Assembly (NCBI GenBank): GCA_002070025.1
Contig: MWCL01000018.1
Span: 1 to 33,551 of the forward strand
Direction of reading: 5' to 3'
DNA from: Spirochaetes bacterium ADurb.Bin215
Lineage (GTDB): Bacteria; Spirochaetota; Spirochaetia; Treponematales; Treponemataceae
DNA length: 33,551 nucleotides
The notes below the pieces were generated by a model. That model was not told the DNA's origin and searched no databases. It saw only the letters and a list, made by a program, of their open reading frames with translations. This document shows, in pieces, positions 1-33,551 of the stretch (its first letter is position 1; each line of letters opens with the position of its first letter). A program made the translations under genes and the position numbers.

Positions 1-1
1 C

Positions 2-574
2 TTCTCCGCGATGACCGCCTACGGACTGCATGTATACAAGTTCAAGGGACGCAATTTCCTCTGGGGATTGATCCTTCTTGTCATGATGATTCCTCCGGCA
101 CTCGGATTTATCGGATTCTATCAGTTCGTTGCACAACTGCGCCTTCTGGACAGCTACATTCCGATCATCATTCCGTCAATCGCGGCGGCGGCAACGGTTC
201 TCTTCCTGCGCCAGTATCTTTCTGCGATTCTGTCGTTTGATCTTCTGGATGCAGCGCGTATCGACGGTGCCGGTGAGTTCCGGACCTTCAATACGATCAT
301 CCTGCCGATCATAACACCGGCGATTGCAACGCAGTGTATATTTACCTTTGTTGGTTCATGGAACAACTTCTTTACGCCGTTCGTTCTCATTTCCAGCACC
401 AAGAAGTATACCCTCCCCATGCTCGTTCAGATGCTCCGTGGTGACATCTATCGAACCGAGTACGGTGCAATCTATCTTGGTATTGCCGTATCCATTGTAC
501 CGATCATTATCTTCTACTCGGTAATGTCACGGTATATCATTTCCGGTCTTACCATGGGTTCGGTAAAGGAATAA
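2..574 (+). CDS. Sugar ABC transporter permease, MalG-like (5' end missing)
   Basis: This is the C-terminal part of an inner-membrane permease of the CUT1 carbohydrate ABC family; the reading frame is open to the window edge, so the start lies outside. Hydrophobic segments alternate with short loops, and near the C-terminus is the EAA loop (DAARIDGAGEF followed 9 residues later by LP), which docks on the transporter ATPase. The downstream sequence GSWNNFFTPFVLI is typical of MalG-type subunits. It ends 22 bp before a GH43 xylosidase, so by inference it belongs to an operon importing xylo-oligosaccharides or related glycosides. The binding protein and the partner permease should lie just upstream of the window. 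The substrate cannot be read from the sequence itself. Confidence 0.93.
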   Translation, partial: FSAMTAYGLHVYKFKGRNFLWGLILLVMMIPPALGFIGFYQFVAQLRLLDSYIPIIIPSIAAAATVLFLRQYLSAILSFDLLDAARIDGAGEFRTFNTIILPIITPAIATQCIFTFVGSWNNFFTPFVLISSTKKYTLPMLVQMLRGDIYRTEYGAIYLGIAVSIVPIIIFYSVMSRYIISGLTMGSVKE

Positions 575-596
575 CACGTACCTGCAAGGAGAAGGA

Positions 597-2222
597 ATGC
601 CGAGAGTATCAAATCCTGTTTTACCGGGGTTCCATCCGGATCCCTCAATACTTCGGGTTGGTGATGAATATTACATTGCCAATTCAACCTTTGAGTGGTA
701 TCCGGGGGTGGAAATAAGCCGCTCACGAGATTTGATAACCTGGGAAACCGTTCCTTCTCCACTGTCTACAAAGAAATTACTGGATATGGAAGGGTGCCTG
801 CCGTCATGCGGCATATGGGCGCCCTGCCTGTCCTGGTCAGACGGTTTGTTCTGGCTCATTTACACCAATGTCCGGTCCTGGAACAGCGGTGTATGGAAAG
901 ACACTCCCAACTATCTTACAACTGCCCCGTCTATTGAAGGTCCCTGGTCAGATCCGGTGTATCTCAATTCTTCAGGGTTTGATCCGTCGCTTTTTCATGA
1001 TGATGACGGGACAAAGTGGCTGGTCAATATGGAGTGGGATTACCGGCAGCGCGGAAAGAAGCAGTTCTCCGGAATAGTACTTCAAAAATACAGCCCGGCT
1101 AGAAAGAAACTGACCGGACCGGTGAAGAAAATATTCCCCGGTTCTCATATCGCGTTGGTTGAGGGTCCTCATCTGTACAAACGAAACGGCTGGTACTATA
1201 TTCTGGCCGCTGAAGGCGGTACCTGGCTGGAACACGCCGCGACAGTAGCCCGGTCGCGGAAGATTGACGGGCCGTATGAAATTCATCCCCATAATCCGTT
1301 AATTTCATCCTATGGTCATCACGAGTTAACCCTGCAAAAAGCCGGTCATGCCAGCTGGTGTGATACTCCAGACGGTAGAACCTATCTTGCTTTCCTCTGT
1401 GGTCGTCCGATACCCGGTACACAAACGTGTCCCCTCGGGCGGGAAACATCGATAGTAGAAATTGAATGGCATGATGATTGGCCCTATGTCAAACACGAAG
1501 ATGGCGGACACCTCACGTCCGACGGTATAGCCCGCAATTATCCGTACGACAGTTTCGACCCGCCCATACAGCCGACTGAATACCGCGAAATGGGGCGTTG
1601 TCCGCCCGCAACACATTCAATAACCTATACTTTCGATTCCGATACAATTCATCCTGACTTCAAGAATCTTCGCACCGCGCGCGATCCTGCGGTCTACTCG
1701 CTGAAAGCCCGTCCGGGATTTTTGCGTCTTCGCGGGGGACAGTCTCCCATCAGTTACTTCGGGCAGACACTTCTGGCCAGACGGCAGACCGACTTTGCGT
1801 TCAAGGCGGAAGCAAAGATGGAATACTCACCGGACTATTTCCAACAGCTTGCCGGGCTTACCTGGCGATACGATGAACGGAATCAGTATCTTCTTGCCGT
1901 AACCCACGACGAAAAGAAAGGGCGCATCATGAATGTGTTGACCTTTATTGCCGGGGTATTCGAGCGGGGAGAGGATGTTGTAGTTCCCGATGACGGACCG
2001 CTCTGGCTCGGTTTAACGGTTAACACCCGTTTTGGACGATTCAGGTATTCCGTAGACGGGAAAAACTGGGTTGAACTTCGACCGGAACTCGACGCCGGTG
2101 TGCTGTCGGATGAACACGACAGTCTCGGCTTTACCGGCGCATTTGTCGGCATGTTCTGTGTAGACACCGAACGGTATGCCAAAAGCGCCGATTTCGAATA
2201 CTTTTCCTATACCGTGCTTTGA
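597..2222 (+). CDS. GH43 beta-xylosidase (GH43_11-like)
   Basis: Glycoside hydrolase family 43 enzyme, 541 aa, expected to release xylose (or arabinose) from short xylo-oligosaccharides. Residues 5-48 match the family opening (NPVLPGFHPDPS, then STFEWYPG), with the general base at Asp15. The pKa-tuning Asp is Asp129 in SGFDPS and the general acid is Glu189 in VEGPH. Residues about 340-541 form the concanavalin-like beta-sandwich that follows the five-bladed propeller in two-domain beta-xylosidases. No signal peptide is present, so it acts in the cytoplasm on imported sugars, which fits the ABC permease 22 bp upstream. The start is supported by AGGAG six bases before the ATG. Xylosidase is more likely than arabinofuranosidase from the N-terminal motif, but specificity is inference. 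Confidence 0.93.
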   Translation: MPRVSNPVLPGFHPDPSILRVGDEYYIANSTFEWYPGVEISRSRDLITWETVPSPLSTKKLLDMEGCLPSCGIWAPCLSWSDGLFWLIYTNVRSWNSGVWKDTPNYLTTAPSIEGPWSDPVYLNSSGFDPSLFHDDDGTKWLVNMEWDYRQRGKKQFSGIVLQKYSPARKKLTGPVKKIFPGSHIALVEGPHLYKRNGWYYILAAEGGTWLEHAATVARSRKIDGPYEIHPHNPLISSYGHHELTLQKAGHASWCDTPDGRTYLAFLCGRPIPGTQTCPLGRETSIVEIEWHDDWPYVKHEDGGHLTSDGIARNYPYDSFDPPIQPTEYREMGRCPPATHSITYTFDSDTIHPDFKNLRTARDPAVYSLKARPGFLRLRGGQSPISYFGQTLLARRQTDFAFKAEAKMEYSPDYFQQLAGLTWRYDERNQYLLAVTHDEKKGRIMNVLTFIAGVFERGEDVVVPDDGPLWLGLTVNTRFGRFRYSVDGKNWVELRPELDAGVLSDEHDSLGFTGAFVGMFCVDTERYAKSADFEYFSYTVL

Positions 2223-2228
2223 TCCGCG

Positions 2229-2912
2229 TTAATAGCCGTCTTTCCCGGAAGCCGTACCGCCGGTAACGAGCACCTCGCTGGCGGTGTAGTTGGTTCCCAG
2301 CCGTGTTGCACCCATTTCAATATACTTCAGTGCCGTTGCGCGGTCACGAATTCCACCGGACGGTTTTACCTGTATTCTGCCTGCAGAAGTATCAACCATG
2401 ATGCGGACGGCCTCTTCCGTTGCGCCTCCGGATCCGAATCCGGTTGACGTTTTGACAAAGTCCGCTCCGCAGGAAACGCAGATTTCCGTGGTTCGCGCTA
2501 TTTCTTTCGGTGAGAGATAGCATACTTCAAAAATAACCTTGAGAAGAACACCGGCAGGTTTGCAAACAGCAACTACGGCGGAGATATCATCGGAAACATA
2601 CGCCCAGTCTCCGGATCGTATTCGTCCAAAGTTCGCGACCATGTCTATTTCATGCGCACCCTGATCAACAAGATTTAGTGCTTCCGCGGCTTTTACCGGG
2701 GAAGGAGCAGACCCGTGGGGAAAGGCAAGAACGCAGCTTACGCCGGTTTCGCTTCCCTCACATCGGCTTCGCGCGAGCGCAACATCGCAAGGACGGACAC
2801 ACACGGTTTTCGTGTTCCATTTCAAGCTTTCTTCAATAGCCGCTATCACTTCATCCCGGGAAAACTCCGGCCTGAGAATGGCGGCGTCGAGATATCGGTT
2901 AACAGGTTCCAT
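2229..2912 (-). CDS. deoC: Deoxyribose-phosphate aldolase
   Basis: DERA cleaves 2-deoxyribose-5-phosphate to acetaldehyde and glyceraldehyde-3-phosphate in deoxynucleoside catabolism. Counting from the ATG at 2912 (227 aa), the Schiff-base lysine is Lys154 in FVKTSTG, the second active-site lysine is Lys183 in VKPSGGIRD, and the catalytic Asp is Asp90 in HEIDMV. The frame can be extended eight codons to a TTG at 2936, but ATG 2912 gives the usual family N-terminus (NRYLDAAILRPE). No Shine-Dalgarno precedes either start; an extended -10 box ends six bases before the ATG, suggesting a leaderless mRNA. It is convergent with the GH43 gene (6-bp gap) and divergent from thrC. A dCMP deaminase two genes away is another deoxynucleotide enzyme, but on a separate transcript. 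Confidence 0.95.
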   Translation of the reverse strand: MEPVNRYLDAAILRPEFSRDEVIAAIEESLKWNTKTVCVRPCDVALARSRCEGSETGVSCVLAFPHGSAPSPVKAAEALNLVDQGAHEIDMVANFGRIRSGDWAYVSDDISAVVAVCKPAGVLLKVIFEVCYLSPKEIARTTEICVSCGADFVKTSTGFGSGGATEEAVRIMVDTSAGRIQVKPSGGIRDRATALKYIEMGATRLGTNYTASEVLVTGGTASGKDGY

Positions 2913-2918
2913 ACAATG

Positions 2919-2927
2919 AGTATACCA
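2919..2927 (-). promoter_or_regulatory. deoC extended -10 promoter, candidate leaderless start
   Basis: On the minus strand the sequence reads TGG-TATACT, an extended -10 element, followed by six bases and then the deoC ATG. The expected transcription start is therefore at or within a base or two of the start codon. The -35 position (17 bp upstream) reads GGGCAA, a poor match, so the promoter would depend on the TGn extension. That hexamer occupies the same bases as the thrC -35 box on the other strand. Confidence 0.55.
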
Positions 2928-2941
2928 CAAACGCAATAAGA

Positions 2942-2970
2942 TTGCCCGAATTGTTACTCTATGCTATAGT
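2942..2970 (+). promoter_or_regulatory. thrC sigma70-type promoter, candidate leaderless start
   Basis: TTGCCC (2942-2947) and TATAGT (2965-2970) are separated by exactly 17 bp, with TGC just before the -10 as an extended element. Only seven bases separate the -10 from the thrC ATG at 2978, so transcription should start at the ATG. No Shine-Dalgarno is present. Confidence 0.65.
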
Positions 2971-2977
2971 TGTTGCC

Positions 2978-4399
2978 ATGAGGTACAGAGACACCAGAAA
3001 CGCTGAAACCAACGTATCATTCGAAACCGCCGTCATGCAGGGTATGGACCCGCAAACCGGCGGATTATACATACCTGAAACCATTACCCGACTGCCTTCT
3101 TCATTCCTGAACCGGAATCCTGTTCCGTCATTTCGGGACATAGCGTTTGAAGTTGCGAAACAGTTTGTCGGGGATGAAATTCCCGACGATGAACTGATGG
3201 CAATAATTGTAGATTGTTATCCGTTTACCGCGCCGATAACGCCCATAGATCCAACAACCTACGTCCTGGAACTCTATCACGGTCCGACCTGCGCCTTTAA
3301 GGATTTCGGCGCAAGGTTCATGGCGCGTGTCATGGCGTATTTTAACCGTAAAGAATCAAATCCCCTGCATATTCTCGTTGCCACATCGGGCGACACCGGA
3401 AGTGCGGTGGGAAGCGCATTTTACGGTGTACCCGGAATTGATGTTACCATCTTGTATCCTGACGGCAAGATCTCACCGCTCCAGGAAAAGCAGCTTTCCA
3501 CCTTCGACGGCAATGTCCGGTCTTTGCGGGTAAACGGTACCTTTGATGATTGCCAGAAACTGGTAAAGACCGCTTTTACGGATTCCACGCTCCGAAACCG
3601 GTTCCGTCTTTCGTCGGCAAATTCTATCAATATCGCCCGGCTCTTGCCGCAGTCGTTCTACTACATATACGGATCCCTGCTGATACGGGACCGCTGTCAT
3701 TTTGACAGTAAAATTGACTGCGCACAGATTATTGCTGTGGTTCCTTCGGGCAATTTCGGCAATCTTACCTCCGGACTCATGGCCCGACAAATGGGTGCAC
3801 CCATAGAGGGCTTTGTCGCCGCGACAAACAGCAACCGTACCGTTCCCGACTGGCTCAATAATGGTGAGTATCGCCCCCGACCCTCGGTTGAAACACTCTC
3901 CAATGCCATGGATGTCGGCGCTCCAAGCAATTTCGAACGAATGTCGGCCTTCTATTCTCTCGAAGAATCCCGAAAAATCATGGCAGGTTATTGGCTTGAT
4001 GATGCGGGAACAAAAGATGCCATACGGTCCTGTCATGACCGTACCGGATACATTATTGATCCCCATGGCGCTATAGGCTGGGCGGCTTGGGACTCAATTC
4101 GTTCCGGCGCAATGGAACAACTTCTTGACGGATCAAAAAATCCTGAAGGAATGCCGGGTCTTCTCGGAACAAAGAAAACCGCGCCTGTTTGGGCTAAAAA
4201 CTGTGTCGGGAAAAGCTGTGTGGGCATGATTCTTGAAACGGCGCATCCGGCGAAGTTTGGCGAAACGGTTCGCGAATCAATTGGCCGGGAGCCATCCATG
4301 CCTGAACGTCTTGAACGGGTGCTTTCACTTCCTGATCGTTCACAGCCCATGTCGTCGGATTATGCGGAGTTCCGCTCCTGGCTCGAGAAAAACCTGTAA
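2978..4399 (+). CDS. thrC: Threonine synthase
   Basis: PLP enzyme converting O-phosphohomoserine to threonine, the last step of threonine synthesis. The protein is 473 aa, about the length of the E. coli-type long form. The PLP lysine is Lys108 in HGPTCAFKDFG, and the phosphate-binding loop is ATSGDTGSAV. Later blocks such as VPSGNFGNL and the C-terminal LETAHPAKF are also family-typical. The frame is open upstream to a TTG at 2942, but that codon lies inside the predicted -35 box; ATG 2978 gives the standard N-terminus (MRYRDTRN...VSFETAV). There is no ribosome binding site and the promoter sits directly before the ATG. It is convergent with the dCMP deaminase gene, with only three bases between stop codons and no terminator. 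No other thr or hom genes are adjacent. Confidence 0.95.
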   Translation: MRYRDTRNAETNVSFETAVMQGMDPQTGGLYIPETITRLPSSFLNRNPVPSFRDIAFEVAKQFVGDEIPDDELMAIIVDCYPFTAPITPIDPTTYVLELYHGPTCAFKDFGARFMARVMAYFNRKESNPLHILVATSGDTGSAVGSAFYGVPGIDVTILYPDGKISPLQEKQLSTFDGNVRSLRVNGTFDDCQKLVKTAFTDSTLRNRFRLSSANSINIARLLPQSFYYIYGSLLIRDRCHFDSKIDCAQIIAVVPSGNFGNLTSGLMARQMGAPIEGFVAATNSNRTVPDWLNNGEYRPRPSVETLSNAMDVGAPSNFERMSAFYSLEESRKIMAGYWLDDAGTKDAIRSCHDRTGYIIDPHGAIGWAAWDSIRSGAMEQLLDGSKNPEGMPGLLGTKKTAPVWAKNCVGKSCVGMILETAHPAKFGETVRESIGREPSMPERLERVLSLPDRSQPMSSDYAEFRSWLEKNL

Positions 4400-4402
4400 T
4401 AC

Positions 4403-4897
4403 TTACTGACCGCTGTAGGTTTCAACACTTTCGTCAATATGTTCGAGGCAAACACCAGCCTGTTTGAACATGGCTATGGTGTCGGCACTGTCGTGATACC
4501 GCTTTTCGGCGACCACCCTGATTATCCCGCAGTTGATTATCAGCATGGCACAGGTTCTGCAGGGAGTCATTTTACAGTACAGGGTTGCTCCGTCTATGGA
4601 TATACCGCGCCGGGCCGCCTGGCAGATGGCATTTTGTTCGGCATGAACGGTGCGTACGCAATGTTGCGTTATGGTTCCGTCCTCATGCTGCATTTTCTTG
4701 AACTGATGACCAACCTCGTCGCAATGGGGAAGGCCGGTCGGTGAACCCACGTATCCGGTAACCAGTATCTGGTTCCCACGGGCAATAACACAGCCGGAAC
4801 GTCCACGGTCGCAGGTTGCCCGCTTGGCGATTGCACGGCACACTTCCATGAAGTATTCATCCCAGCTTGGGCGGCGGTACGAATTTGTGTTTTCCAT
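4403..4897 (-). CDS. dCMP deaminase (ComEB/Dctd family)
   Basis: Zinc deaminase of the cytidine/deoxycytidylate family, 164 aa, expected to convert dCMP to dUMP for dTTP synthesis. The zinc site is complete: His85 and catalytic Glu87 in HAEQNAI, then Cys113 and Cys116 in PCRTC. The N-terminal SWDEYFMEVCRAIAKRATC and the NQILVTGYVGSPTGLPHC segment are typical of dCMP deaminases rather than of cytidine or tRNA-adenosine deaminases. The start at 4897 is chosen because AAGGAG lies six bases upstream; longer in-frame starts would cover the predicted promoter. Its own promoter faces that of lon. Confidence is high for the family and good for dCMP as substrate. Confidence 0.93.
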   Translation of the reverse strand: MENTNSYRRPSWDEYFMEVCRAIAKRATCDRGRSGCVIARGNQILVTGYVGSPTGLPHCDEVGHQFKKMQHEDGTITQHCVRTVHAEQNAICQAARRGISIDGATLYCKMTPCRTCAMLIINCGIIRVVAEKRYHDSADTIAMFKQAGVCLEHIDESVETYSGQ

Positions 4898-4925
4898 AAT
4901 GGGCTCCTTGTTCCGGATGGTTCCC

Positions 4926-4954
4926 ATTCTAGCACACAACACCGGACGGAGCAA
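4926..4954 (-). promoter_or_regulatory. dCMP deaminase promoter
   Basis: On the minus strand TTGCTC (4949-4954) and TAGAAT (4926-4931) are spaced by 17 bp, with TGC before the -10. A leader of about 20 nt follows and contains AAGGAG six bases before the ATG at 4897. Confidence 0.65.
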
Positions 4955-4990
4955 TTTGTTCCGGAAAAGAAAACAACCCGTACATTCAGT

Positions 4991-5019
4991 TTGACTTTTA
5001 CCGAATTTTTGAGGATATT
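4991..5019 (+). promoter_or_regulatory. lon promoter
   Basis: TTGACT (4991-4996), a 17-bp spacer and GATATT (5014-5019) lie directly before the lon ATG at 5026, leaving six bases. A GAGGA (5011-5015) could serve as a Shine-Dalgarno at ten bases' distance, but it overlaps the -10 and would not be transcribed from this promoter. An alternative -10 or an upstream start would change this. I see no CIRCE-type heat-shock inverted repeat here. Confidence 0.5.
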
Positions 5020-5025
5020 TTATCT

Positions 5026-7401
5026 ATGGCTGAACAAACTATTGTACCTATTGAACAACTATTACCCAACAAGCTCTTTGTTATTTCATTAAGCGGTCGT
5101 CCGATCTTCCCCGGGATATTTACGCCAATAATGATAAACAATCAGGATGATGTACGGGTTATTGAAGATGCCTATAACGGAGACGGCTTCATCGGAATCT
5201 GCATGGAAAAAGATGATGTGGACAACCCGACACTTGCCGACCTTCATCAGGTTGGAACCGTTGCCCGTATCATCAAGAAAATAAACCTGCCGGATGGCGG
5301 CATAAATGTTTTCATATCAACCATCAAGCGGTTCCGTGTGAGAAAGGTTGTGAACAAGCAGGCCCCCATGATCGGCATTGTTGATTACCTTGACGATGAA
5401 GACGCGGACACCTTCGAGGTGAAAGCACTGACCCGGGCCCTGATTGGTGAAATGAAAGAAATTTCCGAGAACAACCCCCTGTTCTCCGAAGAGATGCGGA
5501 TGAACATGATCAATATTGATCATCCGGGCAAGATCGCGGATTTTATCGCGAGTATTCTCAACATCGACAAGAATGATCAACAGCGTGTTCTGGAGATTCA
5601 GAATGTGCGCCAACGGATGGAACTGGTTCTCGTCTTCATTAAAAAGGAACAGGAGCTTCTGCGGGTTCAGAAGAAGATCCAGCACGAAATAAACAACCGC
5701 ATCGAAAAAAACCAGCGGGAATATTTCTTGCGGGAAGAGCTCAAGACCATCAAGGAAGAGCTCGGCATGACCACCGACGCGAAAAGCTCGGAGTTCCAGA
5801 AATTCAAGGAGAAGATTGACGAGCTCAAGTTTACCGGCGAGATCAAGGAAGCCGTTGAAAGCGAGCTCGAGAAATTTTCGCTCATGGATTCCAACAGCGG
5901 CGAATACATTGTTACCCGAAATTATCTCGAAACCATCGTCAATCTGCCCTGGATTCCGCCGACTGCCGAATCGTTCGAACTGCCCGAAGCCCGCAAGGTC
6001 CTGGACGGAGATCACTACGGGCTTGATGATGTAAAGAAGCGCATTATCGAATATCTTGCGGTACGCAAGCTCAGGAACGACACCAAGGGTTCAATCATCC
6101 TTTTGGTCGGTCCTCCCGGAGTGGGAAAGACGAGCGTTGGCCGTTCCATTGCCCGTGCCATGAACAAACCTTTTTTCCGCTTTTCGGTCGGCGGTATGCG
6201 CGACGAGGCGGAGATAAAGGGACACCGGCGAACCTATGTGGGCGCCATGCCCGGAAAGATCATTCAGGGACTCAAGATCGTCAAGACCATGGCTCCGGTA
6301 TTCATGATCGATGAAGTGGACAAGATGGGCATCAGCTATCAGGGCGACCCGTCAAGCGCGCTTCTTGAGGTGCTTGATCCGGAGCAGAATATTTCGTTCC
6401 GGGATCATTACCTGGATTTACCCTATGATCTTTCGAACATCCTGTTCATTCTTACGGCGAATACGCTTGATTCCATTCCCGGCCCGCTTATGGACCGCGC
6501 GGAAGTGATCCAGCTTTCCGGGTACATCGACACGGAGAAGATGGAAATAGCGAAGAAGTATCTGGTTCCCCGGAGTCTGGAAAAAAATGGCCTCGGGAAA
6601 GGACAGGTTCGATACGACAAGAAAACGCTTCTTCATATTGCGAACGCGTATGCACGTGAAGCGGGGGTTCGCAACTTTGAGAAGAATCTGGACAAGATAC
6701 ACCGCAAGATTGCGACAGAGATTGTGCTCGGTGAACGTGACAAGAAAGAGCGCATCAGTCCGGATCTCACGCTCGTGGAAAAAATGCTCGGAAAGCCCAT
6801 TTTCCGTGAAGATTCCGGCAAGAAAGCCGACCAACCCGGAACCGCGGTGGGTCTCGCCTGGACGAGTATGGGAGGCGACACCCTCATCATTGAAGCCATT
6901 ACCAATCCCGGCAAGGAAGGTTTTAACCTGACCGGACAGATGGGCGATGTAATGAAAGAATCCGCGTCCATCGCCTGGTCCTGGGTAAAGCATCATATTG
7001 CGGAAGATGACGCGACTGCGACTGACTGGTACGAAAAGAAACAGGTCCACCTGCACATTCCCGAAGGAGCCACGCCAAAGGACGGTCCATCAGCCGGAAT
7101 TACCATGGCAACGGCGCTCCTCTCGCTGATACGTCAGCAGGTAATACGGAAGAATCTTGCCATGACCGGGGAGCTCTCCCTGACCGGACAGGTGCTTCCT
7201 ATCGGCGGACTCAAGGAAAAAACAATCGCCGCGCGGCGGAACGGTGTCCGGGAAATTATCATTCCGGAAGCCAACGTACGCGATCTGGACGAGATCCCGG
7301 ATTATGTGCGGAACGGTATTGTCTTTCATCCGGTCAAGCGGATGGAAGAAGTGGTCGAGCTGGCATTCCCGGCGCGGCGGAAAAAAACCGGGAAAAACTG
7401 A
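5026..7401 (+). CDS. lon: ATP-dependent Lon protease
   Basis: Cytoplasmic AAA+ serine protease, 791 aa, the normal length for LonA. It degrades misfolded and selected regulatory proteins. Residues about 10-210 are the LON substrate-binding domain, followed by a coiled, charged helical linker. The AAA+ module has Walker A GPPGVGKT at 362-369 and Walker B PVFMIDEVDK. The C-terminal protease domain has the Ser-Lys dyad: Ser689 in DGPSAG and Lys732 in GGLKEK, 43 residues apart as in E. coli Lon. All key residues are present, so the enzyme should be active. It is monocistronic by position, with its own promoter and a strong terminator at 7403-7445. The divergent neighbour is dCMP deaminase. Confidence 0.98.
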   Translation: MAEQTIVPIEQLLPNKLFVISLSGRPIFPGIFTPIMINNQDDVRVIEDAYNGDGFIGICMEKDDVDNPTLADLHQVGTVARIIKKINLPDGGINVFISTIKRFRVRKVVNKQAPMIGIVDYLDDEDADTFEVKALTRALIGEMKEISENNPLFSEEMRMNMINIDHPGKIADFIASILNIDKNDQQRVLEIQNVRQRMELVLVFIKKEQELLRVQKKIQHEINNRIEKNQREYFLREELKTIKEELGMTTDAKSSEFQKFKEKIDELKFTGEIKEAVESELEKFSLMDSNSGEYIVTRNYLETIVNLPWIPPTAESFELPEARKVLDGDHYGLDDVKKRIIEYLAVRKLRNDTKGSIILLVGPPGVGKTSVGRSIARAMNKPFFRFSVGGMRDEAEIKGHRRTYVGAMPGKIIQGLKIVKTMAPVFMIDEVDKMGISYQGDPSSALLEVLDPEQNISFRDHYLDLPYDLSNILFILTANTLDSIPGPLMDRAEVIQLSGYIDTEKMEIAKKYLVPRSLEKNGLGKGQVRYDKKTLLHIANAYAREAGVRNFEKNLDKIHRKIATEIVLGERDKKERISPDLTLVEKMLGKPIFREDSGKKADQPGTAVGLAWTSMGGDTLIIEAITNPGKEGFNLTGQMGDVMKESASIAWSWVKHHIAEDDATATDWYEKKQVHLHIPEGATPKDGPSAGITMATALLSLIRQQVIRKNLAMTGELSLTGQVLPIGGLKEKTIAARRNGVREIIIPEANVRDLDEIPDYVRNGIVFHPVKRMEEVVELAFPARRKKTGKN

Positions 7402-7402
7402 C

Positions 7403-7445
7403 AAAAAAAGCTGTCCGGCACGAAATGCCGGACAGCTTTTTTTTT
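7403..7445. terminator. Bidirectional intrinsic terminator between lon and GH3 gene
   Basis: A perfect inverted repeat, AGCTGTCCGGCA-cgaaa-TGCCGGACAGCT, is flanked by A-runs on the left and a T-run on the right. It therefore works as an intrinsic terminator in both directions, serving lon (+) and the GH3 gene (-). It starts one base after the lon stop codon. Confidence 0.95.
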
Positions 7446-7457
7446 CGGACAGGCTAT

Positions 7458-9734
7458 TTACTGTACGGTCAAAACCGTGGAAAGAAGGCTATCCGGGCGG
7501 GAGTCGTGGCCGACCTGGATGCTGAATGTTCCGGGTTCTACGACCCTCTTTTCATCGGGGGTTACGATGGCAAGCGACTCGACCGGGAGGTCGATCGTGA
7601 CGGTTTTCGTTTCTCCCCGTTCCAGATGCACTTTCGTAAATCCTTTCAGCTCCCGTACCGGAGTTACGATGGACGCGACGTGATCGGTCGCGTAGAGCTG
7701 TACCGTTTCCGTTGCGGCGCAGGCGCCGGTATTGGTAACGGTAACGGAAACCTGCACGGTGTCTTCGGGCGAAACGGTAGACGCGGAGAGGCGGAGATCC
7801 GAATACTCAAACCAGGTGTAGGTTATCCCTTCACCGAAGGCAAACAGCGGAGTAGATTCACAGTCGAAATAGCTGCCTTCGTGCCAGCCGGGTATCTGGT
7901 TGTAGTATACGGGGAGCTGGCCGGTTGTGCGGGGAAAGGATACCGGCAGACGGCCCTGCGGCGCGGCTTTGCCGAAGAGGATGTCCGCTGCGGCGCGGCC
8001 GCCGAGTGTCCCCGAATTGAAGGTTTCAAAGACCGCGTCCGAGGCGCCGACAACCCGCTCAAACTCGAGCGGCTTGCCGTTGACGAGAATGGACACCAGC
8101 GGTGTTTTCCGCTTGGCGCATACCGCGCTCAACGCTTCAACGAGGGTGTCCTGGGCGCCGGAGAGGGCGAGATCGGCGCGGTCATGGGTTTCACCGGTTT
8201 GGACAAGTGTGTCTCCCACACAAACAAAGACCGCGTCCGCCTTTTTGGCAAGACGGCATGCCCGTCCGATCGTTTCCTCGGCCGGATCGAAAATGTCGCA
8301 GCCTTTGTCGTAGAGGACGCGGACACCCTGTTCAGCCGCCGCTTCCTGCAGACCTTCGAGCATGGTAGTCACGTGAAGTTCGGGAATGGCGTCGAGGTGG
8401 GGGACCGGATGGGTAAAGAAGGTCCAGTCGCCAAACTGGGCGCGAACGGAGTCGGCATTGGGACCGATTACGGCGATGGTTTTTACGACCCGGGCGTTGC
8501 CATCGGGGAGAACCGACGGTACGCCGGACGCGGCTGGTCCCCGAACGGGTAACGCCGGCTTTCCGCCAACCTCGTCGTTCTTGAGAAGCACCATGGACGC
8601 GAGCGCAGACTCGTAATTGATCTTCTGGTGCGCTTCACAATTAAATACCGCTTCGGCCGCTTTCGCGTCCGGATCGCTTTCCAGGGTGAGCGTTTTTACT
8701 TTTGACGGTACATCGAAGAGCCCGGCAATAAATTTGACCCGGAGAATCCGTGCGACCGCGTCGTCTATGAGGGTCGGGTCAACCGCCGTCTTTTCGATCA
8801 GGGCGCGGGTGGCTTCATAGAACTCGGGGCTTGTCATGATCATGTCGTTGCCGGCTTCGATCGCGATGCGGGAACCGTCTTCATAGTTATCCGCGAGGTG
8901 ATGTCGTTCAATGAGACTCGTGAGATTGGACCAGTCGGTCACCACGAACCCGGAGAAGCCGAGTTCATCCTTGAGTACGTCCCGCAGGAGTTTCTTGTGC
9001 GCCGAACAGGGAACCCGGTCTATGGGTTCATACCCCGCCATGAAGGTGAGGCAGCCCGCCCGGGCGGCTTCTGCGAAGGGCGGAAGGAATATGTCGCGGA
9101 CGGTACGCATGCTTACCGACGAATCGTAGGAGTCGCGGCCGCCCGTGCTTTCACCATACGCGATGTAGTGTTTGGCGCACGCGATGATGCGCTCATCGTC
9201 GGCGGGGTTGTCTCCCTGGTATCCGCGGACAACGGCGCACCCGAGTTTTCCCGCGAGGAAGGGGTCTTCGCCGAAGGTTTCGTCAACCCGGCCCCAGCGG
9301 AGATCGCGGGCAAGGCAGAACACCGGGGAGAACGCCCAGTGAAGACCCTCAGCGGCAACTTCACGCGCGGTAACTTCTCCCATTTTCTCGGCAAGCTCGG
9401 GGTTCCAGGAGCAGGCGAGGGCAAGCTGGCTGGGAAACACGGTGGCACCGTTATGAATGGCGTGTCCGTGGATGGCGTCGATGCCAAAAATAACCGGAAT
9501 GCCGAGGCGGGTTTCGGTTGCCAGTCGCTGGATTCTCCGCGAATTGTTTCCGAGAATGTGCAGGAAAGACCCCGCGCCTTTTCGGGCCCACTCGTCGGCC
9601 TCGTCGGGCGTTACGATGCTGTAACTTATTTGAACCATCTGGGCGATTTTTTCATCGGTCGTCATGGCCTCCATGAGGAGGGCTACCCGATTTTCCACGG
9701 GAAGGGTGCTGTCGAGCCAGGGTTTGTTGGTCAT
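7458..9734 (-). CDS. GH3 beta-glucosidase / beta-xylosidase (BglX-like)
   Basis: Glycoside hydrolase family 3 exo-enzyme, 758 aa, removing terminal beta-linked glucose or xylose from oligosaccharides. The N-terminal TIM-barrel domain carries the catalytic nucleophile Asp267 in FVVTDWSN, and earlier blocks KHYIAYGES and RDLRWGRVDETFGEDP are family-typical. The alpha/beta sandwich follows, and the last ~110 residues form the fibronectin III-like domain. There is no signal peptide, in contrast to periplasmic E. coli BglX, so a cytoplasmic role on imported sugars is inferred, alongside the GH43/ABC locus at the left end. The nearest Shine-Dalgarno (AAGGAG) is a rather long 13 bases before the ATG. 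Sugar specificity cannot be decided from sequence alone. Two long open frames on the opposite strand are codon-bias shadows. Confidence 0.93.
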   Translation of the reverse strand: MTNKPWLDSTLPVENRVALLMEAMTTDEKIAQMVQISYSIVTPDEADEWARKGAGSFLHILGNNSRRIQRLATETRLGIPVIFGIDAIHGHAIHNGATVFPSQLALACSWNPELAEKMGEVTAREVAAEGLHWAFSPVFCLARDLRWGRVDETFGEDPFLAGKLGCAVVRGYQGDNPADDERIIACAKHYIAYGESTGGRDSYDSSVSMRTVRDIFLPPFAEAARAGCLTFMAGYEPIDRVPCSAHKKLLRDVLKDELGFSGFVVTDWSNLTSLIERHHLADNYEDGSRIAIEAGNDMIMTSPEFYEATRALIEKTAVDPTLIDDAVARILRVKFIAGLFDVPSKVKTLTLESDPDAKAAEAVFNCEAHQKINYESALASMVLLKNDEVGGKPALPVRGPAASGVPSVLPDGNARVVKTIAVIGPNADSVRAQFGDWTFFTHPVPHLDAIPELHVTTMLEGLQEAAAEQGVRVLYDKGCDIFDPAEETIGRACRLAKKADAVFVCVGDTLVQTGETHDRADLALSGAQDTLVEALSAVCAKRKTPLVSILVNGKPLEFERVVGASDAVFETFNSGTLGGRAAADILFGKAAPQGRLPVSFPRTTGQLPVYYNQIPGWHEGSYFDCESTPLFAFGEGITYTWFEYSDLRLSASTVSPEDTVQVSVTVTNTGACAATETVQLYATDHVASIVTPVRELKGFTKVHLERGETKTVTIDLPVESLAIVTPDEKRVVEPGTFSIQVGHDSRPDSLLSTVLTVQ

Positions 9735-9770
9735 GATTGGTATGAATCTCCTTGCAGTATTCTCTCCTCC

Positions 9771-9779
9771 AGTATCGCA
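9771..9779 (-). promoter_or_regulatory. Possible GH3 gene promoter (extended -10)
   Basis: On the minus strand TGC-GATACT is a plausible extended -10; the -35 position is a poor match (TTTTCT). A 36-nt leader with two purine-rich stretches (GGAGGAG and AAGGAG) follows before the ATG at 9734. Confidence 0.35.
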
Positions 9780-9790
9780 TGATTTCCCCC

Positions 9791-9819
9791 TTGAGAAAAG
9801 CGGGGTAAACCGGTACTAT
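9791..9819 (+). promoter_or_regulatory. EF-G2 gene promoter
   Basis: TTGAGA (9791-9796), a 17-bp spacer and TACTAT (9814-9819). The -10 covers an in-frame ATG at 9818, which argues that this ATG is not the start. The leader contains AGGAG at 9831-9835, six bases before the ATG at 9842. Confidence 0.55.
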
Positions 9820-9841
9820 GAGCGGTATTCAGGAGTTATTC

Positions 9842-11887
9842 ATGCTTGAAAAGATGCGAAATATCGGTATTATGGCCCACATTGACGCGGGAAAGACCAC
9901 GACGACCGAACGAATATTATTTTATACCAAGAAGATACACCGTATAGGCGAGATAGACGACGGGGAAGCGACCATGGACTGGATGACCCAGGAACAGGAA
10001 CGGGGAATCACCATCCAGAGCGCGGCGACGACCACCTGGTGGCGTGACCATCAGATCAATATCATTGACACTCCCGGGCATGTGGATTTCACTGCCGAGG
10101 TTGAGCGTTCCCTGCGGGTGCTCGACGGAGCGGTCGCCGTGCTTTGCGCGGTCGGCGGAGTCCAGCCCCAGACCGAAACCGTATGGCGTCAGGCCGAACA
10201 GTACCGGGTACCCCGCATCTGTTTCGTCAACAAGATGGACCGCATCGGCGCGGATTATTACGCGGTCATGGACGATGTTACCAGAAAATTCTCGGTGACA
10301 CCGGTCGCACTCCAGATTCCGATCGGGCAGGGCAATGACTTCGAAGGAGTCATCGACCTTGTCTCAATGAAAGAAATCCGCTGGGACGCGGCGACCGACG
10401 GTACCGACATGATCGAGTCTCCAATAGCGCCCGAACGGCTTGAGGAAGCGGAATCCTGGCGAGAAAAACTCCTTGATGCGGTTTCCGCCGAGTCGGATGA
10501 ACTGACCGATCTCATCCTTGAAGGCGCCGAAATTCCGGTAACCCTCATACATCAGGAAATCCGGAAAGCGGTTCTTGCCCGCAAGTACATGCCCTTCCTC
10601 TGCGGCGCCGCGCGCCGGAATCTCGGAATCCAACCCCTGATCGACGCCATCGTAGACTATCTTCCGGCTCCCGATGAAGTCCCTCCGGCAAAAGCCCATA
10701 ATACCAAGAAGGAAACGGAAGAATCTGTTCCCTGCAAGCCGGAAGGATCTCCGCTTGGTCTCGTCTTCAAGATCCAGTATGACCGCGAGGCCGGCGCGAT
10801 TTGTTACATCCGCATGTATTCCGGCAAGATCAAGTCCGGGGATCAGGTGTACAACATAGCCAAACGGAAGCGTGAGCGGGTTAACCGGATTCTCCGTATG
10901 CATTCAAACAAGACTGAACCCATGGACAGCATTTCCGCCGGGGATATCGGGGTGATTATCGGGCTCAAGCTTGCACAGACCGGCGATACCATCGGCAGTG
11001 AGGGCATTCCGCTGATTCTTGAACACATGCATTTCCCCGAGCCGGTCATTTCGGTCGCCATTGAGCCGAAGACATTGTCCGAGCGCGATAAACTCAAGGA
11101 TACCCTGGAAATACTTTCCCGCGAGGATCCAACCTTCACCAGCCGTGAAGACGCCGAGACCGGCCAGCTCATCATTTCCGGGATGGGCGAGCTCCACCTT
11201 GAAGTGCTGGTGGCCCGCATGATCGAGGATTTCCGCGTTGATGCCAAGGTGGGAAACCCGCAGGTTACGTACCGGGAATCGGTTACCGCGGAAATCGAAC
11301 ATACCGAAGTATTCAGCAAGAATGTCGCCGGAAAGGATACCGAAGCCGGGGTAACTCTCAAGGTCGCGCCGCTCCCGCGGGGATCGGGCAATATGTTCAA
11401 CAACAGCCTCAAGAAAACGGAAGCTCCGGCGGAAGTTTTCGACGCGATCGAGCGTGCGGTCACCAACGCGTTCGGCTCAGGCATTCAGTACGGATATCCC
11501 TGTGTCGATATCGGGGTTACCCTCACCGGAATCAAGTACAATGAATTGACGGCGACTCCCTTTGCCTTCGAAGCTGCCGCTTCCATGGGTTTTGATGAAG
11601 CATGCCGAAAAGCCTCCCCGGAACTGCTGGAACCGGTCATGAAGGTGGACATACTGTCCCCCAAGGACTTCGTGGGAGACGCCATGAGCCAGATTACCCA
11701 GCGGGGAGGACTCATCTCCAGCATGGAGTCCAAACCCTCAATCGAAGTTGTTCATGCCGAAGCTCCCATGGCAAAGATGTTCGGATTTTCTACCGCGCTC
11801 CGCTCGGTTACCCAGGGCCGGGCGTCGTTTGCCATGACGTTCAGTCATTATGAGGTCAAGAAGGGCGGACTGGATTCGTTTTATTGA
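9842..11887 (+). CDS. EF-G paralogue, EF-G2/FusB-type (ribosome recycling likely)
   Basis: Translational GTPase of 681 aa with the full EF-G architecture. The GTPase motifs are AHIDAGKTT (G1), RGITI (G2), DTPGH (G3) and NKMD (G4), followed by domains II-V. The N-terminus ([19 protein letters not shown], then [13 protein letters not shown]) resembles the second EF-G of spirochaetes more than the translocase EF-G1, whose P-loop region usually reads AHIDSGKTT. In Borrelia EF-G2 acts only in ribosome recycling with RRF; applying that here is inference. The gene stands alone, without rpsL, rpsG or tuf, as expected for a paralogue. Start 9842 is preferred over 9818 because of the AGGAG six bases upstream. 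Its 3' end overlaps the convergent ogt gene by 7 bp. Confidence 0.9.
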
Positions 11888-12396
11888 TTCCTTCGCTCAA
11901 GGGTCAATAGCGCTTTCTTGTTGTCGAGTCCACCGCCGAAGCCGGTGAGTGAGCCGTCCGAGCCGATGACCCGGTGACAGGGAATGATGATCGGGACGGG
12001 GTTGCGGTTGCAGGCCCCGCCGACTGCTCGTGCGGCGCCCGGCTTGCCGAGCGTACGGGCAATGTCGCCGTAACTCCGGCACTCACCGTAGGGGATTGAA
12101 GCAATGACGTCCCAGACCGCCAGTTGAAATGGCGTTCCGGTGAGTCTGACCGGAACGGTGAAGCGGCGCAAACGACCGGAAAACCAGGCGTCGAGTTCGG
12201 TACGCACGGACCGGAGAAACGGGGTCATTCGCTCCTCGCAGCCGCCGGGAGGAAAACCGGGAGGGGTCAGCGTACCGAAACCGATAAAGACAACAGCTGT
12301 GTCTTGTTCGGCGACGGTCAGCGTTCCGGCAGGCGAATCGAAATACATGAAATCGCAATAATCGTTCACAAATCTCACTATATGTCCTTTTACCAT
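11881..12396 (-). CDS. ogt: Methylated-DNA-protein cysteine methyltransferase (Ogt/MGMT)
   Basis: Suicide repair protein that transfers the methyl group from O6-methylguanine or O4-methylthymine in DNA to its own cysteine. The acceptor is Cys140 in [12 protein letters not shown]. The helix-turn-helix segment ([17 protein letters not shown]) and the asparagine hinge (ACNRNPVPI) precede it. Length (171 aa) suits an Ogt protein without the Ada N-terminal domain. The start is uncertain: ATG 12396 has no clear ribosome binding site, whereas an in-frame GTG at 12378 follows AAAGGA by six bases and would give 165 aa. Its last codons overlap the EF-G2 gene tail-to-tail by 7 bp, with no terminator between them. 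Confidence 0.94.
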
Positions 12397-12447
12397 AAAT
12401 TCCCAGATAAATCGGGATAACTCTATTCGTCTGAACGAAAACTTGTA

Positions 12448-12456
12448 TGCTATACT
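12448..12456 (+). promoter_or_regulatory. Lipoprotein gene promoter (extended -10)
   Basis: TGC-TATACT forms an extended -10; the -35 position (CGTCTG) is weak. The leader carries AGGAGA at 12468-12473, seven bases before the ATG at 12481. Confidence 0.55.
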
Positions 12457-12480
12457 GTCCGGGATTCAGGAGAGAAAATC

Positions 12481-13488
12481 ATGAATAAAACGCTGCTTGG
12501 TAATACGCTACTGTTTGGTACGCTTATATTCGTTGTCATGTCCGGCTGTAAAACGATCGGGCCTTCAACCCAAAAAACCGGTTCGATATTTCCTCTTTCC
12601 GTTGAAGAACACCAGCGGCTCGAACGATACCGGGCCCTGACCCGCGAAATTGAAATTGATGATTTCGTCGACTATGAACAGCCGATCCGCTATGTTAATC
12701 CGTATACACAAGCCTATGAAGGCTACCGGATTTTACGTCTCTTCGGACTCCACCGCTCTTTGAGCCTGCCTGCCCGGTATGAGTGCGTCAGGGCGCTTTT
12801 TAGCGCGGCGCCTACGAGGATTGTGGTAGGAGCTCCCATCAGGAACATCATTGTTCCCGGATGGTTTGTTTCGGGTGATCCGCTTATCTTCCATGTATCA
12901 CAGGCGTACACCGGCTCCCAACAACCCGTAATGGTGGTACTGACGAACACTGCTTCCGGAATCCGCAAGCACGGCTATCCGATTATCCAGCGGCTGGACC
13001 CGGCTGTGGACTATCCCCGGTTTGTGGATACCGGTACAACGTATGCGGTTATCGCAGACGAACAGTACTCGACCGTTCTCTTTCCGGACGGCCGGGTGAG
13101 CGCGTCTGGTGCCCTGGGACACCAGTTGCCTGCTTTTGACGGATTGCCGGACAGCCGGTCCGTGATCAATCTGAGCGATGCCTATCTCCGCGACGAGGAT
13201 TTGTCAAATGACGATGCCGTTGTTGAGCCGCTTTTGGCAGTCGCGTCAAACGAAGCAGAGAACGCTCTGCTCCGCGTTCACGCACGGCTCCAGCTTTTTA
13301 TGTACCATCTCTTTCAGGGCGATCTTGACCGGGCTGAACGGACCGCGGAGGAAGCACGGGATTTCATGCTTGGCAGGGAAGAAGATTTTGCGGAGAGTGG
13401 AACCGACGAACTCGTCCTCGAGGACGCACCGTCAATTCTCAAGATCGCGCATGCACTTGAAACGGGAAATGAAGCCCTGTTGCACTGA
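12481..13488 (+). CDS. Predicted lipoprotein of unknown function
   Basis: 335 aa protein that I do not recognise. It has a lipoprotein signal: basic start MNKT, a hydrophobic stretch, and the lipobox VVMSGC with lipidated Cys23. Mature protein starts CKTIGPSTQ. The middle (about 60-230) looks like mixed alpha/beta, with hydrophobic strands such as RIVVGAPIRNIIVPG and QQPVMVVLTN. Residues about 240-335 are helical and acidic, with pairs of helices (ENALLRVHARLQLFMYHLFQ, DRAERTAEEARDFML) that look TPR-like. It would be anchored in the inner or outer membrane facing the periplasm. It has its own promoter and gltX downstream has another, so they are probably not one operon. Function open. Confidence 0.85.
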   Translation: MNKTLLGNTLLFGTLIFVVMSGCKTIGPSTQKTGSIFPLSVEEHQRLERYRALTREIEIDDFVDYEQPIRYVNPYTQAYEGYRILRLFGLHRSLSLPARYECVRALFSAAPTRIVVGAPIRNIIVPGWFVSGDPLIFHVSQAYTGSQQPVMVVLTNTASGIRKHGYPIIQRLDPAVDYPRFVDTGTTYAVIADEQYSTVLFPDGRVSASGALGHQLPAFDGLPDSRSVINLSDAYLRDEDLSNDDAVVEPLLAVASNEAENALLRVHARLQLFMYHLFQGDLDRAERTAEEARDFMLGREEDFAESGTDELVLEDAPSILKIAHALETGNEALLH

Positions 13489-13498
13489 TCGTCCGGCC

Positions 13499-13527
13499 TT
13501 GTACCGTATCAGCAAAATTCGTATACT
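13499..13527 (+). promoter_or_regulatory. gltX promoter
   Basis: TTGTAC (13499-13504), a 17-bp spacer and TATACT (13522-13527). A leader of about 30 nt ends with AAGGAG (13550-13555), seven bases before the GTG start. Confidence 0.7.
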
Positions 13528-13562
13528 GAACATCCGCAATCCGGATTTCAAGGAGCTTTTAC

Positions 13563-15104
13563 GTGGACGTTAGAGTACGCTACGCGCCTTCCCCTACGGG
13601 AATGCAGCATATCGGCGGTGTGAGAACTGCCCTGTTCAATTACCTGTATGCCCGCTCGCAGGGCGGAAAATTCATTCTCCGGCTCGAAGACACCGACCGC
13701 ACCCGGTACGGTGAAGAGTATGTGCGGAACCTCTACGATACGCTCGCCTGGCTCGGCATTGACTGGGATGAAGGTGGCGACAAGGGGGGAGATTACGGCC
13801 CCTATGTCCAGTCGGAACGGTTTGAACTGTACAAGAAACACGCTCATGAACTCGTTGAAAAAGGTCATGCCTACTACTGTTTTTGCGATGCAGAACGTCT
13901 GGAACAGAGCAGGAAAATCCAGGCCCGGAACAAGATGTCCCAGGGCTATGACCGCCACTGCCGGAATCTCGCTCCGGATGACGTAAAGAAAAACCTTGAC
14001 CAGGGAAAACCCCATGTAATCCGTCTCGCCGTTCCGCTCGAAGGGTCCACCAAATTTCACGACGAGCTCCTCGGCGACATCGAGTGGAAGAATGAAGACG
14101 TTAATCCCGACCCGGTTCTCCTCAAGTCCGACGGGTTTCCCACCTATCATCTTGCCAACGTCATTGACGATCATTACATGAAGATTACCCATGTCATGCG
14201 CGCGCAGGAGTGGATTCCCTCCACACCGCTGCATGTAATCATGTACCACGTGTTCGGTTGGGAGCATCCCGCCTACTGTCATCTTCCCATGGTTATGGGC
14301 CAGGACGGACAGAAGCTTTCCAAACGGCACGGAGCGACCAGTTGTAACGAGTTCCGCAACAACGGGTATCTCACGGATGCTCTCGTCAATTATGTTGCCA
14401 TGCTCGGCTGTTCCTACGAAGACGGCCGCGACATGTTCTCGCTCGACGAACTCGGAAAGCTCTTCAGCATGGAGCACATCAACAAGGCTCCGGCGGTATT
14501 TGACTACAAGAAACTGGAGTGGTTCAACGGACAGTACATGCGGCTCAAGACCGACGAGGAACTCTTTGATCTCGTGTGGCCCTTTATCGCGAACTCGGGT
14601 CTCTTCGGGTCCTGTGGTGCGGGTGAGGCAAACGGCCCCGAGGCGCGGGAAAAAGCCGGACTTCTGTTCGCAGACGAAACCCTGCTCGAACCGACTGAGG
14701 CACAAAAAGATATGCTCATGAAGGCTATGCCCATCGTGAAGGAGCGGCTTCATTTCCTGACCGACGCGCCCGAGATGGTACGGTTCCTCTTCGCCGAACC
14801 CGCCGTTCCTCCGCAGGAAGACATCATCCCCAAAAAACTCGACGCAGCGAAAACCGCGGCCGTTCTTGAAGCGGTTCAACCGGTTATTGCCGCAATGGAT
14901 ACCATGACCGACGAGGAAGCGGATGCCGCGTTCCGGGCAACAGCCGAAGAACTTGGTGTAAAGCTGGGCGACATCATGATGCCAATCCGCATGGCGGTTA
15001 CCGGAAGCCGGGTAAGTCCGCCGCTTGTGGGGTCAATCCGGGTGCTGGGGACACAGCGTGCCCTGGAACGGATTAAAAAGACCCTGCAGGAACGCTTCAG
15101 CTAA
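13563..15104 (+). CDS. gltX: Glutamyl-tRNA synthetase
   Basis: Class I aminoacyl-tRNA synthetase, 513 aa, charging tRNA-Glu (and perhaps tRNA-Gln if GatCAB is used). The HIGH motif is HIGG at 16-19 and the KMSKS motif is KLSKR at 251-255. A zinc-type cysteine pattern, CxC at 106/108 and Cys133, lies in the acceptor-binding region as in E. coli GluRS. The C-terminal half is the helical anticodon-binding domain, ending in the usual VGSIRVLGTQRALERI-like segment. The start codon is GTG, chosen because AAGGAG is seven bases upstream and the protein begins directly with VRVRYAPSPTG. It is convergent with the hydrolase gene, 11 bp between ends, with no terminator visible. Confidence 0.97.
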   Translation: MDVRVRYAPSPTGMQHIGGVRTALFNYLYARSQGGKFILRLEDTDRTRYGEEYVRNLYDTLAWLGIDWDEGGDKGGDYGPYVQSERFELYKKHAHELVEKGHAYYCFCDAERLEQSRKIQARNKMSQGYDRHCRNLAPDDVKKNLDQGKPHVIRLAVPLEGSTKFHDELLGDIEWKNEDVNPDPVLLKSDGFPTYHLANVIDDHYMKITHVMRAQEWIPSTPLHVIMYHVFGWEHPAYCHLPMVMGQDGQKLSKRHGATSCNEFRNNGYLTDALVNYVAMLGCSYEDGRDMFSLDELGKLFSMEHINKAPAVFDYKKLEWFNGQYMRLKTDEELFDLVWPFIANSGLFGSCGAGEANGPEAREKAGLLFADETLLEPTEAQKDMLMKAMPIVKERLHFLTDAPEMVRFLFAEPAVPPQEDIIPKKLDAAKTAAVLEAVQPVIAAMDTMTDEEADAAFRATAEELGVKLGDIMMPIRMAVTGSRVSPPLVGSIRVLGTQRALERIKKTLQERFS

Positions 15105-15115
15105 TCGTTCTTTTT

Positions 15116-15934
15116 CTATTCAAGCGCATCTACCAGCCAGTCGAGGGCGGTTTCATCCCCCCGGCCGGTGGTGTCGTGCATTTCCACGAAAAAATGCCCC
15201 CGCTTTTCATATTCCCGGTAGCGGGAGTGCGGCGCAAGTACGTTCAGTATTTTCGCGGTTCGGAGACCCTGTTCATAAATCCCCGCGTCATTGCGTGAAA
15301 GCGCGCAATAGTAGCTAACCCGCGCGGAATTGAACAACTCGCGAATACTGGAAGAATAGTAGGAACTCCCGGTCATGCCTGCGCGGAAAATGAAGGGATC
15401 GTATCCCGTCATTTCGTGCACGAAAGCGGCACCTTGAGAAAAACCGTACCCGGCGATGCGGGAGGGGTCAATTACCCGATGCTGGATGCAGATATTCTGG
15501 ATGAGCCGGGAATACGCGTGGGGATCGGAAAAGTACTCTACCCGTGACTGGGGTACCAGAACGGCGACACCCTGTGGACCGAAACGGTTTTGAACCATAT
15601 CGGTGGTGAATATCCGGCCGAACCGGTCCTTGGCGGTGTGTTTTCCGGTGGACCCGTGAAAACACACAATCATCGGAATGGATTCAGGCACCAAGGCCTT
15701 TTTTTCAAGCTCAACCGCGTCACCGCGGAGATGTTCCGGCAAGTAGAGACTGTACGTGATACCGGCTGATGTTTTAGCCCAGATCCACCGTTCGTCCTGC
15801 GTCGATTCCTCCGGCCAGTACGCGTTGTCGTAGTGGAGGGCCGGAGCTTTCGTGAAGCGGAGTGCGGTAAAGGTGAGTCCGATGAGGCAGAGAAGGGCGG
15901 TGAGTGTTGCGATGGTTCGTGTTCTTGCATTCAT
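15116..15934 (-). CDS. Exported or membrane-anchored alpha/beta hydrolase (esterase-like)
   Basis: 272 aa. A hydrophobic N-terminal segment (about 8-26) after basic residues looks like a signal peptide or anchor without a lipobox. The body has the alpha/beta-hydrolase fold signs: oxyanion-loop FHGSTG (His93-Gly94), nucleophile elbow GYGFSQG with Ser166, and a late catalytic His in RGHFFVEMHD. The arrangement recalls the LpqC/polyhydroxybutyrate depolymerase and feruloyl-esterase group. Given the xylan-type sugar enzymes elsewhere, a carbohydrate esterase is possible, but this is inference only. Start 15934 is preferred over an in-frame TTG at 15961 because GAGGA is seven bases upstream and the TTG lies inside the repeat at 15951-15973. 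It is divergent from glyS. Confidence 0.8.
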   Translation of the reverse strand: MNARTRTIATLTALLCLIGLTFTALRFTKAPALHYDNAYWPEESTQDERWIWAKTSAGITYSLYLPEHLRGDAVELEKKALVPESIPMIVCFHGSTGKHTAKDRFGRIFTTDMVQNRFGPQGVAVLVPQSRVEYFSDPHAYSRLIQNICIQHRVIDPSRIAGYGFSQGAAFVHEMTGYDPFIFRAGMTGSSYYSSSIRELFNSARVSYYCALSRNDAGIYEQGLRTAKILNVLAPHSRYREYEKRGHFFVEMHDTTGRGDETALDWLVDALE

Positions 15935-15950
15935 GGGGGCATCCTCGGGT

Positions 15951-15973
15951 ACTGCTATCAAAATTGTTGAAAC
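15951..15973 (+). repeat. 22-nt intergenic repeat, copy 1
   Basis: Contains CTGCTATCAAAATTGTTGAA and flanking bases; a 23-bp stretch is identical to copy 2 (15991-16013), and 22 bp are identical to copy 3 (33177-33198). Inside each copy TCAA-N5-TTGA forms a small dyad. The copy lies 17 bp upstream of the hydrolase start codon. Confidence 0.9.
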
Positions 15974-15990
15974 GTGAAGTGCTGTACCAT

Positions 15991-16013
15991 ACTGCTATCA
16001 AAATTGTTGAAAC
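15991..16013 (+). repeat. 22-nt intergenic repeat, copy 2
   Basis: Exact 23-bp direct repeat of copy 1 with a 40-bp period, close to four helical turns, so both copies face roughly the same side of the DNA. It sits between the divergent hydrolase and glyS promoter regions, about 55 bp upstream of the predicted glyS -35. CTTTTC just after it pairs with GAAAAG 11 bases further on, a weak hairpin. Confidence 0.9.
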
Positions 16014-16066
16014 TTTTCCAGCCCCCCCTGAAAAGGAAAGCGCGCTGCTGCTACTGAAAAGTACTT

Positions 16067-16095
16067 TTGCTGTACATGAAATGCTCTTCTATGGT
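16067..16095 (+). promoter_or_regulatory. Predicted glyS-ROK promoter
   Basis: TTGCTG (16067-16072), a 17-bp spacer and TATGGT (16090-16095). The -10 is only a moderate match. A 55-nt leader follows, with AAGGAG shortly before the glyS ATG at 16151. Confidence 0.45.
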
Positions 16096-16114
16096 AGTAT
16101 TTTATTCAAATACT
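16096..16114. promoter_or_regulatory. Operator-like dyad at the glyS transcription start
   Basis: AGTATTT-tattc-AAATACT is a perfect 7-bp inverted repeat immediately after the predicted -10. A repressor bound here would block initiation. The half-sites TATTT/AAATA resemble those of E. coli NagC/Mlc, which are ROK proteins, though with a shorter gap; the second gene of this transcript encodes a ROK regulator, so autoregulation is a testable inference. Confidence 0.45.
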
Positions 16115-16150
16115 GTCCTTCGCAACCAGCGGAGGCCAAGGAGAACAACA

Positions 16151-17503
16151 ATGGACGATCATGCGGCTACAATGGAAAAAATCGTAAGCCTTTCAAAACG
16201 GCGCGGTTTTGTGTTTCAATCTTCGGAGATTTACGGCGGACAAAACGGCGCCTGGGACTACGGCCCCCTCGGAATTGAACTCAAAAATAACATACAGCGG
16301 GCCTGGTGGCGGGAAATGACCCAGCTCCACGACAATATTGTGGGTCTGGACGCGGCGATTCTCATGCATCCCCGTGTCTGGGAAGCGTCGGGACACGTAG
16401 AAAATTTTACCGATCCTCTCGTTGACTGCAAGAAATGCAAGAGCCGGTTCCGTGCCGACCAGATTGACCAGGAAAAGCTGGCAAAGAAAGAATGTCCCGA
16501 ATGCGGCGGCGAACTTACCGATACCCGCAAATTCAATCTCATGTTCAAGACGTCCATCGGTCCGGCAGAAGATTCATCGAATACCATCTTCCTCCGCCCG
16601 GAGACCGCACAGGGTATTTATGTAAACTACAAGAATATCGCTCAATCAAACCGGCTCAAGATTCCGTTCGGGATCGCGCAGGTCGGCAAGGCGTTCCGGA
16701 ACGAAATCGTCACCAAGAACTTCATTTTCCGCACATGCGAATTCGAGCAGATGGAAATGCAGTTTTTCGTAAAACCCGGCGAAGACGTGAAGTGGTTCGA
16801 TTTCTGGCGCGAACAGCGCTGGGCTTTTTACCAGAAACACGGTATTCGCATGGACAAGCTCCGCTGGCACCAGCATGGTCCGGACGAGCTCGCCCATTAC
16901 GCGAAAGACGCCTGGGATATCGAGTACGAATTCCCCATGGGCTTTCGCGAGCTCGAAGGGGTGCACAATCGTACCGACTTCGACCTCAAGAGGCATACCG
17001 AATACTCCGGCAAGGATCTGCAGTACATTGACCAGGACAACGGCAATGACCGGTTTATCCCCTACATCATTGAAACTTCCGCCGGGCTCACACGTAATCT
17101 TCTCATGTTCCTCTGCGATGCGTATGAGGAAGAAAAGGTTGCCGACAAGGGTAATGCCGACGACTGGCGCACGGTTCTCCGGTTCCATCCCAAGATCGCG
17201 CCCGTCACGGTTGCCGTGCTTCCGCTCATGAAAAAGGACGGTCTCGCGGAACTTGCGCAGGACATCCGGCAGGAACTGAAAGAAGAGTTCATGACCGACT
17301 ATGATCAGGCAGGCGCCATCGGGAAACGGTATCGCCGCCAGGATGAGGCGGGAACGCCCTTCTGTGTGACCGTGGACTATGACTCAAAGGAAGACAATAC
17401 CGTCACCCTCCGTTTCCGTGATTCCATGGAGCAGGTACGTATTCCCCGTTCGGAACTGGTTGAACGGATCCGCACAGAGATAAAGAACTACAAGCGGATA
17501 TAA
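16151..17503 (+). CDS. glyS: Glycyl-tRNA synthetase, homodimeric type
   Basis: Class II synthetase of the single-chain (alpha2, eukaryote/archaea-like) type, 450 aa, not the alpha2beta2 type of E. coli. The N-terminal motif-1 region has GAWDYGPLGIELKNNI. Residues 93-118 carry CxxC...CxxC (Cys93, 96, 115, 118), a zinc-ribbon insert. Motif 2/3 sequences include FLRPETAQGIYVNY and GKAFRNEI. The anticodon-binding domain occupies the last ~110 residues (IAPVTVAVLPL onward). Start 16151 is chosen because AAGGAG precedes it; the frame is open to an ATG at 16067 but that lies in the promoter. Only 17 bases separate its stop from the ROK regulator ATG, implying cotranscription. Confidence 0.97.
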   Translation: MDDHAATMEKIVSLSKRRGFVFQSSEIYGGQNGAWDYGPLGIELKNNIQRAWWREMTQLHDNIVGLDAAILMHPRVWEASGHVENFTDPLVDCKKCKSRFRADQIDQEKLAKKECPECGGELTDTRKFNLMFKTSIGPAEDSSNTIFLRPETAQGIYVNYKNIAQSNRLKIPFGIAQVGKAFRNEIVTKNFIFRTCEFEQMEMQFFVKPGEDVKWFDFWREQRWAFYQKHGIRMDKLRWHQHGPDELAHYAKDAWDIEYEFPMGFRELEGVHNRTDFDLKRHTEYSGKDLQYIDQDNGNDRFIPYIIETSAGLTRNLLMFLCDAYEEEKVADKGNADDWRTVLRFHPKIAPVTVAVLPLMKKDGLAELAQDIRQELKEEFMTDYDQAGAIGKRYRRQDEAGTPFCVTVDYDSKEDNTVTLRFRDSMEQVRIPRSELVERIRTEIKNYKRI

Positions 17504-17520
17504 CCGGCCGGGAGGTACGT

Positions 17521-18693
17521 ATGGCGGAATACAATAAACTTCACAGCATCAATACCTCCCGGATTCTTCGCGCCATCTGGCTCAATCCGGGATTGAGCCG
17601 GATAAAACTTGCGGAAATGCTGGATCTGGACCGTTCCACGGTTACCAAGATCATGCAGAGTATCCTTGAACGGGGAATTGTCGAGACCGCGGGAAAGAGC
17701 ACAATTCAGTCGGGTGTCGGGCGTCGTCAGATCAATTTGCGGATCAATGCCGAAATAGGTGTCGTTCTCGGTGTTGAAATTCAGGATTCCCGGTATCGGG
17801 TTGTGGTTTCAACCATTTACGGTACAGTGCTTCATGCATTTAATGGTAAGTACAAGACTAATGCCGATACTATTGCATCCCATACGGTGAGCCTCATCAC
17901 CCGGGCCAAGACCTATATTGACGAGCAGGGTATGTTCCTGCTCGGAATCGGGATCGGAGTTCCCGGTATTGTTGATCCATACACCGGGGTAATCATCCGG
18001 TCAAATCCGCTCAATATTCAGGAACCTCTCGATCTCCGCAAGGCGCTGGAAAAACATTTTGACGAGTATGTATTCGTGGAGAATGACGCCAACTGCTGTT
18101 GTTGGGGAGAGCTTGCTTTCCGTCCGGAAAGTCGCGAACGGAATTTTCTTACGGTGCTTGGCGAGTTCCGGTATGTGGTGAAAGGCAGCCGCGAGCTTCA
18201 TGGACTCGCCATGGGCCTCGGCCTTGTGGTCCGGGAGCGGGTTTTGCATGGAGATCATTTTACGGCGGGTGAATACCGGAGTGTGTACGCGACGGCCCGA
18301 ACCGGCCAGTTTCTGGTTCCCTGGGATGACCTCTGCCGCATTCCGGACGATGAAAAAGTTCTCGACGACGTATATCGTGAATTGACGGCGAACCTTGCAT
18401 TCCTGGTGAACAGCGTTGACCTGACCAAGATCGTGTTTGCCGGGGATATCGTGGAGCATCCCGGAAACATACAGAAACTCCTTGCCGACGCGATCGAGGA
18501 AAGCTGGGTATATGATCTGGACCGCAATTTCATCATCGGGTTTTCAGAATTCGGGGAACAGGCGGTTTCAATCGGTGCCGCCGGCCTTTTCGTGGAGAAA
18601 CTCTTTTCTGTTCCGGACATGGCAGATCGTTTCGAGGAACTTGTGGGATATGATCTCTACGAGTACATACTCAAACAGAAAGGCCTTAGCTGA
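17521..18693 (+). CDS. ROK-family transcriptional regulator
   Basis: 390 aa. Residues about 10-60 are a winged helix-turn-helix (ILRAIWLNPGLSRIKLAEML, then DRSTVTKIMQSILERG), as in XylR/NagC-type ROK repressors. The rest is the ROK sugar-kinase-like domain: GVVLGVEIQD, IGVPGIVDPYTG, and VENDANCCCWGELAF, matching the family ENDANxAAxGE block. The family zinc signature CxCGxxGCxE, which normally follows the GE block about 60 residues later, is absent; the equivalent stretch reads AGEYRSVYATARTG. It may therefore sense its ligand without the usual zinc site. A GGGAGG Shine-Dalgarno is five bases before the ATG, and the gene follows glyS by 17 bp. Its target and sugar are unknown; xylose-type genes lie 15 kb away. 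The 3' end overlaps nadE by 8 bp. Confidence 0.9.
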   Translation: MAEYNKLHSINTSRILRAIWLNPGLSRIKLAEMLDLDRSTVTKIMQSILERGIVETAGKSTIQSGVGRRQINLRINAEIGVVLGVEIQDSRYRVVVSTIYGTVLHAFNGKYKTNADTIASHTVSLITRAKTYIDEQGMFLLGIGIGVPGIVDPYTGVIIRSNPLNIQEPLDLRKALEKHFDEYVFVENDANCCCWGELAFRPESRERNFLTVLGEFRYVVKGSRELHGLAMGLGLVVRERVLHGDHFTAGEYRSVYATARTGQFLVPWDDLCRIPDDEKVLDDVYRELTANLAFLVNSVDLTKIVFAGDIVEHPGNIQKLLADAIEESWVYDLDRNFIIGFSEFGEQAVSIGAAGLFVEKLFSVPDMADRFEELVGYDLYEYILKQKGLS

Positions 18694-20698
18694 GGCTTTC
18701 CAGTTCCTTGAGCCAGACCGCGGCAGACGCGTCGCTCGGCATGCGCCAGTCGCTCCGCGGGGAGAGGCTGACGCTTCCCACCTTGGGACCGTCCGGCAGA
18801 CATGACCGTTTGAACTGCTGCGAGAAAAACCTGCGGTAAAACACATTCATCCATTTCAGGATATCTTCTCTCGTATACACTGGCTCCCGTGTCAGTGAGC
18901 CGAAGGCATGTTCCGCCATGTACAGAATCTTCGCCGGTGTGCAGCCCCAGCGCATCATGTGATAGAGGAAGAAGTCGTGGAGTTCATACGGTCCGACAAT
19001 CTCCTCTGTTTTTTGCTGAATCTCGTCTTCTTCTGCGGGAAGAAGTTCCGGGCTGACCGGCGTATCTAGGACTGACTGGAGCGTCGCCGAGAAGTGGCGG
19101 GGAGCGGCACTGTTCTCCGTCTCTACGGTTTCGGGCGGCAGAAACTGTTCCGGTTGGCGCGCGCACCAGCCCACCAGATGGCGAACCAGCGTCTTGGGAA
19201 TCGATGCGTTTACGGCATACATGGACATGTGGTCCCCGTTGTAGGTAGCCCAACCGAGCGCGAGCTCGGAGAGATCTCCCGTACCGATTACGAGTGCGTT
19301 GAGCATGTTGGCCCTGTCCATGAGTATCTGGGTCCGCTCGCGCGCCTGCGCGTTTTCGTACGTTACATCGTGTGTGTCCGCGTCCTGTCCGATATCCTTG
19401 AAGTGCTGGGTTACGGATTTGTTGATCCTGATTTCCTCAAGGGTAATGCCCAGACTCGAGGCAGATTTCTTCGCGTTCGACTTTGTTTTTCCGGTCGTGC
19501 CGAACCCGGGCATGGTGATGCCGACAATCTGTTCCCGCGGAATGCCGAGAAGATCAAAGGCCCGGGTGGTAACGAGGAGCGCCAGGGTAGAGTCGAGGCC
19601 GCCGGAAAGGCCGATAACCGCGTGCCGGATCCCGGTGTGGCGGAGGCGTTTCGCGAGACCCGCCGCCTGGATTGCGAAGATATCGGCACAGCGCTCGTCC
19701 AGGGTTTCCGGGGCAGCCGGCACAAAAGGGCGGGGATCAATATGACGGAGAAGGGCACGGCCGTTTTCCGGATGACCGGCCGGCGGTTCGTGGTCAAGGA
19801 CGCAGGGAATAACCGTGTACCCGGCGGATTCCGGTTCCGCGGCCGGAAAGGTGTTCATTCGCCGGCGTTCGTGGAGGAGCCGGCGGATGTCGATGTCGGT
19901 ACAAAGAAGATTGTCGGAAAAGGGCGCGGTTTCGGAAAGGATGGCACCGTTCTCGGCAACTATCGAGTGACCGGAGAAGACCATGTCGCCGGTGGATTCG
20001 CCCGCTCCGGCGTCGGTGTAAACATAGGCGCAGATGCCTCGTCCCGACTGGCCGGTAACGAGGGTGCGGCGGTAGTCCGCCTTGCCCACGATTTCATTGC
20101 TTGCCGAAAGGTTCGCGATAACGAGCGCGCCGGCCGCCGTGTGGTACGAGGAGGGCGGGCAGGGCACCCAGAGGTCTTCGCAAATCTCTACTGCAAGCGC
20201 AAGGTCGCTTGTGCGGGTATCGGTAAAGAGGAGGCGGGTTCCGAAGGGTACCGGATCGGGTCCGAATATGCCCGCGGGAATCATGCCGATGTCCGCCGGG
20301 GCCGGCGAGAAATGCCGGAGTTCGTAAAACTCGCCGTAATTGGGAATATGGGTCTTGGGAACCACGCCGCGTACTGAGCCGCCGGCTATGACCGCCGCGC
20401 AATTGTACCGGGTATTGCCCCGGTTAAAGGGAAACCCGACAATGGTGGTAATGGGTAGTTCCCGCGTTTTCTCCGCGATAAGGCGGATCGCGGCAAGGGA
20501 TACGCGGCACAGGAGTTCCTGGGAAAAGAGATCTCCGCAGGTGTAGCCGGTTACCGACAGTTCGGGGAATACAACCAGGTCCGCGTCGAGCGATACCGCT
20601 TTCCGTATGAGGGAGAGGATCTCCGCGGTGTTCTCGCCGCAGTCTCCAACCGTACAGGCGGGTGTTGCCGCCGCCACTCTGTAAAATCCGTGTGTCAT
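18686..20698 (-). CDS. nadE: Glutamine-hydrolysing NAD+ synthetase
   Basis: Makes NAD+ from deamido-NAD+, ATP and glutamine. The protein is 670 aa from ATG 20698, the long two-domain form. The N-terminal nitrilase-type glutaminase has the triad Glu46 (FPELSVTGYT), Lys115 (VPKTHIPNYGEF) and Cys173 (EICEDLW). The C-terminal synthetase has the PP-loop SGGLDS at 365-370 and later blocks GTGDLSELALGWATYNGDHM. Start 20698 is chosen over an upstream in-frame start at 20731 because AGGAG is eight bases before it. The gene is divergent from tyrS; a palindromic TGTATACA (20723-20730) could serve both promoters. A 427-codon frame on the opposite strand is a shadow. Confidence 0.97.
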   Translation of the reverse strand: MTHGFYRVAAATPACTVGDCGENTAEILSLIRKAVSLDADLVVFPELSVTGYTCGDLFSQELLCRVSLAAIRLIAEKTRELPITTIVGFPFNRGNTRYNCAAVIAGGSVRGVVPKTHIPNYGEFYELRHFSPAPADIGMIPAGIFGPDPVPFGTRLLFTDTRTSDLALAVEICEDLWVPCPPSSYHTAAGALVIANLSASNEIVGKADYRRTLVTGQSGRGICAYVYTDAGAGESTGDMVFSGHSIVAENGAILSETAPFSDNLLCTDIDIRRLLHERRRMNTFPAAEPESAGYTVIPCVLDHEPPAGHPENGRALLRHIDPRPFVPAAPETLDERCADIFAIQAAGLAKRLRHTGIRHAVIGLSGGLDSTLALLVTTRAFDLLGIPREQIVGITMPGFGTTGKTKSNAKKSASSLGITLEEIRINKSVTQHFKDIGQDADTHDVTYENAQARERTQILMDRANMLNALVIGTGDLSELALGWATYNGDHMSMYAVNASIPKTLVRHLVGWCARQPEQFLPPETVETENSAAPRHFSATLQSVLDTPVSPELLPAEEDEIQQKTEEIVGPYELHDFFLYHMMRWGCTPAKILYMAEHAFGSLTREPVYTREDILKWMNVFYRRFFSQQFKRSCLPDGPKVGSVSLSPRSDWRMPSDASAAVWLKELESLS

Positions 20699-20724
20699 AC
20701 GCTGAACTCCTCGTATGACCAGTG

Positions 20725-20753
20725 TATACAATTTTCCGCAAACCCGCTATACT
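20725..20753 (+). promoter_or_regulatory. tyrS promoter, candidate leaderless start
   Basis: TATACA (20725-20730), a 17-bp spacer and TATACT (20748-20753). Eight bases then lead to the tyrS ATG at 20762, so the leader would be 0-2 nt. There is no Shine-Dalgarno and no T-box-like leader, often found at tyrS in Firmicutes. Confidence 0.6.
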
Positions 20754-20761
20754 TTTTCATC

Positions 20762-21982
20762 ATGAACAAGGCACTAGAAACTCTGAAAACCCGCGGATTT
20801 TTTCAACAGTGTACCGACCTCGACGGTCTGTCCCGACTCATGGATGAGGGACCTGTCTCTTTTTACGTCGGTTTTGATCCCACCGGCTCAAGCCTCCATA
20901 TCGGGCACATGCTCCCCGCGTTCGCGCTCCGGCACCTCCGTGATGCCGGACATCGTCCGGTCGCCCTCATTGGCGGCGGTACCGCACGCATCGGCGATCC
21001 TTCCGGTAAAACTGAAATGCGCAAGATGATTACCTATGATCAGATTGACGATAACGCGAAGGCCATCGGCGCCCAGCTCGACCGGTTTATCGGGTTCGAC
21101 GGAAAAAACGCCCTGCTCGAAAACAACAAGAATTGGCTCGCCGACCTCAACTATATCGATTTTCTCCGGGATATCGGTTCCCATTTTTCCGTAAACCGCA
21201 TGCTTACGTTCGAAGCGTACAAGAAGCGGATGGAAACCGGGCTCACTTTTGTGGAGTTCAACTATCAGCTCCTGCAGAGTTACGACTTCCTCCAGCTCAA
21301 TGAGCGCCACGGCGTGCGCCTCCAGATCGGCGGCGACGACCAGTGGGGCAATATCGTGGCCGGAATCGAACTCGTGCGCCGCAAGAACGGCAACGAAGTG
21401 TTCGGCCTGACCTTCCCGCTCATTACCACCTCGGACGGCAAGAAGATGGGAAAAACCGAGAAGGGCGCGCTCTTCCTCGACCCGGCCGTTACCACACCCT
21501 ACGACTTCTTCCAGTACTGGCGGAACGTTACCGACGCCGATGTCCGCCGTTTCATGCTGCTGTTTACCTTCCTGCCCGTGGACGAAATTGACGCGGTGGT
21601 GGAACAGGATATCAACGCGGCAAAGGAGCGCCTTGCGTACGAGGTTACCACCCTTATTCACGGAAAGGACGAGGCCGACAAGGCCCTTGCCGGTGCGAAG
21701 GCGGCATTCGGCGGCGGCGGAAACCGCGAAGCCATGCCGACGGTGGAAATTCCCGCCGCCCGTTTTGCCGAAGGAATCGGCGTTATCGATCTCTTCTTTG
21801 AAGCGGGCCTCGCCGCGACCAAAAGCGACGCCCGCCGCCTCGTTCAGCAGGGCGGTGCCCGCGTCGCCGAAAACCAGATAAACGATGTAAACGCCGTCAT
21901 CAACAATAATGTACTCGACGCCGACGGCGAGCTCGTGCTCCGCGCCGGCAAAAAGAAGTTTGTCCGGGTAATCACCGGATAA
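20762..21982 (+). CDS. tyrS: Tyrosyl-tRNA synthetase
   Basis: Class I synthetase, 406 aa, charging tRNA-Tyr. The HIGH motif is HIGH at 46-49 and the KMSKS motif is KMGKT at 228-232, a normal variant for TyrRS. The tyrosine-binding region includes YQLLQSYDF and GGDDQWGNI. Residues from about 330 form the C-terminal S4 RNA-binding domain (ATKSDARRLVQQGGARV). The frame is open upstream to 20690, but ATG 20762 matches the family N-terminus and the longer form would run through the promoter. No ribosome binding site is visible. It is monocistronic by position and ends at a hairpin terminator. Confidence 0.97.
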   Translation: MNKALETLKTRGFFQQCTDLDGLSRLMDEGPVSFYVGFDPTGSSLHIGHMLPAFALRHLRDAGHRPVALIGGGTARIGDPSGKTEMRKMITYDQIDDNAKAIGAQLDRFIGFDGKNALLENNKNWLADLNYIDFLRDIGSHFSVNRMLTFEAYKKRMETGLTFVEFNYQLLQSYDFLQLNERHGVRLQIGGDDQWGNIVAGIELVRRKNGNEVFGLTFPLITTSDGKKMGKTEKGALFLDPAVTTPYDFFQYWRNVTDADVRRFMLLFTFLPVDEIDAVVEQDINAAKERLAYEVTTLIHGKDEADKALAGAKAAFGGGGNREAMPTVEIPAARFAEGIGVIDLFFEAGLAATKSDARRLVQQGGARVAENQINDVNAVINNNVLDADGELVLRAGKKKFVRVITG

Positions 21983-22000
21983 GCGGAACGAACCGGTAAG

Positions 22001-22036
22001 AAAAAACGCCTGTCATATCGTAACAGGCATTTTTTT
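22001..22036 (+). terminator. tyrS intrinsic terminator
   Basis: A-run, then GCCTGT (22008-22013), a 9-nt loop, ACAGGC (22023-22028) and a run of seven T. The A-run on the left makes it usable on the minus strand too, where it lies 46 bp beyond the stop of the ParB-fold gene. Confidence 0.88.
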
Positions 22037-22081
22037 ATCTGCGCTTCAGAATACCCGCGCTTCCTGCAAGAACAGGATGGC

Positions 22082-22474
22082 TCAGTTCCCCTGTGAGAAT
22101 ATCGCCCGGAAGAAGGCCACTATGGCCCGCCAGATGCGGACGAAGATATTCGGATTCCGGAGGCGTTCGAGACGGGTGTAGGCTTTCATGAGTTCCTGAT
22201 CGGTGAAGTTGGAACGCTGGGTATTTTCTTCTATTTCCATCTCGAGTTCGCTGACACGGTCAGTCGCTTCGATTACGTTGGCGGAAATCATGTGCCAGCC
22301 GAGACGGCGGGCAGCTTCGAGACGGCGGCGTCCGGCAATGAGCACGTTTTCGCTGTTGATTGTTATGGGATTCATGAGACCGTACCGTTTCATGGAGTTC
22401 ATAAGGTCTTCAATGTCTTCCGGTTCCTCGCGAATTCTGCGCTTTACCCGGATGTCGTCAAGGGGAATCTGCAT
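22082..22474 (-). CDS. Small ParB-fold (ParB/Srx) protein with C-terminal amphipathic tail
   Basis: 130 aa. Residues 1-90 match the ParB N-terminal fold: IPLDDIRV, GLMNPITIN, then GRRRLEAARRLGW (the GxxRxxA nucleotide-binding motif) and ENTQRSNFTDQE, equivalent to the ENxQR box. There is no helix-turn-helix domain or dimerisation domain, so it is not a chromosome-partition ParB. The last ~22 residues (NIFVRIWRAIVAFFRAIFSQ) form a strongly hydrophobic, basic helix that could bind the membrane. A GGAGG lies six bases before the ATG at 22474; a longer start at 22489 would overlap that site. The start is 14 bp after the PBP1A stop, so the two genes are co-transcribed. Function unknown; a CTP- or nucleotide-binding switch at the membrane is inference. 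Confidence 0.85.
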   Translation of the reverse strand: MQIPLDDIRVKRRIREEPEDIEDLMNSMKRYGLMNPITINSENVLIAGRRRLEAARRLGWHMISANVIEATDRVSELEMEIEENTQRSNFTDQELMKAYTRLERLRNPNIFVRIWRAIVAFFRAIFSQGN

Positions 22475-22488
22475 GGAACACCTCCTCA

Positions 22489-25140
22489 CTACTCAAGAAG
22501 GGGATTAAACGCGGGTCCGGACGGTTCCGGGATGTCATAAGGCTCTTCAGCCATATCCTCGTCCTGCGTCGTATCAGCCTCTTCTTCATCAGTATAGCTC
22601 ATTTCGGGAACCGTTTCATCCTGATCCATGGAGGAAGAGGATCTGTCTGATCTGAAGAATCCTGACCGGCGGCGTGGTTCCGGATCGGTGAAAATGTCTG
22701 GATCAAGCGTAAGCGCCGAAGTGTCTACATTGATAGGCCGTTGACCGACTGAATAGCTTTCCTGCTGAAGGCGGTCCATGGCAACCCGCTTGAGATCGTC
22801 ATGCCGTTCATGATAGGTGCAGTAGCTTGTCGGCTGGGTGCCTTCAAGGAATTCAAGTGCGACCGTTCCCTCGTTGCAGTATTCTGTGGGAAGCAGTCCG
22901 GATTTCTTGCAGACGGTTGCGGTTACGAGACCGCTTTGCGGCCGGACAAAGTCGCGGAAGGGAAGACCCTTGTGAATTTCGTGCATGTAGTCTCCCCAGG
23001 CCGGACCGGCAAGAGTGGCGCCGGTATTGTCCAGACCGAGGGAGAGCCCGCGGCGGTCAAAGCCGAACCAGAGCGCGGTGGTGTAATACGGAGAAAATCC
23101 GACGGTCCATGCGTCGGCCCAGTTCTGGGTCGTTCCGGTTTTACCGGCAGAGGGAATGGTAAAGGACGTACCGTTCTCGTCAGTAAAGGTGAACTTTTGC
23201 CGACCCGTCGCAGCCCAGCCGAGCGTTCCGGAAGCAGTAGTATTCTTCAGGAGGGAGGTCATGATAAACGCATTTTGCGGACTTACAACCTGAAGCGCGC
23301 TTCCCTTGCGTTTCTGTTCCAGGCGGAGTTCCCGCTCAGGATCCAGAATGGTTTTCCCGTTCCGGTCTTCAACGGAGCGGATGGCTATGGGGGTGACTTC
23401 CTTGCCCTGATTGGCAAAGATGCTGAATGCCCGCGCCATCTGCATTGGCGAAACGCTGATAACACCGAGACCGAGCGAGTACACACGCGGGAACACTCTT
23501 CTTATTTCTTCACGGTCGGTATACCCGAGAAGCGTAGCCGCGCGGTTAATTGTTGCGTCGAATCCGATACCGTCGAGAATGCGCAGGGACGGAACGTTCA
23601 TCGAATTTGCGAGCGCTTCCCAGAGTAATACGGTTCCCTTCCATTCGCCGCGGAAATTGAGCGGAGTGTAGGGAACTCCGGATTCATTGAAAAAGACGAT
23701 CGGTGTGTCATTTATCATGGATCCGGCGGTATATTTCCGGCTGTCGATTGCCGCCGAATAGTAGAGCGGTTTGAAGGTGCTTCCCGGCTGTACATAGGCC
23801 TGGGTCGCCCGGATAATCTGGTTGGACTGTTCGAATTTGCTTCCGCCGACCAGGGCGGTAATGTAGCCGGTATCGTTCTCGAGGGAGACAAGCGCGCCTT
23901 CAACCGTGGTGCGGGCCGCGGCGGCCTGTACCATGGCATTTGCCTTGCTGGTTTCCATCTTGAGTCCCGAGATTCCGAACATGAGCGACATCATGTCCAC
24001 AACCGGATTGAGATCCTTGCGGTAATAGGCTTGCGATTTAACGTTAAGACGCTCGGCGGACACCGCGAGCTGGGGAAGGTCATAGGCCAGCGCGAGCAAC
24101 TCTGTTATCTGGGCATACCGGTCGCCCTGGGCAAAACGCGCAGCGCTTGAATTCTGGAACCGCCGGTTCGCCAGGGCAAGATAGTCTTTCATGATCTTTT
24201 CGGCGGCGGCCTGGTGGCGAAGATCCAGTGTCGTGTGTACTGTGTAGCCTCCGGAGTAAATGTCCATGGTGCCGTACATCATGGATTCAAGCTGCCGACG
24301 GACATACTCCGAGAACCAGCGGGCCTTGTCCTCACGGTTGAGCCATGCAGACGAAGCGGTGCGGGTAAAGTCAAAATCCGCCCAGTAGGTATCAAATGAT
24401 TCGTCCGCTTCCTTGCTGTTGAGAAAGCCGAGGCCGACCATCTGGTCGAGAACGTTCCGCTGGCGTTCCATTGCCCGGTTGGGATGGTCAAAGGGATTGT
24501 AGAACGCCGGATTTGAAAGCTGGATAACCAGAATGGCCGCTTCCGCCGGGGTCATTTCCGTTGCCGGGTGGCCGAAATAGAACCGTGATGCCGCGTTGAT
24601 TCCGTAGGTCCCTCCGCCGAAATACATCTTGTTGAGGTACAGCTCGAGTATTTCCGGTTTTGAGAAGCGGCGTTCCAGCTGGAGTGCCCACCACAGCTCC
24701 TTGATCTTTCTCGTCAGGCTTATTTCACTGCGGTCAAGGTACAATGTGCCGGCGAGCTGCTGGGTTATGGTGCTTCCGCCGCCCAGGGAACGACCGGTCA
24801 GTTTTCCGACAACAGCCCGGGCAATTGCCTTGATGTTATAGCCGCGGTGATCGTAAAACGCCTGGTCTTCACGTGTTATAAGTGCGTTGATTACATGCTC
24901 CGGAAGCTGATCCAGGGTGATCATTTCCCGTTTTTCTTCCGAGGAAAACTCGGTTATCAGCTCTCCGTGGATATCAAGTATGCGGGTGGGGAGTGCCGGA
25001 TTAAAGTCGGTAAACTGTTCATTGTTTTTCAGATTATGGGTAAACGCCAGCGCCAGTCCGAGACTGACTCCGGTTATGATGGAAAAGAAAATGATGAGAA
25101 AGAGAAGAACTCCGGTAATATGCTTTTTCTTGCCAGCCAT
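22489..25140 (-). CDS. mrcA: Class A penicillin-binding protein (PBP1A type)
   Basis: Bifunctional peptidoglycan synthase, 883 aa, anchored by one N-terminal transmembrane helix (about 8-33) after a lysine-rich start. The GT51 glycosyltransferase domain has catalytic Glu91 in TREDQAFYDHRG, then GGGSTITQQLA and RKIKELWWALQLE. The transpeptidase domain has Ser454-x-x-Lys457 (PGSTFK), Ser513-x-Asn515 (SMN) and KTGT at 667-670. The C-terminal ~100 residues are rich in Asp, Glu, Ser and Pro and probably disordered. No Shine-Dalgarno precedes the ATG; an extended promoter ends seven bases before it. A ParB-fold gene follows in the same transcript. Everything needed for activity is present. Confidence 0.96.
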   Translation of the reverse strand: MAGKKKHITGVLLFLIIFFSIITGVSLGLALAFTHNLKNNEQFTDFNPALPTRILDIHGELITEFSSEEKREMITLDQLPEHVINALITREDQAFYDHRGYNIKAIARAVVGKLTGRSLGGGSTITQQLAGTLYLDRSEISLTRKIKELWWALQLERRFSKPEILELYLNKMYFGGGTYGINAASRFYFGHPATEMTPAEAAILVIQLSNPAFYNPFDHPNRAMERQRNVLDQMVGLGFLNSKEADESFDTYWADFDFTRTASSAWLNREDKARWFSEYVRRQLESMMYGTMDIYSGGYTVHTTLDLRHQAAAEKIMKDYLALANRRFQNSSAARFAQGDRYAQITELLALAYDLPQLAVSAERLNVKSQAYYRKDLNPVVDMMSLMFGISGLKMETSKANAMVQAAAARTTVEGALVSLENDTGYITALVGGSKFEQSNQIIRATQAYVQPGSTFKPLYYSAAIDSRKYTAGSMINDTPIVFFNESGVPYTPLNFRGEWKGTVLLWEALANSMNVPSLRILDGIGFDATINRAATLLGYTDREEIRRVFPRVYSLGLGVISVSPMQMARAFSIFANQGKEVTPIAIRSVEDRNGKTILDPERELRLEQKRKGSALQVVSPQNAFIMTSLLKNTTASGTLGWAATGRQKFTFTDENGTSFTIPSAGKTGTTQNWADAWTVGFSPYYTTALWFGFDRRGLSLGLDNTGATLAGPAWGDYMHEIHKGLPFRDFVRPQSGLVTATVCKKSGLLPTEYCNEGTVALEFLEGTQPTSYCTYHERHDDLKRVAMDRLQQESYSVGQRPINVDTSALTLDPDIFTDPEPRRRSGFFRSDRSSSSMDQDETVPEMSYTDEEEADTTQDEDMAEEPYDIPEPSGPAFNPLLE

Positions 25141-25147
25141 ATCTATA

Positions 25148-25176
25148 ATAAAAGCATAAAGGTCGCATTGTTACAA
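25148..25176 (-). promoter_or_regulatory. PBP1A promoter, candidate leaderless start
   Basis: Minus strand TTGTAA (25171-25176), a 17-bp spacer, and TGC-TTTTAT as an extended -10 (25148-25153). Seven bases then reach the ATG at 25140. The -10 hexamer itself is moderate, so the leaderless reading is less secure than for thrC or tyrS. Confidence 0.45.
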
Positions 25177-25210
25177 GAAGGAAAAAGGGGCGGACGGGAA
25201 TTGTGACGGG

Positions 25211-25240
25211 GAAAAAAAAGAGCCGGTAGATTCTACCGGC
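25211..25240 (-). terminator. Terminator of the ferredoxin-M23-PEGA operon
   Basis: On the minus strand GCCGGTA-gaatc-TACCGGC forms a hairpin followed by TC and a run of eight T. It lies about 97 bp beyond the stop codon of the PEGA-like gene and upstream of the PBP1A promoter, separating the two transcripts. I see nothing else in the 25241-25337 stretch. Confidence 0.88.
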
Positions 25241-25337
25241 CCGCCCATCAGGCTGTCGGACAATCAGTGGGTGGGAGGGGAACTGACTGCCCGATATTCT
25301 ATTTTCGGATACAAGTCCGGCTTTCTTGAACAAAAAA

Positions 25338-26321
25338 TCAGGGAGATTCTGATACGTTGATGTCAATTTGCATGGAAACTGTGTAATCCTTGCCTTTTTC
25401 AGCGACAATTTGACGGATTATTTCGTAGTCCCCGATTTTGAACTGGATTGTATAGGGGCCCGGTTCAATCGGAAGGGGTTTCCCCGTATTTTCCACCGGT
25501 TTATCGTTAACAAGAATGGCAGTGTTCTCGGGAGCTACCAGAATCAGTGTGGGAGTCGTATCCTGAAGCATGATGTCCACGGGCGTTATACGCGCGGACT
25601 CAACCGTAAACATGCGTACCTCGTTGCGGTAATGGTCCGAGACTACGGAAAGATGGTGGTCTCCGGGTGCAAGAATGTACAGGTCTGTTTGCCGGTCCGC
25701 CTGTTGCTCGTCAATCAGAATTCGTACGGGTTTCCCGCCGTCATCCGGGTACTGAAGACGCAGGGAAAGCGCGCCCTCATCGGTAAGGAGGGGTTTTACC
25801 CGTACTTCGAACGTCATCTCGTCGATGGTGGGAGGAAGCCCTTTCATGACGGGCTGGAGCCGGAATACCATCGGGCCGGTATTGGGGTCATGTACCCGTT
25901 CGAGAACCGTGGCATAGGGACCGGATTTGAGTTTGTGATCGGCGACCAGGGGAATCTGAAGGACAAAGGAAAGCCGCGCCGGCAAGGGTTGATATACTTC
26001 CTGTATGCCCCGGTAGTCGATTACACCGCTTTTCGGTGCCGGTTCGACGTTGCGGTATACACCGTAGGCCATGCTGTTCTGATAGCGGAGTATTTCACGG
26101 GGAATGCGGATTTCAATTTCAACAGCGCGGAGAAAAATGGTGTTTTCCGGGAAAATGATACCGACCGCGTCGTTATACCCGATATTGGCGATCCTGGTTT
26201 CCGAATCGTTGCCGCTGACTTCGAGTGTCGTTACCGACCGAACCCGGAACGACTCGCTGGCAAGCGGAGCCGTTGCAAGCGCAAGAAAGAGGATTGCCAG
26301 TACTACGGATGCGTGTTTCAT
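25338..26321 (-). CDS. Exported protein with two PEGA-like repeats
   Basis: 327 aa, not assigned to a named family. Residues 1-21 are a signal peptide ending ATAPLA, without a lipobox cysteine. Residues about 25-180 are beta-rich (LRAVEIEIRIP, ARLSFVLQIPLV, MTFEVRVKPLL), suggesting a beta-sandwich. Two tandem segments, about 184-250 and 256-320, have the PEGA pattern of a short strand, a small-residue loop and a closing APG/EPG-Y turn (LAPGDHHLSV; IEPGPYTIQF). PEGA domains are common in surface and envelope proteins. It is the last gene of the operon, five bases after the M23 peptidase stop; AGGA lies ten bases before its ATG. A role in the cell envelope alongside the peptidase is inferred. 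Confidence 0.78.
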   Translation of the reverse strand: MKHASVVLAILFLALATAPLASESFRVRSVTTLEVSGNDSETRIANIGYNDAVGIIFPENTIFLRAVEIEIRIPREILRYQNSMAYGVYRNVEPAPKSGVIDYRGIQEVYQPLPARLSFVLQIPLVADHKLKSGPYATVLERVHDPNTGPMVFRLQPVMKGLPPTIDEMTFEVRVKPLLTDEGALSLRLQYPDDGGKPVRILIDEQQADRQTDLYILAPGDHHLSVVSDHYRNEVRMFTVESARITPVDIMLQDTTPTLILVAPENTAILVNDKPVENTGKPLPIEPGPYTIQFKIGDYEIIRQIVAEKGKDYTVSMQIDINVSESP

Positions 26322-26326
26322 ACGCG

Positions 26327-27250
26327 CTAATTCCTTTGTATAAATCCGGCAGGATTCTTGGGTACTCCGTTTTCATGTATCTCAAAATGCAGGTGCGGCC
26401 CGGTTGATTGTCCTGTGGATCCGACGTTACCAATAATAGTACCGGATTTGACCATGTCATGCAACTCGATTTTTCTTTCCGAAAGATGACCATAGAGGCT
26501 TTCACGGTTTCCTTCATGCCGGAGAATGATGTAATACCCGTGTATGGCATTATATCCGGTGGAAATTGCCGTACCGTCGGCGCATGCCAGCACCGGTGTT
26601 CCGTAGGGGGCGGCAAGGTCGACACCCTTGTGAAATACCATGTTTCCGGTAACCGGATTCTTCCGCATCCCGAAGGTTGAGGTTACCATTCCTTCCGGGA
26701 GCGGAAAGCGGAAGGTGGGCGTAAGAAAAAATGCCCGGACGGTACCGTCAAACCCCGAATCGGGAAGGCAAAACACGGTTCGTGATGAACCGTCTGCTTC
26801 ATGGAGCGTGAAGGAGAATATGCCGGAGATTTCAGGATCAAATGATGAAAGGAGGAGTTGTTCGAGGCGGTTAATCCCGCGCTCGGGCAAATACAGAGCC
26901 GGTATGGACGGTAACAGGAGCATTTTCCCCGCTATGGAGACATCACGGGACTCGATGCGGTTCAGGCTTGCGAGCGCGTCATAGGGAACAGAACACCGGG
27001 CGGCCATGCCGAGCAGAGTATCGTCGGCTCCTGCCCGATATCGGTACAGATGAAGTTCCGGTGTTTTCCCGGCGGCAATTGCCATCCGTGCGGCGGAAAC
27101 ATCGTCCTGATACTGACGGAAGAGGGGATTTCCGGAAGAAAGAGTCGTTATTTCCGGGTAGCGGTTGTTTTCCTGCGCCACGAGCATGACGGACGTCATG
27201 ACGAGCACGGCCGAGACGACAAGACGGATCGGCGGTGACTGCCGGCGCAT
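26327..27250 (-). CDS. LysM/M23 zinc metallopeptidase (LytM/EnvC-like)
   Basis: 307 aa envelope protein with a hydrophobic N-terminal segment (about 9-25) ending in VAQ, probably a signal peptide. Residues about 68-115 form a LysM-like peptidoglycan-binding domain (YRYRAGADDTLLGMAARCSVPYD split by the usual helix pair, ending GKMLLLPS). The C-terminal M23 domain has complete zinc ligands: His207 and Asp211 in HKGVDLA, His255 in YGHLS, and His286/His288 in GPHLHFEI. It should therefore be an active peptidoglycan endopeptidase rather than a degenerate activator. Its ATG overlaps the stop of the membrane protein gene by one base (TAATG), so translation is coupled. Confidence 0.92.
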   Translation of the reverse strand: MRRQSPPIRLVVSAVLVMTSVMLVAQENNRYPEITTLSSGNPLFRQYQDDVSAARMAIAAGKTPELHLYRYRAGADDTLLGMAARCSVPYDALASLNRIESRDVSIAGKMLLLPSIPALYLPERGINRLEQLLLSSFDPEISGIFSFTLHEADGSSRTVFCLPDSGFDGTVRAFFLTPTFRFPLPEGMVTSTFGMRKNPVTGNMVFHKGVDLAAPYGTPVLACADGTAISTGYNAIHGYYIILRHEGNRESLYGHLSERKIELHDMVKSGTIIGNVGSTGQSTGPHLHFEIHENGVPKNPAGFIQRN

Positions 27251-27660
27251 TATCGTCCTTCCGGAGAACGCTTTTCGGGTGAAAGAACAAAGGCTATGAA
27301 ACCGTAGAGGAAAAAGGTGACAATGAGTGAAACGAACGCCAGGGTCCGTTCATACCGGAGAACAAGCAGAATAAAGACAACAACTCCGGTGGCGAGAACC
27401 GCTTTACGGGAGAGACTGAACAGAAACAATCCGGGACTGGTACGCAACGCCTTTTTCGCGCGAATAGCGAAGACGGCGACGGCGCCGGTTGCCAGAAGGG
27501 CTACAAAAAGAAGGGTGTAAAGATCCGGTTTTGCAACTGCCAGGGACCACAGGGGATACACCAACAGAAAGCCGGTTGCGATACAAACGCCGATCAGGGC
27601 TGCGAACCGTATGGCTGAGCCCAGAACGGCGCCGTATCCTCGAAGGATTGTACCGATCAT
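27250..27660 (-). CDS. Small membrane protein, about four transmembrane helices
   Basis: 136 aa, family not recognised. Four hydrophobic stretches are visible: roughly AIRFAALIGVCIATGFLLVY, LYTLLFVALLATGAVAVFAI, KAVLATGVVVFILLVL and LAFVSLIVTFFLYGFIAFVL. Short basic loops (RAKKALR, SRKAV) separate them. The ATG at 27660 overlaps the ferredoxin stop as ATGA, and its own stop overlaps the M23 ATG as TAATG. It has no ribosome binding site of its own beyond GAGGA directly at the start, so it depends on coupling. Placed between a ferredoxin and a peptidase gene it could be a membrane partner of either; there is no direct evidence. Confidence 0.82.
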   Translation of the reverse strand: MIGTILRGYGAVLGSAIRFAALIGVCIATGFLLVYPLWSLAVAKPDLYTLLFVALLATGAVAVFAIRAKKALRTSPGLFLFSLSRKAVLATGVVVFILLVLRYERTLAFVSLIVTFFLYGFIAFVLSPEKRSPEGR

Positions 27661-27827
27661 TCCTCGGAAATACAGTCCACCGGGCAAACCGCCGCGCAAG
27701 CGCCGCAGCTGATGCAGGCATCGGCGTCGATGACACGCTTGTTGTCCTGTTCGCTGATCGCGTTAACCGGGCATTCGCCTTCGCAAGCGCCGCAGTTGAT
27801 GCATTCACTGGAAATCTTATAGGCCAT
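27657..27827 (-). CDS. 2[4Fe-4S] ferredoxin
   Basis: 56 aa clostridial-type ferredoxin, an electron carrier for low-potential reactions. Both cluster motifs are intact: Cys9, 12, 15, 19 and Cys38, 41, 44, 48 (each CxxCxxCxxxCP). An extra Cys52 follows in VDCIS. The start at 27827 is set by AAGGAGG seven bases upstream. The longer in-frame start at 27857 would pass through that site. It is the first gene of a four-gene unit with a membrane protein, an M23 peptidase and a PEGA-like protein, an odd set of partners. Its redox partner is not in the window. Confidence 0.96.
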   Translation of the reverse strand: MAYKISSECINCGACEGECPVNAISEQDNKRVIDADACISCGACAAVCPVDCISEE

Positions 27828-27958
27828 TACAGAGCCTCCTTGATTGAGATATGGCATAAAAGTAGCGCATTACGAACGAAAAAACAAGATGGTTCATCCC
27901 GGGAAACGGGACTGTTTTTTCGCCCCATATGGTGATACACTGATTTGCGGAGGGGACC

Positions 27959-29713
27959 ATGCCCGAGAGCCAGCAGCTTATCAAGAAGAATCTCGATTTT
28001 ATCAATATCCTGCCCGCCTGGGCCCAGGAACTTTCGGTCAAGTACTGTTCGAAGACCGCCAACTTATATTTTGTACACGGAAATATCCGCGATTTCTTGC
28101 CCCACAAGATGAACGAGGGCGAATTCATGTTCGTCAAAATCCAGGATTATATTTCCGAAGTACTGTTCGGGAACCGCGACATCATCGTGTTTTACGACAA
28201 GTCCGGCGGAATCTCCTTCTGCCTGTCGGACATGGAACGGGATTACCTTAAGACCATGAGCGCCCGGTATCCGGATGTCGCTCCCGAGGAGTTTCTTACC
28301 CGGGATCCGGTAAAAGCCTTCGATTATCTTGAGCGGTACTTCGTGATGAACATTCCCAAGGAAAAACGGATTGTCCTCATCATGGATTACGCGGAGACCA
28401 TCATTCCGGCGGACGAGATAGGCCATCTGGACGAAATAGACCGCTATTGCCTTGTGACCCTCAACCGCTGGTCCCATGAACCCCAGTTCACCCAGGGTGA
28501 TATCTCCGTCATCATGCTCACGGAAAACCTTACCGACGTTAATCCCCGCCTTTCCAGTTCACCGTCTACGGTCAAGGTTACCATTCCGTTTCCGGGCGCC
28601 ATGGTTCGCACCCAGTTTCTCGAATTTCTGGAAGCCAAGGATATGCTCCTTCTTGAACGCGGGCTCAATCCGGAACGGATCGGGAACATGACGAGCGGAC
28701 TGAACCTGCTCAACCTCAACCAGCTTGTGGCCGAATCCTATCAGGAAGACAAGCCGATAACGCTGGAATACCTCCGCGACCGCAAGCGGACAATCATAGA
28801 AAATGAGGCGGCGGGACTGCTCGAGTTTGTGGAAACCGGACATGATCTTTCGCTTGTTTCGGGTCATTCCTTTGTGAAGAAACGATTCCAGAGCGCCGCG
28901 CGCGCCCTGAAACTCGGACGAACGGATGTGCTTCCCATGGGCTACCTCATCGCGGGCCCGGTCGGTACCGGTAAAACCTTTCTTGTATCGGCCTTTGCGG
29001 GCGAGATCGGCATCCCGATGGTAAAGCTCCGCAACTTCCGCTCGAAATGGCAGGGCGCGACCGAGTCCAACCTGGAAAAGGTGCTGAACATTCTCAAGGC
29101 GATGGCGCCGGTTGCCGTCATGATCGACGAAGCGGATGCCTTCCTTGGCGACCGGGATTCGGTGGGCGACTCGGGAACCTCAAGCCGGGTGTTCGCCCAG
29201 ATAGCCAACTTCATGGGCAACACCGATTACCGGGGGAAGATTATCTGGTTTTTGATAACTTGCCGGCCCGATCTTCTTCCAATCGACCTCAAGCGACAAG
29301 GCAGGGCGGAAGAACATCTGGCCCTTTTCTACCCGGAAACGGCGGAAGACCGCATCGACCTTTTCAGGACGCTCCAGAAAAAACTCGATATCAAGGTGAA
29401 AGATTTCTCTCTTTCGGATGTCTTCAAGGGTATCAAATTCGATATGTCCGGAGCGGACATTGAGGCCATTCTTGTCCGGGCGAAAATGTGCGCGAGCATG
29501 GACAACCGGGCGATTGTTACCCGGGAGGATCTGGACTCCACCATACGGGATTTTGTTCCGCCCGCCTATCCGTACGAGATTGAACTGCAAAATCTGGTTG
29601 CGGTACTCGAGTGTACGAGCCGGGAGATGGTTCCCGCCAAATACCAGAAGATGGAACGGTCAAAACTCGCCGCTGAAATTCAGGAACTCAAGCAGTTACT
29701 CGGAGAAAAATAA
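27959..29713 (+). CDS. AAA+ ATPase, SpoVK/Ycf46-like, with divergent N-terminal domain
   Basis: 584 aa, cytoplasmic, no transmembrane segment. The C-terminal AAA+ module (about 295-560) has Walker A GPVGTGKT at 333-340, Walker [10 protein letters not shown] at 385-393, a sensor-1 strand ending in ITCRPDLLP rather than the usual ATN, and a candidate arginine finger in KRQGRAEEH. The lid has [10 protein letters not shown] as in FtsH/Cdc48-type AAA proteins. Residues 1-290 look like a second, degenerate P-loop fold: [11 protein letters not shown], then a Walker-B-like strand [12 protein letters not shown] and VIMLTEN, but no Walker A. The C-terminus ends in a short coiled coil. GGAGGGG precedes the ATG; TGA-TACACT (27933-27941) is a weak extended -10. 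The client or remodelling target is unknown. Confidence 0.88.
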
Positions 29714-30613
29714 ACCCGCTAATGCATCGATAAGCGGACCGGCGATGTCAAATCCGCCTTCCTTTTCGAGGGCGGTGAAGCCCGGAAACGCATTCAATTC
29801 GCACACCAGGAGCTGTGAGGGATCGGGGACCTGCGTTGCATACAGAAAATCGATTGTACCGTACTCGAGTCCCGTCTTCCGGGCAATTTCTGCGGTCAGC
29901 GCCGCAACAGTGTCCGGTACCGGTGGACTGAACGGAGAGGGATGCATGCTTCCCCCGGTACAGGTGTTTGATACAAGGTCGCGTTCTCCTGATCGGCTGT
30001 TGCCCGCCCGCCGTTCCACCGCGGCAAGAATTCTGTCAAAGGCAAAAAAGACCCGGAAATCCCTGCCATGGGATGGTTCAATGTATTCCTGAAGCAGGTA
30101 CTCGCCATCCGGAGTGTCCGGAGCCGGGATTACTTCCGGACCGGATACAAGTCGTACTCCGGTGCCGCGGCTTCCGAATCGGGGTTTAGCCACTACCGGC
30201 CACTGCAGCGTGCGAACTTCGTCCGGGCCAAAGAGCCGCGGATGCGGAATGCCATGCTTAGCGAGAAAGCGCGCGGTTTCCCGTTTGTCGCAGGAAAGCC
30301 GGACCGCGCGGGACGGGTTTATTGCGGTGAACCCCCGCCGCTCAACGAGCTCAATTATTGAAACAGGGACAGAGCCCCTGAAGAGGAACAGTGTGTTGTC
30401 CGGGGCAATCCCGGGGTCCCGGGCATCAAGAAACGCCGGAACCTCCGCAGGAAACAAAAACCGGAGCGGAATGCCCCGGTTTTCTGCTTCCTGCGCTAGC
30501 CGTCGCGCCGGATAAAACAGGTTGAAATAGGTATGGTCGGCTGTTTTCAGCCCGTAGACAACGACGAGAAGCGGTTTACTCGTTGTCTTTCGGCCAGGTG
30601 AGTGTTTTCGCAC
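29696..30613 (-). CDS. RimK-like ATP-grasp ligase
   Basis: About 305 aa. ATP-grasp features are clear: WPVVAKPRFGSRGTGV (nucleotide-binding lysine and glycine loop), EYLLQEYIEPSHGRDFRVFF, and the metal-binding ELNAFPGF near the C-terminus with DFLYA before it. The layout is that of RimK-type enzymes that add an amino acid through an acyl-phosphate; the substrate is not evident. The start is uncertain. GTG 30613 is used here, but a TTG at 30652 has AGGAG nine bases upstream and would overlap the preceding gene by 77 bp; the first conserved block starts about 12 residues after the GTG. The 3' end overlaps the AAA+ gene tail-to-tail by 18 bp. Likely co-transcribed with the upstream unknown gene. 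Confidence 0.85.
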   Translation of the reverse strand: MRKHSPGRKTTSKPLLVVVYGLKTADHTYFNLFYPARRLAQEAENRGIPLRFLFPAEVPAFLDARDPGIAPDNTLFLFRGSVPVSIIELVERRGFTAINPSRAVRLSCDKRETARFLAKHGIPHPRLFGPDEVRTLQWPVVAKPRFGSRGTGVRLVSGPEVIPAPDTPDGEYLLQEYIEPSHGRDFRVFFAFDRILAAVERRAGNSRSGERDLVSNTCTGGSMHPSPFSPPVPDTVAALTAEIARKTGLEYGTIDFLYATQVPDPSQLLVCELNAFPGFTALEKEGGFDIAGPLIDALAGLFFSE

Positions 30614-31136
30614 ACAATTTTCCGATTTCTTTTGCCGCTTTTTGCGCGTCAAGCTGTGAAACTCCTGCTTCCTGGTTCAGCGTTTTCGCGAAGAACTTTT
30701 CCATTGACTCGAAAACATCGGGGAGCGAATAGAAAAGGAAGGCAAAGTCCATGCCCGCGGGCCGAACAACGGTAAAGGCTGATATTGCCTGCTGGGGTTC
30801 CTTGCTGAACATGACTTTTGACTGGTTCTTGGCGGTTATGATGCTTGTCTCGCTGAACCGGAACGGAACCAGAAAATCCTGGGAACGACAGTACGGTTCA
30901 ACCGATTTTTCGGGATAGGTTGGCGGTTCAACAAGGACGAACAGTTTCTTTCCGTTTGTCTGAAAAGTGATGCCGTTGCTGGTGGCATAGATATCTTTTA
31001 TGGCGGAATAGGATACTACCTCATAGATACTGTAGGTTGTTTCGGGTTTGAAAAATGATGAAACAATGTAGCCTTCATCCATTGGCAGCTGGTTTTGCTC
31101 GTACGCCTCAAAAAGATCCATCGCCTTAAGTGCCAT
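30576..31136 (-). CDS. Protein of unknown function
   Basis: 186 aa, soluble, no signal or transmembrane segment, and no family I recognise. It starts MALKAMDLFEAYEQNQL and has alternating hydrophobic strands in the middle (KKLFVLVEPP, FLVPFRFSETSIITA) with helices at the C-terminus. Start 31136 is supported by AAGGAGG upstream; the frame is open to 31229 but that lies beyond the promoter. Its 3' end overlaps the start of the ATP-grasp gene on the same strand, so the two are probably one operon. A function linked to the ligase, for example as its substrate protein, is only speculation. Confidence 0.78.
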   Translation of the reverse strand: MALKAMDLFEAYEQNQLPMDEGYIVSSFFKPETTYSIYEVVSYSAIKDIYATSNGITFQTNGKKLFVLVEPPTYPEKSVEPYCRSQDFLVPFRFSETSIITAKNQSKVMFSKEPQQAISAFTVVRPAGMDFAFLFYSLPDVFESMEKFFAKTLNQEAGVSQLDAQKAAKEIGKLCAKTLTWPKDNE

Positions 31137-31161
31137 TCTGTCCTCCTTGTTATCCCTTATC

Positions 31162-31190
31162 AGTATAGGTGATTTTCTTTCCATCCGCAA
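31162..31190 (-). promoter_or_regulatory. Promoter of the unknown/ATP-grasp operon
   Basis: Minus strand TTGCGG (31185-31190), a 17-bp spacer and TATACT (31162-31167). The short leader carries AAGGAGG before the ATG at 31136. Confidence 0.6.
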
Positions 31191-31240
31191 CCAATTTTCC
31201 CGGAAGAGGGACACGGTACCTGAAAACACACTTATATTGT

Positions 31241-31269
31241 TTGCTTTTACGCAATTTTGCCCCTATACT
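31241..31269 (+). promoter_or_regulatory. EAL gene promoter
   Basis: TTGCTT (31241-31246), an exact 17-bp spacer and TATACT (31264-31269), one of the best promoters in the window. Six bases follow before an ATG at 31276, which opens an 11-codon ORF, not the EAL gene. Confidence 0.7.
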
Positions 31270-31275
31270 GCCTTC

Positions 31276-31311
31276 ATGAATCTACATCAACGGTTTGTTC
31301 ATCTATTATAA
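31276..31311 (+). CDS. Possible 11-aa leaderless upstream ORF
   Basis: ATG at 31276, encoding MNLHQRFVHLL, stop TAA at 31309-31311. The ATG sits where the promoter predicts the first transcribed base. It is out of frame with the EAL gene and overlaps its in-frame TTG at 31295. It may be a leader peptide controlling re-initiation, or simply a chance ORF. Coding evidence is too short to judge. Confidence 0.3.
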   Translation: MNLHQRFVHLL

Positions 31312-33172
31312 CTTCCTTTTTTCCTTCAAATTGTCAGATAACTCGGTTCCGTTCTTGCATCGCATGCGGGTCGCGTCCATCTATGTGGTAACGGGTGTGT
31401 ACTTTGTTGCCGCCGCGGTGAACCTTTCGTTTGTTCTTGATAAAAAAGCCTATCTTACCGCGGGTTTTCTGGTCGCCTATCTGGTCTTCGCGCTCGTTAC
31501 GCTCATTGTCCTGTGGACAACGCGCAGGACGGAATGGGCAAAGCTCTGTCTGGGATTCTGTGTTCTCCTGCTTATTCTTGAACAGATACTCGATGGCGGC
31601 GGTGTGTTTGGTCTGGGTGTTCTCTATCTTGCGTTCGGTTTTTCTGTCGCGTATCCCCTGTTCGGTATTGTCCCTACGATAGTGTTCATGATTCTATATT
31701 ACAGCGGACTCCTGTTCCGCCTGTCTGCCGGGAACTTTCTTCCCACGTCAATATTCAATAGCTCCGAAATTACTCTCAGAATGCTTATAATTCTCGGTAT
31801 GGCTCTTGTATTGCAGGCAACCACCTGTTTTGCCATTGAAGTGATTATTCGGCATCTGTCCCGTCTGGCTTATTTTGACCAGGTTACCCGCCTCCCGAAC
31901 CGCTTTAAATTTCTGTCCTTCCTTCACGACGGTATTCTCCGAAACCGTAAAGAACCCCGTCCGCTCAGTGTGGTCGCCGTTAAAACCGTGAACATGAACA
32001 AATTGAATACCATGCTTGGAAATGCGCTTGCGGATGATCTGCTCAGGAATGTAGGTTCACGCATTTCGGGCTATCGAAACGCTACCCGGGCCGTAGGCCG
32101 CTGGAGCAGTTCCGTATTTGTGTTGTATACCGATTTGCATGAACTGAGTCATCTGGAGCGGTACACGGCCGAACTGATGGCTGCGCTTTCGGAACCCTAT
32201 CTCGTGGACGGCCGTGTGGTTTCGGTTTTCTTTAACAGTGCGGTAGCCCGGTGTCCCGAAGACTCATGCGAACCCCCTGAACTGGTCAACAAGGCAATCT
32301 CCCTCCTCGAACAAACCCGTTGCCGCCCGGGAGATGTCGCCTTTTATTCCAAAGATATACAGTGCTGCCAGCTCAGGATGTTCAGCCTGCTGGATGATCT
32401 GTCCAATGCCGATTTTGACCGGGACTTTTACCTTGTGTATCAGCCCAAAGTCCGTGTTTCGGACAAGGGTTGTGCGGGAGCGGAGATACTGCTACGCTGG
32501 AATAGCCACGGGCGGGGCGACATTTCCCCGGGCGAATTCATTCCCGTCGCGGAACAATGCGGTATGATTCACCGCATAAGCCGCTGGGTTATTCAGCGCA
32601 GCTTTACCGAGATCGCGGCAATGTCCGCAGCCGATCCAGAACTCTTGCTGGACAAGTTATTCGCGATCAATCTGTCCGTAACCGACCTCTATGACCGGGA
32701 GTTCGTTGACTTCATTGAAATCATGCAACACCGGTACGGGATTCCCTCCTCCGTGATTGAATTTGAAATTACGGAAGGCGTCATGCTCGACGATGATCCC
32801 CGCGTCGCTGAAAACATTGACCAGCTGCTTTTACGAAAATTCAGGATCGCCATAGACGATTTCGGTACCGGATATTCGAGTCTCGGCTACCTGCACCGGT
32901 TACGAGTACATAACCTCAAGATAGACCGGAGCTTTGTTCAGGGTATGTCGGGGCAGGAATCGGGAGACAAATCCGCCCTGATCGATGCGATAATTTCCAT
33001 GAGCAAGTCTCTCAAGATCCAGATAACGGCCGAAGGAGTGGAGACGAGTCAACAGTTTTCGTATCTGGTGGAACGGGGATGCGATCTGGTACAGGGCTTT
33101 CTGTTCAGCAAGGGTCTCAGGAAGGATGAGTACGTGAAGTACTGCCGCATGGCGGCAATACCGGTGGTATAA
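31295..33172 (+). CDS. Membrane c-di-GMP phosphodiesterase (degenerate GGDEF, intact EAL)
   Basis: Up to 625 aa. Residues about 24-185 contain roughly five or six transmembrane helices, a membrane sensor. The GGDEF domain starts normally (FDQVTRLPNR) but its signature is RWSSSVF at 269-275, so diguanylate cyclase activity is not expected. The EAL domain is complete: Glu397 (EILLRW), Asn459, Glu491/Glu494 (EFEITEG), Asp521-Asp522 (DDFGTGYSSL), Lys542 (KIDRSF), Glu580 (AEGVET) and Gln600 (QGFLFSK). It should hydrolyse c-di-GMP. The start is uncertain: the frame begins at TTG 31295 with no Shine-Dalgarno; a TTG at 31331 or ATG 31364 are alternatives. It ends five bases before the palindromic repeat. 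Confidence 0.9.
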   Translation: MFIYYNFLFSFKLSDNSVPFLHRMRVASIYVVTGVYFVAAAVNLSFVLDKKAYLTAGFLVAYLVFALVTLIVLWTTRRTEWAKLCLGFCVLLLILEQILDGGGVFGLGVLYLAFGFSVAYPLFGIVPTIVFMILYYSGLLFRLSAGNFLPTSIFNSSEITLRMLIILGMALVLQATTCFAIEVIIRHLSRLAYFDQVTRLPNRFKFLSFLHDGILRNRKEPRPLSVVAVKTVNMNKLNTMLGNALADDLLRNVGSRISGYRNATRAVGRWSSSVFVLYTDLHELSHLERYTAELMAALSEPYLVDGRVVSVFFNSAVARCPEDSCEPPELVNKAISLLEQTRCRPGDVAFYSKDIQCCQLRMFSLLDDLSNADFDRDFYLVYQPKVRVSDKGCAGAEILLRWNSHGRGDISPGEFIPVAEQCGMIHRISRWVIQRSFTEIAAMSAADPELLLDKLFAINLSVTDLYDREFVDFIEIMQHRYGIPSSVIEFEITEGVMLDDDPRVAENIDQLLLRKFRIAIDDFGTGYSSLGYLHRLRVHNLKIDRSFVQGMSGQESGDKSALIDAIISMSKSLKIQITAEGVETSQQFSYLVERGCDLVQGFLFSKGLRKDEYVKYCRMAAIPVV

Positions 33173-33176
33173 ACAG

Positions 33177-33222
33177 ACTGCTATCAAAATTGTTGAAAAG
33201 TTTTCAACAAAATTGATAGCAG
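33177..33222. repeat. Repeat copy 3 paired with an inverted near-copy (palindrome)
   Basis: The left arm (33177-33198) is the same 22 nt as at 15951 and 15991. The right arm (33201-33222) is its reverse complement apart from two adjacent bases in the centre of the unit. The arms are separated by a single G, so RNA would fold into a long hairpin with a 2x2 internal loop. It fills the gap between two convergent genes. No T-run follows on either strand, so it is not a classical intrinsic terminator. Confidence 0.9.
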
Positions 33223-33236
33223 CAGTGAAGATATCT

Positions 33237-33551
33237 CTAGATGATCATCGCGGAACGCGACCAATCATAGTACTTCGAGGTCAACTCTTCTTCTGACGGC
33301 ATGGCGTACCAGGCTTGTTCCTTTTTGTTTACCAGCGCAAATCCGTCATTTACGATCTGGAAGCGGAAGTTGCCGGCAAAGGTTCGGTCAAGCGTTTTGG
33401 TAACTTTACCCCGCTCGGTTACTGCGGCGATGCATTCGATCAGGTGGCCGAGATTGTGGTCGTACATGGGACCGATGTGGCCGGTATGTTCGAGATCGTC
33501 AAGATCGATAACCTTGAGGTCGCAGTAGCAGAGGGCAGGCAGCGAAATCTT
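33237..33551 (-). CDS. Unrecognised protein, C-terminal part (5' end outside window)
   Basis: The frame is open from the right window edge to a TAG at 33237-33239, giving the last 104 residues. The visible part starts KISLPALCYCDLKVIDLDD and ends DWSRSAMII. It is soluble, with acidic and aromatic residues, and has no motif that I can assign. An internal ATG at 33467 exists, but the upstream codons stay open and look coding, so it is probably not the start. It converges on the EAL gene across the palindrome. Confidence 0.65.
   Translation of the reverse strand, partial: KISLPALCYCDLKVIDLDDLEHTGHIGPMYDHNLGHLIECIAAVTERGKVTKTLDRTFAGNFRFQIVNDGFALVNKKEQAWYAMPSEEELTSKYYDWSRSAMII

Follow-up and report, generated by a model that had tools for sequence, protein, structure and literature searches.

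The window, i.e., the whole 33,551-nt stretch analysed, is contig C18 of a 2.6-Mb draft genome in 189 contigs (G000). It carries four copies of a short repeat, two in the gap between a hydrolase-like gene and glyS and two behind a GGDEF-EAL gene (Table 1). The direct copies in the gap are identical over 24 bp (TACTGCTATCAAAATTGTTGAAAC, 15950-15973 and 15990-16013; period 40 bp), rather than over the 23 bp given in an earlier note on this DNA, and the third copy has 22 bp in common with them, as that note had reported for a site 17 kb away. An inverted fourth copy, which was overlooked at the time, forms a tail-to-tail pair with the third across a 5-bp spacer. The identity was rightly called far beyond chance: 100 shuffles of the 33.5 kb yielded 0 matches, and none is expected. 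The dyad described for each unit, TCAA-N5-TTGA, is indeed present, but it is probably incidental since other variants of the same end repeat (TCGAAGCTTGTTG and TCGAACCTTGTTG) do not contain it.

Table 1. Repeat units and neighbouring genes in the window, and single units within conserved genes
Feature	Genome	Positions	Strand	Remark
Solo unit 1, 22 bp, ACTGCTATCAAAATTGTTGAAA	G000 (window)	15951..15972	+	starts ~17 bp upstream of predicted hydrolase-like start codon (minus-strand ORF)
Solo unit 2, 22 bp	G000 (window)	15991..16012	+	direct repeat of unit 1 at 40-bp pitch; ~140 bp upstream of predicted glyS start
Unit 3, 22 bp	G000 (window)	33177..33198	+	~5 bp past stop codon of GGDEF-EAL gene
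Unit 4, 2 mismatches	G000 (window)	33203..33222	-	inverted relative to unit 3, tail-to-tail
Hydrolase-like ORF	G000 (window)	15116..15934	-	context; name from the earlier note, no Pfam match
Glycyl-tRNA synthetase gene glyS	G000 (window)	16151..17503	+	context; Pfam tRNA-synt_2b and HGTP_anticodon
GGDEF-EAL gene	G000 (window)	31295..33172	+	context; stop codon ahead of units 3 and 4
Unit in zinc-ribbon regulator gene				no gap at unit relative to homologs
Unit in TPM-domain-like gene				no gap at unit relative to homologs
Unit in sugar-phosphate-type nucleotidyltransferase gene				no gap at unit relative to homologs
Unit in oligopeptidase PepF gene, genome's own variant	G036			no gap at unit relative to homologs
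Unit in BirA gene				no gap at unit relative to solved-structure sequences
Unit in FliI-type ATPase gene				no gap at unit relative to solved-structure sequences; unit copy off by one base
Unit in SbcC gene	G046			no gap at unit relative to solved-structure sequences

A search of the whole genome for the 20-bp core, allowing up to three mismatches as the earlier note had proposed, returned 196 copies, hence far more than the window's own, against none for a reversed-pattern control. The conserved unit is 22 bp long (A-CTGCTAYCAAAATTGTTGAA-A), with sharp edges and unconserved flanks, and occurs in two main variants, TATC and TACC. Site statistics for G000 were drawn from stretches that total about 905 kb and had been selected around the listed copies. 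There, 113 units match perfectly while 22, 11, 10, and 9 carry one, two, three, and four mismatches, respectively. The 156 units with at most three mismatches are distributed over 115 sites, of which 85 are single, 17 are direct pairs, 4 are triples, and 9 include an inverted unit. In 25 of 32 cases direct repeats are spaced at 21-23 bp, and the 40-bp pitch of the window was found once more. About 28 units in these stretches resemble the ends of an insertion sequence (IS; 11 left ends and 17 right ends), and 91 sites are not associated with an IS.

The unit A-CTGCTAYCAAAATTGTTGAA-A is well supported as the terminal inverted repeat (TIR) of a multi-copy spirochete IS family. At some contig ends of G000 a zinc-ribbon transposase ORF starts about 60 bp after it, and at others it is followed by a gene of that kind in antisense, 3' end first, with at least 11 IS copies in all; a complete IS, about 1.38 kb long and bounded by variant TIRs, lies on contig C29 (L111). 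The unit is thus found at both ends with a transposase between them, from left and right ends on separate contigs and from the C29 copy with its variant ends. Five ISs in genome G046 (L112, L121, L126, L128, and L130; about 1.25-1.29 kb, open frames of 387-391 aa) have homologous TIRs (AGTTCCTCGAACCTTGTTGG, AGTGCCACCAAAATTGTTGGG, and ACTGCACCGAAGATTGTGGTA), and homologous ISs of other spirochete genera bear homologous end repeats. It is this transposase context at contig ends, together with the C29 copy and the five G046 copies, that identifies the unit. The zinc-ribbon transposase is about 375-405 aa long, with copies at L119 and L101 (G001, contigs C49 and C57), at L111 and in the five G046 elements; a CxxxxC and CxxC pair and the motifs DGFES and TD..Y are among its invariant residues, and the candidate D-D-E residues lie in DGFES, TDE/K..Y, and LDRELRKD. 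No Pfam or NCBIfam model matched it above cut-off and no PDB entry did so, a weak ISL3-like HTH signal apart, and a comparison of the IS with plasmid records gave no match. Judged by Pfam, NCBIfam, and PDB, the IS family is uncatalogued.

The right IS ends of some subfamilies (G000 L224:6916 and L232:9859) carry an inner inverted octamer (CTGCTACC..GGTAGCAG), which together with the end repeat could form a hairpin. An origin of the units as IS21 ends was considered and rejected, as the istB element of G001 is not bounded by units and G000 has weak partial istB matches only. The istB genes of this IS21-like element are found at L101:471-3171 (contig C57) and L108 (contig C18) of G001, and on C57 the istA/istB pair lies beside a copy of the new IS family that is broken and contains a run of N.

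The earlier note preferred to read the first two window copies as a pair of operator sites upstream of glyS and a hydrolase, and direct repeats at 40 bp inside a divergent promoter region do invite such a reading. With gene context taken from a simple codon-usage gene caller, site density in the G000 stretches was 1.07 per kb between genes and 0.012 per kb within them. Convergent gaps held 27 of the 74 intergenic non-IS sites where 12.6 were expected by length (P about 8e-5), tandem gaps held 29 (36.2 expected), and divergent gaps, with 18 (25.2 expected), had the lowest density per kb. In tandem gaps 25 of the 29 sites are closer to the stop codon than to the start. Units adjoin stop codons and terminators, and in some cases the unit itself supplies the stop codon of the upstream gene. 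The distribution in G000, including the distances to start codons, does therefore not show the promoter-region preference expected of a transcription-factor site. As 3' ends are favoured over promoters genome-wide, as a 40-bp pitch is atypical of the family, and as the motif is an IS end, paired operators of glyS or the hydrolase gene are very improbable. The other possibility raised at the time, a small interspersed repeat, proved right. The four window copies are ordinary members of the family, and nothing points to a regulatory role for them.

Among 11 same-genus relatives only G001 has the 20-bp core in number (92 copies), and a degenerate end-repeat pattern found 61 copies in G036, 28 in G046, 14 in G050, and 6 in G037, with 0 or 1 in nearly all remaining genomes and a control near 0. 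Each genome has its own unit variants, and all genomes with many copies are drafts. G000 and G001 (median amino-acid identity 50%; of 20 adjacencies in common, one has a unit, and this in G001 only) are too divergent for judging positional conservation of units. It is conceivable that the units are selected host sites, bound by a nucleoid protein or regulator or acting as 3'-end RNA elements, whose sequence IS ends use or mimic. Near-perfect conservation of 22 bp between unconserved flanks, the position beside stop codons and terminators, and units within genes that fit native protein motifs (see below) would all agree with this. We nevertheless consider it unlikely, as units in number are confined to one of the 11 relatives, as each genome's variant resembles the ends of the IS family rather than one common host motif, and as intermediates with one to four mismatches are few, which is unlike sites built by point mutation.

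Most units are solo, without partners or fragments. A degenerate second end was absent beside 58 single G000 units (12.5, against 11.6 for shuffled sequence, with 4 of the 58 exceeding the 95th percentile), and unit fragments of at least 12 nt outside full units were absent from the sampled G000 stretches. Partial-unit or gene-conversion tracts were rejected, none of at least 12 nt being present there. The fetched units of G036 and G046 are mostly single as well. Miniature inverted-repeat elements (MITEs) have two TIRs, a structure that is absent from the 58 single G000 units and present in 17 elements of G001; most fetched units of G000, G036, and G046 have one end and no interior. The short two-ended elements of G001 and G050 are like MITEs and carry these TIRs. 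Those of G001 are numerous, span 48-204 bp (e.g., L089:12364-12485 and L098:4429-4553) and occur alongside singles; several of 119-125 bp share a diverged interior (TGAGGCAGAA and GCGCGGAGCCGCCGCG) between nearly identical ends. Most G050 units terminate two-ended elements, in which about 75-95 bp separate the ends. Target site duplication gave no consistent signal in the 17 G001 elements or at the G046 ISs.

These two-ended elements, and two single G000 units that are followed by similar MITE-like sequence, provide the basis for the main rival account, in which solo units are passive remnants of IS or MITE insertions that have lost one end and the interior. Truncated ends would be expected from random deletion, and such decay is disfavoured because partners and fragments are lacking. 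Moreover, single units are no less conserved than inverted pairs (mean identity 0.897 and 0.879, respectively), and units within genes that leave the length unchanged would require a coincidence if they were made by deletion within an insertion. We therefore regard passive decay as improbable but not negligible.

For all seven single units tested within conserved genes, the alignment with homologs runs through the unit ungapped (Table 1; protein names were read from sequence, and the matches of BirA, the FliI-type ATPase, and SbcC to solved structures are search results). This ungapped alignment indicates that single in-gene units replace host codons and add no bases. Selection may enrich such constant-length cases, 22-bp insertions being frame-shifting; in-frame gains of 21 or 24 bp, which would be equally survivable, were absent among the single in-gene units tested. 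At BirA, the FliI-type ATPase, and SbcC the encoded peptide resembles the native one at that position. In FliI and SbcC the unit suits motifs native to the protein, and the underlying sequence might thus have been unit-like already. Elsewhere the similarity of homologs to the unit at the replaced site is low (4-11 of 21 nt in PepF and 9-13 of 24 in the nucleotidyltransferase), and homology-guided conversion is unsupported at these two sites, where homologs are little like the unit. A different outcome is seen on contig C24 of G036 (L276:3101-3192), where three in-frame units at 36-bp pitch in an esterase-like gene (SSSKPVG..SSSKLVG..GSSKLVG) form an array that is absent from homologs and thus an insertion. 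Between genes, insertion and replacement are indistinguishable because the nearest relatives are distant; the nucleotidyltransferase, for example, has 68-72% amino-acid identity to its closest two relatives.

DNA uptake sequences are known to occur in hundreds of copies, as constant-length copies within genes and as inverted pairs at gene ends. As all three features are found here, the units could in principle be uptake-like motifs dispersed through molecular drive, with DNA uptake being biased and followed by recombination. The unit is about twice as long as known uptake sequences, is arranged in head-to-tail arrays at 21-23 bp pitch, is identical with IS ends, and has very few near-matches, all of which make this explanation highly unlikely.

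The reading that we favour, with modest confidence, is that solo IS ends spread through IS-linked copying that usually replaces target DNA. That lone ends are mobile, and are moved by a copying mechanism, is what we infer from the arrangement of the sequences. The IS transposase, or repair of the cuts it makes, would copy a complete single TIR into a new site, usually replacing about 22 bp of target. Selection would then purge most in-gene copies so that survivors are left beside stop codons and in convergent gaps. As observed, the solo TIRs are dispersed as singles, head-to-tail arrays and, rarely, hairpins. Ordinary transposition does not easily explain length-neutral overwriting of genes, and we know of no DDE mechanism that moves one lone end. 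It is more speculative, and perhaps the less probable outcome, that a single 22-bp TIR is itself mobile, being copied by the IS machinery in place of an equal length of target with codons overwritten in frame, and that this has happened independently in several spirochete families with different variants.

A search of the literature for solo end repeats of bacterial ISs or for short-patch illegitimate recombination found nothing useful; several known systems offer partial parallels. Dispersed repeats of 21-27 nt that look mobile and are often nested or within minitransposons were reportedly described in Nostoc by Elhai and co-workers in 2008. They resemble the present units in being very small and mobile-looking; the present units differ in having a traced source, the ends of an IS family that has been identified. 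IS1272 inserts without target duplication by replacing target DNA, with new insertions just downstream of or at gene 3' ends (PMC5678879). The likeness to the present units, in the proposed replacement of target, the lack of a consistent target-duplication signal and the placement at gene 3' ends, is one of outcome: IS1272 swaps an inverted-repeat target for a whole IS, whereas here a lone 22-bp end would take the place of non-palindromic DNA at constant length. IS1272 may nevertheless serve as a precedent for replacement without target duplication.

Another close parallel is provided by REP/REPIN sequences and their RAYT transposases (PMC3116915), which likewise comprise hundreds of intergenic repeats of about 20 bp that favour 3' ends and occur singly, in tandem, or inverted, and a linked transposase flanked by the repeat. 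REP sequences have an imperfect palindromic core, whereas the unit holds the TCAA-N5-TTGA dyad only, which is not conserved across variants, and their partner is a Y1 (HUH) RAYT rather than a zinc-ribbon IS transposase. Two genes of the Y1/HUH type (PF01797) are present in G000 (L174 on contig C31 and L175 on C23), and neither is flanked by units. In Pseudomonas fluorescens SBW25, 61% of REPs are doublets and singlets are read as remnants (PMC3116915); the inverted doublet is there the conserved replicating unit, whereas here singles predominate and are undecayed.

Bacterial short interspersed repeats are usually without known origin, and here one has been linked to a definable IS family through the ends of its elements, a link that holds in several genomes, each with its own sequence variants. 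The constant-length units within genes point to the writing of a short sequence into the genome without insertion of bases. Should this be confirmed, few known mobile DNA units would be smaller, and the spread of tiny bacterial repeats, a long-standing question, would become directly testable.

Upstream of single G000 units the base composition has a weak one-sided bias (G at -14 to -12, A at -11, and T at -8 to -6), which possibly reflects a target preference near terminators.
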